A stretch of 64,000 bases of DNA from JBDROU01 sp043809745 [NCBI: bacterium] (GTDB taxonomy: Bacteria > Elusimicrobiota > JBDRMW01): assembly GCA_043809745.1 (NCBI GenBank), contig JBDROU010000073.1, forward strand, positions 106,967 through 170,966, given 5' to 3'. The notes under the pieces were generated by a model. That model did not search any database, was not told where the DNA came from, and saw only the letters and a program-made list of their open reading frames with translations. A program made the translations under genes and the position numbers. This document shows positions 1-64,000 of this stretch, one piece after another; the first letter of the stretch is position 1; the number at the start of each line of letters is the position of its first letter.

Positions 1-504
1 CACTTCTTCAACCTTGAAATGTGTAGATCTATAACTAGGTTCTATTATTCCAAGATAACTACTCCATATATAACTATTTAATATTTTTTCTTTTTCAACT
101 TTGCTCTTTTTTTCTATGTTTTTAATTTTTATAGGATTTAAATGTATATATCGACTCAATGCCAAATAATATTCGTCCGATCCCACTAGTATTGCTTTAT
201 ACCTTCCCTGCATTAAAGGACCTACTCTGTTGTATTTATAGTTAAAATATTGAGTATATGTTCCATTTAAACGCTGCATGAACCGACTAAGATTTGCCTC
301 TTCTGTACGCAATAAAAAATGGAAGTGATTGCTCATTAAACAATATGTTATCACTTCCACCCTGAAATAATCAGCCCCATCCTTCAATAATTGTATAAAA
401 TACTGTCTGTCTTTGTCTTTATTAAATATGTTATTTCTATCTATTCCCCTACTTGTTATATGGTAAACTGCTCCCGGGTATTCTATTCTTAATGGTCTGC
501 TCAT
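1..504 (-). CDS. REP-associated tyrosine transposase (RAYT, Y1/IS200-like), 3' end cut by window edge
   Basis: An open frame runs without a stop from an ATG at 504 to base 1 on the minus strand (168 codons, C-terminus outside the window). The start reads MSRPLRIEYPGAVYHITSRG, the typical N-terminus of RAYT proteins. The HUH metal-binding pair is visible as SNHFHFLL, and the GRYKAILV and RYIHLNPIK blocks around the catalytic tyrosine region follow. These single-strand DNA transposases act on palindromic REP elements, usually as single-copy domesticated genes. No Shine-Dalgarno sequence precedes the ATG, and a promoter lies immediately upstream, so a leaderless transcript is possible. Candidate REP-like elements are present at 14375-14445 and 44739-44790. 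Family call is firm from motifs; activity cannot be judged without the C-terminus. Confidence 0.9.
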   Translation of the reverse strand, partial: MSRPLRIEYPGAVYHITSRGIDRNNIFNKDKDRQYFIQLLKDGADYFRVEVITYCLMSNHFHFLLRTEEANLSRFMQRLNGTYTQYFNYKYNRVGPLMQGRYKAILVGSDEYYLALSRYIHLNPIKIKNIEKKSKVEKEKILNSYIWSSYLGIIEPSYRSTHFKVEEV

Positions 505-510
505 TCTGTG

Positions 511-539
511 AGCTTATCATTTTTCTTTATGCTTGTCAA
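511..539 (-). promoter_or_regulatory. Putative promoter of the RAYT gene
   Basis: On the minus strand a perfect TTGACA lies at 539-534. A 17-base spacer leads to a weak -10 box TAAGCT at 516-511. The predicted transcript would start at or very near the ATG at 504. The -35 box is strong and the -10 box poor, so this is a moderate call. Confidence 0.4.
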
Positions 540-550
540 TACTTGAGACC

Positions 551-600
551 TGACCCTTTTACTTCTTTTACTTCTTTTACTTTTTTGACCCTTTTACTTT
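551..600. repeat. Short direct repeats upstream of the transposase
   Basis: The 14-mer TGACCCTTTTACTT occurs at 551-564 and again at 586-599. Between them are tandem copies of ACTTCTTTT. The repeat lies between the divergent RAYT and AbiE promoters. It may be part of the element recognised by the transposase or a simple slippage repeat; nothing in the window decides this. Confidence 0.6.
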
Positions 601-626
601 TTCCCCCTTCCTTTCTGTTAAAAATC

Positions 627-655
627 TTGACATTTTGAGAGTTACCTGTTATAAT
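627..655 (+). promoter_or_regulatory. Sigma-70-type promoter of the abiE operon
   Basis: A consensus TTGACA at 627-632 and consensus TATAAT at 650-655 are separated by exactly 17 bases. The start codon of the antitoxin gene follows at 688, giving a leader of roughly 26 bases. This is the best promoter match in the window. Confidence 0.8.
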
Positions 656-666
656 CATTTCAGATA

Positions 667-684
667 AGTATAATATAGTATACT
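667..684. promoter_or_regulatory. Palindromic operator candidate for AbiEi
   Basis: AGTATA at 667-672 and TATACT at 679-684 form a perfect 6-base inverted repeat with a 6-base spacer. It sits just downstream of the -10 box and ends three bases before the antitoxin ATG. AbiEi-type antitoxins are known to repress their own operon by binding inverted repeats in the promoter region, so this is the natural candidate site. Confidence 0.5.
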
Positions 685-687
685 TTT

Positions 688-1290
688 ATGAAACGATATA
701 TTAATCCTATTTCGGTGCAGGAACAGATAAAATCTAAAAATATTAGATTTTTTACTCCTGTTGAATTCCAAAGAATGTTCCACATTACTTCATCGAGGGC
801 AAAATATTATCTTGAAACTTATACTCACATGGGACTCTTTGCCCGGTTGAAAAAAGGGCTTTATGTCATGAAAAATCAATTTCCAAGTGAAGAGGAAATT
901 GCCTGTATGCTTTATAGACCCTCTTATATCTCTTTTGAATATGCTTTGGCCCGGCATGGGATAATTCCGGAAATGGTTTATTCCATAACCTCTGCGACTA
1001 CAAAACCGACGCGAGAGTTTTTTACCTACAATAAGGAATTTGTCTATCTCTCAATTAAAAAATCTTCTTTTACAGGCTACTCTCTTTTAAAAGAGGGACC
1101 AAGTCATTATTTAATGGCTGATCCAGAGAAAGCTTTCATTGATCTGCTCTATTTTGTTTCTTTAGGGAAAAGGACGATCGGGGACAGATTGAACACACAC
1201 AATCTAAAAAAAGAAAAGGCATTTCAATACGCCAGACTCTACAAACGTCAAGGTTTAATCAAATTGGTAGAAAAATATGATCTCAAGTGA
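688..1290 (+). CDS. AbiEi-type antitoxin / transcriptional regulator of a type IV toxin-antitoxin pair
   Basis: A 200-residue protein with an N-terminal winged-helix region (about residues 15-65, with the block FFTPVEFQRMFHITSSRAKY) followed by GLFARLKKGLYV, typical of AbiEi antitoxins. The C-terminal part, with PEKAFIDLLYF, matches the antitoxin C-terminal domain that counters the toxin. It overlaps the toxin gene by 14 bases, so translation is likely coupled. In the family it both represses the operon and neutralises the nucleotidyltransferase toxin without stable protein contact (type IV). A strong promoter and a palindrome lie just upstream. No Shine-Dalgarno sequence is seen. Family assignment is from pattern recognition, not a search. 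Confidence 0.8.
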   Translation: MKRYINPISVQEQIKSKNIRFFTPVEFQRMFHITSSRAKYYLETYTHMGLFARLKKGLYVMKNQFPSEEEIACMLYRPSYISFEYALARHGIIPEMVYSITSATTKPTREFFTYNKEFVYLSIKKSSFTGYSLLKEGPSHYLMADPEKAFIDLLYFVSLGKRTIGDRLNTHNLKKEKAFQYARLYKRQGLIKLVEKYDLK

Positions 1291-2002
1291 AATAATTAAA
1301 GAATTAGCAGTTAAGCATCAAACGACAGAACTTAACGTTGTTCGAGAGTACTTTCAGCATCTCTTTCTGTATTACTTTTATATCCAAAAACCATCCTCTA
1401 AAGTATTATTTAAGGGCGGTACCGCATTGAGAGTTATTTACGCTAGCCCGCGTTTTTCTGAAGACTTGGATTTTAGTACCGAAATAAAAAGCATCTCTAC
1501 TTTAGAGGATCTGGTGCTGGAGGCACTTTCAGAAATGGAAAGGGAAGGATTATCCGGGAAAATTAGAGAATCAAAAGCAACAAGCGGTGGATATTTGTCA
1601 ATTATTTATTTTGAGTTTGGAAACAGGAAGATTACTATTCAAATTGAGGTTTCTCTCAGAAACAAGGGGATTAAGGGAGAAACGGTTACAATTGCGAGCG
1701 ATTTCATCCCACCATATACTCTTGAGCAATTGCTCCAGGAGGATTTGGTGGATGAAAAAATCAAAGCTCTTTTCTCAAGGCAAAAACCGAGAGATTTTTA
1801 TGATCTTTATTTTATGCTGAGGGCTAACTTGATTCCAACGCAGAAAAAATCACTTATGACAAAAACCCTTAAAATACTTCAGAATACAAAAATACCTTTT
1901 GCAAAAGAACTAAAAGTCTTTCTTCCTCAAAGCCACTGGGCAGTGATCAAAACTTTCAAAGAATCACTTGAGAGGGAAATACATAGGAATTTCAGTTTTT
2001 AA
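1277..2002 (+). CDS. AbiEii/AbiGii-family nucleotidyltransferase toxin
   Basis: A 241-residue protein with the hallmark motif of the AbiEii family: FKGGTALR around residues 45-52 (the nucleotidyltransferase GG signature) followed by FSEDLDFS near residues 60-67, supplying the catalytic acidic pair. A downstream LVDEKIKALFSR and RDFYDLYFML complete the family pattern. AbiEii toxins transfer nucleotides, with GTP preferred in the studied streptococcal system and tRNA as substrate in mycobacterial homologues, and stop growth or block phage. Here it is the second gene of the pair, starting inside the antitoxin gene. All motif residues are intact and the length is normal, so it should be functional. 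Confidence 0.85.
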   Translation: MISSEIIKELAVKHQTTELNVVREYFQHLFLYYFYIQKPSSKVLFKGGTALRVIYASPRFSEDLDFSTEIKSISTLEDLVLEALSEMEREGLSGKIRESKATSGGYLSIIYFEFGNRKITIQIEVSLRNKGIKGETVTIASDFIPPYTLEQLLQEDLVDEKIKALFSRQKPRDFYDLYFMLRANLIPTQKKSLMTKTLKILQNTKIPFAKELKVFLPQSHWAVIKTFKESLEREIHRNFSF

Positions 2003-2200
2003 TGAAGTTCCGAGAGCATGTCCCAATTCCACTTATTTTAGTTTATTTTTGTTATTGGGGTTATTGGGGACGGGGTTATGTAATACGGTATTGGTTCTCA
2101 AAGACTTCTTGCGACCCTTTTATATTGAATCACTTATCGAAGATCTTGTGATACCAAAATATCTTGCTGGTTCCACACCGCTGATCTTTTATCAGCGTCC
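2003..2200. other. Gap between abiE and the DUF5674 gene, no convincing gene
   Basis: An 86-codon open frame runs through here (1968-2228) but its product is low-complexity hydrophobic sequence, has no start signal and overlaps the toxin gene end; I do not believe it. The text around 2045-2080 contains GGGGTTATTGGGGACGGGG-like T/G-rich sequence that could be a remnant of a repeat. Nothing firm is visible. Confidence 0.4.
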
Positions 2201-2229
2201 TTGGATGTTTATCAAAATAATGATATAAT
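2201..2229 (+). promoter_or_regulatory. Promoter of the DUF5674 pair, implying a leaderless mRNA
   Basis: TTGGAT at 2201-2206 and a consensus TATAAT at 2224-2229 are spaced by 17 bases. The first plausible base of the transcript is about 2236-2237, which coincides with an in-frame GTG at 2237. This makes the TTG at 2201 an unlikely start because it is the -35 box. Confidence 0.5.
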
Positions 2230-2236
2230 ACCTCCT

Positions 2237-2584
2237 GTGAATATAGAAATTATAAAAACAAAAATATCTAAACAAAAATTACATAAAATTGCCAAGAATA
2301 ATTATGGGAATATGGTCAAAGGTGTTATCGATATCCATTTAAAGATAATAGCCCTTGGTGGAGAACTTCATGCAGATGCAGAAGCCATTTTACTTCAAAA
2401 AGGATCAAATCAACAAGATCTATGGGGTTTCAATATCTATATCGACAAACCGATTAGTAAGAGAATACAATACACATCCTTTATTAATATAAGACCCGCG
2501 CAAAATAATCGCTCTTTAGAGATTAAAAACGCAGAACTAAAAGCGAAAATTAAAAGAATAATTGATTCTTTAATTAGAAGCTAA
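2237..2584 (+). CDS. DUF5674 family protein
   Basis: A 115-residue protein if started at GTG 2237 (127 if at TTG 2201). It carries the DUF5674 pattern: an N-terminal IEIIKTKIS, then NMVKGVIDI, the very conserved ALGGELHADAEA, the LWGFNIY strand and FINIRPAQNNRS. The function of this family is not known; it is common in candidate-phylum genomes. The start was moved to 2237 because an apparent promoter overlaps the upstream start and because family members begin close to this point. It is followed after one base by a small gene that I believe recurs beside DUF5674. No catalytic residue set is recognised. Confidence 0.8.
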   Translation: MNIEIIKTKISKQKLHKIAKNNYGNMVKGVIDIHLKIIALGGELHADAEAILLQKGSNQQDLWGFNIYIDKPISKRIQYTSFINIRPAQNNRSLEIKNAELKAKIKRIIDSLIRS

Positions 2585-2585
2585 T

Positions 2586-2900
2586 ATGGATAAAAAAAGA
2601 TGGTCTAAACTCTCCAAAGCCCAGCAATTGGGCAATATCGGTAGTGAAATTGCAAGGGCTAATTATTGGGAAATGCACGATGATGACAGAAATAGAGAAA
2701 AAGCTTTTGTGCGTTCTTTAGAACTGCTTGATCTAACATTAAGCGACCAACGTTGGAAATCGGGCTTAAAAGAGATTGCTCGCTTTCGAGAAGTTGTAAG
2801 CGCCTTGTTTTGCAAACATGCATATTTTGATATTTCAACAAAAGAACTCGAAAATTATTGTATTGACTTTGTAATCAACTCAAAAAAATCAATAATATAA
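2586..2900 (+). CDS. Small conserved protein of unknown function, partner of DUF5674
   Basis: A 104-residue, charged, probably all-helical soluble protein with no signal peptide. Visible blocks are QLGNIGSEIARA near residue 15, then a charged RNREKAFVRSLELLDLTL, the RWKSGLKEIARFREVV helix and a C-terminal LENYCIDF. I recall similar short proteins next to DUF5674 in other candidate phyla, but cannot name a domain. It starts two bases after the DUF5674 stop codon, so it is almost certainly co-transcribed. A toxin-antitoxin relation with DUF5674 is possible from size and context alone and is not supported by any motif. Confidence 0.65.
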   Translation: MDKKRWSKLSKAQQLGNIGSEIARANYWEMHDDDRNREKAFVRSLELLDLTLSDQRWKSGLKEIARFREVVSALFCKHAYFDISTKELENYCIDFVINSKKSII

Positions 2901-3219
2901 CAACTCACCCGTCATATCTTATCTTGGCCTGATCCGTTATCAGCAAAACTGCTTATTTTGATTTCACAAAATCAAAGGAACACAACACGCTTCTTTTAAT
3001 ATATAACCACATCTGGGCGCCTTAATTGTGTTGAAATTATATTCATATATGCATCAGTTATTCTCAAAAAGGTCATATCAAAAGTGGTGTAAATGGCTAA
3101 AAAAGTTTTACAATTACTTTACATTTTCTTTAAACGTTTTTTACATAATATCTTTATAATATACAGACAGAGTGGAGATTAAGGAAAAAGGTGCTAATTA
3201 GAAATTTATTGGAGGTAAG
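2901..3219. other. 319-base intergenic region with promoter for the large secreted protein
   Basis: No gene is seen. A small hairpin with perfect 8-base arms, TTTGATTT at 2957-2964 and AAATCAAA at 2969-2976, has a CACA loop but no T-tract. Three TTTACA-like repeats lie between 3100 and 3145. A consensus TATAAT is at 3155-3160 without a good -35 box. GGAGG at 3211-3215 is a strong ribosome binding site for the ATG at 3220. Confidence 0.5.
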
Positions 3220-6200
3220 ATGAAAAATAAACTGATTATAGTATTGCTTGCGGTTGTATGTGCTCAGTTGATTATGAGTAAATATGTTTATGCTTCTGTG
3301 TTTGTAAGTTCGAATAATGGAGATGTGCGTTTCTCAGCAGTAAAAGGCAGATCAAATCCTGGCCCTGAAAGTATAAGAATTTGGAATGGAAATGGTGATG
3401 TGACTCAGTGGACACTAAGGGTGGATGAATCTTGGATAAGCGTTTCACCATCTTCAGGCCGTCTTTTCGTAGAGGATCCTGATAATCCAGGTTTTATTGA
3501 TTCAGAGTTACTTTCTGTTACTGTAGATATAAGTAGTTTGGATGTAGGTACTTACCAAAAAAAAATATATGTAGACTGGTATAAAACCTACACGCCTACA
3601 TATAGAGGCACTTTGGAAATTCCAGTTTATATAACTTTATTTTCTGATCCATTCATAAATTCAGTATCACCTGAAAGTGTTAACCAGGGAGGCGATCAGC
3701 CTGCAAATGTTATTCTTTCAATTGTTGGTTCGAATTTTGCTAGTGATGCTGAGATTAGTTTTAGTTCGGATAAAATTATTGTTAATTCACTGGTAGTCTT
3801 TGATGCCAGTAATATTAATGCTGATATAAGTATATATGATGCTCCTGGAGGTAGTAAAAATCTAACAGTAACTAATGGTGACGGTGGTAGTTATACTAAA
3901 TATGGAGCCATTAAGGTTATTGATATAACTTCACCAACACCAAATCCACCATTAATTGAGAGCGCGGAAGTTATTTCGACAAGTAGGATTAGCTGGTTTG
4001 TAACAAAATGTAATGATCCAAGCTTGCCTTTGACTTATAGTAGCGAATACGAAATACAGGAATTAGGAAGTGAAACTTGGGAATTCAATAAAAATATTAA
4101 TCATAGAGGACAAGTTTTAGAAAGGAACGATTTGGAAGCTAATCGGCATTATAGGGTACGGACAAAGATAGTTGATAACCAATGGAATGAGACCTCTTTT
4201 AGTGAGTATTATTATGCTTGGACATTAGCTTCCCAACCTCAATTTGAATTGTATCCAGCTATGACAAATACTACTCTTTGTGTTGAGTGGTCAAGTTTAA
4301 ATCACGATTTAACTGAATTTTATTGTGAAATAGTGGAAAGTCCAGATATTAATTCTGGATGGATACAAGGGATAACTAAATATAACTTTACTGGATTAAA
4401 TGGCGGTAGAGAGTATAGCGTTAGAATAAAGGCTAGAAATGGTGGAGGAGTAGAAACTGGGTGGGAAGAATGTCCAGCGGTAACAATACAAGATAACCCA
4501 ATAATAACGATAAATAGTCCAAATGGGGGTGAGTATTTCAGCGGAAGATTTATTCGCTGGTCTGTCGTTGGATACTCTGATTACAATATAAAGATCTCAT
4601 ATTCTGATAATGGAGGTGAAAGCTTTCCGTATATTATTACTGAATCTACAAAAAATAATGGTGAGTATTTTTGGGAAACTGATAATATATTGATAAAAAA
4701 ATGCCGGATTAGAATAGAAAAGATTGATGATCCTTCTATAGCAGATGAAAGTGATGGGGATTTTACTGTTGATTCATTGCCGTTGCTACCTAATCCAGCT
4801 GAGATTAGCTACTGTGAGCCGGTTTCTTCTACCACGATTAGGTGGGTAGCTGTGGAACCAACAAAAGATGGGAGTTTTGTATATAAATTCCAATATTTAC
4901 ATGAAAGTGGTGATTTTGCTACAGGAGCGCCAGGTAGTGAGCTCGAGACAAATATATATGAAGTATCTGGATGCCTTCCCAATGATTGTTACAAAGCACG
5001 GGTTCTCATAACACAACCAACAATAGAATCAACTCAGTGGAGTGTAGAAGTTAGCACATATACTTATGCGGCATTACCAGATGCTTATCTATACACATAT
5101 ATTTCAAGTAGCACAATTGTTGCCAGATGGGGGGCAAATAATAACCCTGGGTATACAGAGTATCTATGCGTATTAGAAGGGAATGATATTGCATTAACTG
5201 GTGAGGGTGGCTGGCAATATGGAAATGCTTGTACTTTTAGAAATTTAGAGGCAGATACTGAATATACTTGTAAAGTAAAAGCACGAAATCGTAATTTTAT
5301 AGAAACTCCTTGGGTAGAGTTGGGAAAAGTGAAAACATTATCAATAGATGATCCAAGCCCTGATCCAGATCCAAAACCAAACCCTGATCCAGATCCAAGC
5401 CCTGATCCAGATCCAGTACCTGTGGTGTATGCTCCAGAGATAAAGAGTATCTCGCCTTATTATGTAAGTAGAGGAGATCTGATAAAAGTTAGAATTGAAG
5501 GGAAGCATTTTTCTACAAATACAATAGTTAGAATAATAACGACTGAAAATGAGAAAATTATTATCAAGGATGTAAACTATATAAGTAATAATTTGATCGA
5601 AACTGAGATTGAAGTATCTGATTACGCTCCATTGGGGGCTGTTACAATGGTGCTGAGTAATGATGGGTTATCGAATACTGTTGATAATGCATTGAATGTA
5701 AAAGATTGTACTAAAAAGAGAGTTAAAGTGGATTCGAATGAAGGGAAGACTATTAACATTAATTCAGAAAATGGACAGGTTTCTCTATTTGTAGCTCCCA
5801 ATACATTTGGTGAAGAAGTTACGCTCAATGTGGAGATTATAAAAGGTGTCCAGAAACTTAGTGAAGGTATGAAACATACAGGTATTTTGTTGATAGTAAC
5901 AAATGATCAAGGGTTGCAGCCAAAGCAAAATGTGCAAATTACAATTATTTATGATGAAGCGGACATTGCTGGGTTCGAAGAGAAGAAATTAGTATTAGCT
6001 CGATATAATGAGCTTAACGACAAATGGATATTGCTCTCTTCCGCAGCAAACCCTACTAGCAATACGGTTGTTGGATATACCGATCATTTCTCAACTTTTG
6101 CAATAGTACAACCAGTTCCTGTAGTAAATCTTAAGCAAGTTAAAGTTTATCCTATGCCTTATAATCCAAAAGCACAAGGATTTATTACTGTGGATAATCT

Positions 6201-6396
6201 GACCAATGATGCTGAGATTACTGTGTATACAATAAGTGGCGAGATGGTTTGCAAACTTCTCAAGCCAGATGTTCAGGGTAAGTCTTACTGGACAGGATAT
6301 AATGAAGCGGGTAAGAAGGTTGCCAGCGGTATTTATTTAATGCATATAAAAAGTTCAGCAGGATCAAAGACGCTTAAAATAGCTATTCAAAAATAA
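3220..6396 (+). CDS. Large secreted multi-domain surface protein with FlgD/T9SS-like C-terminal domain
   Basis: A 1,058-residue exported protein. A signal peptide ends near residue 26 (YAS). Domains read in order: a BACON-like beta domain with the WISVSPSSG motif (about 27-140), an IPT/TIG domain (142-232), two fibronectin type III-like repeats (240-425), an Ig-like repeat starting INSPNGGEYF (427-518), two more FN3-like repeats (520-705), a Pro-Asp linker (710-732), a second IPT/TIG domain (735-825), a ZU5-like beta domain (830-965), and a C-terminal domain (967-1058) with VYPMPYNPK, ITVYTISGEMV and ASGIYLM. The last is of the FlgD-Ig/Por-secretion sorting type. A PorV-like barrel gene follows after 15 bases. 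There is no enzyme motif; an adhesive or structural surface role is inferred. Confidence 0.8.
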   Translation: MKNKLIIVLLAVVCAQLIMSKYVYASVFVSSNNGDVRFSAVKGRSNPGPESIRIWNGNGDVTQWTLRVDESWISVSPSSGRLFVEDPDNPGFIDSELLSVTVDISSLDVGTYQKKIYVDWYKTYTPTYRGTLEIPVYITLFSDPFINSVSPESVNQGGDQPANVILSIVGSNFASDAEISFSSDKIIVNSLVVFDASNINADISIYDAPGGSKNLTVTNGDGGSYTKYGAIKVIDITSPTPNPPLIESAEVISTSRISWFVTKCNDPSLPLTYSSEYEIQELGSETWEFNKNINHRGQVLERNDLEANRHYRVRTKIVDNQWNETSFSEYYYAWTLASQPQFELYPAMTNTTLCVEWSSLNHDLTEFYCEIVESPDINSGWIQGITKYNFTGLNGGREYSVRIKARNGGGVETGWEECPAVTIQDNPIITINSPNGGEYFSGRFIRWSVVGYSDYNIKISYSDNGGESFPYIITESTKNNGEYFWETDNILIKKCRIRIEKIDDPSIADESDGDFTVDSLPLLPNPAEISYCEPVSSTTIRWVAVEPTKDGSFVYKFQYLHESGDFATGAPGSELETNIYEVSGCLPNDCYKARVLITQPTIESTQWSVEVSTYTYAALPDAYLYTYISSSTIVARWGANNNPGYTEYLCVLEGNDIALTGEGGWQYGNACTFRNLEADTEYTCKVKARNRNFIETPWVELGKVKTLSIDDPSPDPDPKPNPDPDPSPDPDPVPVVYAPEIKSISPYYVSRGDLIKVRIEGKHFSTNTIVRIITTENEKIIIKDVNYISNNLIETEIEVSDYAPLGAVTMVLSNDGLSNTVDNALNVKDCTKKRVKVDSNEGKTININSENGQVSLFVAPNTFGEEVTLNVEIIKGVQKLSEGMKHTGILLIVTNDQGLQPKQNVQITIIYDEADIAGFEEKKLVLARYNELNDKWILLSSAANPTSNTVVGYTDHFSTFAIVQPVPVVNLKQVKVYPMPYNPKAQGFITVDNLTNDAEITVYTISGEMVCKLLKPDVQGKSYWTGYNEAGKKVASGIYLMHIKSSAGSKTLKIAIQK
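5350..5416 (+). repeat. Tandem repeat encoding a Pro-Asp linker
   Basis: GATCCAAGCCCTGATCCAGA-type units of about 24 bases are repeated in tandem inside the secreted protein gene. They encode alternating PDP and NPDP steps that separate the FN3-like part from the second IPT/TIG domain. Such linkers vary in copy number by slippage and act as rigid spacers. Confidence 0.8.
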
Positions 6397-6411
6397 ATTT
6401 TGGGGGAGATA

Positions 6412-7335
6412 ATGAAAAAAATTGCACTTCTGACAGGGATGTTGATTATAGCAGGTAGTGTATGTTACGCCGGATTTTCTAAAGATGATGCGGGGACGTC
6501 AGCCGCTCAGTTTTTAAAACTTGGAGCGGGTGCCCGCGCAACAGGCATGGGAGAAGCTTACGGGGCCGTTGCAGATGATGCTTCGGCGCTTTATTGGAAT
6601 CCGGCAGGAATGGCCCAGCTGGATAACATCGAGGTATCATTAATGCATGCCGAGTGGGTGGAGGACATATCCTATGAGTGGGGTTCTGTTGCTGTTCCTG
6701 CTGGGGGTGCGGGTGTGATAGGATTAGGTGTACAGTACCTATCATACGGGGACATGAAAGAACTGGATACGAATGGGATAGAACAGGGTGATTTTAGTCC
6801 TACGGATATGGCGGTGAACCTGGGGTATGGGTTAAAATTGACCGATTCAATATTTTTGGGAATAAATGCAAAGTACATAAGCTGCCAGATTAAAGAGAAG
6901 GCATCCACAACAGCGGCTGATGTCGGCCTCATCAAAAAGTTTATGGACAAAAAGTTCAGTCTTGGAGTCGCATTTCAGAATATAGGCGGAAAGATGAAGT
7001 TTGAGAGCGAGGAAGATGATTTGCCTCTAAATTTCAAAATAGGGAGTGCATATAAAATAAACAAATCACTGCTTTTGGCTTTAGATGTAAATGCGCCTAA
7101 GGATAATGAAACAGCAGTTGGTTTAGGTGCGGAATATATTCAGAACATAAGCAATGATTTCAGTGTAGCCGGAAGGGTTGGGTACAACAGCCGAACTAAG
7201 GATGTAGAAGGGCTAAACGGTCTTAGTTTAGGTGTTGGAGGTAATATTTTTGGCTATATGGTTGATTATTCATATGTGCCGCTCGGTGATATAGGAGATA
7301 CACACCGGATATCGCTGGGAATTAGCTTCAAATAG
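6412..7335 (+). CDS. PorV/PorQ-family outer membrane beta-barrel protein
   Basis: A 307-residue protein with a signal peptide (MKKIALLTGMLIIAG, cleaved near CYA) followed by the PorV/PorQ signature: GTSAAQFLKLGAGARATGMG, then AVADDASALYWNPAGMAQL. The remainder alternates short beta strands and ends with ISLGISFK, a terminal aromatic residue followed by Lys, as in outer membrane barrels. A frame start at TTG 6400 exists, but the ribosome binding site GGGGGAG at 6402-6408 points to the ATG at 6412. PorV in Bacteroidota is the shuttle or outer membrane partner of the type 9 secretion system; homologues in candidate phyla have no proven job. Its place right after a protein with a T9SS-like C-terminal domain suggests a shared export route. 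Confidence 0.85.
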   Translation: MKKIALLTGMLIIAGSVCYAGFSKDDAGTSAAQFLKLGAGARATGMGEAYGAVADDASALYWNPAGMAQLDNIEVSLMHAEWVEDISYEWGSVAVPAGGAGVIGLGVQYLSYGDMKELDTNGIEQGDFSPTDMAVNLGYGLKLTDSIFLGINAKYISCQIKEKASTTAADVGLIKKFMDKKFSLGVAFQNIGGKMKFESEEDDLPLNFKIGSAYKINKSLLLALDVNAPKDNETAVGLGAEYIQNISNDFSVAGRVGYNSRTKDVEGLNGLSLGVGGNIFGYMVDYSYVPLGDIGDTHRISLGISFK

Positions 7336-7456
7336 AATAAACATTTCTTTTTGCTATAAATCATTTTTTACATATCAAATCCATATTTAAAATATCTTTA
7401 ATTATTAATCAACGTTCTAATGCTCATCCAATATAGTTAATTTGTATTAATTTCTA

Positions 7457-7485
7457 TTGATTTTTTGGGAAAAAGCGAGTATAAT
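7457..7485 (+). promoter_or_regulatory. Promoter of the yggS operon
   Basis: TTGATT at 7457-7462 and consensus TATAAT at 7480-7485 with a 17-base spacer. The ATG of yggS at 7500 is only 14 bases after the -10 box, leaving a leader of about 8 bases with no room for a Shine-Dalgarno sequence. Confidence 0.7.
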
Positions 7486-7499
7486 AACTCCTTATCTTT

Positions 7500-8186
7500 A
7501 TGATATCTTTAAGTATCGGTGATATAAGAAGCAGGATCAATGATGCGGCGTTAAAGAAGGGGTGTAATCCAGAAGACATTATACTGCTGGCTGCGACAAA
7601 GAAGGTCTCTTCCGAGCTAATTCGAGAAGCTATTAACAATGGGATCTCCCATTTCGGCGAAAATAAGGTGCAGGAAGCAATCCTTAAGATAGACTCGATT
7701 GGGCGAAGCGTTAGCTGGCATATGATCGGGCATCTGCAGACCAATAAAGCTAAAAAGGCCGTAGAAGCGTTTGATGTTATACAGTCTTTGGACAGTTTTC
7801 ATCTGGCGGAATCTCTAGACAAATACGCAAAACAACTTGGCAAAAAGCAGGTGTGTCTGGTTGAGATCAATATTGGCGGTGAGGAATCAAAATTTGGAGT
7901 TAATCCGGAGGAACTTATTGAGTTCCTTAATAGGTGCAATACATTACAAAGTATTGAGATTCAAGGTTTGATGACAATAACCCCCTATTTTGAAGATAAA
8001 GAAAAAGCAAGGCCTTATTTTAAGAAGATGAATGAGCTTTTTCAAAAGTGCGGAAACAAGCTTGTTCATGCAAATGTTAAAATGAAGTTTCTTTCGATGG
8101 GGATGAGCGGCGATTTTGAGGCGGCAATAGAAGAGGGGTCTAATATGGTGCGGATAGGTACGGCTATCTTTGGGGAGCGAAACTAA
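7500..8186 (+). CDS. yggS: YggS/PROSC-family pyridoxal phosphate homeostasis protein
   Basis: A 228-residue single-domain PLP-binding TIM barrel. The PLP lysine lies in LLAATKKVS near residue 33; FGENKVQEA and WHMIGHLQTNK follow, then SMGMSGDFEAAIEEGSNMVRIG, which binds the phosphate. The protein buffers pyridoxal phosphate in the cytoplasm and has no catalytic turnover. It is the first gene of a run ending at least at proC, whose ATG follows the stop codon directly. A strong promoter gives a nearly leaderless transcript. Length and motifs are normal. Confidence 0.95.
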   Translation: MISLSIGDIRSRINDAALKKGCNPEDIILLAATKKVSSELIREAINNGISHFGENKVQEAILKIDSIGRSVSWHMIGHLQTNKAKKAVEAFDVIQSLDSFHLAESLDKYAKQLGKKQVCLVEINIGGEESKFGVNPEELIEFLNRCNTLQSIEIQGLMTITPYFEDKEKARPYFKKMNELFQKCGNKLVHANVKMKFLSMGMSGDFEAAIEEGSNMVRIGTAIFGERN

Positions 8187-8993
8187 ATGAGTTTGTTAGA
8201 GAGTAAAAAGATTTCTGTTATCGGCTGCGGAAATATGGGGAGCTCTATTATATCCGGTTTGCTTCAATCAAAATTAGTTAAAGCCAAGAATATACTTGGT
8301 TGCGATATAGCTAAATCTTGTTTAAAAGGAATAAATGTAAACTCAACAACCGATTGTGAAAAGGCTTTATTTTGGGGAGAGATTATAATTATAGCTGTTA
8401 AACCTCAACAAATAAGTGATTTGTTGTCAAAAGTGAAGAAAAATAGCGCAAAGAATAAAATAATTATATCTGTTGTAGCAGGAAAGAGGATTGCTTTTTT
8501 TCAAAAATATTTTAATAAAGGAACAGTAATTATAAGATCTATGCCGAACACACCAGCTATAATACAGGAAGGAGCTGTTGCCTTTGCTCCATCTAAAAAT
8601 GCATCGAAGATTCAAATAGATATGGCTGAATGCTTATTGAAAAGTATTGGGAAAGTTGTAAGAGTTAAAGAAAGCCAACTTGATGCGGTTACTGCGTTAT
8701 CAGGTTCCGGCCCGGCATATGTGTTTTATTTGGCTGAAATTATGATCGATGCAGCTAAGAAGATGGGTTTACCGTCTGAGATTGCTCAAAAACTTGTGTT
8801 TCAAACGTTAATAGGAGCAAGCCTTTTAATGATTGGTTCCGATTATGATCCAAGTGTCTTGAGGAAAAAGGTGACCTCCCCCAAGGGGACAACAGAGAAA
8901 GCATTTGATTATATTAAGAAAAGCAATGTCGGGCAAAATTGGGTTAAAGCAATAATGTTAGCTAAAAAAAGATCGGAGGAGTTGTCTGTATAG
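8187..8993 (+). CDS. proC: Pyrroline-5-carboxylate reductase
   Basis: A 268-residue enzyme of the last step of proline synthesis, reducing 1-pyrroline-5-carboxylate with NAD(P)H. The Rossmann motif VIGCGNMGSSI is at residues 10-20, VKPQQISDLL near 72, RSMPNTPAIIQEG near 115, the family signature LSGSGPAYVF near 170, and the C-terminal VTSPKGTTEKA near 229. It follows yggS with no gap, a pairing seen in many bacteria. The Asn-rich and Lys-rich middle is AT-biased but the active-site blocks are complete. Confidence 0.95.
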   Translation: MSLLESKKISVIGCGNMGSSIISGLLQSKLVKAKNILGCDIAKSCLKGINVNSTTDCEKALFWGEIIIIAVKPQQISDLLSKVKKNSAKNKIIISVVAGKRIAFFQKYFNKGTVIIRSMPNTPAIIQEGAVAFAPSKNASKIQIDMAECLLKSIGKVVRVKESQLDAVTALSGSGPAYVFYLAEIMIDAAKKMGLPSEIAQKLVFQTLIGASLLMIGSDYDPSVLRKKVTSPKGTTEKAFDYIKKSNVGQNWVKAIMLAKKRSEELSV

Positions 8994-9050
8994 TAGGAGT
9001 TTGATGTTAGAAAGTTAGCATAAATTTTAGTTATAAATAAAGGAGGACTT

Positions 9051-9314
9051 ATGATAGTAAAAGTAAGAGTAATACCAAATTCAAAAAAAAGCGAGATGGC
9101 AGGTAGAATCGGGCACATCTTAAGAATAAGGGTTGCAGCTCCCCCAGAAGAAAATAAAGCTAACGAGGAACTCGTAGACTTTATGGCAGATTTTTTCGAA
9201 GTAAAGGAAAAAATGGTAAAGATTATTCGAGGCCATAAAGCCAGGGAAAAAACTATCAGCATTAACGGCAGGCCGGAAGATGATTTGGAAGATTTAATGG
9301 AAACAATACCATGA
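9051..9314 (+). CDS. yggU: YggU family protein (DUF167)
   Basis: An 87-residue protein of the DUF167/YggU fold. Seen are VRVIPNSKKSE at residues 3-14, then VAAPPEENKANEELVDFMAD, and IIRGHKAREKTI. The function is unknown; it is often placed behind yggS and proC. AAGGAGGAC before the ATG is a strong ribosome binding site. The last codons overlap mtnA by four bases. Confidence 0.92.
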   Translation: MIVKVRVIPNSKKSEMAGRIGHILRIRVAAPPEENKANEELVDFMADFFEVKEKMVKIIRGHKAREKTISINGRPEDDLEDLMETIP

Positions 9315-10348
9315 ACGTAAAGACCCTTTATTGGGATAATGAAAAGCTTTACATTTTAGATCAACTTAAACTGCCCAATAAAATTTCTTATATATGCTGC
9401 AAGAATGCCGGACAGGTTGCAGATGCAATCAGGAAGATGAATTTAAGAGGAGCTCCAGCTATAGGGGTTGCCGCCGCATATGCTTTCGCGCTCGCATTTA
9501 GGAGCAAAAAGTTCAGCTCTAAGAATATTTTTCAGAATTATGTGCAAAGGGTGGCTAATGAATTAAACGGCACAAGGCCGACCGCTGTTAATTTATTCTG
9601 GGCTTGTAAGAGGATGTCGAAAAAAGCAAAAAGTATTTTTAAGTTAAACTCCTTAATTGATGACCAGCTGCTGATAGAGGCGAAAAGGATACATGAAGAT
9701 GATGTTGCAATTAATAAAAAAATCGGTGAAAACGGGGAAAAGCTGTTAAAAAAAGGATCACATATAATCACGCACTGTAATGCGGGAGCGCTTGCTACTG
9801 GCGGGTACGGGACGGCGTTGGGTGTGATATATTCAGCATTTAAGAAGGGTAAGATAAAAAAAGTATTTGTTGATGAGACCAGGCCCTATCTTCAGGGGGC
9901 TCGTCTTACAATGTGGGAGTTGATGCAAAGAAAAATTCCCTGCCAGCTTATAACCGATAATATGGCTGGTTTTGCGATGAAAAGAAACAAGATTAGCGCT
10001 TGTATTATAGGTGCTGACCGGGTGGTTAGTAACGGTGATGTGGCCAACAAGATTGGCAGTTACTCATTAGCTGTGTTAGCGGATTACCATAAGATACCTT
10101 TTTATGTCGCTGCGCCGCTGTCAACTTTTGACGTATCTAAAAAAACGGGTGATGAGATAGTAATTGAAGAGCGTTCGGCTAAAGAAGTAGTTTCGATTGG
10201 GCCGGTTTCAATAGCGCCAAAATGCTGCAAGGTTTGGCATCCAGCATTTGACATAACGCCTTCGCGTTTAATAAAGGCAATAATTACAGAAAAAGGCGTA
10301 ATAAAAGCCCCTTATATAAAAAGTATTGATAAGCTTATGCAAAATTAA
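9311..10348 (+). CDS. mtnA: Methylthioribose-1-phosphate isomerase
   Basis: A 345-residue enzyme of the eIF2B-related isomerase family that converts 5-methylthioribose 1-phosphate to the ribulose form in methionine salvage. Visible are LRGAPAIGVAAAYA near residue 46, ITHCNAGALATGGYGTALG near 153 with the catalytic cysteine, TRPYLQGARLT, and GADRVVSNGDVANKIG near 234 with the catalytic aspartate. The ATG overlaps the yggU stop. No other methionine-salvage gene is in the window, so it may also act in a truncated or 5'-deoxyribose route; that is inference. Confidence 0.93.
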   Translation: MNVKTLYWDNEKLYILDQLKLPNKISYICCKNAGQVADAIRKMNLRGAPAIGVAAAYAFALAFRSKKFSSKNIFQNYVQRVANELNGTRPTAVNLFWACKRMSKKAKSIFKLNSLIDDQLLIEAKRIHEDDVAINKKIGENGEKLLKKGSHIITHCNAGALATGGYGTALGVIYSAFKKGKIKKVFVDETRPYLQGARLTMWELMQRKIPCQLITDNMAGFAMKRNKISACIIGADRVVSNGDVANKIGSYSLAVLADYHKIPFYVAAPLSTFDVSKKTGDEIVIEERSAKEVVSIGPVSIAPKCCKVWHPAFDITPSRLIKAIITEKGVIKAPYIKSIDKLMQN

Positions 10349-10358
10349 GGAAATAGAT

Positions 10359-13193
10359 ATGAGTAAGAAAGAAAAGGCCAATAATACTAAGAGCGTGAAT
10401 CTTCCCAGAACAGCTTTTCCTATGAAAGCTAATTTGCAGGTGCGTGAAATTGAATTCATGGATTTTTGGAAGAAGGAAGAGATATATAGAAAATTAATAA
10501 GCAAAAATAAAAATAATAAAAGGTTTATACTGCATGACGGCCCCCCATATGCTAATGGAAACATTCATCTCGGGCATGCCCTTAACAAGATCCTTAAGGA
10601 CATGGTTGTTAAGTACAAGGCCTGTGATGGTCATTATACACCGTTTATACCCGGGTGGGATTGCCATGGGCTTCCCATTGAACATCAGCTTATGAAAAAG
10701 CTTAAAACTAATAAACGAAAGATTAACCGGGAAGATTTCAGGAAAAAAGCTTATGAGTTTGCTGAAAAATATTTCGTAATACAAAGAGAAGAATTTGTCA
10801 GGTTAGGTATTCTAGCAGACTGGGATAATCCATATTTGACAATGACCAAGGATTATGAGTACGGGATAATCTCAACATTCAATAAACTTCTTAAGAATGA
10901 ATATATTTATAGAAGCAAGAAGCCGGTATTTTGGTGCATCTGTTGTGAAACAGCTTTAGCCGATGCTGAGGTAGAATATGAGAATCATATATCACCATCC
11001 ATCTATGTGCGGTTCCCGCTAATTGAAGGTCAAAAATTTGGGGAAACGGTTGTTAATAAACAAACTCCGGTTTCCATGTTAATCTGGACGACAACCCCTT
11101 GGACCCTTCCAGCAAATGTTGCTGTTGCGGTAGAGCCCGAGAAGGCTTATGGTTTGTATAAAACTGGTAATAGCGAACTATATATTGCAGCCGCTGATCC
11201 AGAACTTGAAAAGGAGTATCCAAAATTAGGAATTCAAATCGATAAACCAAAATCTGTTATTCAGGGCAGTGATTTGCTCGGTTTAAAAGTAATGCACCCT
11301 TTATTAAATAGAGAATCGGTGATTGTGGGGTCTGGTTTTGTGCAGATGGATACAGGGGTAGGCGCAATTCATATCGCTCCGGGTCATGGGCTTGAGGATT
11401 ATCAGGTAGGGCTTGAAAATGGACTTCCGGTGATCTCTCCTGTCGACGAAATGGGATTTTTTACTGAAGAAGCGGGAATCTGTGTAGGAGAAAATATATT
11501 TAATGCGAACGGAAAAATAACAAAAGAACTCGGAGACAGAAAACTTTTATTGTCTGAAGATAAGATTGAGCATTCATATCCACATTGCTGGCGATGTAAG
11601 AATCCTGTAATTTACAGGGCTACTAAACAATGGTTTCTTTCGATAAATCACAGAGAGCTGCGCCAGAAGATGCTGGACAGCATCAAGAAAGTTAAATGGA
11701 TTCCCGGTTATGGTGAGAATAGAATTCTTGGCATGGTTGAATCACGTCCGGATTGGTGTCTGTCCAGGCAGAGATACTGGGGGACGCCGATACCGATTAT
11801 CTATTGTGAAGACTGTCAAGCTCCTGTTATTGATGATGGAATTATAAAAAGGATAGAGGATATATTCAAAGAGGGCGGATCAGAAGCATATTATCAAACA
11901 AGCGTAAAAGAAATCATAGGCGACAATTTTGCATGCCGTTCCTGCGACGGGAGTTCTTTCAAAAAGGAGGAGGATATACTTGATGTATGGTTCGACTCAG
12001 GGGTTTCTCATGAAGCGGTTATGGAAAATCCAAGATTTAATTTAGGATGGCCGGCAACGATGTATCTGGAAGGGTCAGATCAACATAGAGGATGGTTTCA
12101 AACTTCTCTTATAACTGCGGTAGCATTGAAGGCTCGAGCACCTTATGAAAGCGTTCTTACACATGGATTTACTGTTGATGGCCAGGGAAGAAAGATGTCT
12201 AAATCACAAGGAAATGTTATCGCGCCGCAAGCGGTAATAAAGGATTATGGAGCAGATATTTTACGGCTCTGGGTTGCAGCAAGCGATTACAGGGAAGATG
12301 TTAGGGTGTCGCAGGATATTATTAGAGGCCTGGTTGATTTGTATAGGAAGATTAGGAATACTTTTCGTTTTATTCTTGGCAATACTTATGATTATAATGC
12401 GAGTGAGCATAAGAAAAATATGGATCCTGAGCATGGGTATCCCAACTTTTTGGAAATAGATAAATATATATTGAATCGCCTGCAAAAACTGCTGAAAGTT
12501 GTTAATGATGCATATGAATCAAATGAGTTTCATAAAGTGGTATTTTATTTTAATCAGTTTTGCAGCTCGGAATTAAGTTCGTTTTACTTTGATATAATTA
12601 AAGATAGGTTATATACATTCAGTTCATTTTCAAAAGAAAGACATTATGCGCAAACTGTGCTTTGGGAGCTTTTTGAGAATTTAAGCTGTTTGATAGCCCC
12701 TATACTTTCGTTTACATCTGAAGAAGTATGGAAATTTGCAAGGGATGAGCACAAGGATTGGGAGTCTGTCGAGAGTGTTTTTTTAGCGCCTTTTCCCAAG
12801 GTTAAGGACTTCCTTTTGTCAGATGATTTGGAAACTAACTGGCGCGAACTTTTGAAAGTGCGCGAAAAAGTCAATGCTGTGCTGGAAAATTTTCGCATTC
12901 AGAAAAAGATAGGAAGCTCACTTGAGGCATGGGTTAGATTGTTCCCTGCCGGTGAAGAGGAATATGGCTTGCTTGAACGGTTTAAGGATCAGCTGGATAC
13001 GATTTTTATAGTATCAAGGGTGAGTGTTGAAGCTCCGGGAAAAGGATCAGAATTATCTGTGGAAATTGAGAAAGCTTCTGTGGAGAAGTGTTCAAGATGC
13101 TGGCGTTATACGGGGGATCAAAGTAAGATAGGCGATGAACTTATTTGCAGTAGGTGTCTGGCTCATATTGAGGAAAATGAAAAGGGTTTATGA
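10359..13193 (+). CDS. ileS: Isoleucyl-tRNA synthetase
   Basis: A 944-residue class I aminoacyl-tRNA synthetase charging tRNA-Ile. The adenylate-binding signature PYANGNIHLGHALNK is near residues 62-76, followed by GWDCHGLPIEHQL. The editing domain (about 190-400) contains WTTTPWTLPAN, the KMSKS loop GRKMSKSQGN is near 610, and the C-terminal zinc finger has CSRC and CSRC pairs near 912 and 934. The ATG at 10359, preceded by AAGGA, is preferred over a TTG at 10326 inside mtnA. Its stop overlaps lspA by four bases. It is of the bacterial type that has the zinc finger, so mupirocin-sensitive architecture is expected from family knowledge. Confidence 0.97.
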   Translation: MSKKEKANNTKSVNLPRTAFPMKANLQVREIEFMDFWKKEEIYRKLISKNKNNKRFILHDGPPYANGNIHLGHALNKILKDMVVKYKACDGHYTPFIPGWDCHGLPIEHQLMKKLKTNKRKINREDFRKKAYEFAEKYFVIQREEFVRLGILADWDNPYLTMTKDYEYGIISTFNKLLKNEYIYRSKKPVFWCICCETALADAEVEYENHISPSIYVRFPLIEGQKFGETVVNKQTPVSMLIWTTTPWTLPANVAVAVEPEKAYGLYKTGNSELYIAAADPELEKEYPKLGIQIDKPKSVIQGSDLLGLKVMHPLLNRESVIVGSGFVQMDTGVGAIHIAPGHGLEDYQVGLENGLPVISPVDEMGFFTEEAGICVGENIFNANGKITKELGDRKLLLSEDKIEHSYPHCWRCKNPVIYRATKQWFLSINHRELRQKMLDSIKKVKWIPGYGENRILGMVESRPDWCLSRQRYWGTPIPIIYCEDCQAPVIDDGIIKRIEDIFKEGGSEAYYQTSVKEIIGDNFACRSCDGSSFKKEEDILDVWFDSGVSHEAVMENPRFNLGWPATMYLEGSDQHRGWFQTSLITAVALKARAPYESVLTHGFTVDGQGRKMSKSQGNVIAPQAVIKDYGADILRLWVAASDYREDVRVSQDIIRGLVDLYRKIRNTFRFILGNTYDYNASEHKKNMDPEHGYPNFLEIDKYILNRLQKLLKVVNDAYESNEFHKVVFYFNQFCSSELSSFYFDIIKDRLYTFSSFSKERHYAQTVLWELFENLSCLIAPILSFTSEEVWKFARDEHKDWESVESVFLAPFPKVKDFLLSDDLETNWRELLKVREKVNAVLENFRIQKKIGSSLEAWVRLFPAGEEEYGLLERFKDQLDTIFIVSRVSVEAPGKGSELSVEIEKASVEKCSRCWRYTGDQSKIGDELICSRCLAHIEENEKGL

Positions 13194-13666
13194 GTAAAAT
13201 TATATTCTTGTTGCCTGTAGTTTGCTTCATGATTGATCAAATAAGTAAACTCATAATTAGGAATAATCTATTCCTGGGTGAATCAATTAAGGTATTTCCG
13301 TTTCTTTATATAACATACATTACTAATACAGGGACTGCGTTTGGTTTGGCAAAAGGTAATAATACTTTTTTTATAATAGTGATACTTATTGTTATCTTCT
13401 TTATTGTTGCGTTTAAGAAGAGTATATTTTCACCGAGCTGGGTATCATTTATATCTTACAGCCTTATACTTGGCGGAGCTTTTGGTAACTTGTTAGACAG
13501 GATTATGTTTGGCAAGGTCATTGATTTTATTGATTTTCGTTTTTGGCCGGTTTTTAACTTTGCAGATACATTTGTTTCTATTGGGGCGATTCTTTATTTA
13601 GCGGAGTCGCTTTTTAGGAGGGATTGTGTGTCCAGTACTAATTCAGTTAGGATTATTGAGCATTAA
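13190..13666 (+). CDS. lspA: Lipoprotein signal peptidase (signal peptidase II)
   Basis: A 158-residue inner membrane aspartic protease with four predicted membrane segments that removes signal peptides from prolipoproteins after lipidation. The two catalytic aspartates lie in GGAFGNLLDRIMFGKVIDFIDF near residue 104 (split here: GNLLDR and VIDFIDF) and FNFADTFV near residue 125. ATGA overlap with ileS and overlap with lgt show translational coupling. The order ileS-lspA is common in bacteria, and having lgt next in the same run puts both lipoprotein steps together. Confidence 0.95.
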   Translation: MSKIIFLLPVVCFMIDQISKLIIRNNLFLGESIKVFPFLYITYITNTGTAFGLAKGNNTFFIIVILIVIFFIVAFKKSIFSPSWVSFISYSLILGGAFGNLLDRIMFGKVIDFIDFRFWPVFNFADTFVSIGAILYLAESLFRRDCVSSTNSVRIIEH

Positions 13667-14402
13667 AACATATGGTTTGTTTGTAATCATAGGTTTTTTA
13701 GCCGCTTTATTTTATATTAAAAGGAAAGCGCATAAATATAATTTTTCTGATGAATTTGTTTATGATCTGGCTTTTTGGGCACTGTTTTCCGGTATACTAG
13801 GAGCAAGGATTACTTATATACTGCTGGATATTAAGTATTTTATAGGTAATCCACTTGAGATGTTTATGATATGGAAAGGGGGGCTTGTATACTATGGCGG
13901 ACTCCTGGGAGGTATCCTGGGAGGTATTGCAATAATATATAAATATCGTATATATAATTGGAAAAAGGTTGCTGATGTCCTTTCCCCGAGTATTGCTCTT
14001 GCGCATGCGTTTGGCCGTATTGGTTGTTTTTTTGCAGGGTGCTGTTATGGGAAGATAACGAGCAGTAAGATAGGAATAACCTTTTCACACCCTGAATCAT
14101 TTGCCCCTGCAGGGGTGTCAGTTTACCCGACCCAACTGATGGAGGCATTCGGAAATATTCTGATCTTCCTTTTTTTGAATTATAAATTGGGGAAAGAAAA
14201 ATACGAAGGACAAATATTTACTTTATATATATTGTTGTATGCATTATTGCGTTTCATCAATGAATTTTTTAGGGGTGATTACAGAGGGCCCGAGTTATTT
14301 AGTGTGACCCTTTTGCAATGGGTTTCGCTTGGGCTTTTTGCGGCTGCAATGATTTTCTTATTAAAAGGAGGTATGAGGTCTCCCAAAAAATCGGAATCCT
14401 GA
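13626..14402 (+). CDS. lgt: Prolipoprotein diacylglyceryl transferase
   Basis: A 258-residue inner membrane enzyme that transfers diacylglycerol to the lipobox cysteine. Motifs are SIKTYGLFVIIGF at the start, GGLVYYGGLLGGILGG near 85, HAFGRIGCFFAGCCYG near 128 (the Lgt signature with the essential arginine and His), and a late FINEFFRGDYRG. Start is GTG 13626, supported by AGGAGG just upstream, which overlaps lspA by 41 bases. The last codons and the stop TGA fall within a REP-like element, so the C-terminal GGMRSPKKSES tail is probably element-derived. Confidence 0.95.
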   Translation: MCPVLIQLGLLSIKTYGLFVIIGFLAALFYIKRKAHKYNFSDEFVYDLAFWALFSGILGARITYILLDIKYFIGNPLEMFMIWKGGLVYYGGLLGGILGGIAIIYKYRIYNWKKVADVLSPSIALAHAFGRIGCFFAGCCYGKITSSKIGITFSHPESFAPAGVSVYPTQLMEAFGNILIFLFLNYKLGKEKYEGQIFTLYILLYALLRFINEFFRGDYRGPELFSVTLLQWVSLGLFAAAMIFLLKGGMRSPKKSES

Positions 14403-14445
14403 GCGATGTCGAAGGATTGAAGTAACGGACTTTTTGAGCGGTCTC
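14375..14445. repeat. REP-like palindromic element at the end of lgt
   Basis: Outer arms GTCTCCCAAAAAATCGG (14378-14394) and GACTTTTTGAGCGGTCTC (14428-14445) are imperfect inverted repeats. The core CCTGAGCGATGTCGAAGG at 14398-14415 is itself nearly palindromic. A related element is at 44739-44790, sharing both the CTGAGC/GTCGAAGG core in reverse complement and the TTTTTGAGCGATCTC-type half. The lgt stop codon is inside the core. Such CCTTCGACAAGCTCAGG sequences are widespread intergenic repeats in bacteria. Confidence 0.6.
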
Positions 14446-14459
14446 TTTAGATAAACAAA

Positions 14460-15359
14460 TTGCGTGATGAGATTATACAATTCAACAAAGAGAAATCTCA
14501 AAGGCTCGACATCTATCTTGCAGAGCATTTTACCTGCTTTTCGAGAACTTATTTTCAGGCAATTATAAAAAAAGGATTTGTAACGGTTAATAAGACAAAA
14601 ACTCTCTCTTCTAGAAAGCTGGTTAACGGAGATACAATTAGTATCAGGTTTGTTGATCGTATTTCCAATGTAGTACCAGAAAAGATAAGTTTAAACGTTA
14701 TTTATGAAGATGCGGATCTTTTGGTGATTAATAAGCCTGCCGGAGTGGTTGTCCATCCTGCGTGCGGGCATCCAAAGGGGACTATAGTTAACGGGGTGCT
14801 CTTTTATCTTGGCGGTCAAATGAATGCTGTTTCAAGGATTGGACTTGTGCACAGGCTTGATAAGGAAACCTCTGGGGTGCTGCTGATTGCCAAGAATGAC
14901 AAAGCATTTCTTTCGCTTTCTAAACAGTTTTCTAAACGTACAGTAAAGAAGGCGTATCTGGTTCTGGTATCCGGTATAATTGATGAGAATGAGGGAGTGA
15001 TAGAGAAACCTTTAGGAAGAAGCCCGCATGATAGAAAAAAAATCGCGGTTGTTACTGATGGGCGTAACTCTACAACCAGATTTAAGGTAATAAAACGTTT
15101 TGCGAATGAAACGTATTTGGAAGCTAAACCTACAACAGGCCGCACACATCAGATTCGTGTGCATCTTGCTTCAATAGGGAATGGAGTGGTTGGTGATAGG
15201 GAGTATAATCCTAAAAGCGCAGATTCTACAAGGATGATGCTGCATGCAGCGGAATTAGGTATTATTCATCCCAGAACGAAAAAAAGAATGGACTTTCTAG
15301 CGCCGCCGCCTTCTGAGTTCTGTGCGGAAATTAATAAGAGATCCAAGAAAAAACGTTAA
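14460..15359 (+). CDS. RluA/RluD-family pseudouridine synthase
   Basis: A 299-residue enzyme converting uridine to pseudouridine in structured RNA, most likely 23S rRNA as in RluD. An N-terminal S4 domain covers about residues 10-65 (LDIYLAEHFTCFSRTYFQ). The catalytic block VHRLDKETSGVLLIAK is near 128, followed by GRSPHDRKKIAV and TTGRTHQIRVHLASIG near 225. The start is a TTG at 14460 directly after the REP-like element; no in-frame ATG lies before the S4 domain, and the ribosome binding site is weak. The gene probably belongs to the ileS-lgt run by orientation and spacing. RluD is the closest assignment, but substrate cannot be read from sequence. Confidence 0.92.
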   Translation: MRDEIIQFNKEKSQRLDIYLAEHFTCFSRTYFQAIIKKGFVTVNKTKTLSSRKLVNGDTISIRFVDRISNVVPEKISLNVIYEDADLLVINKPAGVVVHPACGHPKGTIVNGVLFYLGGQMNAVSRIGLVHRLDKETSGVLLIAKNDKAFLSLSKQFSKRTVKKAYLVLVSGIIDENEGVIEKPLGRSPHDRKKIAVVTDGRNSTTRFKVIKRFANETYLEAKPTTGRTHQIRVHLASIGNGVVGDREYNPKSADSTRMMLHAAELGIIHPRTKKRMDFLAPPPSEFCAEINKRSKKKR

Positions 15360-15372
15360 ATTGGGAGAAGCT

Positions 15373-15918
15373 GTGAATTTTAATAAGTATTTTTGTTTTG
15401 CTGTATTATTTTTTATAATTAGTATAATAAGTGCTGGTCATATAGCCGGCCAGGATCCGGCTGTTGAAAAGGAGATAGATAAACTTTCTAAATCGCTCCA
15501 ATCGCAAAAGAAGGATTTAAGCAGTTTATCCAAAACCATTTCAGATTTAAATGCGGCTCTTTTGGAATTAAATAAAAAAAGTTTTGGATATGAGGAAGCG
15601 CTGAAGGAATTGAATGCTGATTATACAAGGCTATCTGACGATACTCAGACGATTGAGGCGTTAGTAAGAAGAAATAAGGATGAAACTGTTCAGTTGAACC
15701 AATTTTTGGAAGAGCAAAAGGCTTTGCTGACTGAATTGCAGCAGCAAATAAGATTATTTAAAAAGACTGTTTCGAGTATACAAGAGAGGCAAAGTGTCGG
15801 AGATTATAATTTAGAAAAGGATTATAGAGGGGAAATTGTAAAAAGCCGCAGATCATCTAAATTCTTGAGCGCTCTAGCGATTATAATTAGCGTAGTAGCT
15901 TTGGGTGTAGCTTTGTAA
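15373..15918 (+). CDS. Exported coiled-coil protein of unknown function
   Basis: A 181-residue protein with an N-terminal hydrophobic segment (YFCFAVLFFIISIISAG), then a long heptad-rich coiled coil from about residue 32 to 140 with KSLQSQKKDLSSLSKTISDL, and a C-terminal membrane segment FLSALAIIISVVALGVAL. So it is likely anchored at both ends or has its coiled coil in the periplasm. The start GTG 15373 is favoured by GGGAG at 15363-15367; an upstream GTG at 15322 would add 17 residues overlapping the previous gene. I do not recognise a family. It sits between rRNA modification and gmk, with no context clue. Confidence 0.7.
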   Translation: MNFNKYFCFAVLFFIISIISAGHIAGQDPAVEKEIDKLSKSLQSQKKDLSSLSKTISDLNAALLELNKKSFGYEEALKELNADYTRLSDDTQTIEALVRRNKDETVQLNQFLEEQKALLTELQQQIRLFKKTVSSIQERQSVGDYNLEKDYRGEIVKSRRSSKFLSALAIIISVVALGVAL

Positions 15919-15967
15919 ATATTAAGTCCCCGAGCAGGTAAAATTTTATTTTTTGAGGATTGAACAA

Positions 15968-16567
15968 ATGGGTTTGTTATTAGTTGTCTCGTCGCCTTCG
16001 GGATGTGGAAAAACAACAGTAGTCAATAAAATACTCAAGAAATCCAAGGATTTTAACAGGAGTGTTTCTTATACCACGAGACCGCGCCAAAATGGTGAAA
16101 TAAATGGGCAGGATTATAACTTTCTCACTGAAAAAAGGTTTAAGCATCTTATAAAAAAAAGTTTTTTTATTGAATGGGCCAATGTCCATGGATATTTGTA
16201 TGGGACTTCAAAAAAACAATTATTGAAATGCATTAATGGGAGGAAAGATACATTCTACGTTATTGATGTTATAGGAGGTTTGCGCTTAAAAAAGATACTG
16301 CCGCATTCAATCTTAATATTTTTGGCGCCGCCTAAAATACGAGATTTGAATAAAAGAATTGAAAAAAGAAAAAGAGAAAATAAGGAAGAAATAAAAAAGC
16401 GTCTTAAAAGAGCTGTCTTCGAATTCGAAAAAGCTAAAAGGTATGATTATTTAGTTATAAATGATGATGTTAATAAAACCGTTGCTTTAGTAGAGGATAT
16501 AGTAAAAGTTGAGAAATATAAATCAAAACGTAATCTAGATAAAATTAGTGCGCTGATAAAAAGATAA
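15968..16567 (+). CDS. gmk: Guanylate kinase
   Basis: A 199-residue enzyme phosphorylating GMP to GDP with ATP. The P-loop is SSPSGCGKTT at residues 8-17, the GMP-binding block is RSVSYTTRPRQNGEINGQDY near 37, followed by FIEWANVHGYLYGT and VIDVIGGL. The helix with RIEKRKRENKEEIKKRL is the lid region. The ATG at 15968 is used because GAGG lies 10 bases upstream; a TTG at 15953 adds five residues only. It is followed by rpoZ and coaC, a gene order conserved in many bacteria. Confidence 0.95.
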   Translation: MGLLLVVSSPSGCGKTTVVNKILKKSKDFNRSVSYTTRPRQNGEINGQDYNFLTEKRFKHLIKKSFFIEWANVHGYLYGTSKKQLLKCINGRKDTFYVIDVIGGLRLKKILPHSILIFLAPPKIRDLNKRIEKRKRENKEEIKKRLKRAVFEFEKAKRYDYLVINDDVNKTVALVEDIVKVEKYKSKRNLDKISALIKR

Positions 16568-16594
16568 TATTTTAGTAATAAACAAGGGGGCATA

Positions 16595-16816
16595 ATGACT
16601 AAAAGCAAAGAGGAGCAGGAGAAATCGTCGTTGGAAAAATTGGTTTTTGATGATCAAAGGAATAAATACCAGATGATCGCATATACCATAAGATGGTGCA
16701 GACACCTTTCAAAGAATAATGAGGAGCATAAAACTACGCAAGAGCTTCTTTATAAGGCTATTGAAGATGTCTATTCCGGGAATGTAAGTTTTAAGGAAAT
16801 TGAGAAAAAAAATTAA
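16595..16816 (+). CDS. rpoZ: DNA-directed RNA polymerase omega subunit
   Basis: A 73-residue protein between gmk and coaC, the usual place of rpoZ. The core helix reads NKYQMIAYTIRWCRHL, equivalent to the RYELVLAAAKRAR block of omega, and is followed by ELLYKAIEDVYSGNV, where the canonical sequence is KPVTIALEEIAAGKI. The protein helps assemble and stabilise the polymerase beta' subunit. The sequence is divergent, and the call leans on the neighbours. AAGGGGGC before the ATG is a good ribosome binding site. Confidence 0.8.
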   Translation: MTKSKEEQEKSSLEKLVFDDQRNKYQMIAYTIRWCRHLSKNNEEHKTTQELLYKAIEDVYSGNVSFKEIEKKN

Positions 16817-16864
16817 TAATTAGCTGGTATTATTTCTAGAAAATGATATCAGGCCGGTAATTTT

Positions 16865-17431
16865 ATGAAAAGAAAAATTGATAGGAATTTCTATAAAAAA
16901 GAGATAATAGTCGGTATAACCGGGAGCATAGCTGCATATAAGGCGTGCGACCTGGTGCATGCTTTGAAAAAGTGCGGCGCAAATGTAAATGTCATTATTA
17001 CTGAAAATGGCAAGCGTTTCATTACTCCACTAAGTCTGCAATATTTAAGCGGCGGCAGAGTTTATGATGATTTTTTCGAAATTGGCACATGGTCTGATAA
17101 ACATATAGGCTTGGCCGAGCGGGCAGATATAATTGTAGTTGCGCCTGCTAGTGCAGATTTTATTGCCAGGGTTGCTTTAGGGCGGGCAAGCGATCTGTTA
17201 AGCGCCACACTTCTTACAACGAGATCCCGAGTAATTATTGTTCCTGCGATGAATTCTAATATGTTTACACATCAATTAACTCAAGCTAATTTGGAGAGAT
17301 TAAGATCAACAGGTTATAAGATCCTTGGCCCCCAAAAAGGTGATCTGGCATGCGGAGAGGAAGGGATTGGACGTATGTTTGATGTCACTGGGATAGTTGA
17401 TTATTTGAGAAAGTGCTTGAGCGCTAAATAA
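16865..17431 (+). CDS. coaC: Phosphopantothenoylcysteine decarboxylase (CoaC, stand-alone)
   Basis: A 188-residue flavoprotein of the HFCD family that decarboxylates 4'-phosphopantothenoyl-cysteine in coenzyme A synthesis. Seen are VGITGSIAAYKACDL at residues 15-29, the catalytic histidine in WSDKHIGLAERAD near residue 82, APASADFIA, the substrate motif PAMNSNMF near 128, and the cysteine flap DLACGEEGIGRM near 162. In most bacteria this is the N-terminal half of a fused CoaBC; here it ends with a stop after the last helix and CoaB follows 88 bases later. Confidence 0.93.
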   Translation: MKRKIDRNFYKKEIIVGITGSIAAYKACDLVHALKKCGANVNVIITENGKRFITPLSLQYLSGGRVYDDFFEIGTWSDKHIGLAERADIIVVAPASADFIARVALGRASDLLSATLLTTRSRVIIVPAMNSNMFTHQLTQANLERLRSTGYKILGPQKGDLACGEEGIGRMFDVTGIVDYLRKCLSAK

Positions 17432-17519
17432 GATTACTAAAACAACATAAGAGCTTCATTTTTTTCTTGAGCAAATAGAATAATCTATAGTTAGTGTTTA
17501 ACCCAAGTTTGAATTAATA

Positions 17520-18167
17520 ATGATTGTTAAAAAACCTCTTAATACTAAAACTGTTTTAATTAGCGCGGGTCCTACAAGAGAGTATCTGGATCCTGTTCGC
17601 TTTATATCCAATGAGTCATCCGGGAATATGGGCTACGCTTTAGCAAGCGAAGCAAGAAGACTTGGTGCTAAAGTAATACTCATATCCGGTCCAACGAACT
17701 TAAAACCGCCTCAAGGTGTAAGGTTTGTGAAAGTTGTTTCAGCGGGCGATATGCTGAAGAAGGTGCATCAAAACATTGAACAGGCTGACTTTTTTTTGTC
17801 GTCTGCCGCAGTAGCAGATTTTGCCCCGAAAAAGTTCGTCAGGAATAAAATAAGAAAAAGGCAATTCGATTACTTCCTGCAGCTTAAACCCACGGCAGAT
17901 ATACTAAAGAAACTTTCTTCAAAAAAAGGTAAAAGAATTTTCGTAGGTTTTAATTTAAGCGATTCGATAAAAAATAATTCTGAAGCGGTAAAAAAACTTA
18001 AGGAAAAACAATTGGATTTTATCTTTTCAAATTCGCTAAAAAACTTAAATAATCCTAAAGGCAGTTATATATTACTTGATAAAAAGAACAATGTTGAGCG
18101 ACTAACTTTTATGAGCAAAAGTATGCTGGCTAAGAAAATGTTTAAGTTTATATTAAAAAATATCTAA
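17520..18167 (+). CDS. coaB: Phosphopantothenate-cysteine ligase (CoaB, stand-alone)
   Basis: A 215-residue protein matching the C-terminal half of CoaBC, which joins cysteine to 4'-phosphopantothenate with CTP. It has ISAGPTREYLDPVRFISNESSG near residue 14 (in two blocks, AGPTREYLDPVRF and SNESSGNMG), AAVADFAP near 99 and LQLKPTADILKKL near 120. The usual FAAET becomes FVGFNL and VAN becomes FSNS, so the nucleotide pocket is divergent. ATG 17520 has no Shine-Dalgarno sequence. A pair of separate CoaB and CoaC is known but less usual; no reading-frame link between the two was found in the 88-base gap. Confidence 0.88.
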   Translation: MIVKKPLNTKTVLISAGPTREYLDPVRFISNESSGNMGYALASEARRLGAKVILISGPTNLKPPQGVRFVKVVSAGDMLKKVHQNIEQADFFLSSAAVADFAPKKFVRNKIRKRQFDYFLQLKPTADILKKLSSKKGKRIFVGFNLSDSIKNNSEAVKKLKEKQLDFIFSNSLKNLNNPKGSYILLDKKNNVERLTFMSKSMLAKKMFKFILKNI

Positions 18168-18233
18168 TTGTTTTTACATGAGGTGTAAAAATTTTTCCTG
18201 AAGTTGATGTTTCAATGTTGGGAAGAACGCAAG

Positions 18234-19013
18234 ATGAGAGGGATGAAAATGAAAAATAAGAAGGAGAAAGATCGGTCAGAAAACTTATTAAATAATGCGG
18301 GATATTACGAACTGTTAGATGCAGCTAAACAAAAGGTGAGGGAGATGAAAGATAGAGGTCAAAGAGATGTGCTTTTTCCCAAAAGCGTAAGTCTTGTTCA
18401 AAAAAAAAGAGATGGTTCAGAAAAAACGGAACTGCTTAAAGAAGTTGCAGGAAAAGCCGAACTTTGCAGAAAGTGTCCTTTAGGAGATACCAGGATAAAA
18501 TCTGTTTTTGGTGTAGGTAATCCCGATGCGGCAGTGATTTTTATAGGAGAAGGTCCGGGGTATGATGAAGACAGACAGGGATTCCCTTTTGTAGGCAGGG
18601 CAGGGAAGCTGTTGGACAAGATGCTTGCTTCAATAAATCTGGATCGGAATAAAGCGTATATAGCTAATGTTGTCAAGTGTCATCCAATGATTGATCCCGG
18701 TAATCCTGAAAAGAGAGGGAATGACAGGCCGCCTTCATACGAAGAGGCTTCGCAATGTATACACTTTCTAAAGGAGCAAATAAGGATTATAAAGCCTAAG
18801 ATTCTGTGTATTCTTGGGGCGTCAGCTTTACGGTATGTGATTGGTATTGAAGAAGGTATAGGGCAGGTGAGAGGGAGGTTCATAGATTATGAAGGTATCA
18901 AGACGCTAATTACTTATCATCCTGCTGCGCTTTTAAGAAATCCTTCATTGAAACTTAAATCTTGGCAAGATCTTCAAATGTTGCGTGATGCTATCCAACA
19001 AATTTCTTCATAA
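18234..19013 (+). CDS. Type 4 (family IV) uracil-DNA glycosylase
   Basis: A 259-residue iron-sulfur uracil-DNA glycosylase that removes uracil from DNA. CRKCPLGDTR near residue 77 supplies the first two cluster cysteines; NVVKCHP and SQCIHFL supply the others. The active-site block is GEGPGYDEDRQGFPFVGRAG near 104, and THHP-like ITYHPAALLRNP near 234 is the second. About 70 charged residues precede the catalytic domain, as is common in this subtype. Several starts are possible: ATG 18234 has GGAAG 14 bases upstream, ATG 18243 and 18249 are also in frame. The 3' end overlaps priA by 26 bases. Confidence 0.9.
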   Translation: MRGMKMKNKKEKDRSENLLNNAGYYELLDAAKQKVREMKDRGQRDVLFPKSVSLVQKKRDGSEKTELLKEVAGKAELCRKCPLGDTRIKSVFGVGNPDAAVIFIGEGPGYDEDRQGFPFVGRAGKLLDKMLASINLDRNKAYIANVVKCHPMIDPGNPEKRGNDRPPSYEEASQCIHFLKEQIRIIKPKILCILGASALRYVIGIEEGIGQVRGRFIDYEGIKTLITYHPAALLRNPSLKLKSWQDLQMLRDAIQQISS

Positions 19014-21114
19014 TAATATAATTGCGGAAGTAGCTCTCCCTTTACCAATAGAGAGAAATTTCTACTATATATATCCTTCCAACACTTTAGAGCTAAAATC
19101 TATCGGCTGCAAAGTAAAGGTATCTTTTGGAAGGAGATCACTGATAGGAATTATCGTGCAGCTTCTTTATGCCGATGAGCTTGCAGGCAAACTGCCGAAA
19201 GAGATCAAACCGATTGAAAAAATCTTCTTTGATCAGCAAGGCATAACAGAAGAATTGCTGAGTCTGTCAAAATGGATGTCGGAATATTATTGCTGTTCAA
19301 GAGGTGAAGCTCTGGCAAGCATATTTCCGGTAAGCGGGTACAGCCGTATCCCAAAAAAACTTAGCGCAGATTCATATAATACTTTTGATTTGAATCCTGC
19401 GGAACCAATTGAGCTTTCTCAAGAGCAGTCGGTTGTTTTTAATAATCTGCTTAGTTCTATAAAAGCTGATGCTGAAGAAACGTCGCTGCTTTACGGGGTG
19501 ACAGGTTCAGGGAAAACTGAGATTTATTTAAAGCTTATAAAAGAGATATTAAAAGATGGCTACTCTGCGATATTCCTCCTTCCTGAGATATCCCTTACGC
19601 CTCAATTTATAAAAAGATGTTATGAGCATTTCTCTAATAATGTTGTGTTATGGCATAGCAGGTTAACGCGTCAGCAAAGATTTAAAGCATGGCATGAATT
19701 AGCCGCAGGTGAAAAGAGGGTTGTCTTAGGTGTGAGATCCGCAATTTTTGCACCTCTAAAACGGATCAAGCTAATAGTCATAGACGAAGAGCAGGAAGAT
19801 ACATATAAACAGGAAAGTAAACCTATGTATCATACTCGTGAGGTGGCGATAAGAAGGGCCAAGCATCATAGGGCTGTTGTGGTGCTTGGAAGCGCAACCC
19901 CTGATGTTGTCAGCTTCCATAAAGCCCGCACGCATGAATATTCACTTAATGTGCTAAAGGAACGCTTTGGAAAGATATCCATGCCAAATATACAGTTGAT
20001 AGATTTGAAGAGAGGATCTATAGGAAGAACCCAGGCTTTAATTTCAAGAGAATTAGAGGGTTCAATTAAAACGCGGTTGGCCCGCAGGGAGCAGATAATA
20101 TTGTTTCTAAATAGGAGGGGTTTTGCACCTCACAGTATGTGTCCGCGCTGCGGTTGGATAGCAAAATGCCCAAGGTGTTTGATATCTCTGGTTAAACATG
20201 AAACATGGTCAACCAAAATTGCGCCATACCATCATTATCAGTTCAGCGAATCTAAAGAAGAGCATTTCAGACAAAAGGTGCATCAGAAAGATATAGAGGG
20301 CCACCTCAGATGTCATCTTTGCGGATTTTTCAGGGATATACCCAAAAAATGCCCGGAATGCAATAGCGATCATCTGGTATTTTTTGGAATCGGCACTCAA
20401 AAACTGGAAAAGGAGCTAAGAAGGCTATTCCCTGAAGCAAGGATGTTTAGGATGGATTATGATACTACCAGGGAAAGAGATATTCATATGAAGATTTATA
20501 AGGATTTTTTAAATGAGAAATTTGATATCCTGCTCGGAACTCAGATGATAAGCAAGGGATTCGATTTCCCGCGTGTTACATTGGTCGGGATTGTGGATGC
20601 CGATATTCTTCTTCATATGCCGGATTTTAGGGCCGCGGAAAAAACCTTTAGAATGATTATACAGGTTGCAGGAAGAGCTGGGAGGAGGGATATCCCTGGA
20701 GAGGTTTTGGTACAAACCTACTATCCAGAACATTTTGTTTTACAGCTTGCTAAACAGCACAATTACGAAGCATTCTTCGATTATGAGATTAAGTCGCGTG
20801 AATATTTTAGATATCCTCCCTTTACTGAGATTATAAATATTATTGTTCAAGGCAAAAATGAGGAGGAGGTAATAAGACAAAGTGAAGAATTGGCTTCGTC
20901 TATTAATTCTTTTATTAGCGATAAAGCATCAACAAGCGAGCTGTCCGGTCCTTCCCCTGCTTTAAGGCCTCTCTTTAAGGGTCAGTTTAGATGGCAGATG
21001 ATACTGCGCACAAAAAGTGAATATAAATATATCTGGTCAAGTTTCTTTAAGAATGTAAAAATTAAAAATTCGCTTAAATTAGCTGTTGATGTAGATCCGC
21101 AGCAGCTGATGTAG
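18988..21114 (+). CDS. priA: Primosomal replication protein N' (PriA helicase)
   Basis: A 708-residue superfamily 2 helicase that restarts stalled forks. The N-terminal DNA-binding domain starts IIAEVALPLPIERNF. Walker A is YGVTGSGKTEIY near residue 168; motif II reads VIDEEQEDTYKQ near 263, where most PriA have DEEH. The zinc region has CPRCGW and KCPRC near 384-396 and CHLCGF and CPECN near 442-458, but the two halves are separated by roughly 30 extra residues. Helicase motifs V and VI are visible as GTQMISKGFDFP and IQVAGRAGRRDIPGEV. Start ATG 18988 (or GTG 18985) lies inside the glycosylase gene. Function is secure; the DEEQ variant and insertion are unusual. Confidence 0.95.
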   Translation: MLSNKFLHNNIIAEVALPLPIERNFYYIYPSNTLELKSIGCKVKVSFGRRSLIGIIVQLLYADELAGKLPKEIKPIEKIFFDQQGITEELLSLSKWMSEYYCCSRGEALASIFPVSGYSRIPKKLSADSYNTFDLNPAEPIELSQEQSVVFNNLLSSIKADAEETSLLYGVTGSGKTEIYLKLIKEILKDGYSAIFLLPEISLTPQFIKRCYEHFSNNVVLWHSRLTRQQRFKAWHELAAGEKRVVLGVRSAIFAPLKRIKLIVIDEEQEDTYKQESKPMYHTREVAIRRAKHHRAVVVLGSATPDVVSFHKARTHEYSLNVLKERFGKISMPNIQLIDLKRGSIGRTQALISRELEGSIKTRLARREQIILFLNRRGFAPHSMCPRCGWIAKCPRCLISLVKHETWSTKIAPYHHYQFSESKEEHFRQKVHQKDIEGHLRCHLCGFFRDIPKKCPECNSDHLVFFGIGTQKLEKELRRLFPEARMFRMDYDTTRERDIHMKIYKDFLNEKFDILLGTQMISKGFDFPRVTLVGIVDADILLHMPDFRAAEKTFRMIIQVAGRAGRRDIPGEVLVQTYYPEHFVLQLAKQHNYEAFFDYEIKSREYFRYPPFTEIINIIVQGKNEEEVIRQSEELASSINSFISDKASTSELSGPSPALRPLFKGQFRWQMILRTKSEYKYIWSSFFKNVKIKNSLKLAVDVDPQQLM

Positions 21115-21144
21115 TTTAATCTTTAATATGTCTGACATTTCATT

Positions 21145-23415
21145 ATGAAAGATAATTTACTTAATAAATTGCTTAATTCATATTTTCTCGTAATTCCTTT
21201 ATTAGGTGTATTTTTTGTGTTTCTTTATACACTCTATGGCAGTATCGCCCCTTATCGGGATAGCGGAGATTTGATTGTTTCAAGTTTTACGTTAGGGATA
21301 GCTCATCCGCCGGGTTATTTCTTATACACAATTCTTGGTAAGTTATTTATCAATCTGATACCCTGGGGAAATATTGCTTATAGAGTTCAAATATATTCTG
21401 CGCTTTTTGCTTCCCTAAACGGGATAATGATTGTTGTTATATTAAAAGAGATATTAAAGTCTTACTCAAATGAAGGAATTAAGACAGATTGGATTCTTTC
21501 GGGTTTCATTATTACCGGATTAATATCAGTATTTACACCCGCGATGTGGTCGCTTTCTCAAGTTGCTGAGATGTATACTCAACAGGCAGCAATGAGTCTT
21601 TTTATTGTTTGGTTAGTATTAAAATTCTATCTTTCAAGATCAGGATTTATTAATTTTGAATATATTTATCTGGCTTCATTTATGTTTGGACTGACATTAG
21701 GGATGCATCAAACAGTTATATTTTTCATGCCAGGTTATCTGTATATTATTATTAAAAAACTATATTTATGCAGAAGTAATTTGTCCAAGATGAATGTTGT
21801 TGGATTGGCAGGTGTCAGTATGTTAATGTTTATATTGGGTTTAAGTTTGTATATTTATGCGCCTTTAAGATCTTTCCAAGAGCCGGTAATGGATTGGGGA
21901 AATCCAGAGAATATTAGGAATTTTTGGCGATTAATATCTAGAGCAGATTATGGCATGTTTAAGCTTCATCCTGAGGAAAGCGCTATTATTAGTTCTTTCA
22001 ATAATATTTTTGTTCAAATAAAGTATTTTTACTTAAATTTAATAAAGCAATTTAACCCGGTTTTTATTTTGGTTGCTATTCTGGGAATATGGCAGAGTTA
22101 TAGAGCAGGATTATTTGGCTTCCTCTTTATGTTGTTTGTTATTTCAGGCCCGGTATTCAGTCTTGCCGCTAACCTTCCTGTGCATGAGAGAACATCATAT
22201 CCGATACTCGAGCCGAATATGATTTTGCCAAGTTTAGTAATAGCTTTATGGATTGGAATGGCGTTCCCTTTTATAAATAGATTATCTAAAAGTTTGAAGG
22301 TTCCTTTGTATATCTTGATAGCAGGATTAATTATTCTTCATATTTTAGTAAAATTTCCTAATTACAACCGCAGAGATAATTTTTTAGCGCATGATTACGG
22401 CAGGAATATATTTCGTTCTTTAGAAAAGAATTCATTCATATTTGATCCGGACGATTCGACTACTTTTATTACTGAATATCTGTCAAAAGTCCATTCGCTT
22501 AGGTTAGATGTTATGAAGATGGTGCTATTCAGAACAAGATGGGGCGCCGAGCGGCTTACACGCCTTTACCCTGAATATATGCCAGAACACATCCAATCTA
22601 ATGCGCAAGAGTATTTGAATGAGTTTTTCAGAAAAAATATTTCTGTTGTGCCAATATATGCAGACTTGCCGCTCAAAGTGCCGGATCAATTTGATTATTT
22701 TCCTCAGGGCATAATGTATCGCTTGCTTAAAAGAGAAAAAAATCATTCTGTGGAAAGATTATATAAACGCTCAAATGATTTATGGAATTTTTATAACGTT
22801 AGGCTTACTTTAGGAGCGCTCAATCAAAAGGATTTCTTTAATGAGCAGATACTTGCCTATTATATGTCGGGTTGCAATAATTTAGGTTTAAGATATGCTT
22901 CTGCGGGTGATTACAGCCAGGCGTTGAGAAGATACCATAAAGCGCTTGTTTTTGATATAGATTTCTATGAAGTATATAATAATATAGGTATAATCTATTT
23001 TTATAGGAGAGAGTTTGAACGCGCGCTGTATTATTTTAACTTGGCAAAAACAAAAGATCCAAATGAGCCGACATTAGACTATAATATCGGATTGGTATAT
23101 AGGGATAAAAAGGAGTTTAATGAGGCATTATATCATTTGTCTAAAGCAGAAACTGCTCCAGCATTAAATGAGATGGGGTATATTTGTCTTATTCAGAATG
23201 ATTTAACAACGGCAGAACAGCACTTTCTAAGAGCAATACGTCTTAAAAAGGAATATACAATCCCGTATTATAACCTTGGGGTAGTATATGAAAAGAATAA
23301 GGAGTATCAGCTAGCTGAGAAATATTATAAAATGTATAAAGATATTGTTGCTGACGAAAATGAGAAAAAACTGGCAGATCTAAAAATTAAGGGGTTGTAT
23401 ATACAAAAACAATAA
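21145..23415 (+). CDS. DUF2723 multi-spanning membrane protein with C-terminal TPR repeats
   Basis: A 756-residue inner membrane protein. The N-terminal 450 residues hold about ten hydrophobic segments and the DUF2723 signature: APYRDSGDLIVSSFTLGIAH followed by PPGYFLYTILGKLF near residue 32. This fold resembles GT-C mannosyl/oligosaccharyl transferases, where an Asp after the first membrane helix is catalytic; here DSGD is placed to serve. The C-terminal 170 residues contain TPR repeats (YNNIGIIYFYRREFERALYY and similar). A protein or lipid glycosylation role is inferred from the family, not shown. No Shine-Dalgarno sequence is visible before the ATG. Confidence 0.85.
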   Translation: MKDNLLNKLLNSYFLVIPLLGVFFVFLYTLYGSIAPYRDSGDLIVSSFTLGIAHPPGYFLYTILGKLFINLIPWGNIAYRVQIYSALFASLNGIMIVVILKEILKSYSNEGIKTDWILSGFIITGLISVFTPAMWSLSQVAEMYTQQAAMSLFIVWLVLKFYLSRSGFINFEYIYLASFMFGLTLGMHQTVIFFMPGYLYIIIKKLYLCRSNLSKMNVVGLAGVSMLMFILGLSLYIYAPLRSFQEPVMDWGNPENIRNFWRLISRADYGMFKLHPEESAIISSFNNIFVQIKYFYLNLIKQFNPVFILVAILGIWQSYRAGLFGFLFMLFVISGPVFSLAANLPVHERTSYPILEPNMILPSLVIALWIGMAFPFINRLSKSLKVPLYILIAGLIILHILVKFPNYNRRDNFLAHDYGRNIFRSLEKNSFIFDPDDSTTFITEYLSKVHSLRLDVMKMVLFRTRWGAERLTRLYPEYMPEHIQSNAQEYLNEFFRKNISVVPIYADLPLKVPDQFDYFPQGIMYRLLKREKNHSVERLYKRSNDLWNFYNVRLTLGALNQKDFFNEQILAYYMSGCNNLGLRYASAGDYSQALRRYHKALVFDIDFYEVYNNIGIIYFYRREFERALYYFNLAKTKDPNEPTLDYNIGLVYRDKKEFNEALYHLSKAETAPALNEMGYICLIQNDLTTAEQHFLRAIRLKKEYTIPYYNLGVVYEKNKEYQLAEKYYKMYKDIVADENEKKLADLKIKGLYIQKQ

Positions 23416-23448
23416 AAATTATTTTTATTTTAAGAGAGATAAATCAAT

Positions 23449-23961
23449 ATGGCAATAAGAAAAATAAGAAAATTCGGCGATAATGTCCTGAAGCAGAAAA
23501 CCAAAAAAGTAGGGAATATCGATGAACAAATACAGGAATTAGTTAAGGATTTATTCCATACTATGTATAATGCTCCCGGGGTGGGATTGGCTGCCAATCA
23601 AATAGGAGTTCCTTTGCAGGTTGCGGTTATAGATGTAATGCCTGAAGGGAGAAGCAAGCCAATGGTTTTTATTAATCCGGTTATTAAAGAAAAATATGGC
23701 AATATATGCGAGGAAGAGGGCTGTTTATCTGTGCCGGGGATTTTTGCAAAGGTTAAGAGGTCTGCGAAGGTTAAGATATGGGCTTTGGATGAAAATGGCA
23801 GGGAATTTACCATAACACTTGATGGAATTTCCGCAAGAGCAATTGAACATGAAATAGATCATCTTAATGGAGTTGTATTTGTAGATAGGCTTACTCCTTT
23901 AAAAAAAATAAAAGCCAGATTAATGATAAGGAAATTGAAACGTCATGGGCAATGGAAATAG
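23449..23961 (+). CDS. def: Peptide deformylase
   Basis: A 170-residue metalloenzyme that removes the formyl group from nascent proteins. All three active-site motifs are intact: GVGLAANQIG at residues 44-53, EEGCLSVPG near 86 with the metal-binding cysteine, and HEIDHLNG near 133 with the two histidines and the catalytic glutamate. AAGAGAG precedes the ATG. It overlaps or abuts fmt, the standard functional pair. Confidence 0.97.
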   Translation: MAIRKIRKFGDNVLKQKTKKVGNIDEQIQELVKDLFHTMYNAPGVGLAANQIGVPLQVAVIDVMPEGRSKPMVFINPVIKEKYGNICEEEGCLSVPGIFAKVKRSAKVKIWALDENGREFTITLDGISARAIEHEIDHLNGVVFVDRLTPLKKIKARLMIRKLKRHGQWK

Positions 23962-23963
23962 AT

Positions 23964-24920
23964 ATGGGTGATAAAGAAAAAAAGCTTAAGGTTGTTTTTT
24001 TTGGAACGCCTGCTTCGGTTATCCCGTTTATGGAATATCTATATGCTAATGAGTTGCTTTCGGGAGTAGTTACGCAACCATCAAAATTGGCAGGGAGGGG
24101 ATTTCAGTTAAAAGTATCTCCGGTTGGGAAGTATGCCATGGAATTAAACATTGCGCATTTTCAGCCTGAAAAACTTAATGATCCTTCTTTTATAAATTCG
24201 CTTGTTGATTTGAAACTTGATTTAGGAGTAGTTGCAGCTTTCGGTAGAAAGATACCTAGTGAATGTCTGGAGGCAGCCAGGGAGGGATTTGTAAATATCC
24301 ATTACTCACTTTTGCCGAAGTATAGGGGGCCTGCGCCTATACAGCATACACTTCTTAATGAGGAAGAATTCGCGGGAGTTACTATATTTTATCTGTCGGA
24401 ACAGATAGATGAGGGGCCCATATTTGTGCAGCAAAAAATACCAATATTCCCGGAGGATGATTATATCAGTTTAGAGGATAAACTAACTAATTTAGGGTTG
24501 GAACTGCTTAAAGATGTTTTGGAAAAAATAAAAGCTAAGAATATAAGAACATATCATCAAACTGGAACGCCTTCCAAAGCCCCATTAATAAAAAAGGAAA
24601 ACGGGAGAATTGATTGGAATACAAATGCAGCGCATATAGTTGCTGCTGCTAAAGCATTTATATTGTGGCCAAATGTTTTTTTTCTAATGGGCAATGGGAA
24701 CATTGTAAAAGTACTGCAGGCATCAATAATAAAGCCTGTTAGTGACAAAAATTATAAAATAGGCGAAATAATAGGTCTTGTGAGAGATAAAGGATTTGTG
24801 GTAAAATGCCGAAATAGTTCTGTTTTGATTGAAACTGTTCATCCTCAAGGAAAACAAAAAATGTCTGGTTGGGCATTTTGGCAGGGAGCCAGGCTGAAAA
24901 TTGGAGATGTATTGAGATGA
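23964..24920 (+). CDS. fmt: Methionyl-tRNA formyltransferase
   Basis: A 318-residue enzyme that formylates initiator Met-tRNA using 10-formyl-tetrahydrofolate. VVFFGTPASVIP is at the start, GVVTQPSKLAGRG near 40 binds tRNA, NIHYSLLPKYRGPAPIQ near 110 holds the catalytic region, and DEGPIF follows. The C-terminal OB-like domain spans about 205-318. The first ATG at 23952 lies within def; the ATG at 23964 directly after the def stop is chosen because GGAA is better placed. The difference is four residues. Confidence 0.95.
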   Translation: MGDKEKKLKVVFFGTPASVIPFMEYLYANELLSGVVTQPSKLAGRGFQLKVSPVGKYAMELNIAHFQPEKLNDPSFINSLVDLKLDLGVVAAFGRKIPSECLEAAREGFVNIHYSLLPKYRGPAPIQHTLLNEEEFAGVTIFYLSEQIDEGPIFVQQKIPIFPEDDYISLEDKLTNLGLELLKDVLEKIKAKNIRTYHQTGTPSKAPLIKKENGRIDWNTNAAHIVAAAKAFILWPNVFFLMGNGNIVKVLQASIIKPVSDKNYKIGEIIGLVRDKGFVVKCRNSSVLIETVHPQGKQKMSGWAFWQGARLKIGDVLR

Positions 24921-24969
24921 CATTTGAAGAAGATATGTAATTTCTGAAGATCAAAAGAGAAGGGGAAGC

Positions 24970-25590
24970 ATGAATTACTTATTATATATTACTGCCGCTA
25001 TTATCATTGTGCTTTTTGCGCATGCAATTTTGATTGCGCTTACAATTCTTAGAAATAAAAATTTCCTTTTTATAAAAAATTATAATATAAAATCTATCGC
25101 CCATTTTTTTTGGTTATTCAGGATACTAATGCTGCTTAAGGTATTTAACAGGAGATTGATGGGATATTTTATCAACATCAACAATAAACTTGTTAAAATT
25201 TTTAGTTATAACAAAAAACACAGTAATGTTCTTATTGTACTGCCCAGATGTTTGCAGTATCAATCTTGCGCGCAAGCAGTTGTAGAATCAGTGGAAAATT
25301 GTAAAATATGCGGGAAATGCGATCTTGCTGAAATAAAAAAAACAAACTCGGCTAGTTTTGCTAATATTCTTGTTGCAACCGGAGGTGAGATTGCGAAGAG
25401 TTTTGTTAGTAAGCTTAACCCGGATTTTGTAATAGCTATCGCTTGCGAACGGGAAATATTCCATGGTTTGGCTGAGGTGACAACAATTCCAGTATTTGCT
25501 ATTATAAATTATCAGCCGGAAGGACCATGCAAAAATACTCGTGTAGATGTCGGAATTTTGAAAGAAGCATTGGCAGTTGCAGGGATTTAG
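24970..25590 (+). CDS. DUF116 membrane-anchored protein
   Basis: A 206-residue protein with one N-terminal membrane helix (LLYITAAIIIVLFAHAIL) and a cytoplasmic C-terminal DUF116 domain. The domain carries a cysteine set: LPRCLQYQSCAQ near residue 92, CKICGKC near 114, then VIAIACEREIFHGL near 158 and a late EGPCKNT. The pattern suggests an iron-sulfur or zinc site. The function of DUF116 is unknown; proteins of this family often sit next to def and fmt in deep-branching bacteria, as here. AGGGG before the ATG is a good ribosome binding site. Confidence 0.85.
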   Translation: MNYLLYITAAIIIVLFAHAILIALTILRNKNFLFIKNYNIKSIAHFFWLFRILMLLKVFNRRLMGYFININNKLVKIFSYNKKHSNVLIVLPRCLQYQSCAQAVVESVENCKICGKCDLAEIKKTNSASFANILVATGGEIAKSFVSKLNPDFVIAIACEREIFHGLAEVTTIPVFAIINYQPEGPCKNTRVDVGILKEALAVAGI

Positions 25591-25651
25591 TATTAAAAGT
25601 GAATAAATGTTATAAAAGTTACAAAAATTTCTTACAAGAGTAGGGTATCGC

Positions 25652-26611
25652 ATGAAAAAATATGTTTTGATGGGTATAGAAATTGGTATTACTTTATTTT
25701 TTGTAATTCTTTTATCTTATTTTATGTTTAACTGGTTAATGAATAAGGTTATACATAGCAAACAAGAGGTCTTTGTGCCGGATGTTCAAGGAGAGTCGCT
25801 GGCAAAAGCGCTTGATATGTTGTCTGAACAAGATCTCGCACTTAAAAAAGTCGGGGAAGAATTCAACAGTTCGTTGCCTGCAAAGTCTGTTATAAGACAA
25901 AATCCGCTTCCGGGAGTGAGCATTCGTAAGGATAGGGCTGTAAAAGTAGTTCTAAGTATAGGTGGCGAGGTAGAACAAGTTCCTGATTTAATAGGGAAGT
26001 CATTACGTGAGGCAGAGATTGAATTGAGGCAAATTTATCTAACTCTTGGAGAGATTTCATATAAGTATTCTTTAATATTTAAGAAGGATGAAATTGTGAG
26101 CCATGATCCACCACCAGGCAGTATTACGGATAAAGGATATTTAGTTAATATAGTGATATCCCGCGGCATGCCGCCGGACTCATTAGTGCTTATGCCGGAT
26201 TTTTCAACCAAAAAAATAAGTGAAGCTAAGATATGGGCAGAGCAAAAAAGCATAAAAATAGATTCAATAATTGAGGATTATGATTCGGTGGCTAATAAGG
26301 ATGTAATTATAGAGCAAGAACCTAAACCGGATACGGTTATAACAGAAAAGGGTAAAATAAATTTTGTTGTTGGTACCAGGACAGAGGTATACAGTAATAT
26401 TGGCGATAAGTATTTTGAATATGAGGTTCCGAAGGGATCTGATGATCGCAAAATTAAGATAGTGTTAAAAGATGAGAACCGAGAGAAAGTGCTATTTCAA
26501 GGTAAAAAAAACTCTGGCGCTAAAATAAAAATACCTTATAATTCAACGCCGAATGCGAGGATCAGAGTTTTTGTTAACGGGATGTTGGTTGATGAACGTT
26601 CGGTAGAGTGA
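25652..26611 (+). CDS. PASTA-domain membrane protein without kinase domain
   Basis: A 319-residue protein with one N-terminal membrane helix (about residues 7-27) and three PASTA repeats outside the cell membrane: VFVPDVQGESLAKALDML near 38, VPDLIGKSLREAEIEL near 107, and LMPDFSTKKISEAKIW near 178. A final beta-rich region of about 80 residues follows. PASTA repeats bind uncrosslinked peptidoglycan in Ser/Thr kinases and penicillin-binding proteins, but here no catalytic domain is attached. The protein may report on, or localise to, cell wall synthesis. The def-fmt-DUF116-PASTA order suggests one operon. Confidence 0.88.
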   Translation: MKKYVLMGIEIGITLFFVILLSYFMFNWLMNKVIHSKQEVFVPDVQGESLAKALDMLSEQDLALKKVGEEFNSSLPAKSVIRQNPLPGVSIRKDRAVKVVLSIGGEVEQVPDLIGKSLREAEIELRQIYLTLGEISYKYSLIFKKDEIVSHDPPPGSITDKGYLVNIVISRGMPPDSLVLMPDFSTKKISEAKIWAEQKSIKIDSIIEDYDSVANKDVIIEQEPKPDTVITEKGKINFVVGTRTEVYSNIGDKYFEYEVPKGSDDRKIKIVLKDENREKVLFQGKKNSGAKIKIPYNSTPNARIRVFVNGMLVDERSVE

Positions 26612-26675
26612 TTTTAGCTATATCTTCGCCGCATGCAGATTCCTAATTTTTTCTTAAAGATTTTATAAGAGATCT

Positions 26676-27518
26676 CTATAAGGATATGGTTTTTCCTTCT
26701 CGAGCGCCGAAGCAGATTTGTTTTCCGACTTTTTTTTCCGCAACTTTATTATGCTGTTTAACTATAGAATCAATTTTTCTATCTGAATATTCAGGGTCAT
26801 AATGAAAAAATGCAAGGCGTTTTACTGCGGCTTTTACAGCCAATTCTAACGCTGATTCGAAGCATGAATGACCCCAGCCTATTTTTGCTTTGTATTCCTC
26901 TTTAGTATACATAGTATCGTGCACTAGCAGGTCTGCATTTTCGCAAAATTTTACCAATCCTGTAAAAAATTCCTTGTTGTAATTTGGATAAGAGATTTCA
27001 TTGTCAGTCATATAAATAAATGTTTTGCCTTTTTCTGTAAACTTGTACGCAGACGTCCTGTCAGGATGATTAGTAAAAAAGATTTCTATTTTGGCATCCC
27101 CAATCTTAAATTTACTCTTCACTGGTTTTGAGAATTGTATTCTGGAAGGAAGATTCTCGTAAGTTACCGGAAAATAGGGGCGTTTTAGTAAATCCAGAAA
27201 GCTCTGCCTAAGTATTTCCTTTGTTATAGTGTTGCTTACAATTGTGAATACATTATCCTTTTTGTATAGAGGCAAAAAAAATGGTATGCCTTGAATATGA
27301 TCCCAGTGAGAATGAGTTATAAAAATATATGCGTTAGTTGTAGAACCGCTTTTTAAAAGCTCTAATCCAAGCTTTCGGATTCCTGTCCCTGCATCGAGTA
27401 TAATAAATTCTCCTGAATTTAATTTAAGGCTTACGCATGGCGTGTTCCCGCCATATTTTATGGTTGCTCTTCCAGGCGCGGGAATTGAGCCCCGAGTCCC
27501 CCAAAAAGTTATTTTCAT
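26676..27518 (-). CDS. Metallo-beta-lactamase fold hydrolase
   Basis: A 280-residue protein of the RNase Z/cAMP-phosphodiesterase-like branch. It starts MKITFWGTRGSIPAPG, has NTPCVSLKLN, an aspartate in LDAGTGIRKLG near 42, and the metal motif THSHWDHIQG with His69, His71, Asp73 and His74. Later metal ligands are TNHPD, YMTDNE and LVHDTMY. All ligands seem present, so hydrolase activity on a phosphodiester or similar bond is likely; substrate unknown. GGAGG lies before the ATG. It is convergent with the PASTA gene and divergent from the response regulator. Confidence 0.85.
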   Translation of the reverse strand: MKITFWGTRGSIPAPGRATIKYGGNTPCVSLKLNSGEFIILDAGTGIRKLGLELLKSGSTTNAYIFITHSHWDHIQGIPFFLPLYKKDNVFTIVSNTITKEILRQSFLDLLKRPYFPVTYENLPSRIQFSKPVKSKFKIGDAKIEIFFTNHPDRTSAYKFTEKGKTFIYMTDNEISYPNYNKEFFTGLVKFCENADLLVHDTMYTKEEYKAKIGWGHSCFESALELAVKAAVKRLAFFHYDPEYSDRKIDSIVKQHNKVAEKKVGKQICFGAREGKTISL

Positions 27519-27636
27519 GTTTTGCCTCCTGCATAATAGTATATATAAAATAATTATAATTTCAATGAAATTCTCTAAAATTTATATAACAATATTATCA
27601 GCCAAATCTGGTATGGAGTTTTTCGTTTATCTTTTA

Positions 27637-27642
27637 TATAAT
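27637..27642 (+). promoter_or_regulatory. -10 box for the REC-GGDEF-EAL gene
   Basis: A consensus TATAAT at 27637-27642 has only a poor -35 match (TGGAGT at 27614-27619) at 17 bases. The ATG at 27680 is preceded by AGGGG. This lies in the 161-base divergent region between the two genes. Confidence 0.35.
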
Positions 27643-27679
27643 CATATAGTTGCGATTTGTTTGAAATGTATAGGGGAAA

Positions 27680-29377
27680 ATGGATAAGATTAAGATACTA
27701 ATAGCTGAAAACAATACAGATATAATCGAAGCAACAAAAGCAATTCTGGAATATAAGGGATATATTGTAATTATTGCCAAAAGCGGGCTAGAAGCACAAG
27801 TTCTGATTGAGAAGGAGTTGCCGCAGTTAATTATTTTAGATTTGAACCTGCCTGATATTAACAGTAATGAGATATGCAGAAAGCTTAAAGGTGATTCTCT
27901 TTCACAAATAGTGCCAATTATCGCGCTTACAGGAAAAGGCGAACTGGAAGAGAAGGTTTCAATTCTTGAATCCGGGGCGGATGATTTTATTACCAAACCC
28001 TTTGATTTAGCAGAACTTGTAGCAAGGGTAAATACTATTATAAGAAGGAACTATTATAATCTTGATGCAAGCCCGCTTACGCGCCTCCCCGGTAATCAAA
28101 GTATTATACGAAAGATAGAAGAGCATATTATGCACCAGGATCCGTTTGCGGTTAGTTATTTAGATCTTAACAATTTTAAGGCATTTAATGATAAGTATGG
28201 ATTTTCTAAAGGTGATGATATTATTAAGAGAACTGCTCAAATAATTGTTGAGGTGTTAAAAGAAATTGGAGAATCTGAAGATTTTGTTGGTCACATAGGA
28301 GGAGATGATTTTATTGTTATCTCCAGACCCAATAAAATAGATCAAATCTGTCTTCAAATAATTGATTATTTTGAAAGAACGATTGGCAGTTTTTATGATC
28401 AATCTGATGTTGCTCAAGGAGGTATAGTTGTCGAAGATAGGCTTGGCAGGGTATCTACTTTCCCTATTATGTCAATTTCAATAGGAACGATTACAAATGA
28501 TAACACAAAACTTACCCATATCGGCCAAATTTCCGCTTTGGCAAGCGAACTAAAAAAATATGCCAAATCGTTTCAAGGAAGCGCGTATGTGAAAGACAGA
28601 AGGATACAGGAGCATTCAGTTGTTAACGTTGATCCCAGCATGTCTAAGAAAGAATCCGTTGATAGGATAGGGCTTTTGAATAATATTCTCGAAGATAGAT
28701 TGATAGACATACTTTTACAGCCTATAGTTGCGCTTAAAACTGATGAAATTTTTGGCCATGAAGCTTTCTGCAGAGGGCCGAAGGGAACGTCCCTGGAATA
28801 TCCGGATGAGTTATTCAGAGTAGCCAGAATAATGGATTATGTCTGGGAACTTGATCGTATTTGTATGCAAAAGTCTTTAGTTGTTGTCCGTAAATTGAAA
28901 AAAAATATAAAATACTTCATTAACATTGCTCCCGAAACTTGGCTTAATCCTAAGACCAAAGGCAAGGACTTCTTTTCTAATATGATACTTAATCCTAACA
29001 ATATATTCTTTGAAATTCAGGTGAACGATCTTATTTCAGACTTTAATCATTATAAACAGGCGTGCGATTATTTCTGTTCTAAGGGATTCGGATTGGCCGT
29101 AGATGATGTAGGTGATGTTGGCGTGAAGACATTGGGACACATCAAGGATTTATGTCCAAACTATATCAAGTTGGACATATCTTTGATTAGAGATATTCAC
29201 AAGGATTCTGTGAAACAAAACACGGTTGGCATATTGATTGATATTTTCAAAAACGGAGAAATAAAACTGATAGCAGAACAAGTTGAAACTGCTGAGGAAA
29301 AAGAATATCTCAAAAAAGCCGGCATTGATTATGCTCAAGGATATCTATTTGCGAGGCCGGAGAAGCTGGAGGAATAA
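27680..29377 (+). CDS. Response regulator with receiver, GGDEF and EAL domains
   Basis: A 565-residue cytoplasmic cyclic-di-GMP regulator. The receiver domain (1-120) has the phospho-acceptor Asp in LIILDLNLPD and the lysine in ITKPFD. The GGDEF domain (about 130-315) has GGDDF near residue 207 instead of GGDEF, an uncommon form of the active site. The EAL domain (about 325-565) has EAF instead of EAL (GHEAFCRGP near 359), yet the metal-binding set is present: the asparagine of FINIAP, the glutamate of FFEIQ, DD in AVDDVGD near 474, the lysine of IKLD, and AEQVE near 531. So phosphodiesterase activity is plausible and cyclase activity uncertain. No histidine kinase is adjacent. Confidence 0.9.
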   Translation: MDKIKILIAENNTDIIEATKAILEYKGYIVIIAKSGLEAQVLIEKELPQLIILDLNLPDINSNEICRKLKGDSLSQIVPIIALTGKGELEEKVSILESGADDFITKPFDLAELVARVNTIIRRNYYNLDASPLTRLPGNQSIIRKIEEHIMHQDPFAVSYLDLNNFKAFNDKYGFSKGDDIIKRTAQIIVEVLKEIGESEDFVGHIGGDDFIVISRPNKIDQICLQIIDYFERTIGSFYDQSDVAQGGIVVEDRLGRVSTFPIMSISIGTITNDNTKLTHIGQISALASELKKYAKSFQGSAYVKDRRIQEHSVVNVDPSMSKKESVDRIGLLNNILEDRLIDILLQPIVALKTDEIFGHEAFCRGPKGTSLEYPDELFRVARIMDYVWELDRICMQKSLVVVRKLKKNIKYFINIAPETWLNPKTKGKDFFSNMILNPNNIFFEIQVNDLISDFNHYKQACDYFCSKGFGLAVDDVGDVGVKTLGHIKDLCPNYIKLDISLIRDIHKDSVKQNTVGILIDIFKNGEIKLIAEQVETAEEKEYLKKAGIDYAQGYLFARPEKLEE

Positions 29378-29462
29378 AGGGCTAAAATATTTTATTCTGC
29401 TGAAGTAAAATTTTTTGTAATATATATAAAAGGGAGTTAGCTCTTAAAGGCGGTAAATTAGG

Positions 29463-30179
29463 ATGAAAAAATATTGCATGACATATAGTATATTTTTAGT
29501 TTTATTGTTTTCTGTTAATCTTTCAGCCGAACCGGTCTTAACTTCATCCGAAGGATTAAAGACCGATGGGGTCTACCAAAATAAACAGGTAATAACTGCT
29601 TCGAGGAATCCTCGTTTATCTTGGGAATTTACTTTTGATTCAGGAACAGAGCAAGAGAGTATAAATCTTAGAGTTGGTAATTCATTTGGGGCCAGTGATG
29701 TGTGGACTTATTCAGGGATATATGACAAGGGTTTTATTCTGTATGCCGGGCCATCGTTAAGCGTTAATGCTACTTACTATTGGGCGGTTGTTGTTACAGA
29801 TGATAATGTGCCAAGTCAGGCTTCCGTTTGGGAAAGCACTTTTTTTTATACTGATAGTTCTGCTGTTACAACCCCTTATGAATCTCTTATTCTTTACGTG
29901 GATTGGAATAATCCCTTTAATCCTAAAGAAGGTGAGATTACAAAGATAAGATATGGAATAAATGGGAGTAATGAACAATTGAAAGTAAGGATTTATTCGC
30001 TTAATGGAGAACTAATTAGAACACTTGCTGAGCATTTAGGATTTCAGGGCGCTTTATATACAGTAGATTGGGATGGTAATAATGCAAAAGGGGAGATTGT
30101 TTCTAGCGGGATATATATTGTGTTTCTAGAATCAGGTGATGGACAATCGGAAGTAGTTAGGGTTGTAGTATTAAAGTAA
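29463..30179 (+). CDS. Secreted protein with FlgD-Ig/T9SS-like C-terminal domain
   Basis: A 238-residue protein with a signal peptide (MKKYCMTYSIFLVLLF, cleaved near LSA). A FN3-like beta domain covers about residues 25-135 and includes TYYWAVVVTDDN. The C-terminal 95 residues have DWNNPFNPKEGE, the VRIYSLNGELIRTL strand and IVSSGIYIVFL, the FlgD-Ig-like pattern used as a sorting signal by type 9 secretion in Bacteroidota. It is followed with a 6-base gap by a PorV-OmpA fusion, repeating the arrangement at 3220-7335. Function unknown; a surface role is inferred. Confidence 0.75.
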   Translation: MKKYCMTYSIFLVLLFSVNLSAEPVLTSSEGLKTDGVYQNKQVITASRNPRLSWEFTFDSGTEQESINLRVGNSFGASDVWTYSGIYDKGFILYAGPSLSVNATYYWAVVVTDDNVPSQASVWESTFFYTDSSAVTTPYESLILYVDWNNPFNPKEGEITKIRYGINGSNEQLKVRIYSLNGELIRTLAEHLGFQGALYTVDWDGNNAKGEIVSSGIYIVFLESGDGQSEVVRVVVLK

Positions 30180-30185
30180 TTGATT

Positions 30186-32195
30186 ATGAAAAAAATATTT
30201 ATATTTAGCATTGGTTTTATTTGTTGTTTTGGCTCAGATTTAGGTTTTTGCGCTGATGATATAAGTAAAAAGGTTGGAACAAGCACAGCTCAGTTCCTGA
30301 AAATGGGCGCAACGGCCCGCGTTCATGGTATGGGAGGCGCATTTGTAGGGCAGGCCGATGATGCAAGCGCAGTTATACTGAATCCCGGAGGTTTGGGTTT
30401 CATTGTTAATCCGGAATTCCAGGCCATGCATGCTTTGTGGCTTGCAGATACTTATTACAATTATTTTGGTTATGTTCAACCTACTGTTTTAGGAGGTTTT
30501 GGATTAAGCGTTCAGCATTATGGCGGACCGAAAATAACCAGTATAAAAAACGGAGTAAAGGGAGATAAGTTTGATAATAGAGATCTGGCTGTTTCATTAG
30601 CATACGGAAAATCATTCGCTAATATTTTTTCGCTGGGCTTTAATGTTAAACATATATCTTCCAAACTTGCAGAAAAGAGCGCTAATACTTTAGCTTCAGA
30701 TGTTGGATTGCTCTTAAAGTTGCCCGGTGATTTCTGCAAATTTGGAGTTTCTGGAGAAAATATTGGCGGCGGGCGGCTTAAATATGATAAGGTAAGTGAT
30801 CCAATTCCATATCAAATAAGAACTGGATTCGGATTTAACATAGAATTACCCCAGCATTATTCGGAAATTAATATCCTTACTGAGGCCATAATGCCATCTG
30901 ATAATAATCTTTATTATGTAATAGGAATAGAGCATTGGGGTGGCGATATTTTTGCGCTTAGGTTTGGGTACAAGTTTTTAACAGTGGATACAAAATTGGA
31001 GCCAATATATAACTGGTGTGGCGGGTTGGGGTTAAACATAAAGGGTATCTTAATTGATTATTCATACAACCCTTTTGGGGAATTAGGTAATGTCCAGCGA
31101 ATTTCTTTAGGGTATAGATTTTTAGATTTTGTGCCGCATAAGCGCGAAGTCGAGACTTCCATGACTGTTGAGCCATTGGTATTTTCGCCTAATAGCGATG
31201 CGGTTCGCGATACTATTTTTTTTAGTCCAAAGATTAGTGAAATTAAATCTTTGAAGAGTTGGAAGCTGGATATACGGGAGCAAGACAGCGGGTCACTTAT
31301 AAAAAGTTTTACCGGCGAAAAGGATATCCCGGGTGTTCTTGTGTGGGACGGCAAGAATGAAGAAAAAACTATAGTTCCAGAAGGTAGATACAAATATGAC
31401 TTTAGCGTAAAAGGTGAAGCGGGTAAGATTGGGAAACATGTTGGAAGAGATATCCTGATTGATCTTTCACCGCCGAAATTGGATTTGGTGATTTCCTCAG
31501 CAACATTTTCTCCTAATGGGGACAACATTGAAGATGTATTGAATATGGGTTTAAGGGCTAGAGATGAAAGTAATATTACGCGATGGACTGTTGCAATATC
31601 TAATGAAAAAAATAAAATCGTAAAAGTTATTAAGTCAACGGCTTCTCTGCCGATGGATATTGTCTGGGATGGAACGGATGATTATTATAGTACAGTTGTT
31701 CCAGATGGCATGTATATGTTAGATTTTTCTGCATGGGATGAAGCTGGGAATAGAGGATCCAGCAAGATTGTTCCGGTAGAATTAAGAATACCACCTAAAT
31801 TAGTAAGTGTAAAGGAAACAGACAAGGGTCTGATAGTTAATCTTTCATCAAAGGTTTTGTTCTCCTCTGGGAAAGCAGTTCTTAAAGAAATGGCTAAAGC
31901 CTCGATGGATGAAGTTGTTAAATTATTGCAAGCATATCCTGAGAATAAGGTGTTAATTGAAGGGCATACGGATAGCATTGGGTCAGCTAAATCAAATATG
32001 AGACTGTCCAGTAAGAGGGCATGGGAGGTTTATAGTTATTTTGTAAGGAACGGTATTAATCCTAATAGATTGGCTCCTAAAGGGTTAGGGGAGAGTAATC
32101 CAATAGCCTCTAACGAGACTTCTGACGGGAGATCAAAAAATCGAAGAGTTGAAATTACAATATTGAAGAAGGAAATGAAGGATAAAGTTGAATAA
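30186..32195 (+). CDS. PorV-like outer membrane barrel fused to FlgD-Ig repeats and an OmpA domain
   Basis: A 669-residue exported protein. After a signal peptide comes the PorV/PorQ signature: GTSTAQFLKMGATARVHGMG and then QADDASAVILNPGGLGF, and the barrel continues to about residue 310. Two FlgD-Ig-like repeats follow (VFSPNSDAVRDT near 335 and TFSPNGDNIEDVL near 438, each ending in a DGT/DGK turn and PDG/PEG). The C-terminus is an OmpA peptidoglycan-binding domain with IEGHTDSIGS near 592, RAWEVYSYF and GRSKNRRVEI. This ties an outer membrane barrel to the cell wall. The ATG at 30186 is used rather than TTG 30180. The fusion resembles the PorE-like logic of T9SS only by analogy. Confidence 0.85.
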   Translation: MKKIFIFSIGFICCFGSDLGFCADDISKKVGTSTAQFLKMGATARVHGMGGAFVGQADDASAVILNPGGLGFIVNPEFQAMHALWLADTYYNYFGYVQPTVLGGFGLSVQHYGGPKITSIKNGVKGDKFDNRDLAVSLAYGKSFANIFSLGFNVKHISSKLAEKSANTLASDVGLLLKLPGDFCKFGVSGENIGGGRLKYDKVSDPIPYQIRTGFGFNIELPQHYSEINILTEAIMPSDNNLYYVIGIEHWGGDIFALRFGYKFLTVDTKLEPIYNWCGGLGLNIKGILIDYSYNPFGELGNVQRISLGYRFLDFVPHKREVETSMTVEPLVFSPNSDAVRDTIFFSPKISEIKSLKSWKLDIREQDSGSLIKSFTGEKDIPGVLVWDGKNEEKTIVPEGRYKYDFSVKGEAGKIGKHVGRDILIDLSPPKLDLVISSATFSPNGDNIEDVLNMGLRARDESNITRWTVAISNEKNKIVKVIKSTASLPMDIVWDGTDDYYSTVVPDGMYMLDFSAWDEAGNRGSSKIVPVELRIPPKLVSVKETDKGLIVNLSSKVLFSSGKAVLKEMAKASMDEVVKLLQAYPENKVLIEGHTDSIGSAKSNMRLSSKRAWEVYSYFVRNGINPNRLAPKGLGESNPIASNETSDGRSKNRRVEITILKKEMKDKVE

Positions 32196-32349
32196 CTAAA
32201 CTTTTAATATTTTTCTCAAAGTTTAAATCATTAACAGAAGACTCCCATGTAGAAATTGCCGAAATAAATTTCTTCGAGCAGTTTCTAGAGATCTTAATTT
32301 ATAATCGATTTAATTAAGCTAAATATACGAATTGTTAAAAGGAGTTTTT

Positions 32350-33813
32350 GTGGAGTTTGAACCGGTTATAGGCCTTGAAGTACACGCGCAGTTAAAAACA
32401 AATTCAAAAATATTTTGTTCATGTTCAACACATTTTGGAGAAGACCCGAATAGCAATATATGCCCTGTGTGTACAGGGCAACCGGGGGTATTGCCGGTTC
32501 TTAATAAACGGGTGGTTGAATTGATTGTAAAGGCTGGAATTGCTGCGCATTGTTCAATCTCGCCTCACTCAATTTTTGCGCGCAAACACTATTTTTATCC
32601 TGATCTGCCTAAGAATTACCAAATATCACAATACGAAGCGCCGGTTTGCGAGAATGGATATCTAAATATTAAAATCAATGATAAAACGAAAAAGATAGGA
32701 ATAACCAGGATCCATCTCGAAGAAGATGCTGGGAAGCTGCTTCATATGATAGGTTCCCGTGTTATTGAAGGCAGTCTTGTTGATTTCAATCGAACGGGTA
32801 TTCCTCTAATAGAGATTGTATCGGAGCCGGATATTAATTTTCCAGAAGAGTGTTATGAATATTTAATTAGTTTGAAGCAGATATTAGAATATATGGAAAT
32901 CTCGGACTGTAATATGGAGGAAGGTAAGCTCAGGTGTGATGCAAATATCAGCTTGCGCAAAAAAGGGGATAAAAAACTCGGTGTTAAAACTGAACTAAAA
33001 AATATGAATTCATTCAAAGCGGTAAAAGAAGCTGTGTTTTATGAAATAGAGCGTCAAAGAGAAATACTATCAGCTGGCGGGACAATTGTGCAAGAAACTA
33101 GGTTATGGTCATCAGATCGGAAAATAACCGAAACGATGAGGACTAAAGAAGAAGCACATGATTATCACTACTTTCCTGAGCCGGATCTCATACCTTTAGA
33201 GTTAAAAGAGGATTTTATTAAAAATGTTAAATTAACCATTGGAGAGCTTCCAAAGGATAAGAGCGACAGGTTTGTTAAAGAATTGGGGCTTTCTGAATAT
33301 GATGCGGGGGTGCTGACAGCTAACAGGAATATTGCTGCATTTTTTGAGAAAACACTGAATCATCTTGATTCCGAAAACTTTGCGCTAAATGAAAAAGCTA
33401 AGATGGCTTCCAATTATCTTACCAGTGAGATTCTGGGCAGGCTTAATAAAGCTAAATTAGAAATAAGTACATCTCCAATAAATCCGGAGAATCTGGCGCA
33501 TTTAATTGGATATTTGTTAAGAGGAGATATATCCAATAAAATAGCAAAATCTGTTTTAGATGAGTTATTTACAACTTCTAAAAGCGTTAAAGAAATAATT
33601 AAAGAAAAAGGCTTAAAACAAATCACGGATTCAAAAATACTGGAAAAATACATTTTAGAAGCAATTCAGGATAATCCGCAGGCTGTACAACAGTATTTGG
33701 AAGGAAAGGAAAAAGCACTTGGGGCTTTAGTCGGACATATAATGAAAAAGACAAATGGACAAGCAAATCCGCAATTAATTAATAATCTTCTTAAGGAAAA
33801 AATTAGACAATAA
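32350..33813 (+). CDS. gatB: Aspartyl/glutamyl-tRNA amidotransferase subunit B
   Basis: A 487-residue subunit that phosphorylates and transamidates mischarged Glu-tRNA-Gln or Asp-tRNA-Asn. The N-terminal cradle starts FEPVIGLEVHAQLKT and has four cysteines in FCSC and CPVC for zinc. Family signatures are YFYPDLPKNYQISQYE near residue 83, and the pair LVDFNRTGIPLIEIV and LRCDANIS. The C-terminal YqeY-like tail covers the last 130 residues. GTG 32350 with AAAAGGAG 12 bases upstream is the start; the TTG at 32332 is not needed. gatA and gatC are not in the window. The stop overlaps the next ATG by one base. Confidence 0.96.
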   Translation: MEFEPVIGLEVHAQLKTNSKIFCSCSTHFGEDPNSNICPVCTGQPGVLPVLNKRVVELIVKAGIAAHCSISPHSIFARKHYFYPDLPKNYQISQYEAPVCENGYLNIKINDKTKKIGITRIHLEEDAGKLLHMIGSRVIEGSLVDFNRTGIPLIEIVSEPDINFPEECYEYLISLKQILEYMEISDCNMEEGKLRCDANISLRKKGDKKLGVKTELKNMNSFKAVKEAVFYEIERQREILSAGGTIVQETRLWSSDRKITETMRTKEEAHDYHYFPEPDLIPLELKEDFIKNVKLTIGELPKDKSDRFVKELGLSEYDAGVLTANRNIAAFFEKTLNHLDSENFALNEKAKMASNYLTSEILGRLNKAKLEISTSPINPENLAHLIGYLLRGDISNKIAKSVLDELFTTSKSVKEIIKEKGLKQITDSKILEKYILEAIQDNPQAVQQYLEGKEKALGALVGHIMKKTNGQANPQLINNLLKEKIRQ

Positions 33814-35150
33814 TGTTCAAAAAAGAAAGTATTTTTTGGGTAGTTTTGCCATATACAATATTGATTTTCTTATGTGTTCTTGCTTGGCTAGAACAAAACA
33901 TAAACTTAACCGATTATATTGGTGAAGATTGGGGTGCGGTATTCTATACTCTGCAAGATGGAGTCAAAACATTTGGGAGCGCTCATCTGTGGTTGTTTTA
34001 TACTTCGGTTGCACTAATGGCTTGTTACTTAATTTATCAACTGCAAAAGCTTCCTCAAGGATCAAAATTAATCGAAAATTCAATAAATGAAGAAACGTTT
34101 AAATCATATGAAAGCAACGATACATTTAATGTCAATCATGATCTAGAATTCGTCGCTGATATTATAAAGCGTGCTATGCGAGCTTTTGGGTTCCATATAC
34201 TTGAAGCTCAATCCGGAAAGGAAATTTATTTTTGGGCAGAGAAGCACAGGTTAAATAGATGGGGCATGTATATAATACATTTAAGCTTATTAGTGGTATT
34301 GTTGGGAGCGCTAATAGGGAATATCTTTGGTTTTAAGAAATCAGTTACGCTTGTGGCAGGCGCACAGCAGGAGTTTGAATATAAAAGTATGAGTATTAAG
34401 CAGGATATGTTTAATATAAATTTTTATAAGGATTCAAATATTCCGAAAGTGATAAATAGTTCAGTCGGGCTTTATCAAAAAGAAAAATTAATAATAAATA
34501 AGGAGATTAGATTCAACTCTCCTCTAGAATACAACGGATTAAGAATTTATCAATCGCAGTATGATATAGTAATTCGGGATGCTCAAGTTGAGATTGAAAT
34601 ACCGCAAAATTATCGTCAACGAAAAAAGACAAGATTAATACGTTTGCATTTTGGGAGAGTTTTTCCTATTGAAAGAACAAGATTAAGTATTCGGTTAGAT
34701 AGTTTTGTTCCTGATTACGGCCAAAATGAAAATGGATTTTATTCTCGCAGCGCTGAGTGGAATAATCCGGCAATTCTCTTAAGTTTATTTAAAAAAGATG
34801 AGCTTGTAGGCAGGGACTGGCTTTTTAGCCGTATGCCGGATTACCAAAAGAACATTTTTAAAACGAATGTGGGATATAAATTAAAACTAAATGAGATCAA
34901 TCCTGCTTATTCCAGCACGTATTTTATTAATTTCGATCCGGGGTTAAAAGTAGTTTGGGTAGGTTTTGGCCTTCTGCTTATAGGATTGGTTCTGCAGTTC
35001 TATTTAGTTAACCGTAATGTTAAAATACTTATACGCTCCAGAAATAAAAATACAGCTGTTTTGATAGCAGGTGAATCGGTGCGCGACAGATTGATGTTTA
35101 ATGAATATTTTAAAAAAATTGTGCGGGAATTAAAAAAAGCAAATAAATAA
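33813..35150 (+). CDS. ResB/Ccs1-family cytochrome c biogenesis protein
   Basis: A 445-residue inner membrane protein with membrane segments near residues 8-28, 65-83, 151-175 and 375-400, and a large extracytoplasmic beta-rich part between the third and fourth. The third segment includes HRLNRWGMYIIHLSLLVVLLGALIG, split here as HRLNRWGMY and HLSLLVVLLGALIG, a ResB hallmark with the haem-binding histidine region. FNSPLEYNGLRIYQSQY is the second family block. ResB with CcsA delivers haem to apocytochromes on the outer face of the inner membrane (System II). The next gene is ccsA, confirming the assignment. Confidence 0.88.
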   Translation: MFKKESIFWVVLPYTILIFLCVLAWLEQNINLTDYIGEDWGAVFYTLQDGVKTFGSAHLWLFYTSVALMACYLIYQLQKLPQGSKLIENSINEETFKSYESNDTFNVNHDLEFVADIIKRAMRAFGFHILEAQSGKEIYFWAEKHRLNRWGMYIIHLSLLVVLLGALIGNIFGFKKSVTLVAGAQQEFEYKSMSIKQDMFNINFYKDSNIPKVINSSVGLYQKEKLIINKEIRFNSPLEYNGLRIYQSQYDIVIRDAQVEIEIPQNYRQRKKTRLIRLHFGRVFPIERTRLSIRLDSFVPDYGQNENGFYSRSAEWNNPAILLSLFKKDELVGRDWLFSRMPDYQKNIFKTNVGYKLKLNEINPAYSSTYFINFDPGLKVVWVGFGLLLIGLVLQFYLVNRNVKILIRSRNKNTAVLIAGESVRDRLMFNEYFKKIVRELKKANK

Positions 35151-35187
35151 ATCTTGAAAGAAATTCAACTGCAAAGAAAGGATTAAG

Positions 35188-36036
35188 ATGGATATTCTGT
35201 TCTTAAATTTAAGTTGCTGGGGTTATGGGATTAGTCTCATATGCTACTTGAGCTATTTATTTATAGTTAAAAGAAGATTTGCGGCTGCTATTCTTAAGAT
35301 GCTGATTTCTTTAACAATATTTTCGCACGCGCTTTTTTTTATAAGCAGATATATGCTGATTTATTTTCCGGTTATTGAGTATAAAAAATATTTGCCATTT
35401 AACACTTATTGGGAAGGATTAACACTTTTAGCCTTGGGTATTATAGTTCTGACATTCAGTCTTGGTTTCTTTGAAAAACAAAGATTAGTAGCGGCAATTA
35501 ATTTGACACTGGTGTTAGGCATGCAGTTATTAGTGTTTAATATGGATAAATACATGCCTTTGATTGCGCCTCCATATCAAACATTCTGGATGAGTTCGTA
35601 TGCTTTTATAAGTTTGATCGGATACTCATTCCTTGCAATAAGTTTTATTTGTAGTTTAGTGTACTTGGCATTATTGCTAATTTCCAAATCTGCTTTCCTA
35701 AAACGCATTTTCTCGAAATCTAAGGATCTTTCTTTAGAGGAGCTTTTAATATTTAATCAGCGTTTTGTTTATTTCGGGTTCCCTTTAATGTGCGCTGGAA
35801 TTATATTGAGATCCAGCTGGTCGAATCTCGCATGGGGGGAATGGTGGCAATGGAATAATGAGGAAATTTGGTCGCTAATAGCTTGGCTGCTTTATATGTT
35901 GTTTATATACATTCGTGAAAATAAGCAGAATATACAATTGTTCCCGGCAATTGTATCTTTAATTGCGTTTGTTTGCGGAATAATAAGCTACTTCGGGCAT
36001 AACATTATAGGATTTAATATATTTAAAAACTTCTAA
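35188..36036 (+). CDS. ccsA: CcsA/ResC-family cytochrome c assembly protein
   Basis: A 282-residue protein with eight predicted membrane helices. The tryptophan-rich haem-handling loop reads WGEWWQWNNEEIWSLIAW near residue 216; the canonical loop is WWxWDPxE, so the Asp-Pro pair is replaced by Asn-Asn. Conserved His candidates are SHALFF early and GHNIIGF at the end. CcsA transports or presents haem together with ResB. AAAGGA precedes the ATG. The two-gene order is the usual System II pair. Confidence 0.88.
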   Translation: MDILFLNLSCWGYGISLICYLSYLFIVKRRFAAAILKMLISLTIFSHALFFISRYMLIYFPVIEYKKYLPFNTYWEGLTLLALGIIVLTFSLGFFEKQRLVAAINLTLVLGMQLLVFNMDKYMPLIAPPYQTFWMSSYAFISLIGYSFLAISFICSLVYLALLLISKSAFLKRIFSKSKDLSLEELLIFNQRFVYFGFPLMCAGIILRSSWSNLAWGEWWQWNNEEIWSLIAWLLYMLFIYIRENKQNIQLFPAIVSLIAFVCGIISYFGHNIIGFNIFKNF

Positions 36037-36046
36037 GGAGCGCTAA

Positions 36047-36841
36047 ATGATCTCTGATTATAAACATTTGTTTGCAGGCTGTTTTCTAATGGCATTCTCT
36101 TTTGTTTGTGCTTCAACACTCTGGAGTGATCAAAATTTACAGACAGAAATCACATATTATGGATTGTTTTGCTTCAGTATCAAGGATTCGAATAATAGGA
36201 TTACTTTAACAGATCCTTTTGATGCATCAGAAGTTGGTTTGTCAACCCATACTGTCAGGCCCAATACGGTAATAATTACTCATGCTCAAACTAAAAAGAA
36301 ACTTATCGAGATTGTAAAACCTCCATTTCAAATACTAAATTCTTACGGTAATTATAGAATTATGGGTATTCTATATAATGGGATCATGACCTCGAAATTA
36401 AATAATATGTATTTGTGGGATATGGATGGCATCCGATTTTTGCATATGGGGAATTTAACGCAGAATAAATTTAACGATGGAACCTTAAAAAAACTTCAAT
36501 CAATTGATGTTGTATTTTTTCCAATCGGAGGGTATTTTAAGAATAGGTCAGATGAAATATGGGATTTGATCTCTATTCTTCAGCCAAGTATTGTAATACC
36601 TATGTATTATCAACTGCCTGAGCTTCCAGAATCTTTTACTCTCGGGAATTTAGATGATTTTATTCAAAGTTATGAGGGTATTATAAAAAATATCGGGGAT
36701 AGGACTCTGCGTATAAATAAGGAAAATTTGCCGGATCAGATTACAATATATATACTTTCGCACAAAGAAGCAGAGATCCCAGAAGCAACTGAAAAAGTTA
36801 TTGAGGAGTTGGAAGAAAATGAAATTAAAGAAGAAGAATAA
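36047..36841 (+). CDS. Secreted, degenerate metallo-beta-lactamase-fold protein
   Basis: A 264-residue protein with an N-terminal hydrophobic signal (FAGCFLMAFSFVCASTLW). The order of blocks follows the UlaG-like MBL fold: ITYYGLFCFSIKD, LTDPFDASEVG, TVIITHAQTKKKL, FLHMGNL, VVFFPIGGYF and IVIPMYYQ. The metal motif HxHxDH is reduced to THAQTKKK, so catalytic zinc binding is probably lost. It may be a binding or structural descendant. AAGGAG supports the ATG. It lies directly after ccsA, and a role in cytochrome c maturation is possible from context only. The C-terminus is a highly acidic tail of Glu-rich residues. Confidence 0.7.
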   Translation: MISDYKHLFAGCFLMAFSFVCASTLWSDQNLQTEITYYGLFCFSIKDSNNRITLTDPFDASEVGLSTHTVRPNTVIITHAQTKKKLIEIVKPPFQILNSYGNYRIMGILYNGIMTSKLNNMYLWDMDGIRFLHMGNLTQNKFNDGTLKKLQSIDVVFFPIGGYFKNRSDEIWDLISILQPSIVIPMYYQLPELPESFTLGNLDDFIQSYEGIIKNIGDRTLRINKENLPDQITIYILSHKEAEIPEATEKVIEELEENEIKEEE

Positions 36842-36855
36842 TCGGAGATGATATT

Positions 36856-38124
36856 ATGCCATTTGTAATCCCGTTTTCAGGAGTAAGATTTAATCAAGAG
36901 AAAATAACAGATTTGTCAAAAGTTATTTGCCCGCCGTATGATGTCATCAGCTCTCAGGATAGAAAACACATATTTAATTCCCATCCAAACAATGTTATAC
37001 GGCTTGAATTGCCGGAATCCAGAGGCAATTCTGATAAATATGAAGAAGCTTCAAAAACGCTTAATAAAATGTTTAATGAAAAAATATTAAAGCAGGATAC
37101 ATCAAGGCATTATTATCTATATGAACAAGGATTTAAATTGGAGAAACGTTACTGCAGGCGGTTAGGATTTTTTGCTGCGGTTAGGGTAGAGGACCCAAGA
37201 AAAGGAAGTATACTTCCTCACGAGAGAACCTTTGCAGGGCCAAAGGAAGACAGATTAAAACTTATGCGGGCTTTGCGAATGAATGTAAGCCCAATATTTT
37301 TAGTATTTGCAGATAAACGTAAAAGAATCATTAAGCTTTTAAAAACACAATCCAGAAAGAAACCGGTGTTCAAGTTCAGGGATATTGCTGGGATAAGTCA
37401 TACATTATGGTTAATTGATGATAAAAATACGCAAAGTTCTATGCACAATGCTTTGTCAGACAAAAAGCTTTTTATTGCTGATGGACACCATAGATATGAG
37501 ACCGCTTGGAAATACAGCCAGCTAAATTCAGAGGATATAAAGCGGGGTGTTTACAATAACAGCAATTTTATTTTGAGTTTTATTTGTCCGATGGAGGACA
37601 AGGGTTTGGTAATACTGCCTACTCACAGACTTATAGAACTTTCGGATGCTAATGCATTTTTCAAATTAAATGAAAACATTTCCAAATATTTTACAAAAAT
37701 AAATATAGAAAAATTTTCCGATTTTAAGCGCTTATTAAATGCTAGCAGCAGTAGATCTGAAAATGCTTTTGGTTTGATTAATTCAAAGGAAAATATTTTT
37801 ATAAAATTGAATATAAAACTTGAAAAAGCAAATATTTTAAACAGTCACTCTAAAGCATACAGAGCTTTAGATGTTACAATACTTCATAATCTTATTCTTA
37901 AAGACGTTAACATAAAAGGGATCAGATATATAAAGGATTCATCCGAAATCTTACGCGTCGTAAAAAAAGAAAAAAACACATGTGGATTCCTTCTTAAATC
38001 GACATCCGTACAGGAAGTTGAGCAAGTTGCTAAATCAGGAGAAGCGATGCCGGAGAAATCTACATATTTTTATCCTAAACTGGCTACAGGAATAGTGTTG
38101 AAAAGTTTGGTTGGCGGGGTTTAG
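36856..38124 (+). CDS. DUF1015 family protein
   Basis: A 422-residue cytoplasmic protein with family blocks VICPPYDVISSQDR near residue 23, NVIRLELPESRG near 48, a phosphate- or nucleotide-site-like HERTFAGPKEDRLKLM near 117, and IADGHHRYETA near 206. DUF1015 includes an archaeal ADP-dependent serine kinase (SerK), but most bacterial members are untested. GGAGATG precedes the ATG. The gene order DUF1015-cvpA has no known pathway meaning. Length is close to the family norm. Confidence 0.88.
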   Translation: MPFVIPFSGVRFNQEKITDLSKVICPPYDVISSQDRKHIFNSHPNNVIRLELPESRGNSDKYEEASKTLNKMFNEKILKQDTSRHYYLYEQGFKLEKRYCRRLGFFAAVRVEDPRKGSILPHERTFAGPKEDRLKLMRALRMNVSPIFLVFADKRKRIIKLLKTQSRKKPVFKFRDIAGISHTLWLIDDKNTQSSMHNALSDKKLFIADGHHRYETAWKYSQLNSEDIKRGVYNNSNFILSFICPMEDKGLVILPTHRLIELSDANAFFKLNENISKYFTKINIEKFSDFKRLLNASSSRSENAFGLINSKENIFIKLNIKLEKANILNSHSKAYRALDVTILHNLILKDVNIKGIRYIKDSSEILRVVKKEKNTCGFLLKSTSVQEVEQVAKSGEAMPEKSTYFYPKLATGIVLKSLVGGV

Positions 38125-38140
38125 TTGTTTTAATATTTCT

Positions 38141-38716
38141 ATGAATATATTGGATTTCTTTATTATCATATTAATCATCATAGGCGGTATTTTTGGATGG
38201 AGAAAGGGATTATTTTTGACTATGAGTTATGTAGTCGGCGGCATATTGGGGTGCTGGGCGGGAAGCAATTATTATGCATTGCCCGGCAGGTTTTTCCCGT
38301 TTTTAAGAGATTATATGGCAATTAGTTATTTTTTGACTTTTATTTGTGTTTTCTTTTTAGTTATTGCAATAGGTCTAATAATTAGAAAACTGCTTAAAAT
38401 AATGTATATAGATTTTATTGACAAGATAATCGGATTGCCCGCAGGTGTTTTTTTGAGTTTTTGCATAATCGGAAGTATTTTGATCCCGATAAATTTAGCA
38501 AAAATAACTTTTATTAAAAAGTCAGTAAATGAATCTGTGCTTGCTCCTGGCATTTTGCAGGCGACAAAGAGAATAATCAAGATATTGCCTCCTAGAAGAA
38601 AAAAATTGTTTGAACACACTATTGTCAAAAAAGTCAAACCTGTTGTTGACGGTGTGGAACAAAAATACTACACCCCTGTTAAAAAATATATTAAGCGCAA
38701 CAAAAATATTAATTAA
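38141..38716 (+). CDS. CvpA family membrane protein
   Basis: A 191-residue protein with four predicted membrane segments from residue 5 to 135 and a basic cytoplasmic tail. The CvpA pattern is seen in NILDFFIIILIIIGGIFGWRKG followed by GGILGCWAGSN and a late FIDKIIGLPAG (each in separate blocks). CvpA was found through colicin V export but its wider function is unclear. The ATG at 38141 is used because the TTG at 38111 lies in DUF1015 and adds ten residues not seen in the family. No Shine-Dalgarno sequence is obvious. Confidence 0.82.
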   Translation: MNILDFFIIILIIIGGIFGWRKGLFLTMSYVVGGILGCWAGSNYYALPGRFFPFLRDYMAISYFLTFICVFFLVIAIGLIIRKLLKIMYIDFIDKIIGLPAGVFLSFCIIGSILIPINLAKITFIKKSVNESVLAPGILQATKRIIKILPPRRKKLFEHTIVKKVKPVVDGVEQKYYTPVKKYIKRNKNIN

Positions 38717-38741
38717 TTTTATTATTTACATAAATTAAATT

Positions 38742-39584
38742 ATGGGTTATAGATCTTACAATGCTGAAAAATTCTTTTCTCCTTCTTACGGTTTTAGGGG
38801 AGCGGTTAAGTACCTGATAATAATAAACTGCATAATATTTGTTTTTCAACAGTTTACAACCTTTGAATTTATACGTATTTTTGGGCTCGTTCCTTCAAAA
38901 GTAATAAATGATCTATGGATCTGGCAGATTGTTAGTTATATGTTTTTGCACGGAGGTTTCGTACATTTGTTATTTAATATGTTTTGCCTGTGGATGTTTG
39001 GCAGAAATATTGAGGCACAGTGGGGGAGCGCGGAGTTTATTAAATTTTATTTTATTACTGGTATTGGAGCGGCTTTATTTACTATAGCAACCTCTTATAA
39101 TTCAACAATTCCAAGTATTGGGGCCTCGGGATCAGTTTACGGACTGCTTGTTGCATTTGCAATGATGTATCCAAATGCGGTTATATATCTGTATTTTCTT
39201 TTTCCTGTAAAAGCCAAATACCTTATTATTATCTTTGCAGCGGTTGAATTCCTTGCTTCATTCTCTCACAATACAGGAATAGCGAATTTTGCCCATCTTG
39301 GCGGGATGTTAACCGGATTTTTATATCTGCGTTATGGTTGGAAAATTAGGAATCAATACAAGTCAATATTGGAAGATATTTTTAACATTAATACTATTAA
39401 GAGAAAATCTAAGTCTAGAAAAAAATCTTTTACTTCGGATGATTTAACAAGCAAAGTTAATAGAATACTTGAGAAAATATTGGTAAATGGTGCGGATAGT
39501 CTGACTAAAGAAGAAAAGAAGATAATGGATCAATACTCAGAACTAATAAATAAAAGCGGATCTTCTCACAATACGCTGCACTAG
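38742..39584 (+). CDS. Rhomboid family intramembrane serine protease
   Basis: A 280-residue membrane protein with six helices. The catalytic serine lies in PSIGASGSVYGLL near residue 129 (GASGS), and the histidine in NFAHLGGMLTGFL near 183; HLLFNMFCLWMFG near 83 is the helix-2 oxyanion block. The last 80 residues form a basic cytoplasmic extension with a weak helix. Rhomboids cut membrane proteins within the bilayer; substrate is unknown. Confidence 0.92.
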   Translation: MGYRSYNAEKFFSPSYGFRGAVKYLIIINCIIFVFQQFTTFEFIRIFGLVPSKVINDLWIWQIVSYMFLHGGFVHLLFNMFCLWMFGRNIEAQWGSAEFIKFYFITGIGAALFTIATSYNSTIPSIGASGSVYGLLVAFAMMYPNAVIYLYFLFPVKAKYLIIIFAAVEFLASFSHNTGIANFAHLGGMLTGFLYLRYGWKIRNQYKSILEDIFNINTIKRKSKSRKKSFTSDDLTSKVNRILEKILVNGADSLTKEEKKIMDQYSELINKSGSSHNTLH

Positions 39585-39603
39585 GGACAAAAGTAAAACT
39601 ATA

Positions 39604-40182
39604 ATGGATAAAGATAAACTTATTGAAGAAATAGTTAACCGGCAGAGTGTTCGCTCATATAAGGATGTTCCTGTTGAGCGAGAGAAAATTATACGTTGTA
39701 TACACGCTGGGCATCTTGCCCCATCCGCATGCAATAAACAGCCATGGCATTTTACGGTTGTAGACGATAAGGAAATAAAGCAGGAGATTTCCAGTAAGGC
39801 TTTCAATTGTCCGCCCGGTTTTAATAAATTTGCAAAATCTGCACCGGTTATGGTTATTGTTTCTGCTGAAAAACATTTTTTGACACATGCTGTATTTGGC
39901 GGATTGCAGGGTGTTCAGTATTATTTACTTGATATAGGCGCTTCGGTTGAAAACTTTCTTTTAGAGGCTACTAGAGTTGGGCTGGGATGTTGCTGGCTTG
40001 GATGGTTTAATGAAAAAGTTGTGAAAAATGTGTTGGGCATACCTGAAGAGGTAAAAGTGGTTTCAATTATTACTGTTGGATATCCTGAGTCCATGGAACA
40101 AAAAGTACGGATTCGCAAACCTCTAGATACAATTTATTCTTTTAACCATTATAGCTCAACGCCTGATTACAAAAAGCAGTAA
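39604..40182 (+). CDS. Nitroreductase family protein
   Basis: A 192-residue flavoprotein of the NADH dehydrogenase/nitroreductase fold. Blocks are RQSVRSYKDVPVEREK at residues 13-28 (FMN phosphate binding), LAPSACNKQPWHF near 37, GASVENFLLEATRVGLGCCWLGWF near 118 (in two pieces), and VGYPE near 157. Reduction of quinones, nitro groups or flavin-linked substrates is possible; the true substrate is not readable. It follows rhomboid after 19 bases. Confidence 0.9.
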   Translation: MDKDKLIEEIVNRQSVRSYKDVPVEREKIIRCIHAGHLAPSACNKQPWHFTVVDDKEIKQEISSKAFNCPPGFNKFAKSAPVMVIVSAEKHFLTHAVFGGLQGVQYYLLDIGASVENFLLEATRVGLGCCWLGWFNEKVVKNVLGIPEEVKVVSIITVGYPESMEQKVRIRKPLDTIYSFNHYSSTPDYKKQ

Positions 40183-40216
40183 ATTCTCTATGCTTAAATA
40201 GAATTATTTCTTTTAG

Positions 40217-40244
40217 TTGAATATATATGATATTTTTATATAAT
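40217..40244 (+). promoter_or_regulatory. Promoter of metX
   Basis: TTGAAT at 40217-40222 and consensus TATAAT at 40239-40244 with a 16-base spacer. The predicted leader before the metX ATG at 40329 is about 78 bases, long enough for regulation. Confidence 0.6.
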
Positions 40245-40257
40245 TTATATATAAGGG

Positions 40258-40284
40258 ATACGCTTGGGATTATAGTTTGCGTAT
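40258..40284 (+). promoter_or_regulatory. Inverted repeat in the metX leader
   Basis: ATACGC at 40258-40263 and GCGTAT at 40279-40284 are perfect inverted arms with a 15-base loop, located in the predicted 5' leader of metX. No SAM riboswitch class was recognised. It could be an operator or a small leader hairpin. Confidence 0.3.
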
Positions 40285-40328
40285 TTCAAAAACAATACGG
40301 TAATTATACATTTTTAACGGTTTAATAC

Positions 40329-41462
40329 ATGAATGTTCAAGAAACGAATTCAGTTGGAATTATTAAAACCCAGTTTTTTACATTTGCACAGTCTGATAAT
40401 GAGTTTAGGTTTGAATCAGGGCAAAAACTCGGACCTATTACTGTAGCTTATGAAACATATGGAAATCTTAATCAAGATAAGAGTAACGCAATTCTTATTG
40501 TGCATGCTTTAACAGGAGATGCGCATGCAGCAGGGAAAAACTCGCCTAGAGATGAAAAGGCAGGGTGGTGGGATATAATGATAGGTCCTGATAAAGCATT
40601 TGATACAAACAGGTACTTTATAATATGCTCTAACATAATCGGAGGATGTAAAGGCACAACAGGCCCGAGTTCGATTAATCCAAAAACTGAAAAACCATAT
40701 GGATTAACTTTTCCATTTATCACAATTAATGATATGGTTCGAGTTCAAAAGATGCTGATTGATCATTTAGGATTGAAGACCATGCTTTCTGTTGTAGGTG
40801 GTTCGATGGGAGGTATGCAGGTTATAGAATGGGCATTAGAGTATCCGGAGATGGTAAGATCTGCTGCTATAATTGCTTCTGCAGCAAGGATTACCCCTCA
40901 AGCTATTGCTTTTAATGAAGTAGGCAGACAAGCGATTATGTCAGATAAGAATTGGAAAAGCGGCAATTATTATGGTTCTGATATGCCTGCACAGGGTTTA
41001 TCCATAGCCAGAATGATTGGACATATAACATACTTGAGTGAATCCTCAATGCATAGTAAATTCGGAAGGCGGCTTTCGGATAAAGATGATTATAACTATG
41101 AATTTAAAAAGGATTTTGCAGTAGAAAGTTATTTGCGTTATAAAGGATCTAGTTTTGTAAAGCGGTTTGATGCTAATTCATACCTTTATATGAGCAAAGC
41201 AATGGATTATTATGATATTGTTGAGAAATATGGTTCGCTTGAGAAAGCATTTAAAAATGTTTTGTCGAAATTCTTAGTTATTTCATTCAGCTCGGATTGG
41301 CTTTTTCCCCCATATCAATCTGAAGAAATAGTAAAAGCTCTTATGCATAACGGCAAAAATGTTTCTTATTGTGCAATAAAATCGACATATGGGCATGATG
41401 CATTTTTATTGGAAGATAAACAGTTAACAATTTTAATGCGTAATTTTCTAAAGAATGTTTAA
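40329..41462 (+). CDS. metX: Homoserine O-acetyltransferase
   Basis: A 377-residue alpha/beta hydrolase that activates homoserine for methionine synthesis. Blocks are LGPITVAYETYGNLN near 35, GGCKGTTGPSSINP near 107, the nucleophile elbow VVGGSMGGMQVIEWALEYP near 155, EVGRQAIMSD near 198, FSSDWLFPP near 318 with the aspartate and TYGHDAFLLE near 352 with the histidine. Acetyl versus succinyl use cannot be told with certainty; MetX naming follows the usual annotation. The next gene, metW, overlaps by eight bases. No strong Shine-Dalgarno sequence. Confidence 0.94.
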   Translation: MNVQETNSVGIIKTQFFTFAQSDNEFRFESGQKLGPITVAYETYGNLNQDKSNAILIVHALTGDAHAAGKNSPRDEKAGWWDIMIGPDKAFDTNRYFIICSNIIGGCKGTTGPSSINPKTEKPYGLTFPFITINDMVRVQKMLIDHLGLKTMLSVVGGSMGGMQVIEWALEYPEMVRSAAIIASAARITPQAIAFNEVGRQAIMSDKNWKSGNYYGSDMPAQGLSIARMIGHITYLSESSMHSKFGRRLSDKDDYNYEFKKDFAVESYLRYKGSSFVKRFDANSYLYMSKAMDYYDIVEKYGSLEKAFKNVLSKFLVISFSSDWLFPPYQSEEIVKALMHNGKNVSYCAIKSTYGHDAFLLEDKQLTILMRNFLKNV

Positions 41463-42090
41463 GACAAAAAATATAATGACAAATTTAAAACCTGATTATG
41501 ATCATGTTATTAGTCTAATCAAGCCTGGCAGGCATGTGCTTGATTTAGGCTGCGGTAATGGGGAGTTATTGGAAAGGCTTATTAAAGAAAAAAATGCTAC
41601 TGGGTTGGGCGTGGAGATAGATGAACATAATGTTTTGGAGTGTATAGGGCGAGGTTTATCAATTTTTCAGGGCAATATTGATGAGGGATTGAATAATTAT
41701 CCCGATAACTCATACGATTACGTTATTCTCAATCAGACACTGCAAGTAGTGCATAAACCGGATTATGTTTTAAGCGAGATGCTCAGGGTAGGTAACCAAA
41801 TAATAGTAAGTTTCCCAAATTTTGCTTATTGGCAAATACGACTAAATTTATTGTTCTCCGGCTCTATGCCAAAGACTAAGTTTCTTCCATTTGAGTGGTA
41901 TAATACGCCGAATATACATTTACTGTCTATAAAAGATTTTAAAAATATGTGTGTAAGACAAAAATGGACAATACTGGAGGAAATTTACATAGGAAGTAAA
42001 ACAGATATATTTTCCCTTGGAAAGTTAATTTCCCCAAATTTATTCGCAGAAGAAGCAATATTTCTGTTAACAAATAAAGGTAGGGTATGA
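41455..42090 (+). CDS. metW: MetW, methionine biosynthesis protein (methyltransferase-like)
   Basis: A 211-residue class I methyltransferase-fold protein. The SAM site is VLDLGCGNGELLERLI near residue 26; LNQTLQVVHKP near 100 and SFPNFAYWQIRLNLLF near 120 are MetW signatures. MetW works with MetX in the acetylation step in several proteobacteria. Its overlap with metX fits this. An alternative ATG at 41476 is in frame. Its 3' end overlaps the next gene by four bases. Confidence 0.93.
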   Translation: MFKTKNIMTNLKPDYDHVISLIKPGRHVLDLGCGNGELLERLIKEKNATGLGVEIDEHNVLECIGRGLSIFQGNIDEGLNNYPDNSYDYVILNQTLQVVHKPDYVLSEMLRVGNQIIVSFPNFAYWQIRLNLLFSGSMPKTKFLPFEWYNTPNIHLLSIKDFKNMCVRQKWTILEEIYIGSKTDIFSLGKLISPNLFAEEAIFLLTNKGRV

Positions 42091-42677
42091 TTATTCATTT
42101 TTCATCCGATCAAGAAAAAAATATTGAAAGAAAGCATACTGATATGAACGGGCATGAGATCATAGTAAAAAAGAAGATGCTATTGCATAATTATTCAAAA
42201 ATACTGAATAAATATTTAACATCAATGAATCTGATAAATATCCTTAATGAAATTGTAATAGATATTGTGCCGGGTCATAAAGAATGCTTTTTTTTAAGCA
42301 GTAATTATAAGCTGGCAAGAGTCTATTATGATGATATAGATAATGGGCGGGATTTTGACCAAGTGATGGTACACCAGCTGGGCCATATTCAGGATGTGCT
42401 TGTAAGGGGTTTCGATTTAAAGGGTTTCAGAGAGATTAAAAGGATAGATTTTAATCTAGGATATATCCTATGGGATATACATCTGGATGGCCGTCTGGTT
42501 AAAGAGAGATATTTTACATATTTCCAGGAGCAAAGTCTTTATTATGAGCATAAAATGAAATTTAGGATATTGGAGAATAAGGTTAAAGAAAATATTGATG
42601 TATTATTTGACAGTATGTGGGCAAAAAATGATTATAACTTGGCTGATGTTAAATCTATTTTTTGCAGATTAAATTAA
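42087..42677 (+). CDS. Hypothetical protein with an HQLGH motif
   Basis: A 196-residue soluble protein, no signal peptide. The middle contains MVHQLGHIQDVL near residue 93, like the HExxH helix of zinc peptidases but with Gln in place of the catalytic Glu, and later WDIHLDGRLV near 131. The C-terminal 60 residues are helical and charged. I do not recognise the family. Its ATG overlaps the metW stop (ATGA), so it is in the met operon, but nothing ties it to methionine. If it is a zincin relative it is probably inactive as a protease. Confidence 0.55.
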   Translation: MIIHFSSDQEKNIERKHTDMNGHEIIVKKKMLLHNYSKILNKYLTSMNLINILNEIVIDIVPGHKECFFLSSNYKLARVYYDDIDNGRDFDQVMVHQLGHIQDVLVRGFDLKGFREIKRIDFNLGYILWDIHLDGRLVKERYFTYFQEQSLYYEHKMKFRILENKVKENIDVLFDSMWAKNDYNLADVKSIFCRLN

Positions 42678-42678
42678 G

Positions 42679-43326
42679 ATGAAAAGCTTTGTTAAGCTCT
42701 TTATTTTTGATTTTGACGGTACACTTGTGAATACGAGTAAAGATATTGCCGCGGCGATAAATCATACCTTGCGCAGATTCAACAGGCAGGAATTATCCGA
42801 AGACATTATAACCGGTTATGTAGGTGATGGGCTTCTGATACTTCTTGAGAAAGCTCTTAATTCAAATGATTCTACATTAATTGCAGGAGCTGCTAAAATA
42901 TTTAGAGAATATTATTCGGCGCATCTGCTGGACAATACTTATTTATATCCGGGGGTGCTGCCTTTAATAAAACATTTTAGTGATAAGATATTTTCCATAG
43001 CAAGTAATAAACCTAAAATATACATAGAAATTATATTGCAAAAACTTGGATTGCTGGATAATTTTAAATTTATTGTTGGCGGAGACACAACTAAAAATAA
43101 AAAACCATCTCCAGAACAATTAATTTGGATACTTAAAAAAGCGCATGTAGAAAATGAATGCGCATTAATGGTAGGGGATAGTATAAATGATATAAAAGCG
43201 GCTCTTTCCGCTGGAATAAAAAGTTGTTATATAAAGTCAGGTTTTAATAAAGGCAATGATATCAAAGATGTAAGGCCTGATTGTGTAGTAGAAGATATTT
43301 TTAATATTAAGGATTATTTTAATTAG
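42679..43326 (+). CDS. HAD-superfamily phosphatase, phosphoglycolate phosphatase-like
   Basis: A 215-residue HAD hydrolase with IFDFDGTLVNTSKDI at residues 8-22 (nucleophile Asp and acid Asp), a cap of the Gph type, SNKPKIYIE near 112, GGDTTKNKKPSP near 134 with the lysine, and MVGDSINDIKAA near 163 with the metal aspartates. The motif set matches phosphoglycolate phosphatase and related sugar-phosphate phosphatases. It starts one base after the preceding stop. Substrate call is by family only. Confidence 0.9.
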   Translation: MKSFVKLFIFDFDGTLVNTSKDIAAAINHTLRRFNRQELSEDIITGYVGDGLLILLEKALNSNDSTLIAGAAKIFREYYSAHLLDNTYLYPGVLPLIKHFSDKIFSIASNKPKIYIEIILQKLGLLDNFKFIVGGDTTKNKKPSPEQLIWILKKAHVENECALMVGDSINDIKAALSAGIKSCYIKSGFNKGNDIKDVRPDCVVEDIFNIKDYFN

Positions 43327-43327
43327 T

Positions 43328-44683
43328 ATGTATAAAAGCAGAAAATTTAAAATTATTGAAAAACATCTTAAAGAGCAAAATTTCGAGAAGATTAAAGAAT
43401 TGATTAACAGATTTCATCCTTCCGATTCAGCTATAATCATTTCGTCCCTTTCTGATCAAGAAATTCCGCAGCTTATACGCATCATTGACTATGAAAAAAA
43501 CGCCAGCATATACGAAAAACTCGATCCGGAAATTCAGCTAAAAATATTCTTTCTGCTAGATATTAAGGAAATTTCAGAGATTGTACAATTAATGAGTTCG
43601 GACAAAATAGCGGATTTGTTAGAAAAACTTCCGGAAAAAGAAGCTGATATGCTTAAAAATCTTATGACTTCTGAAGAAGCAGAGGAAGCATACCAGTTAT
43701 TAAAATATCCAAAGGATAGCGCTGGCGGAATTATGAGTAAGGATTTTATTTATGTAAGGGTGGATCAAACCTTGGGGCAGGTTCTTAAGGTTTTAAAGGG
43801 GGTATTCCCAAAACTAGATGTTCAGCGAGCTAATTACGTTTATGTGGTTGATAAAGATAAAAAACTTGCAGGGGTTTTACAGATGAGAGATTTGGTCGTT
43901 AAGGATGCCAAGCTGAATGTCCAAGAAGTTATGCGCACCTCGTTGATAACCGTTGATGTGGAAATGGACCAGGAGTCTGTAGTGCATGTGTTTAAGAAGT
44001 ATAATCTGCTTGCATTGCCTGTAATTGATATGGATAAGAGGATGCTTGGAATTATCACCGCTGATAGTGTAATAGATGTATTAGATAAAGAGGCCAGCGA
44101 GGATATGCTGAAGCTAAGCGGTATTCCGGGCGGTGAGGAAAGCCATGATATGTCTATTTTTTATGTTATGAAAAGAAGGCTGAAATGGCTTAGCATCAAT
44201 ATATTGTTAAATGTGCTTGCTGCCAGTATAATAGCCTTCTACCAGAACACTCTGCAAGCAGTTATTGCTTTAGCGGTCTTTTTACCAATAATCTCTGACA
44301 TGAGCGGGTGTTCCGGTATGCAAGCGGTTGTTATCAGCGTAAGGGAACTGGCTTTAGGTAAAATTGACTCAAGTGATTTTAAGAAGATACTATTACGGGA
44401 GCTTTTTATTGGATTTATTAACGGTTTGGCACTTGGTTTGCAAATAGGCGCTGTTGCTTTTTTCTGGAAGCGTATCCCAGGTTTAGGTCTGGTAGTAGCT
44501 TTAGCTTTGTGGATTAATACTACACTTTCCGTTTGTTTAGGCAGTATGCTGCCGCTTATTCTTAAGAAACTTAAAATCGATCCTGCGATTGCTTCCGGCC
44601 CAGTTTTAACTACAATTACAGATATGATGGGTTTCTTTTTAGTTCTGTTCTTAGCAACAAAATTTTTATGGCTTTTAGTTTGA
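43328..44683 (+). CDS. mgtE: MgtE-family magnesium transporter
   Basis: A 451-residue magnesium channel. The N-terminal superhelical domain (about 20-125) has ISSLSDQEIPQLIR and LPEKEADMLKNLMTSEEAEE. Two CBS domains (about 135-255) follow, with PKDSAGGIMSKDF and VMRTSLITVDVEMDQ, sensing cytosolic magnesium. Five membrane helices fill 285-451, with LPIISDMSGCSGMQAVVISVRELALG in place of the usual GGNAGSQ filter block (split as SDMSGCSGMQA and VVISVRELALG). Start ATG lies two bases after the phosphatase gene. The filter variation is noted; the architecture is standard. Confidence 0.92.
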   Translation: MYKSRKFKIIEKHLKEQNFEKIKELINRFHPSDSAIIISSLSDQEIPQLIRIIDYEKNASIYEKLDPEIQLKIFFLLDIKEISEIVQLMSSDKIADLLEKLPEKEADMLKNLMTSEEAEEAYQLLKYPKDSAGGIMSKDFIYVRVDQTLGQVLKVLKGVFPKLDVQRANYVYVVDKDKKLAGVLQMRDLVVKDAKLNVQEVMRTSLITVDVEMDQESVVHVFKKYNLLALPVIDMDKRMLGIITADSVIDVLDKEASEDMLKLSGIPGGEESHDMSIFYVMKRRLKWLSINILLNVLAASIIAFYQNTLQAVIALAVFLPIISDMSGCSGMQAVVISVRELALGKIDSSDFKKILLRELFIGFINGLALGLQIGAVAFFWKRIPGLGLVVALALWINTTLSVCLGSMLPLILKKLKIDPAIASGPVLTTITDMMGFFLVLFLATKFLWLLV

Positions 44684-44738
44684 GAAATCTTAATTTAGAC
44701 CTACCAGATAGTACTCGTATAAAATGATCAAATATTGC

Positions 44739-44790
44739 CCTTCGACAAGCTCAGGATCAAAACTACGCAAAAGATTTTTTGAGCGATCTC
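44739..44790. repeat. REP-like element, second copy
   Basis: CCTTCGACAAGCTCAGG at 44739-44755 is the reverse complement of the core of the element at 14398-14415 with a few changes. GATTTTTTGAGCGATCTC at 44773-44790 matches its right arm (16 of 18 positions). It lies in the 257-base gap between mgtE and the kinase gene. Confidence 0.6.
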
Positions 44791-44873
44791 GCTGCAGATA
44801 GTAAAAAAGAAACACTGGCATTTCGCGGAAATTCCACTATAATTGTATTGTAATTAATATGTATATACAAACT

Positions 44874-44895
44874 GTTGTAAAAGTAGCATTACAAC
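44874..44895. promoter_or_regulatory. Inverted repeat upstream of the kinase gene
   Basis: GTTGTAA at 44874-44880 and TTACAAC at 44889-44895 are perfect 7-base inverted arms separated by 8 bases, 45 bases before the kinase ATG. TTGTAT and ATACAA half-sites lie just upstream at about 44846-44870. It could be an operator; no clean -35/-10 pair was identified. Confidence 0.4.
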
Positions 44896-44940
44896 GTAGT
44901 AGTTCATGCAGAGAATATTTCGGTTATAAAGGTGATTGAA

Positions 44941-47900
44941 ATGGAAAGGCTTATATTAGAAACAGGTGAACTGATAAACGACAGATACTTAATTCAGTCC
45001 AAATTGGGCGAAGGCGGTATGAGTGTGGTATACAAGGTTGAAGACATAAAAAATACCGTACAATTAGCAATGAAACTTTTGAAGCCGAATATAATGTCTT
45101 CTTCGGTAGAAGACGTAATAAGATTTAAGCAGGAGATGAAGCTTATCAGCGCTCTAAAACATGAAAATTTATTGATGTTGCACGGTGTAGGCGAATATAA
45201 AAATATACCCTATTTAATAACTGAATTAGTAGAAGAAAAAAGGCTTGAAGAGTTATTGGATGTAGAGGTGTTAAAAATTGACCAGATTCTTAACATAATG
45301 ATACAACTTGCGGAAGTCCTGAAATATGTTCACAGTAAAGGTATTATTCACAGGGACATAAAACCAACTAACATAATAATCGGAAAATCAAAAAATGAAT
45401 ATAAAGTAAAATTAATCGACTTCGGCATTGCCTTAATGATGGAATTAGGAGCAATACACAAAGTAGAGCAGGTTGTGGGTACATTCGGGTATATGTCGCC
45501 TGAGACAATGGGTATTGTCAACAGGCGAGTTGATGAACGCAGCGATCTTTATTCACTCGGAATAATTTTTTACAAACTTATAACAGGAGAGCTTCCATTT
45601 AAAGCGAAAGAAATCAGCAAATTGCTGCATTCCCAAGCAGCGGTTGTGCCAAGAAGACCAGCAGAATTAAGAAAAGGCGTCCATAAAACTATAGATGACA
45701 TAGTTATGCAACTATTGTATAAAGAACCAGAATTAAGATATCAGAGCGCTGCCGGTTTACTGCACGATTTGAAAAGATTCAAAAGCGGAGAGGAGAATTT
45801 TGTTGTTGGGGAAAAGGATCAAAAAGTCAAGTTAAGTTATCAGACAAGGCTGGTCGGCAGAGAAGCAGAAATAGAAAAAATAAAAAAAATATATCAAAGA
45901 GCCAGGGTGTCCAGAGGATCAATATGTTTAATTGGAGGTGAATCCGGCATAGGTAAGAGCAGGTTAGGAGATGAGCTAAAAACTTATACATATACAGACG
46001 GAGGTGTATTTATAAGCGGAAGATGTATAGAGCAAGAAAACATGGTGTCGTTTCAACCTTTCAGAGACGCTATAAATGAATACATCAGCGTATTAGATCG
46101 GTTGGACATAGAAGATAGAGAACTAGAAATTAGTAGAATAAAAAATGTGCTTGGTAATTTAACTGAAATAATAGTCAAACTTAATCCGCGTTTAAGCTCA
46201 TTATTCGGCAAGGTTGAAAAATTAGAGCCGTTGGCACCCGAGCGCGAGGGCAGGCGTTTATTAATGACTGTTTCGATTTTTTTTCGTAATCTGATTCCGC
46301 AAGAAATGGGTCCCTGCGTTTTGTTTCTTGATGATCTGCAGTGGGCGGATAAAAGCAGTTTAAATCTTTTAAGCGAGCTCTCTGAAGAAATCGGAAATTC
46401 AAATCTGCTGATATTTGGAACTTATCGAAACAATGAGGTCGGTGAAGATCACCCACTTGCAATAATTAAAAATAAAGCAAAGCAGAAGGACTATTCTTTA
46501 GAAGACATAATGCTAAATCCATTTCATCACGAACAACTCAATGAGGTGACAGCGGCGATTTTGGGTGTAGAACCGCACACGACTCATAATCTTACTTATT
46601 ACCTTATACAGAAATCTAACGGCAATCCGTTCTTTGCTATAACACTTTTAAGGGGAATAGTAGAGCAGGGCTGCATCAGCTGGAAACAGGGTGTTTGGGA
46701 GGAAGATTGGGAACATATTAATAGCGTAAATGTATCCGCCAACATGGTTGATATTGTGCTTATGCGAGTTAAAAATATTGGCCAGGAATTGGATAATTTA
46801 TTGCGAATAGCATCAGCAATAGGCATGGAAATAGATATTAATGCGTTATTTTTGCTTGCTGAAACCAGTAAAGAGGAAGTGGTTAGGCAGGTCAATGAAG
46901 CGGTTGACATTCAGCTGTTGGAATGGTCAAAGAAAGAAAAAAGTAAATTAATTTTTGTCCATGAGCGGATAAAAGCAGCGTTTTACAAAAAAATGGAAGA
47001 TTGGAAAAAACGTCAATATCATCTTAAAATAGCAGAGTTTTATGAAAAAAAGAATCAGGGTAAGGAAAAAGAATGTGTGTTTGAGCTTGTTCATCACTAT
47101 CTTGAAGGTGATAATAAGGATAAAGTGCTTGAATATGCGGTGTTGGCAGCTGAAAAATCTAGAGAAGATTTTGCGCATGAAAATTCACTGCATTACTATA
47201 AGTTAGTGATACAGATATTAGAAGAGCAAGGAAGGGCTAGATGTCATGCCTGGATGAAAGCAAAAGAAGGCATTGTTGAAGTATACCTGCTAATAGGTAG
47301 AAATGATGAGGCTATAGAGGTTTCCGAAACTCTCTTAAATTTGGAACAGAGTATTTTAGAAAAAGCCAGAATATACAGCACTATAGCGACAGCGTATTAT
47401 AAAAAAGGGGATTGGCAGCATTGTGAAGATAGTTCCGCAAAGGGATTGGAATTATTGGATGATAATCTGCCAAGAAGCAGGTCGGGGATTGCAATACCTA
47501 TGTTGAAGGAATTATTGATACATTTTATACATTCAATTGCGCCAAAGTATTATTACCGGAGAAAAAAACAAATAAAGCCGGAGGATATAGTAAAATCAGG
47601 TATTTATCTATGTTTAACATGGATGTTCATATTAACTGATACGACTAGACTAGCATATGTTATGTTAAAGAGTATGAACTTGTCAGAGTCAAATTTGGGG
47701 CTTTCTAAAGAATTAGTGAATACAAATGTAGCATATGGATTTATGATTGGAGCGGTTTCATTTTTTTCAAGAGCAATCAAAGTATTAAAAAGAACTCTTG
47801 AAATAAAAAAAGAATTGCATACCGAATTCGACATTTCTAGGGCCATAACGGCTTTGGGTTATATGTATCTTTGGAATGGCGATTATAAATTGTCTTTGGA

Positions 47901-49809
47901 CTATTTGATTAAGGCTAAAGAAAACTACGAAAGAATAGGAGATGTCTGGGAATTGGCTCAAAATCTTATCGGGTTGGGTCATGTGTACAGATATCTGGGT
48001 GAATATGAAAAGAGTATAGATATATATAAGACAAGAGAACAAATATGTGAAAAAATAAAAGATGAACATGGAGTGCTTGGAGCCATAGCAATGACCGGCT
48101 GCTGTTATATGGAACAAGGAAAGTTCAGAGAGGCAGAAAATTTATTAGAAACATCCTTAAAACAGAGTGAATATTTAGATGATTTTATAGCTATCTGCTA
48201 CAGCAAAATGTATCTTGGCTATTTGGCGATAGAAAAACAGGATTACCCAAAGGCAATACATTTTTTGGAAGGAGCAAGAAAAGTATTCTTTGAAAATTCA
48301 TTTGTAAGGGATGTTGTGATTGAGCTTTTTGCGCACCTGGCGGAAGCTTATTTAGAGGATTACAAAATTAGGAGCATCGGGTATGGAATAAAAGAAAACA
48401 AAGATAAGCTTCTGGAAATTAAGAAGGCCTGCAGGGAATCCTTAAAGAAAACCAGCAGATGGATTAACCATAGAGGGGCTGCTTTACGCGTTATGGCAAA
48501 GTATTATTCGCTAACTAATAATAGAAAAAAAGCAGAGAAGTATTTTCTTAAAAGTATTATTCATTCAAGAATATTAAACAAGAGATACGAATTAGGCAGG
48601 AGTTATTATGAATATGGGCAGTTCCTCAAATTCACCGGTAATCATAAAGATGCGCTCAGGGAATGGAAGAATGCTCTCTGGGTGTTCAAAGAAATAGGAG
48701 CATCATTATATGTTCAACGATGTCAGAAACATATCGGATCAGAAAAAGAGGCGGATATAAATGAAAAATTTGGTCCCAGACAGAGATTAAGAACCGAGAA
48801 AAGAATGTCTGCGGTTTTGGAGGCAAGCAGAATATTGAGCTCAATTCTTAATTTAGATGAATTATTAGAAAAAATAATGGATTATACCGTTGAATCTGTC
48901 GGCGCGGAAAGGGGCATCTTATATTTATATCCTCAGCATTCTCAGGAAAGAGAAAATCAAAGGCTCGAAATAAGGGTTGTGCGCAATGTTGAGAGAGCCG
49001 AACTTGAAGGCGAGGTTTTAAGAACCAGCAAAAGCATAATTGCTAAGGTTGAGAGGGAGATGAAACCATTGCTTATACAAGATGCTTCTCAGGATGAACT
49101 GTTGAAGTCGCAGGCAAGCGTTGTAAAATCAGGATTAAAATCTGTGATGTGCGCGCCTATTTTTCTTAAGGATAAATTATTCGGCATTATTTACATTGAC
49201 AATCATTTGATCAGCGGGTTATTTACGGAGGAAGATTTGTGGGTTTTAACCGTTATCTCTAATCAAGCGGCCATATCAATTCAGAATGCGCATTTGTATG
49301 AGGAAGCTATTAAAGATGGATTAACAGGATTGTATACCCATTCTTTCTTTATTAATTATTTAAAAAGACAGGTTTTCGAAGCAATAAGATTCAGTAAGAA
49401 AATAAGCCTTCTGATTATAGATATTGACTATTTCAAAAAATTGAATGACACGTATGGTCATCAATGCGGCGATGCGGTATTAAAAAATGTTTCTCAAATA
49501 ATTACTGATAAAATAAGAAGATCAGATATAGCAGCTAGGTATGGAGGCGATGAATTTGTGGTAATCCTTTCCGAAACAGATATTAATGGCGCGAAAATTA
49601 TTGCTGATAAGCTAAGAAAGGAAGTTGAAGAGCAAAAGCTACTTCTTACAAACCAAGAAACGATGGAGAACTTAACATCAACTATAACAATCGGTGCCGC
49701 AGAATTGCAAAAGGGCGATGATGAGATCCAGCTGATCGAAAAGGCCGATAAAGCATTGTATAAAGCCAAACAATCCGGAAGAAATTGTGTAAGAATCTAT
49801 AATCAATAA
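44941..49809 (+). CDS. Giant Ser/Thr kinase with AAA ATPase, TPR array, GAF and GGDEF domains
   Basis: A 1,622-residue cytoplasmic signal integrator. The protein kinase domain (about 15-275) is complete: GEGGMSVVY near 23, Lys in LAMKLL near 43, HRDIKPTN near 136, DFG in LIDFGIAL near 159, and SPETMG. An AAA/STAND-type ATPase (310-600) has GGESGIGKSR near 331 and LFLDDLQWAD near 460. A long helical TPR region (730-1280) follows, then a GAF domain (about 1290-1450, with APIFLKDKLFGIIYIDNH), and an intact GGDEF domain (YGGDEFVVIL near 1535) with DIDYFKKLNDTYGHQCGD. All catalytic residues look active. It could couple protein phosphorylation to cyclic-di-GMP production. ATG 44941 has AAAGGTG upstream. 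Similar kinase-ATPase proteins usually end in a histidine kinase instead. Confidence 0.9.
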   Translation: MERLILETGELINDRYLIQSKLGEGGMSVVYKVEDIKNTVQLAMKLLKPNIMSSSVEDVIRFKQEMKLISALKHENLLMLHGVGEYKNIPYLITELVEEKRLEELLDVEVLKIDQILNIMIQLAEVLKYVHSKGIIHRDIKPTNIIIGKSKNEYKVKLIDFGIALMMELGAIHKVEQVVGTFGYMSPETMGIVNRRVDERSDLYSLGIIFYKLITGELPFKAKEISKLLHSQAAVVPRRPAELRKGVHKTIDDIVMQLLYKEPELRYQSAAGLLHDLKRFKSGEENFVVGEKDQKVKLSYQTRLVGREAEIEKIKKIYQRARVSRGSICLIGGESGIGKSRLGDELKTYTYTDGGVFISGRCIEQENMVSFQPFRDAINEYISVLDRLDIEDRELEISRIKNVLGNLTEIIVKLNPRLSSLFGKVEKLEPLAPEREGRRLLMTVSIFFRNLIPQEMGPCVLFLDDLQWADKSSLNLLSELSEEIGNSNLLIFGTYRNNEVGEDHPLAIIKNKAKQKDYSLEDIMLNPFHHEQLNEVTAAILGVEPHTTHNLTYYLIQKSNGNPFFAITLLRGIVEQGCISWKQGVWEEDWEHINSVNVSANMVDIVLMRVKNIGQELDNLLRIASAIGMEIDINALFLLAETSKEEVVRQVNEAVDIQLLEWSKKEKSKLIFVHERIKAAFYKKMEDWKKRQYHLKIAEFYEKKNQGKEKECVFELVHHYLEGDNKDKVLEYAVLAAEKSREDFAHENSLHYYKLVIQILEEQGRARCHAWMKAKEGIVEVYLLIGRNDEAIEVSETLLNLEQSILEKARIYSTIATAYYKKGDWQHCEDSSAKGLELLDDNLPRSRSGIAIPMLKELLIHFIHSIAPKYYYRRKKQIKPEDIVKSGIYLCLTWMFILTDTTRLAYVMLKSMNLSESNLGLSKELVNTNVAYGFMIGAVSFFSRAIKVLKRTLEIKKELHTEFDISRAITALGYMYLWNGDYKLSLDYLIKAKENYERIGDVWELAQNLIGLGHVYRYLGEYEKSIDIYKTREQICEKIKDEHGVLGAIAMTGCCYMEQGKFREAENLLETSLKQSEYLDDFIAICYSKMYLGYLAIEKQDYPKAIHFLEGARKVFFENSFVRDVVIELFAHLAEAYLEDYKIRSIGYGIKENKDKLLEIKKACRESLKKTSRWINHRGAALRVMAKYYSLTNNRKKAEKYFLKSIIHSRILNKRYELGRSYYEYGQFLKFTGNHKDALREWKNALWVFKEIGASLYVQRCQKHIGSEKEADINEKFGPRQRLRTEKRMSAVLEASRILSSILNLDELLEKIMDYTVESVGAERGILYLYPQHSQERENQRLEIRVVRNVERAELEGEVLRTSKSIIAKVEREMKPLLIQDASQDELLKSQASVVKSGLKSVMCAPIFLKDKLFGIIYIDNHLISGLFTEEDLWVLTVISNQAAISIQNAHLYEEAIKDGLTGLYTHSFFINYLKRQVFEAIRFSKKISLLIIDIDYFKKLNDTYGHQCGDAVLKNVSQIITDKIRRSDIAARYGGDEFVVILSETDINGAKIIADKLRKEVEEQKLLLTNQETMENLTSTITIGAAELQKGDDEIQLIEKADKALYKAKQSGRNCVRIYNQ

Positions 49810-49933
49810 TGATTAATATCTCTTGCCAAATTGGTGACTTTTAAATCAATATTTTTTTTGAATATACATAGCTGACGGTTTTCCATATTCATTTCTAATG
49901 CAGGAATTGATCAACAGTAATGCTGTTTTTAGT

Positions 49934-49962
49934 TTGAATCTTCCACTTAATTTATATATAAT
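49934..49962 (+). promoter_or_regulatory. Promoter of the CNBD gene
   Basis: TTGAAT at 49934-49939 and consensus TATAAT at 49957-49962 with a 17-base spacer. The ATG is at 49993 and is preceded by GAGG at 49982-49985. Confidence 0.7.
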
Positions 49963-49992
49963 GAGAGAAAATGTGCTTTTTGAGGTTTATTT

Positions 49993-50433
49993 ATGAATGA
50001 TTATTTTAAAACCTGCAAAGTGTTTGAAAAGTTTTCAGATGCAGAGCGTGAGTTGTTAAGTAATTCGTTCGTGAAACAGGAGCTGAAAAAAGGTGAAATA
50101 CTCTTTAAGGAAAACGATATTGGTGATTCGGTTTATTTTATTGAAGCTGGAATGATAAAAATCTCTAAAATGACGGGTGGGAATGAAAATACCATACTTG
50201 CTATATATAAAAAAGATGATATATTTGGGGAAATGGCGCTTTTCAACATAATACCTCGTTATGCTAACGCGGAGGCATTGGCGAATTCAACCGTGCACTT
50301 TTTGAAAAAAGCAGTTTTTCAAAGTATTAGAGAATCAAGCCAGAAAACAGCTTTAATGGTCATGGATATTATTCTTGAATCGTTAGCATTGAGATTAAGA
50401 AAAATAACAGACCGAATGTATGGGATTTATTAA
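49993..50433 (+). CDS. Stand-alone cyclic-nucleotide-binding domain protein
   Basis: A 146-residue protein containing only a CNBD (about residues 8-125) and a C-terminal helix. The phosphate-binding cassette reads FGEMALFNIIPRYANAEAL near 74-92, with the conserved Glu and Arg of the cAMP-binding consensus. No helix-turn-helix domain follows, unlike Crp/Fnr regulators, so it does not bind DNA directly. It has its own promoter and lies 183 bases after the giant kinase gene. It may sense a cyclic nucleotide and act by protein contact. Ligand unknown. Confidence 0.88.
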   Translation: MNDYFKTCKVFEKFSDAERELLSNSFVKQELKKGEILFKENDIGDSVYFIEAGMIKISKMTGGNENTILAIYKKDDIFGEMALFNIIPRYANAEALANSTVHFLKKAVFQSIRESSQKTALMVMDIILESLALRLRKITDRMYGIY

Positions 50434-50480
50434 ATATAGTAATTATACATCAAAGGTTCTAATCTTAGAAACTTTTTTAA

Positions 50481-50560
50481 TGCCGGAACTTGAATTGGTG
50501 AAGCCGAACCCCAGAACCATTAATTTTGGCTCTTGGTTCCCCGATTTTGAAGCTCTGGCA
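50481..50560. repeat. 80-base imperfect palindrome between CNBD and glycosidase genes
   Basis: TGCCGGAACTTGAA at 50481-50494 pairs with TTGAAGCTCTGGCA at 50547-50560 (11 of 14 positions). Inner blocks with GAACC and GGTTC repeats and an AATT centre extend the symmetry. It is more GC-rich than the flanks and has no T-tract. It could be a small MITE-like element or an RNA structure in the leader of the next gene. Confidence 0.45.
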
Positions 50561-50599
50561 TTTTGAACTTATAGGTATGTTTTTAAAAAAGGCGGACCC

Positions 50600-52522
50600 A
50601 TGTTTGAAAATAAGCGTTTTTTTATTGTTTTATTAATCTCAGTTATTTCATTTTCGCTTTTATCGGTAAATGCCGAAAGCAGAAAAGATAAAGATGTTGG
50701 CAATAGAAGCAAAGCTAATAGCTCTAATCATGAACTATCCATTAAATATTTTGGAACTGAAAAAATTATTGATTATGAAAAATATGGAAAATTCAAAGGT
50801 ACTGGGACGGATAATTACAAGTATGCGATTGACGATATAATTGGGCTGAAAAGAGCTGCTGGTACAGGCATCTATCCTGACAGTATTAGCGTGTTTAAAG
50901 AGCCGTTATATAAAAAGTTGAAAAAGGAAAAGTCATTATCGGGCGATAAGTGGGATTTTATTCATTCAGATAATTATGCGGCAAATATTTATAAATGGGC
51001 TTCATGTGAGGATGAAGATATTGAAGGAGTTAAGCAGTGGTTTACTGCATTTGCTTTGGAGCGCGCAGGCTTGTTGGATCACGCAATAAAGGCATATTAT
51101 GCTATTATTGTTCATTTCCCAAAAAGTGTGGGTTGGACATTTTTTAATACTCCATGGTACCAGGGAAGAGCTGCTGTTGATAAAGTAGATTTGCTTTGCA
51201 GGCAAAATCCTAAATTGGGCATGAAACTTGTGGATTGCGAAATAAAAATAATAAATGGATATAATAATGAAACAGGAGACGATATATTCTATGTCAGGCC
51301 TGGGAAGCTTATCAAGGTTGATCCTGAACAGGTATTAGACAAAAGGATTAATCTTAGCAGTCTGACTGAAGTAAGAAAGATTGGGAGATCTGATGTGCAG
51401 CTGATTAAGTATAATAATAACCACTGGCAGTTAATACTTAATAACAAACCATTTGTTGTGAAGGCTGTTGCATATTCTCCTAATAAGGTAGGATTATCCC
51501 CTGATTCAAGTACATTAACGCCGCACAAAGATTATATGAAAGATGATTATAACAGTAATGGCAAAATAGATGGCCCATATGATGCTTGGGTTGATAAGAA
51601 CGGAAATAATCTTCAAGACGAAGATGAAACTGCGGTAGGTGATTTCCGGTTAATGAAGGAGATGGGGGTGAATGCAGTTAGATTATACCATCATGTTTAT
51701 AATAAAGAATTATTAATGGATCTTTATAATAATTACGGAATCATGGCGTTGATAGGTGATTATTTAGGTATGTATTCTGTGGGTTCTGATGCCCCGTTTT
51801 CCACCGGGACAGATTATTCTAATGAAGAATATAGAAAGAATATGGTTGAAAGTGTAAAATCAATGGTAGTGGATAATAAAGATGAACCATATGTTTTAAT
51901 GTGGATATTGGGAAATGAGAATAATTATAGTGCTGATCCGGTTACCTATTACAAGTTCGTTAATGAAGTCGCGAAGATAATAAAAAGTATTGATCCTAAT
52001 CATCCTGTGGCAATATGCAACGGTGATTTCTTATTTCTGGATTTATTTGCCAAATATTGCCCGGATATTGATATTTACGGAACCAACAGTTATAGGGGTA
52101 AGGATGGATTTGGTTTAAGCCTATGGAAAGGTGTCAGTGATTTAGCCGATAAAGCCGTACTTATTACAGAGTATGGATGCCCTGCCTATCATTCTGGTAA
52201 AAGTTTTGAAATAGCTGAGGACGAACAGTCAGAATACCATGAGTTTTGCTGGAAGGATATCATGTACAATACAGCAGGGAGTGGCTACGGAAATTCTATA
52301 GGAGGTGTTGTTTTTGAATGGTGTGATGAATGGTGGAAGAATGGAAATTCCTATAATGCTGATAAGCATGATGAAAAAGGAAAGGTCAAAGGGCCATATC
52401 CGGATGGATGGCTTTATGAGGAGTGGTTAGGTATATGCGGTCAAGGTGATGGTAAAAACAGCCCCTTTTTAAGACATCTGAGAAAAGTATATTACACTTA
52501 CCAAAAAATATGGAATGAATGA
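50600..52522 (+). CDS. Secreted glycosidase with (beta/alpha)8 barrel and calcium-binding loops
   Basis: A 640-residue exported protein. Signal peptide near residues 1-26 (ends VNAES). The first 300 residues are an unassigned helical domain. Then come two calcium loop-like stretches, DYNSNGKID near 315 and DKNGNNLQDED near 330. The C-terminal 300 residues match the catalytic barrel of GH2/GH5-like enzymes: MKEMGVNAVRLYHH near 355, the acid/base glutamate in WILGNENNYS near 436, DIYGTNSYRG near 492, the nucleophile in ITEYGCPAYHSG near 520, and GVVFEWCDEWW. AAGGCGG precedes the ATG. The exact family and substrate cannot be told; a beta-glycosidase on glucan or glycosaminoglycan is an inference. 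Confidence 0.8.
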   Translation: MFENKRFFIVLLISVISFSLLSVNAESRKDKDVGNRSKANSSNHELSIKYFGTEKIIDYEKYGKFKGTGTDNYKYAIDDIIGLKRAAGTGIYPDSISVFKEPLYKKLKKEKSLSGDKWDFIHSDNYAANIYKWASCEDEDIEGVKQWFTAFALERAGLLDHAIKAYYAIIVHFPKSVGWTFFNTPWYQGRAAVDKVDLLCRQNPKLGMKLVDCEIKIINGYNNETGDDIFYVRPGKLIKVDPEQVLDKRINLSSLTEVRKIGRSDVQLIKYNNNHWQLILNNKPFVVKAVAYSPNKVGLSPDSSTLTPHKDYMKDDYNSNGKIDGPYDAWVDKNGNNLQDEDETAVGDFRLMKEMGVNAVRLYHHVYNKELLMDLYNNYGIMALIGDYLGMYSVGSDAPFSTGTDYSNEEYRKNMVESVKSMVVDNKDEPYVLMWILGNENNYSADPVTYYKFVNEVAKIIKSIDPNHPVAICNGDFLFLDLFAKYCPDIDIYGTNSYRGKDGFGLSLWKGVSDLADKAVLITEYGCPAYHSGKSFEIAEDEQSEYHEFCWKDIMYNTAGSGYGNSIGGVVFEWCDEWWKNGNSYNADKHDEKGKVKGPYPDGWLYEEWLGICGQGDGKNSPFLRHLRKVYYTYQKIWNE

Positions 52523-52586
52523 ATATGAGAGATCTCAATATTAATTCTCTTTTTTAATCCTTTAATAAATTGAAGTCCATGCTGAT

Positions 52587-52952
52587 ATGCAAATTGCACT
52601 ACTAATAATTGCTTTCATATTAATAATTGAAGGTGTTATGGAAATAATAGTTCCGGCAAAGATGAGAAATGCTTTAGCTCAGATGTATATGGAAATCCCA
52701 CCTAAAGCTTTGGGCATTCTTTACTGTTTTATAGGAGTAAGTTTGAGCTTTGCTTCTCAATCAATTAGAATAAGAATGATTGGGCTATTAATAGGTGTGT
52801 TATTCTTTTTAGCAGGATTTTTGGTTGTAATTCTGCCTGAGGGAGCGGTAGTTAAAGTATTGGAGAAATTTAGCAAAGCCTCAATAATATTCTTTCGGTT
52901 ATGGGGCATTATGGTTGTCGGAATTGGAGTGTTACTTGTTTTTGCCCGTTAA
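52587..52952 (+). CDS. Small inner membrane protein, DUF2065-like
   Basis: A 121-residue protein with four hydrophobic segments over residues 1-120. The first 60 residues resemble the YjeT/DUF2065 fold (ILIIEGVMEIIVPAKMRNAL followed by a Gly-rich helix). A similar repeat unit seems to form the second half (LLIGVLFFLAGFLVVILPEGAV). Function unknown. It is convergent with the next minus-strand gene with a 13-base gap. Confidence 0.6.
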   Translation: MQIALLIIAFILIIEGVMEIIVPAKMRNALAQMYMEIPPKALGILYCFIGVSLSFASQSIRIRMIGLLIGVLFFLAGFLVVILPEGAVVKVLEKFSKASIIFFRLWGIMVVGIGVLLVFAR

Positions 52953-52965
52953 ATCCTTTTTACGT

Positions 52966-53652
52966 TTATCTTTTTGAACGAGTAACTAAATTAAAAAATC
53001 TATCTTCATATGCGCTGAATAATTTAGAGTCTTTTAAGCACCTTCCAAGAATACGTATCTTTCTCGGATCTTTTTCAGCCTGGCGGAATAAATTTTCTAT
53101 TTCAATTTTAATTTTTGTTAATTGTCGTTCCTCGGGCGGATCAAAAAAACCACGCTCTTCAAATTCAGTTATATTGCTACTCGCGGAGCGGAGCATCATT
53201 TCCAACGTCAATTTTAGTATCGACAGTTCATTGCTTGAATCTATCCCGGATAGAATGGCAATGTAGTTATCCTCTGAGGTACGCTCTTTTATTCTTCTTA
53301 ATACATTTGAAAAAGAATCAGATACGATCTTGGTTTGTGTTGGTTCATGCTTGAAATGGTAACCGATAATCCTTATTTCTGTTCTGATATCTTGATAGAT
53401 TTCATCAATAAAATCTTCCACTTCTGAGCCATAGCCTTCAAATGAGTCTTTAATATCTTGAGATAATATGATCTTTGGTTTCTGAAATATTACCCTGCCC
53501 TCTCTCGTTTTTGTTTTCTTTACGTCAAGAGAAGCCAAGAAAAAATAATCTATGGCAGATTGTCCAAAAGTTGACAAAGAGTAACGAGGATAACTTAAAA
53601 TCTTCGTCATACGGAAAATATCTTCAAATTTTTGATTTTTTTTGCTGTACAT
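52966..53652 (-). CDS. Hypothetical cytoplasmic protein
   Basis: A 228-residue soluble protein, no signal peptide or membrane segment, mostly helical and charged. Visible are SYPRYSLSTFGQSAIDYFFL near residue 20, EGRVIFQKPKII near 52, and HFKHEPTQTKIV near 98, a spacing that could hold a small binding site. A helix-rich C-terminus follows. I do not recognise the family. Its own promoter lies upstream on the minus strand. The gene is downstream of and on the same strand as an HD-GYP regulator, so a link to that signal is possible but unsupported. Confidence 0.55.
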   Translation of the reverse strand: MYSKKNQKFEDIFRMTKILSYPRYSLSTFGQSAIDYFFLASLDVKKTKTREGRVIFQKPKIILSQDIKDSFEGYGSEVEDFIDEIYQDIRTEIRIIGYHFKHEPTQTKIVSDSFSNVLRRIKERTSEDNYIAILSGIDSSNELSILKLTLEMMLRSASSNITEFEERGFFDPPEERQLTKIKIEIENLFRQAEKDPRKIRILGRCLKDSKLFSAYEDRFFNLVTRSKR

Positions 53653-53683
53653 GTTTTAGTTAATGTCCTTGAAAGTGGTTAGA

Positions 53684-53712
53684 ATGTTAGCAAAATATTT
53701 TCAACAAATCAA
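53684..53712 (-). promoter_or_regulatory. Putative promoter of the 228-residue hypothetical gene
   Basis: On the minus strand TTGATT lies at 53712-53707 and TAACAT at 53689-53684 with a 17-base spacer. The ATG at 53652 is about 31 bases downstream of the -10 box, and AAGGA lies between them. Confidence 0.45.
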
Positions 53713-53767
53713 GATTTACTTAGAGATTATGTTTAGGCCTTTGTTTGCAGGTATATGGAATTAACAA

Positions 53768-54823
53768 TTATTTGTTGCTTTCTTTAATTTTGGTAATTTC
53801 TGGTATAATATCGAAAAATGCATCTACAAGTTTTGGATCAAAATCTATACCGCTTTTTTTTCTAATTTCATTTATTCCCTCTAACATTGATTTTGCTTTT
53901 TTATAAAGTCGATTTGAAGTGATAGTGTCAAATACATCTGCTATTGCGCATATTCTGCCTTCTAATGGTATTTGCTCTCCTTTTAGCTTCTTAGGGTAGC
54001 CGCTGCCATTCCAGCGTTCATGGTGTGTTAAAGCAACTATCTCTGCCATTTTTAATAATTCTGATTTACTGCCTGAAAGTAAATTAGCTCCAAATTCCGA
54101 ATGTTTTTCCATTAGCAAACGCTGTTTTTCATCTAACTTATCAGGCCTTAATAATATTGTGTCAGGTATTCCCAGTTTCCCGGTATCATGAAGTGCCGCT
54201 GCATCTCTCAGCAGGCTGCAATGTTGTTCATTAAGGCCGATTTTTTGGCCTAATAAATGAGAGATTGCGCTCACCCGCAACGCATGTGAGCCGGTAATAT
54301 TGTCACGATATTCGATTGCAAGACTCAATTTGTGAATAATTTCGCGCTGGGATTCCATAAGTTCTTTTGTCCTCTCCATTACCTTTTGTTCAAGGATTAT
54401 GTTCTGCTCATTAATTCTATTATGAAGCAGCCGCACTTCCAGCATATTTTGTATATGTATTAATGTTTCAGTTGAATCGATGGGTTTAGTTATAAAGCCT
54501 TTTGCTCCCATCTGAAGAGCTTTTATTTTACTTTCTTTATCCTGTTTAGCTGTAAGTATAAGAATAGGACAGTATGAATTCTCTTCAATTTTTTGAATTT
54601 CATTCATAATGTCAAATCCATTAACAATTGGCATTTCAAGATCGAGTATCAACAGATCCGGACAGAAGTTTTTATATGTCTCTATTGCTTTCCTGGAATC
54701 TGTAATTGATTTAATGTTTTTATATCCTTTTGACTCTAATAAGGTTGTTAAAAGAAAAACATTTTCTTCTTGGTCATCTATAAGCAGTATTCTCGCATTA
54801 AGTATTTCTTCAATATCAATCAC
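53768..54823 (-). CDS. Response regulator with HD-GYP phosphodiesterase domain
   Basis: A 351-residue regulator that likely hydrolyses cyclic-di-GMP. The receiver domain (1-130) has ILLIDDQEEN, the phospho-acceptor in LILDLEMPI near 58 and ITKPIDS. After a coiled linker the HD-GYP domain begins near 170: SHALRVSAISHL, the HD pair in LHDTGKLGIPDTILLRP near 215, HSEFGANLLSG, and the GYP loop HHERWNGSGYPKKL near 268. All metal ligands seem present. The start is GTG 54823, preceded by AAGGA. It lies divergent from nikR. Confidence 0.93.
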   Translation of the reverse strand: MIDIEEILNARILLIDDQEENVFLLTTLLESKGYKNIKSITDSRKAIETYKNFCPDLLILDLEMPIVNGFDIMNEIQKIEENSYCPILILTAKQDKESKIKALQMGAKGFITKPIDSTETLIHIQNMLEVRLLHNRINEQNIILEQKVMERTKELMESQREIIHKLSLAIEYRDNITGSHALRVSAISHLLGQKIGLNEQHCSLLRDAAALHDTGKLGIPDTILLRPDKLDEKQRLLMEKHSEFGANLLSGSKSELLKMAEIVALTHHERWNGSGYPKKLKGEQIPLEGRICAIADVFDTITSNRLYKKAKSMLEGINEIRKKSGIDFDPKLVDAFFDIIPEITKIKESNK

Positions 54824-54996
54824 AATATTAGTCCTTTTTTGAGCAAAACGGCTATATATATATATGTATACTGAGAACGGAAATTTTGCAAGACATTATT
54901 AAAATTGTTCGTTTCCAGTTTCCTTTACTTCCCTTGTTTAAATATGCATCTTATTAAAAATATAGCACCGGAAAAGAAGGTCCTATATTTATGAAA

Positions 54997-55025
54997 TTGA
55001 CTTTCACTTATTATTTTGCTACTTT
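54997..55025 (+). promoter_or_regulatory. nikR promoter with overlapping palindrome
   Basis: TTGACT at 54997-55002 and TACTTT at 55020-55025 with a 17-base spacer. ATGAAA (54991-54996) and TTTCAC (55002-55007) form an imperfect inverted repeat across the -35 box (5 of 6 pairs), a possible autorepression site for NikR. The site does not match the E. coli GTATGA-N16-TCATAC operator closely, so this is tentative. Confidence 0.4.
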
Positions 55026-55062
55026 TTTATAAATCGTAACACTAATTAAAAGGTGGTTTATT

Positions 55063-55479
55063 ATGGTAAATGTAGATAGATTTGGTGTTTCCATGGAGAG
55101 AAAGCTTTTAGAGAAATTTGATTCCCTTATTAAGGAAAAGGGATATAGAAATAGATCAGAAGCAATCAGGGATATAATTCGAGATCGTTTAGTTCAGGAA
55201 GAGTGGAAATCCTGCAAGGAAGCAGTTGGTACGGTTACTATAGTGTATGACCATCATTCCAAATCTATTGCGAAAACGCTGAATAAGCTGCAGCATCAGC
55301 ATCATAAGTACATTATCTCAACGACTCATATACATATGGATGCTCACAATTGTTTGGAAGTATTGATACTTAGAGGCAACTCGCATAAGATAAAGAAGAT
55401 CAGCGATATTTTAATCGGGAGGCGCGGAGTAAAGCATGGGAAACTTGTAATGACTACAACAGGCACTGAGCTGCTTTAA
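55063..55479 (+). CDS. nikR: Nickel-responsive regulator NikR
   Basis: A 138-residue metal-dependent repressor. The N-terminal ribbon-helix-helix (residues 1-48) has VDRFGVSMERKLLEKFD and YRNRSEAIRDIIRDRL. The C-terminal ACT-like domain carries the nickel ligands His78, His89, His91 and Cys97, with the same spacing as His76, His87, His89 and Cys95 of E. coli NikR. So nickel binding should be intact. AAAAGGTGG gives a strong ribosome binding site. The TonB receptor gene follows 22 bases later, and an ABC transporter of the Znu type follows that; repression of these genes by nickel-NikR is the natural inference. Confidence 0.95.
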   Translation: MVNVDRFGVSMERKLLEKFDSLIKEKGYRNRSEAIRDIIRDRLVQEEWKSCKEAVGTVTIVYDHHSKSIAKTLNKLQHQHHKYIISTTHIHMDAHNCLEVLILRGNSHKIKKISDILIGRRGVKHGKLVMTTTGTELL

Positions 55480-55501
55480 TTATAGGGGGCTATCATCAAT
55501 T

Positions 55502-57313
55502 ATGAACAATAAATTGGCTATTTTGAGTTTTTGTTTAATTAGCTTGGTTAATCTTATTAGTCCTGGTATGTTGTTTTGCGAGGGAGGAATAGTTGAATTA
55601 GGTAAAATAATAATATCCCCAGCACTTTTTAGCGAACATAAAAGAGAAGTTGCAGGATCGGTAACTATAATTAACAGAGAGGAAATTGAATTGTCATCGG
55701 CGCATGATGTTTTGGAACTGATTGAAACTTATGCAGGGGTTTTTGTCGAACGAACAGGCACATATGGAAGACAGGAAATAAAATTGCGCGGATTTGGGGA
55801 TAATGGCACAAAGTTATTAGTGTTAATAAATGGAAGGCCGGAAAAGATGTCTATTTTCGGCTGTACGGTTACCCAGTCACTTACTCTAGATGATATCGAA
55901 AAAATTGAAATCATTCGCGGTCCAAAGTCGGTGTTGTATGGTTCTGATGCTCTTGGAGGCGTAATAAATATAGTAACAAGGACGCTTGATGAAGGTACGG
56001 GATTTGAATTTCAAGGAAGTTATGGCACTTTTGATACACAAACATTAGTTCTTAAGAATGGTTTTTCAAATGATAAGGTAAAATACTTTGTTACCGCTGG
56101 AAAAAAGAGTACAGACGGGCATAGGGATAATTCCGGGTTCTACAGTGAAGATTATACGGGTAAGTTTGCATACAGGTTTAATGAGTCGGTGGAATGTTCT
56201 CTGGGCGCAAGATATTTTTCTGGTATTGATGAGATGCCGGGGACTGTGAATAATCCTACTCCGGACGATGAAAGGGATTATAAGCGCGGGTCAGTGGATG
56301 CAACTGTTGACGCGCGTTTTAATGAGACCTCATTTTCTTTGATCACATTTGAAAATTTTGGGCATCATGCCTTTTTCGGTACAAATAACTGGCATTCTCG
56401 GGATAAGACGGTAGGCATAAAAGCGCAGATGCACCAGGAATTTTGGAGCAATCATTTGCTAAGCCTAGGGATTGATTTCACACGGTTTGATGGTGAAAGG
56501 CTTAAGCCGCAAAAGGAAGGGAAATGGCATGCATACGAATTAAGCCCTTCGATTTATGATGATATCAATTTTCTTGATGATCATTTGAAATTTACTATAG
56601 GCGGCAGATATCTAAATTATTCAGAAGCTGGTGAGGAGTATGTTTATGATTTAGGCCTTTTGCTGAAATCTGATAATAACGAGTCATTTTGGCTGAATAC
56701 CAGCAAGGGATTACGTACGCCAAAGATTAATGAGCTTTATCTCTTTCCCACCTCAAATCCAGATTTAGAATCTGAAAATGTGAAAAACCATGAAATTGGA
56801 ATGAGTAAGGAATTGATCTCATGGATATTTTTTGATTTTTCAGTTTATAAAATGTATGGATCAAATTTAATACGTTTAGTGCAGGATAAAAGTATTCCTT
56901 CCTCTTTTATTCTCAAAAATTCTCAGGGGTTTGATTTTAGGGGCTTTGAGACAAATATAGTGTTAAAACCTAATAAAATTTATTCGCAGAGAATAACCTA
57001 CACGTATCAAGATGTGGGGAATCTTACTCAAGGCAGGCCGCATCATCAGTTAAATTTAGCTCCGCAGTTTTCTATAAGCAGGCTTACAGTTAATGTTATC
57101 GGTAAATATTTTTCTAAACTGTACGGGGAAGATAATCATAGGGACAGATTGGATGATTCCTTTACAGTCGATAGTAAGCTTGTGTATAAAGCAGCAGAAA
57201 ATACTGCGATTTTTGTTCAGGGCAGGAACATATTTGATAAGGATTATCAGCTCGAAAGCGGCTACCCTCTGCCGGGGGCTGCTTTTGAATGCGGGATACA
57301 AATAAATTTTTAA
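55502..57313 (+). CDS. TonB-dependent outer membrane receptor
   Basis: A 603-residue receptor. A signal peptide ends near residue 26. The plug domain (about 40-165) has VAGSVTIINREEIEL, VLELIETYAGVFVERTG, and RGPKSVLYGSDALGGVINIVT (in two blocks: RGPKSVLYGSDALGG and VINIVT), as in BtuB-like receptors. The C-terminal barrel has the final VQGRNIFDKDY block and ends in an aromatic residue (INF). No classical TonB box was identified near the N-terminus. Being behind nikR and ahead of a metal ABC transporter, it likely moves nickel, cobalt or a metal chelate across the outer membrane. Confidence 0.92.
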   Translation: MNNKLAILSFCLISLVNLISPGMLFCEGGIVELGKIIISPALFSEHKREVAGSVTIINREEIELSSAHDVLELIETYAGVFVERTGTYGRQEIKLRGFGDNGTKLLVLINGRPEKMSIFGCTVTQSLTLDDIEKIEIIRGPKSVLYGSDALGGVINIVTRTLDEGTGFEFQGSYGTFDTQTLVLKNGFSNDKVKYFVTAGKKSTDGHRDNSGFYSEDYTGKFAYRFNESVECSLGARYFSGIDEMPGTVNNPTPDDERDYKRGSVDATVDARFNETSFSLITFENFGHHAFFGTNNWHSRDKTVGIKAQMHQEFWSNHLLSLGIDFTRFDGERLKPQKEGKWHAYELSPSIYDDINFLDDHLKFTIGGRYLNYSEAGEEYVYDLGLLLKSDNNESFWLNTSKGLRTPKINELYLFPTSNPDLESENVKNHEIGMSKELISWIFFDFSVYKMYGSNLIRLVQDKSIPSSFILKNSQGFDFRGFETNIVLKPNKIYSQRITYTYQDVGNLTQGRPHHQLNLAPQFSISRLTVNVIGKYFSKLYGEDNHRDRLDDSFTVDSKLVYKAAENTAIFVQGRNIFDKDYQLESGYPLPGAAFECGIQINF

Positions 57314-57314
57314 A

Positions 57315-58115
57315 ATGAAAAATATTTTGTTGCTACTGTTAATGTTGATTATAAATTCAAACGCCTATTCTCAAGAGAAAGGGGCAGTAGTTGTTACTAC
57401 TTCAATGCTAGAGGTAATTGTCAGAAATATAGTTAAAGATAATATTGATGTGGTATCACTTTGCCCTGGATCGCTTTGTCCGGGTCACAGCGACATATCT
57501 GCCGAAAGAATGGTCAGATTACATAAAGCAAATTTAGTAATAAAGCATGGATGGGAAAAATATCTGGATAATGTTCTAGATAAGTTAGAAGATGCTCCTA
57601 TTGAAGTAAGATCAGTTGATTTTTTGGAAAATGGCATGATACCGGATGCTCATGTTAAGCTGGTCAATAAAGTATTCTCAATCCTATCAAAGCAGTGGCC
57701 TTATTACGAGAAAACTTTTTATACGAATAAAGAAAAATATATTGCTGAAATCCGTAAAAAAGCCGATCTGTTGCGGCCGGATATAGAAAAATTGAAAGGT
57801 CTAAAAGTAGTGTGTTCGGAAAAGTTGGTGTCATTGTTAAAAAATCTAGGGATGGATATTGTTGACCATTATGGAAGACCTGAAAGCTTTACTGTTCGAA
57901 AAATTAGAGATCTAATGTTGAAGATTAGAAAAGAGGATGTGGTGTTAATAGTTAATAATATGCAGAGCGGATCAGATGCGGGAGAGCTTTTTGAACGGGA
58001 GAATCCCAAAATAAAGCAAATTAACATTACAAATTTTCCAATAAAAAACACCAGTGACGCATATTTATCCGCATTTGAGGATAACATCCGATTACTAAAT
58101 GAGGCATTAGAGTGA
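57315..58115 (+). CDS. ZnuA/TroA-like metal-binding periplasmic protein
   Basis: A 266-residue secreted solute-binding protein. A signal peptide spans about 1-19. The family blocks are VVVTTSMLEVIVRNI, MVRLHKANLVIKHGWEKYLD near 72 (in two pieces), and FPIKNTSDAYLSAFEDNI at the end. The usual zinc-site histidines are altered, with a cysteine-containing SLCPGSLCPGHSD near residue 51, HGWE near 76, and PDAHVKL near 100, so the site may prefer a different metal. Together with the following ATPase and permease it forms a cluster A-I (Znu/Mnt type) uptake system. NikR control suggests nickel or cobalt. Confidence 0.82.
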   Translation: MKNILLLLLMLIINSNAYSQEKGAVVVTTSMLEVIVRNIVKDNIDVVSLCPGSLCPGHSDISAERMVRLHKANLVIKHGWEKYLDNVLDKLEDAPIEVRSVDFLENGMIPDAHVKLVNKVFSILSKQWPYYEKTFYTNKEKYIAEIRKKADLLRPDIEKLKGLKVVCSEKLVSLLKNLGMDIVDHYGRPESFTVRKIRDLMLKIRKEDVVLIVNNMQSGSDAGELFERENPKIKQINITNFPIKNTSDAYLSAFEDNIRLLNEALE

Positions 58116-58846
58116 GTAAAACAGCGCTTAAGTGGGATAACGTAACATACTACTACTGTAAGAATAAAAAAGTGGTAAATGGTATTTCTATATCTGTTGA
58201 TTGCGGAGAGTTTGTAGTGCTTTTTGGTCCGAATGGATCTGGCAAAACAACTCTTCTCAAGTTGGCAGTTGGGTTACTTAAAGCTAAAGGCGGAAAAATA
58301 GAATTATTTGGGGATGATATAAAAAAAATTCCTAACAATATTTTGCCACAGCTTGTCTCGTATATTCCGCAGGTCTTAAAAATTGGAAAGGATATGCCGA
58401 TTCTGGTAAAGGATGTCATAGATATAGGCTATTATTCAAAAAATGGATGGCGCAATAAGGATAAGATAAAACGGGATGAAGAAACATACCTTTCTGCCAG
58501 AAAACTTAATATTGAGCATTTGATTAATAAACCAATTGGAGAGATTTCAGGAGGAGAAGCTCGTAAGGTGCAGCTAGCAAGAATATTGTCTCAGAGGGCT
58601 CAGATTATGATACTTGATGAGCCGACAGCTCACCTTGATATTGCTTCTAAAAGAGATTTTTATAATGAATTAAAAGCTTTATTCTCTAAATATATTACAA
58701 CAATTATTCTAGTAGTTCATAGTTTGGAAGATATACCTGAATTTAGTAAAAGAATGATATATTTAGAAAAAGGCAGAGTGACTTTAGATGATATTCGTGA
58801 GGAAGTAATAGTGAAAATTAATTTGAACAGCGGGATAAAATACTAA
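58112..58846 (+). CDS. Metal ABC transporter ATP-binding protein (Znu type)
   Basis: A 244-residue ABC ATPase. Walker A is FGPNGSGKTTLLKLAVG near residue 37, the signature EISGGEARKVQLARIL near 148, Walker B MILDEPTAHLD near 170, and the switch histidine VVHSLEDIPE near 208. The GTG start overlaps the preceding stop by four bases, and its own stop overlaps the permease ATG by one base, so the three genes are coupled. Sequence type matches ZnuC/MntB. Confidence 0.9.
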   Translation: MSKTALKWDNVTYYYCKNKKVVNGISISVDCGEFVVLFGPNGSGKTTLLKLAVGLLKAKGGKIELFGDDIKKIPNNILPQLVSYIPQVLKIGKDMPILVKDVIDIGYYSKNGWRNKDKIKRDEETYLSARKLNIEHLINKPIGEISGGEARKVQLARILSQRAQIMILDEPTAHLDIASKRDFYNELKALFSKYITTIILVVHSLEDIPEFSKRMIYLEKGRVTLDDIREEVIVKINLNSGIKY

Positions 58847-59655
58847 TGATTGAGCTATTAGAGTACAAATTTTTTCAGAATGCGCTTTTTGCAAGTGTTT
58901 TCGGCGGTTGTGCATGTTCGCTGATAGGAGTTTATATCTTTCTGAAGGACATCCCATTTTTAGGTATTGCGTTATCCCATGCGGCTTTTGCCGGTGCTCT
59001 TGGTGCGGTTGTGTTGGGGATAGATCCGTTTGCAGGAGCAATAATATTCTGTGTGCTTTTTAGCTTTATTTTAGGCCCATTCTCTTATTCATTAAAAGGG
59101 AAGACAAATATCGCAATGGGTATTATTTTCTCAGTATTTATTGGGTTAGCTTTTCTATGGTTAGCTATGATCCCGGGACCTAAGACAGAGGGCTTAAATC
59201 TTATTTGGGGGAGTATACTTACTATTTCTAGGAAAGAAGTGATATTTATGATATTTGTGTTTTTTGTAATAGTACTTTGCTTAATCAGATATTTCCCTAT
59301 GATAAGAACAATATTGTATAACAGTGAAATTGCTTCGGTAAGTGGGATTAAAGAAAGAACGATGTATTATGCCATTATCTTTATATGCAGTATGACAGTG
59401 AGTATAAATCTTACGACTATTGGAGGGATATTGATTTTTAGCTTACTTATTAATCCCGCAGCGGCAGCCAATCAACTATCTAATAAGCTGCCTTTGATTT
59501 TTTTATTGGCGGCTGTATTTGGGGTAACTTCTTGTTTAATAGGATTGTTGTTTTCGTTCTGGTTAAATCTGCCTTGTGGGGCATTAATTGTATTAACTTC
59601 CAGCATGTTGTACTTCTTCGCCTACTTAATTTCGCCAAGGAGGCGTAATGGATAA
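58846..59655 (+). CDS. Metal ABC transporter permease (ZnuB type)
   Basis: A 269-residue permease with seven to eight membrane segments. The ABC-3 family pattern is seen in YKFFQNALFASVFGGCACSLIGVY, split here as FFQNALFASVFGG and SLIGVYIFLK, then HAAFAGALGAVVLG near residue 45 and LLINPAAAANQLS near 203. It forms the membrane channel with the ATPase upstream. The last eight bases overlap the methyltransferase gene. Confidence 0.9.
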   Translation: MIELLEYKFFQNALFASVFGGCACSLIGVYIFLKDIPFLGIALSHAAFAGALGAVVLGIDPFAGAIIFCVLFSFILGPFSYSLKGKTNIAMGIIFSVFIGLAFLWLAMIPGPKTEGLNLIWGSILTISRKEVIFMIFVFFVIVLCLIRYFPMIRTILYNSEIASVSGIKERTMYYAIIFICSMTVSINLTTIGGILIFSLLINPAAAANQLSNKLPLIFLLAAVFGVTSCLIGLLFSFWLNLPCGALIVLTSSMLYFFAYLISPRRRNG

Positions 59656-60253
59656 GAAGTGTTTCTTTAATTCACAGGCAAATATTTGGGACAAAACCTA
59701 TTGGTATAATGAAGAAAAGCTTAATAGGGTAAAATCGCTTATCAAAAGATTCAAGTTAAAGCCTGGTATGACGGTGCTGGATTTAGCTACAGGAACCGGG
59801 GTGCTTCTGCCTTTGATTCAAAATGATATAGGGCATGACGGGAAGTTGTTTGCATTGGATTATTCATATGAGATGCTTAAAGCTGGGAAAAATAAAGGAT
59901 TACAAGGTCAGATTCATTTCCTGCTTGCAGATGTAAATAAAATACCAATAAAGAAATGCTTATTTGATCGAATCATCTGTTTTTCTGCCTTCCCGCATTT
60001 TCATAACAAAATATCAATAATTAGAAACTGTTTAAGCATACAGAAGCCGGGAGGGTTATTTTTTATAGCTCATATTACAAATAGTGAAAAACTTAATAAA
60101 ATGCACAAAATATCACACAGTACTGTTAAAAATGATTACATGCCATCCAAAAAGCAATTTGCAGTTTTGTTGAGAAAAGCAGGGATAATAAAATTTAATA
60201 TTGTGGAAAATAAAGATATTTATTGTATTGAAATACCGAAAAGTGTTTATTAA
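59648..60253 (+). CDS. Class I SAM-dependent methyltransferase in the metal operon
   Basis: A 201-residue methyltransferase. The SAM site is TVLDLATGTGVLLPLI near residue 40, followed by LFALDYSYEMLKAGK near 72, LLADVNKIPIKKCLFD near 95 and ICFSAFPHFHNK. No substrate is evident; the UbiE/small-molecule type is the nearest. It starts within the permease gene with an AGGAGG ribosome binding site, so it is part of the nikR-znu-like operon. A role in making or modifying a metal chelator is a tempting inference without direct support. Confidence 0.85.
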   Translation: MDKKCFFNSQANIWDKTYWYNEEKLNRVKSLIKRFKLKPGMTVLDLATGTGVLLPLIQNDIGHDGKLFALDYSYEMLKAGKNKGLQGQIHFLLADVNKIPIKKCLFDRIICFSAFPHFHNKISIIRNCLSIQKPGGLFFIAHITNSEKLNKMHKISHSTVKNDYMPSKKQFAVLLRKAGIIKFNIVENKDIYCIEIPKSVY

Positions 60254-60280
60254 ATTAGCTGGTGCAGACTATCTAGATTA

Positions 60281-60309
60281 TTGAAATATTTTTAAAAAAG
60301 ATTTACAAT
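60281..60309 (+). promoter_or_regulatory. Promoter of the His-rich membrane protein gene
   Basis: TTGAAA at 60281-60286 and TACAAT at 60304-60309 with a 17-base spacer. The following gene starts with TTG at 60339 and has GTGGGG upstream. This separates it from the nikR operon although the metal theme may be shared. Confidence 0.55.
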
Positions 60310-60338
60310 ACGGTATGTATATTTAGTGGGGTTCAGCT

Positions 60339-61571
60339 TTGCAATTATATAAGACGATTATATTTTCACTTTTTTTTGTTTTATTCAGATGCTGCTCTTG
60401 TTTTTCGTGCGGCTTTCCGGTTTATCCAGTGGAAGTAAAAATTACAATTACTGATAAAAACATAACGGCTGATATAAAAAACAATGCGGTTTATTGGAGT
60501 AAAGTTGTCATTGGTGAGGAAATTGCAAAAGTTGGGAAGGGATCAGATAAACTTCACCTGAGAATTCAAAGTTATATAAACGCGCACCTTTCAATATGGC
60601 TGGATAACCAGCAGTTAAAAGGGAATTTGAAAAGATATAGTTTTGAAGAAAACCCCTGGGTATCTTCAGAAAAAGCAGAGGTGCACTTTTTTCTTACATA
60701 TGATTTGCCAAAAAAAAAGAGTAAATTAATTAAGATTAAAAGTGTATTTTTCATAAATTATTATGAACCGAAAATATCAAATAATAGTGATAAAGGTGAC
60801 AATGCTAAAAGCAATGAGCATATTGAACAAGCAGACCATGATCACTCCTCGCATGATTATTTAATTTCGCATGAGTTTTTAACAAAATTGGTTATTAAGA
60901 GCGGAAAATGCATAAAAAAGGATCTGCCAATAGAAGATCCCGAGGTCGTATTGACTTTTGCTGATTATCAACAAACATTCTTTCAGAGTATAGCGGAATA
61001 TTTTATTAAGGGAATATTGATTTTAATCATTTTTGTTCCGTTCAGTTTCCTGCTGTTAGGATGGATGCTGATGTCTTATAATAAGAATTTGATTATTAAA
61101 GAGGGGATATTTGTATATTCCGGAGTAGTTACAGGTATATTAATTATGAATTGCATTTCATCTTTGCAGTTACCAGGTTATGTTTTAAATATGATTGGAT
61201 GGGCTGTGGTTGTACTGTTTTGTGTTTACAATTATTTTTTGCTTAGCAGGAAAATGATTAAATTGTTTTTATTAGCGGCAGGTTTTGTTATGGGCATGAT
61301 TTCTTTAAGTACAATATTTAATTCTTTTGCTATTCATTCGCTAGATTTAATCCGATTACTGGCTTTTTGCGCAGGGATATTAATATCTATTGCAATATTC
61401 TGTATTCTTACAAATAATATAGTTAGAATTTACAAAATAAAGTTAAGCAGATATTCAGAAAGCAAAGCTGAGGAAATATTTATTGGGCGCATGAAATTCG
61501 CAACATTTACCATAATAATTGTGGCGGGGTTATTTATAGCCCAGATTGTAAAATCAAATTTGGTTAATTAG
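60339..61571 (+). CDS. Secreted/membrane protein with His-rich linker, unknown function
   Basis: A 410-residue protein. An N-terminal signal (YKTIIFSLFFVLFRCCSCFS) leads to a beta-rich extracytoplasmic domain up to about 145, then a metal-binding-looking linker with NEHIEQADHDHSSHDY near 168, a further beta block, and about six membrane helices from 218 to 405. The domain plan recalls HupE/NicO-type metal proteins but I see no diagnostic motif. The start is a TTG with a fair ribosome binding site; no better start exists. It follows the nikR operon with its own promoter. Nickel or cobalt handling is inferred only from His content and neighbours. Confidence 0.6.
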   Translation: MQLYKTIIFSLFFVLFRCCSCFSCGFPVYPVEVKITITDKNITADIKNNAVYWSKVVIGEEIAKVGKGSDKLHLRIQSYINAHLSIWLDNQQLKGNLKRYSFEENPWVSSEKAEVHFFLTYDLPKKKSKLIKIKSVFFINYYEPKISNNSDKGDNAKSNEHIEQADHDHSSHDYLISHEFLTKLVIKSGKCIKKDLPIEDPEVVLTFADYQQTFFQSIAEYFIKGILILIIFVPFSFLLLGWMLMSYNKNLIIKEGIFVYSGVVTGILIMNCISSLQLPGYVLNMIGWAVVVLFCVYNYFLLSRKMIKLFLLAAGFVMGMISLSTIFNSFAIHSLDLIRLLAFCAGILISIAIFCILTNNIVRIYKIKLSRYSESKAEEIFIGRMKFATFTIIIVAGLFIAQIVKSNLVN

Positions 61572-61576
61572 GAGAA

Positions 61577-62353
61577 ATGAGATCTATGGAAGTTATAAGG
61601 CTTGATAAAGTTACAAAGCTTTACAGAAAGAGTCACCTGGGAAAAGTCACCGAAACAGTGGGAGTTGAAGGGTTGGATCTTACGATAAGCAAAGGCGAAG
61701 TGTTTGGGTTGTTAGGTCTGAACGGGTCAGGCAAGACTACAACCATAAAGCTGATGCTCGGTCTTCTTTATCCGACCAAAGGTCATGTAAAAATTATGGA
61801 TAAAGATATGCCTGATAAAGAGACATTAAAACATATCGGGTATCTTCCGGAAGCTGCCTATCTCAACAAGTATTTGACTGCCAGAGAAACATTAGAATTT
61901 TTTGCCAGTATTTCTGATATTGATAAGCATAAAAGAATGGATATTATTGCTTCCATTTTGGAGCAGGTTGGCATGAAGAATTTTGCGAATAAAAGGTTGG
62001 CAGAATTTTCTAAAGGCATGCTGCAGAGGATAAGCATTGCGCAGTCTCTTTTGCATAATCCCGAAATACTGGTATTTGACGAACCAATTACAGGATTGGA
62101 TCCATTGGCATTAAAAGAGATAAGGCAGTTGATTTTATATTTAAAATCACAAAGAAAAACAGTTTTCTTCTCTTCTCATAATATTTCCGAAGTTGAACGT
62201 GTATGCGACAGAATAGGTATAGTTGTAAGTGGAAAGTTAGTTTCGGTTACACCGCAAAATGAGTGGATAAATAAGGAAGGAAGATTGGAAGAGATATTTG
62301 TTTCTACAGTAAAGGATTCAAGCAATGTAGGAGCGCTAACCTTTATTAAATAA
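61577..62353 (+). CDS. ABC-2 type transporter ATP-binding protein
   Basis: A 258-residue ABC ATPase of the drug/export or Na+-efflux type. Walker A is LLGLNGSGKTTTIKLMLGLL near residue 43, the Q-loop region HIGYLPEAAYLNKYLT near 93, the signature EFSKGMLQRISIAQSL near 143, Walker B LVFDEPITGLDPLALK near 164, and the H-loop SSHNISEVERVCDR near 195. ATG 61577 or ATG 61586 may be used; AGGAG is closer than normal for the first and slightly far for the second. The next gene is the matching permease. Confidence 0.92.
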   Translation: MRSMEVIRLDKVTKLYRKSHLGKVTETVGVEGLDLTISKGEVFGLLGLNGSGKTTTIKLMLGLLYPTKGHVKIMDKDMPDKETLKHIGYLPEAAYLNKYLTARETLEFFASISDIDKHKRMDIIASILEQVGMKNFANKRLAEFSKGMLQRISIAQSLLHNPEILVFDEPITGLDPLALKEIRQLILYLKSQRKTVFFSSHNISEVERVCDRIGIVVSGKLVSVTPQNEWINKEGRLEEIFVSTVKDSSNVGALTFIK

Positions 62354-62376
62354 TTTATTTTGTTTTGGAGGGAATT

Positions 62377-63144
62377 GTGGATACGATCAAAGCCGTAATG
62401 CTATATACAGTAAAACAACATATAAGAACAAAAGTTTATCTGATAGTCGTGTTATTCGGTTTGATTCTAGTACTGGGAGCGATGGTAGTTTCTTCACTTG
62501 CGGTTGAATACAGAATACGCATGATGCTTAATATGGGTTTGGGAGGGATTGAGTTCCTAGCGCTTATTGCTGTGATATTTGCTACCGTTAATATGGTGTT
62601 GGAGGAGATGGATTCAAGGAGCATATACTTGATACTTACTCATCCAATAAAAAAAGCGCATTATCTTTTAGGCAGATATTTTGGAACTCTAATCGCAGTT
62701 GGTTTAGCCATGTTAATCATGTCATTCTTACATCTTTTAAGTTTATTTATTGTCGGATGGGGGTGGGAGAACGCTTATCTGATATCTATTGTATTATCAT
62801 TTATCAAAATTATGGTGATGAGCAGTATCGCTTTATTGTTTTCGCTATTTTCAACTTCCGCGCCCACTTCAATGGTTTTTACAATTTTTTTGTGGTTGAT
62901 GGGCCACTTTTCTGAAGAACTGAAATTTATGGGGGAAAAGGCTACTAATATATTCATAAAAATAGTAATTTGGGTCTTGTATAATATTACGCCTAATCTT
63001 TCATACTTCAACTATCGTGATTTTTGGAGCGCAGCTAATGCCCCGGGTATTATGTGGTTCGTATGGATGGTTTTGTACAGTTTTTTTTATATTACTATCT
63101 GCACCACAATATCAAATTTCTTATTTTCTCAGAAAGAATTCTAA
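62377..63144 (+). CDS. ABC-2 type transporter permease
   Basis: A 255-residue membrane protein with six helices. The blocks VLEEMDSRSIYLILTHPIKK near residue 73 and RYFGTLIAVGLAMLIM belong to the ABC-2 membrane family 2. The GTG at 62377 is used because GGAGGG lies just upstream; the TTG at 62365 overlaps this site. It pairs with the ATPase before it. Substrate is unknown. Confidence 0.88.
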   Translation: MDTIKAVMLYTVKQHIRTKVYLIVVLFGLILVLGAMVVSSLAVEYRIRMMLNMGLGGIEFLALIAVIFATVNMVLEEMDSRSIYLILTHPIKKAHYLLGRYFGTLIAVGLAMLIMSFLHLLSLFIVGWGWENAYLISIVLSFIKIMVMSSIALLFSLFSTSAPTSMVFTIFLWLMGHFSEELKFMGEKATNIFIKIVIWVLYNITPNLSYFNYRDFWSAANAPGIMWFVWMVLYSFFYITICTTISNFLFSQKEF

Positions 63145-63867
63145 ATGACAACTAATACTGCTAATAGGATGTTTTCGAAGAAATATTTTATAATTAAGCT
63201 TGTAGTATTGTTGTTTTTGATGGTGTTCTCTTTACGGCAAATCAGAAGGGCTTATGACTTGCCATTTCCAAGTTTTGACAAACTGGTAATAGAGAATACG
63301 GAACTGCAGGATATAGGCGGAATAATTTTTGGATTCAGGGGAACTACGGCGGATATAGCTTGGATTGAATTACTTCAATACATCGGAGGGGGTTTGTTTC
63401 TTGATGAAGATAGCAGCAAAAGTTATGAAAAGATTCAATATTTTGCTAAGCGGATTATAAAAATAGATCCTTTTTACAGGCCGGCGATATTATATGCTGC
63501 AAGCATACTTGCATGGTTTAAAAACGTTAATAGACCCGAGGAAGCACTCGAGCTGCTCAGAGAAGGTATAAAAAAAGATCCTTCCTACTGGCCTTATCAT
63601 TTATATATTGCTGCGATAACCTACAAAAATATATCTTCTGATTCGGAGCAAGCTTTAAGCATACTTGAATCCGCTGTTCGCAGGGATGATTGTCCGATAA
63701 TTGTTAAAAATATTTTGTCGAACATATATAAAGAAATGAAGCGTTATGATGATGCTATGCGTATATGGTTGGGTGTTCTGAATAGTAACGAAGTGTATTA
63801 TTATGATGATGCCAGGAGGGAGATAGAGATTTTGAGGGGTTTGAAATACAGCGCAAATAACTATTGA
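63145..63867 (+). CDS. Membrane-anchored TPR protein
   Basis: A 240-residue protein with an N-terminal membrane segment (YFIIKLVVLLFLMVFSL), then a conserved-looking block GGIIFGFRGTTADIAWIELLQ near residue 52 (as GFRGTTADIAW), and TPR-like helices from 95 to 235 (RPAILYAASILAWF, YWPYHLYIAAIT). Similar proteins often follow ABC-2 exporter pairs in candidate phyla. The ATG directly follows the permease stop. A scaffold role for the exporter is inferred. Confidence 0.72.
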   Translation: MTTNTANRMFSKKYFIIKLVVLLFLMVFSLRQIRRAYDLPFPSFDKLVIENTELQDIGGIIFGFRGTTADIAWIELLQYIGGGLFLDEDSSKSYEKIQYFAKRIIKIDPFYRPAILYAASILAWFKNVNRPEEALELLREGIKKDPSYWPYHLYIAAITYKNISSDSEQALSILESAVRRDDCPIIVKNILSNIYKEMKRYDDAMRIWLGVLNSNEVYYYDDARREIEILRGLKYSANNY

Positions 63868-63893
63868 CAACTGCATAAGTAATGTCCTATAAT
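63864..63893 (+). promoter_or_regulatory. Promoter of the IS630-like transposase
   Basis: Consensus TTGACA at 63864-63869 and consensus TATAAT at 63888-63893 with an 18-base spacer. GGAGGTG at 63901-63907 precedes the ATG at 63915. Confidence 0.65.
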
Positions 63894-63914
63894 ATAAGCC
63901 GGAGGTGGAATCCT

Positions 63915-64000
63915 ATGAGACCGCACGGTAACCAAATGCAGTTGGAGCAAAGACGTTTCACCGCACTTAGCATGCTCAAAGAAGGACTTCTTCCCGGAGA
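63915..64000 (+). CDS. IS630-family transposase, N-terminus only (cut by window edge)
   Basis: The first 28 codons read MRPHGNQMQLEQRRFTALSM and then a LKEGLLPG turn, the typical start of IS630-like transposases, whose N-terminal helix-turn-helix binds the element ends. The stretch is visibly richer in G and C than the genes before it, which fits recent arrival. The rest lies outside the window, so whether the gene is whole is not known. A strong promoter and ribosome binding site precede it. Confidence 0.7.
   Translation, partial: MRPHGNQMQLEQRRFTALSMLKEGLLPG

What the first reader, a model, noticed from the sequence alone, without database searches (positions are those of the whole stretch)
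55063..61571. NikR-headed locus joining a TonB receptor, Znu-type ABC transporter, methyltransferase and His-rich membrane protein
nikR is intact in all four nickel ligands (His78, His89, His91, Cys97), yet the transporter beside it is of the ZnuABC/TroA cluster rather than NikABCDE or NikMNQO. The binding protein has an altered metal site with two cysteines (SLCPGSLCPGHSD). A methyltransferase is translationally coupled to the permease, and the following gene has a HDHSSH linker. This looks like a dedicated nickel or cobalt acquisition system that has borrowed a zinc-type transporter. The methyltransferase may act on a metal chelator; this last part is speculation.
Basis: partly seen in the sequence, partly recalled or inferred. 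Interest (0 to 1): 0.6.

Follow-up and report, generated by a model that had tools for sequence, protein, structure and literature searches.

The report
Nickel uptake operon with built-in methyltransferase
A run of six bacterial genes headed by a nickel sensor looks like a nickel-import system that reuses a zinc-type pump with a changed binding site and carries a small methylating enzyme that turns up repeatedly beside metal importers in other bacteria, so it may be a missing step in how microbes handle captured nickel.

Summary
Window 55063-60253 is one tight operon: nikR, TonB receptor, TroA/ZnuA-like binding protein, ATPase, ABC-3 permease, SAM methyltransferase (MT). A NikR-type operator (12 of 14 consensus bases) lies 20 bp before nikR. 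The gene set recurs: 14 of 345 genomes of the Oryzomonas phylum carry a CPGH-motif binding protein, 13 of those 14 also carry the MT, and nikR lies near in 5 of the 11 fetched loci holding both. CPGH proteins, the window's included, form one branch (99/92) apart from ordinary ZnuA; the third His ligand is gone in 19 of 19, the second in 17 of 19. The MT is the most constant part. It also sits beside ECF S components, Opp-type and FecCD-type importers; nikR is within the flanks of 29 of 75 MT loci and hyp, lar or hydrogenase genes in 12 of 75. Against a nickel-only MT: 0 of 40 further loci from the Oryzomonas phylum have nikR. Three MT His are nearly invariant (109, 110 and 116 of 116). The His-rich membrane gene is probably not part. 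Best reading: NikR-controlled import of nickel as an organic chelate, the MT acting on the ligand (inferred). My paper searches found no description of it. Both structure predictions failed.

The parts
55016..55042 (+). NikR operator candidate TTGCTAC-N13-GTAACAC
   Evidence: 12 of 14 bases of the delta-proteobacterial consensus GTGTTAC-N13/14-GTAACAC (PMC545781 Table 4); the only site in the 64-kb window with 2 mismatches or fewer; with up to 3 mismatches 3 sites found, 0.94 expected, so the place, 20 bp before nikR, carries the weight
55063..55479 (+). nikR, nickel-responsive regulator, His78 His89 His91 Cys97 present
55502..57313 (+). TonB-dependent outer-membrane receptor (603 aa)
   Evidence: Plug 6.7e-25; among 19 related loci its nearest relatives are the receptors of the TonB + ECF S + MT cassette, E 9e-55 to 2e-68
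57315..58115 (+). TroA/ZnuA-like binding protein of the CPGH branch (266 aa)
   Evidence: PF01297 8.1e-18; tree; ligand columns
57477..57488 (+). CPGH motif, residues C55-P56-G57-H58
58112..58846 (+). ABC transporter ATPase, start overlaps the binding-protein stop
58846..59655 (+). ABC-3 permease
   Evidence: PF00950 2.9e-50; 37-49% identical to permeases of the CPGH loci
59648..60253 (+). class I SAM methyltransferase with conserved FPH117, H142, H153, D163; overlaps the permease stop by 8 bases
60339..61571 (+). 410-aa membrane protein with HDHSSH linker; probably NOT part of the system
   Evidence: 85 bp after the MT, 5 bp before an ABC-2-type ATPase gene; no Pfam match below E 0.06; no match in 343 loci

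Best explanation
A nickel-repressed operon for uptake of nickel as an organic chelate. Nickel-loaded NikR sits on the operator before nikR and shuts the operon; when nickel is short the TonB receptor brings the nickel complex through the outer membrane, the CPGH-type binding protein takes it in the periplasm by a site different from ordinary ZnuA (Cys55 and His58 in place of the usual three-His set), and the ABC-3 permease with its ATPase imports it. The coupled SAM methyltransferase acts in the cytoplasm on the organic ligand, either to release the metal or as the last step in making the ligand; its three nearly invariant His would hold the metal or the metal-ligand complex. Shown: gene order, families, operator-like site, recurrence, loss of ZnuA ligands, conserved MT residues. 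Inferred from those: nickel specificity (about 0.85) and that the MT is an integral part (about 0.85). Inferred, weaker: that the cargo is a chelate and the MT acts on its ligand (about 0.4). The confidence below is for nickel uptake with the MT as an integral part.
For: Tight operon. Operator-like site 20 bp before nikR; sites with 3 mismatches or fewer before 32 of 61 nikR or TonB genes of related loci and the window, against 9 of 385 other genes; with 2 or fewer 18 of 61 against 4 of 385. CPGH binding protein in 14 of 345 genomes, 13 of 14 with the MT, expected 2.1. nikR-TonB-SBP-ATPase-permease-MT in the same order in L157, L159, L166. nikR within the flanks of 29 of 75 MT loci, Ni-enzyme or Ni-maturation genes in 12 of 75, an inner- or outer-membrane importer in 70 of 75. 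LarB, LarC, LarE, HypA, HypC, HypD and a [NiFe] hydrogenase large subunit confirmed by profile at examples. CPGH branch 99/92, window inside. MT H142 116 of 116, H117 110, H153 109. The MT also stands beside FecCD- and Peripla_BP_2-type importers, a kind known to carry chelates (recalled).
Against: 0 of 40 further MT loci of the Oryzomonas phylum, 38 from other genomes, have nikR or any of the seven Ni-gene profiles within the fetched flanks, so the MT family as a whole is not nickel-only. Only 1 of 80 nikR loci has an MT of the family, and 1 of 28 MT loci of the Caldanaerobacter phylum has nikR. No MT in 245 Nitrospirota genomes. G560 and G067 have the CPGH protein without an MT found. No metal, ligand or activity was measured. 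No chelator-making genes other than the MT recur beside it. Both structure predictions were too poor to use. The window's own phylum could not be reached, so recurrence in its lineage is unknown.
Confidence: 0.72

Rival explanations
1. Free nickel ions are imported by the CPGH protein, and the methyltransferase modifies a protein of the system or some unrelated metabolite that must be adjusted when nickel is short.
For: No other chelator biosynthesis genes recur. The MT accompanies chemically different importers, which a shared protein target could also explain.
Against: The importers have no common protein on which it would act, and several (TonB, FecCD) are of kinds that carry organic complexes (recalled). 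The MT's best solved relatives are small-molecule methyltransferases.
Confidence: 0.15
2. A cobalt or corrinoid (or mixed nickel-cobalt) uptake system under NikR.
For: The TonB receptor's best NCBIfam profile is the B12 receptor (9.4e-41, far below its cut-off). L167 has a gene that I read by eye as CobN-like next to the cluster.
Against: NikR heads the operon with its ligands; neighbours are nickel genes (LarBCE, Hyp, [NiFe] hydrogenase); no cobalamin riboswitch in window 52000-64000.
Confidence: 0.1
3. An ordinary zinc (or manganese) ZnuABC importer that happens to lie behind nikR.
For: ABC-3 permease and PF01297. ZnuABC-type genes with ordinary binding proteins also stand beside nikR in Geobacter-type genomes.
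Against: CPGH branch apart from ordinary ZnuA, ligand His lost; the set recurs with nikR and the MT; operator-like site.
Confidence: 0.05

Closest known systems
ZnuABC / TroABCD / MntABC importers (PF01297 + PF00950 + ABC ATPase)
   Same: All three subunits and their order; binding-protein fold family
   Different: CPGH in place of the first-His loop, third His replaced by Ser or Ala in 19 of 19 and second His lost in 17 of 19; NikR instead of Zur or MntR; TonB receptor and MT in the operon
NikR-controlled TonB nickel receptors (FrpB4/FecA3, NikH of Helicobacter; from passages of PMC11247825)
   Same: NikR beside or over a TonB receptor for nickel
   Different: Here one operon holds nikR, receptor, ABC-3 importer and MT; no test of homology to FrpB4 or NikH was made
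Caldithrix abyssi nikR-TonB-nikMNQO loci (PMC5317091, passages)
   Same: nikR, TonB receptors and NikR-like sites in shared loci
   Different: Reported importer is NikMNQO; the word methyltransferase does not occur in that paper
NikABCDE and NikMNQO nickel importers
   Same: NikR control (PMC2667541, PMC545781, passages)
   Different: No SBP_bac_5, BPD or CbiM-type subunit among the window genes tested
Staphylopine/pseudopaline opine metallophore systems (recalled; PMC7438024 seen only as a listing)
   Same: Metal taken up as an organic complex, SAM-using enzyme in the cluster
   Different: The window's enzyme is a UbiE/BioC-like methyltransferase; no nicotianamine-synthase-like or opine-dehydrogenase gene among the ten genes scanned

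Membership tests
NikR | Ribbon-helix-helix plus NikR_C domain | tested here: met
   RHH_1 35 bits (cut-off 20.5), NikR_C 103.7 bits (cut-off 22); PRK04460 207 bits (cut-off 105)
NikR | Three His and one Cys nickel ligands | tested here: met
   H78, H89, H91, C97, aligned to 2bj1; ligand identity recalled
NikR | Own operator in the operon promoter | tested here: met
   12 of 14 bases at 55016-55042, sequence level only; binding not testable here
ZnuABC zinc importer | PF01297 binding protein, ABC-3 permease, ABC ATPase | tested here: met
ZnuABC zinc importer | Ordinary metal site with three His | tested here: not met
   Second and third His absent in the window protein, first replaced by CPGH; 42 ordinary rows keep them in 39, 42 and 41 of 42
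ZnuABC zinc importer | Zur control | not tested
   No Zur site search was made; nikR heads the operon
NikABCDE | SBP_bac_5 binding protein and two BPD permeases | tested here: not met
   Absent from the ten genes scanned
NikMNQO | CbiM/NikM S component with ECF T and A parts | tested here: not met
   Absent from the ten genes scanned
CPGH binding-protein branch defined here | Falls in one branch with the motif, apart from ordinary ZnuA | tested here: met
   99/92, one change against a shuffled mean of 16.7; the label is the motif itself, and the window's end branch is long (2.12)
MT family defined here | FPH...H...NxxH residues and a profile score above 100 bits | tested here: met
   The window MT is a seed of the profile A2; 116-row counts
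Opine metallophore system (Cnt/Zrl type) | Nicotianamine-synthase-like and opine-dehydrogenase genes | tested here: not met
   None among the ten genes scanned
Any nickel importer | Transport of nickel | not testable with these tools
   Needs bench work

The most novel reading that the evidence does not exclude
A class of metal-chelate uptake systems unified not by the importer but by a small SAM methyltransferase with a conserved His triad: in its nickel form NikR controls a TonB receptor, an interchangeable inner-membrane importer (CPGH-type ABC-3, an unnamed ECF S component, or Opp type) and the methyltransferase, which processes a so far unknown organic nickel ligand. The CPGH proteins and the ~175-aa S components would then be new nickel-complex binding families.
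Probability: 0.4. Interest if true: 0.82.

Novelty: new variant of a known kind. Interest (0 to 1): 0.62.

Why it matters
Nickel limits hydrogenases, CO dehydrogenases and lactate racemase-type enzymes in anaerobes, yet how nickel is captured outside the few model systems is poorly known, and bacterial nickel chelators are largely hypothetical. A methyltransferase that keeps its place while the importer changes points to a shared small molecule and gives a direct handle on it: the enzyme can be expressed and its substrate fished for. The CPGH proteins are annotated by family as zinc-uptake components (PF01297), so many may be misnamed in genomes.

Tried and rejected
Genome of the window: none is held. 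The binding protein alone found nothing in genome contigs or plasmids (E up to 0.01). GatB of the window was compared with 26 genomes to place its phylum; 24 matched, best identity 56%, so the phylum stays unknown.

A PDB search with the binding protein gave only weak matches (best E 0.033). AlphaFold runs without an alignment for the MT and the binding protein gave mean pLDDT 35.0 and 45.2 and were not used further; no fold search was made. My plan to see whether the three MT His lie together therefore failed.

Considered and dropped: that any ZnuABC beside nikR is the same system. In Geobacter-type genomes and one Nitrospirae contig ABC-3 genes lie next to nikR (L006, L007, L010, L011, L014, L016, L062, L076 upstream, L075 downstream, 9 of 80 nikR loci), but the binding proteins of those put in the tree (L006, L007, L010, L011, L014, L075) fall outside the CPGH branch.

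Considered and limited: that the MT is a nickel enzyme in every case. 0 of 40 further loci in the Oryzomonas phylum have nikR; there TonB (26 of 40) and FecCD-type genes (a cluster in 9 loci, one member confirmed) are the neighbours. The MT tree is a quick one with long-branch warnings; importer labels switch several times on it, but it does not place the window MT.

Promoter and terminator scans found no more than chance (22 promoter-like sites against 29.5 expected; 5 terminator-like against 3.4). Rfam: nothing at gathering scores in 52000-64000. Eight paper searches gave no description of the nikR + TonB + ABC-3 or ECF S + MT set; passages were seen of PMC545781, PMC2667541, PMC11247825 and PMC5317091, listings only of the others; PMC1317602 is not held.

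A note in my notebook says that the three His are lost in 19 of 19; the recount gives third His 19 of 19, second 17 of 19, first replaced by the CPGH motif.
Full report
What is in the sequence. Six genes on the + strand run almost without gaps from 55063 to 60253: nikR, a TonB-dependent receptor, a TroA/ZnuA-like binding protein (SBP), an ABC ATPase, an ABC-3 permease and a class I SAM methyltransferase (MT). The MT start overlaps the permease stop by 8 bases and the ATPase start overlaps the SBP stop. NikR keeps H78, H89, H91 and C97. The next gene, the 410-aa protein with HDHSSH, is 85 bp away from the MT but 5 bp from an ABC-2-type ATPase gene, has no Pfam match below E 0.06 and no match in 343 loci; I leave it out of the system.

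Regulation. The published NikR consensus of delta-proteobacteria, GTGTTAC-N13/14-GTAACAC (PMC545781, passages and Table 4), matches 12 of 14 bases at 55016-55042, 20 bp before nikR. It is the only site in the window with 2 mismatches or fewer. With up to 3 mismatches the window has 3 sites where shuffles give 0.94, so one site alone proves little. Across related loci, 350 bp upstream to 50 bp inside the gene, 32 of 61 nikR or TonB genes (the window's nikR included) have a site with 3 mismatches or fewer against 9 of 385 other genes of the same loci; with 2 or fewer, 18 of 61 against 4 of 385. Two TonB rows were dropped as too short. nikR and TonB of one locus count as two rows, and controls are not matched for base composition.

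Recurrence. The window SBP alone found one relative with the same CPGHxD motif, in G067. The profile of the two (A1) found 14 of 345 genomes of the phylum of the Oryzomonas genome with full-length matches, E 1.6e-22 or better; the next best, E 1.2e-9, lies outside the CPGH branch. In the Margulisbacteria-type phylum no match passed E 1e-8 (74 genomes). Around the 14 the same set returns: nikR-TonB-SBP-ATPase-permease-MT in this order in L157, L159 and L166; nikR nearby in L160 and L168; TonB-MT-SBP-ATPase-permease in L158, L163 and L164, with [NiFe] hydrogenase genes 6-7 kb from the MT. Some contigs end inside the cluster (L156, L161, L165). Of the 14 genomes 13 hold an MT of the family, 51 of 345 genomes do overall, expected overlap 2.1, hypergeometric 4.8e-11 (relatedness of genomes is not corrected for).

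The binding protein. A tree of 65 SBP rows puts the 19 rows with CPGH on one branch (99/92; one change against a shuffled mean of 16.7), the window among them next to G626 and G627; four further rows (L145, L152, L232, L254) join below it with 100/100, and 42 ordinary rows stand apart. The label is the motif itself and the window's end branch is long (2.12), so its exact place is unsure. In the 42 ordinary rows the three His columns are kept in 39, 42 and 41. In the 19 CPGH rows the first reads G with the CPGH His one column on, the second is His in 2 of 19, and the third is Ser or Ala in 19 of 19. The CPGH rows share instead N240-F241-P242, N215 and Q217 in 19 of 19, E190 in 18 of 19 and R188 in 17 of 19.

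The methyltransferase. The profile A2 (13 MTs) was run against four phyla: 39 of 82 genomes of the phylum of G006 (37 at E 3.1e-39 or better), 36 of 199 of the Caldanaerobacter phylum at E 1e-20 (28 places at 1.8e-30 or better), 51 of 345 of the Oryzomonas phylum at E 1e-28, 0 of 245 of the Nitrospirota-type phylum. I fetched flanks, about 6 kb where the contig allowed, of 36 of the 37, of all 28, and used the 11 of 14 CPGH loci that hold the MT. Of these 75 loci 70 have an importer gene (69 an inner-membrane one), 29 have nikR (23 of 36, 1 of 28, 5 of 11), and 12 have hyp, lar or [NiFe] hydrogenase genes. Unbiased clustering of neighbour genes gives the same leading families. In the phylum of G006 the usual cassette is nikR-TonB-ECF S component-MT; the S component (about 175 aa) is PF12822 and reaches no NCBIfam cut-off. 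LarB, LarC and LarE (L116), HypA, HypD, HypC and a [NiFe] hydrogenase large subunit were confirmed by profile.

Results against a nickel-only MT. In 40 further MT loci of the Oryzomonas phylum (38 from genomes without the CPGH protein) none of the nikR, hyp, hydrogenase or lar profiles matched; 26 have TonB, 4 an ABC-3 permease, 1 the S component, and a FecCD-type permease cluster occurs in 9 (one member confirmed). Of the 80 nikR loci fetched with the window's nikR, 1 (L012) has an MT of the family. So the MT goes with metal-complex importers in general, and with nickel in the ABC-3/CPGH and ECF S versions. A quick MT tree shows importer labels switching several times, with long-branch warnings.

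MT residues. In 116 MTs, window included, H142 is kept in 116, H117 (FPH) in 110, H153 in 109, P116 in 113 and D163 in 99. Its best solved relatives are phosphoethanolamine N-methyltransferases (2.7e-25), i.e. small-molecule enzymes; in the printed alignment the place of H142 is an Asp there. I take the His set as a hint of metal or metal-complex binding; that they lie together in space is not shown, because the structure prediction failed (pLDDT 35.0).

Mechanism. Shown: operon, operator-like site, recurrence, altered SBP site, conserved MT. Follows from established knowledge: NikR represses when nickel is plentiful, TonB receptors import large or complexed cargo, ABC-3 systems import metals. 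Inferred: the cargo is nickel, probably as a complex, and the MT works on the organic ligand. That several importer kinds share the MT, and that FecCD types carry complexes (recalled), is why I prefer the ligand over a protein target.

Literature. Known: NikR over NikABCDE and NikMNQO, TonB nickel receptors (PMC11247825, passages), nikR-TonB-nikMNQO loci in Caldithrix abyssi with no mention of a methyltransferase (PMC5317091, passages). Eight searches found no account of the present set; the library lacks most subscription journals, and the 2006 transporter survey (PMC1317602) is not held.

Verdict. A real nickel-type uptake operon of a recurrent but, in what I could search, undescribed make-up: a new variant of a known kind, with one component, the MT, whose role is open and testable.

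Noticed in passing
L168 5912-6535; L210 2111-2722; L309 8989-9699: FmdE-family genes (PF02663) recur near the MT, once beside nikR and in a cluster of 6 of 40 further loci. Their role in these metal loci is unknown.
   Followed up: partly
L156 4357-5079, L216 1796-2524, L220 1761-2489: A DUF364 gene (putative heavy-metal chelation) in the loci of three CPGH-type clusters (the family was tested for L156 only).
   Followed up: partly
L238 6654-7172, L227 5436-6011 and 45 further loci with the S profile: Unnamed ECF S component of about 175 aa (PF12822) directly before or overlapping the MT, often with nikR: a candidate nickel or nickel-complex S component.
   Followed up: partly
L006, L007, L010, L011, L014, L016, L062, L076, L075: ABC-3 (ZnuABC-type) genes directly beside nikR in Geobacter-type genomes and one Nitrospirae contig; the six binding proteins placed in the tree are ordinary, not CPGH. 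Whether these carry zinc or nickel is open.
   Followed up: partly
window 60339-63867: Probable separate operon: 410-aa membrane protein with HDHSSH, ABC-2-type ATPase, membrane protein, TPR protein.
   Followed up: no
L167 7821-14550: Genes read by eye as two Mg-chelatase-type ATPases and a CobN-like protein beside a CPGH cluster; not tested by profile.
   Followed up: no
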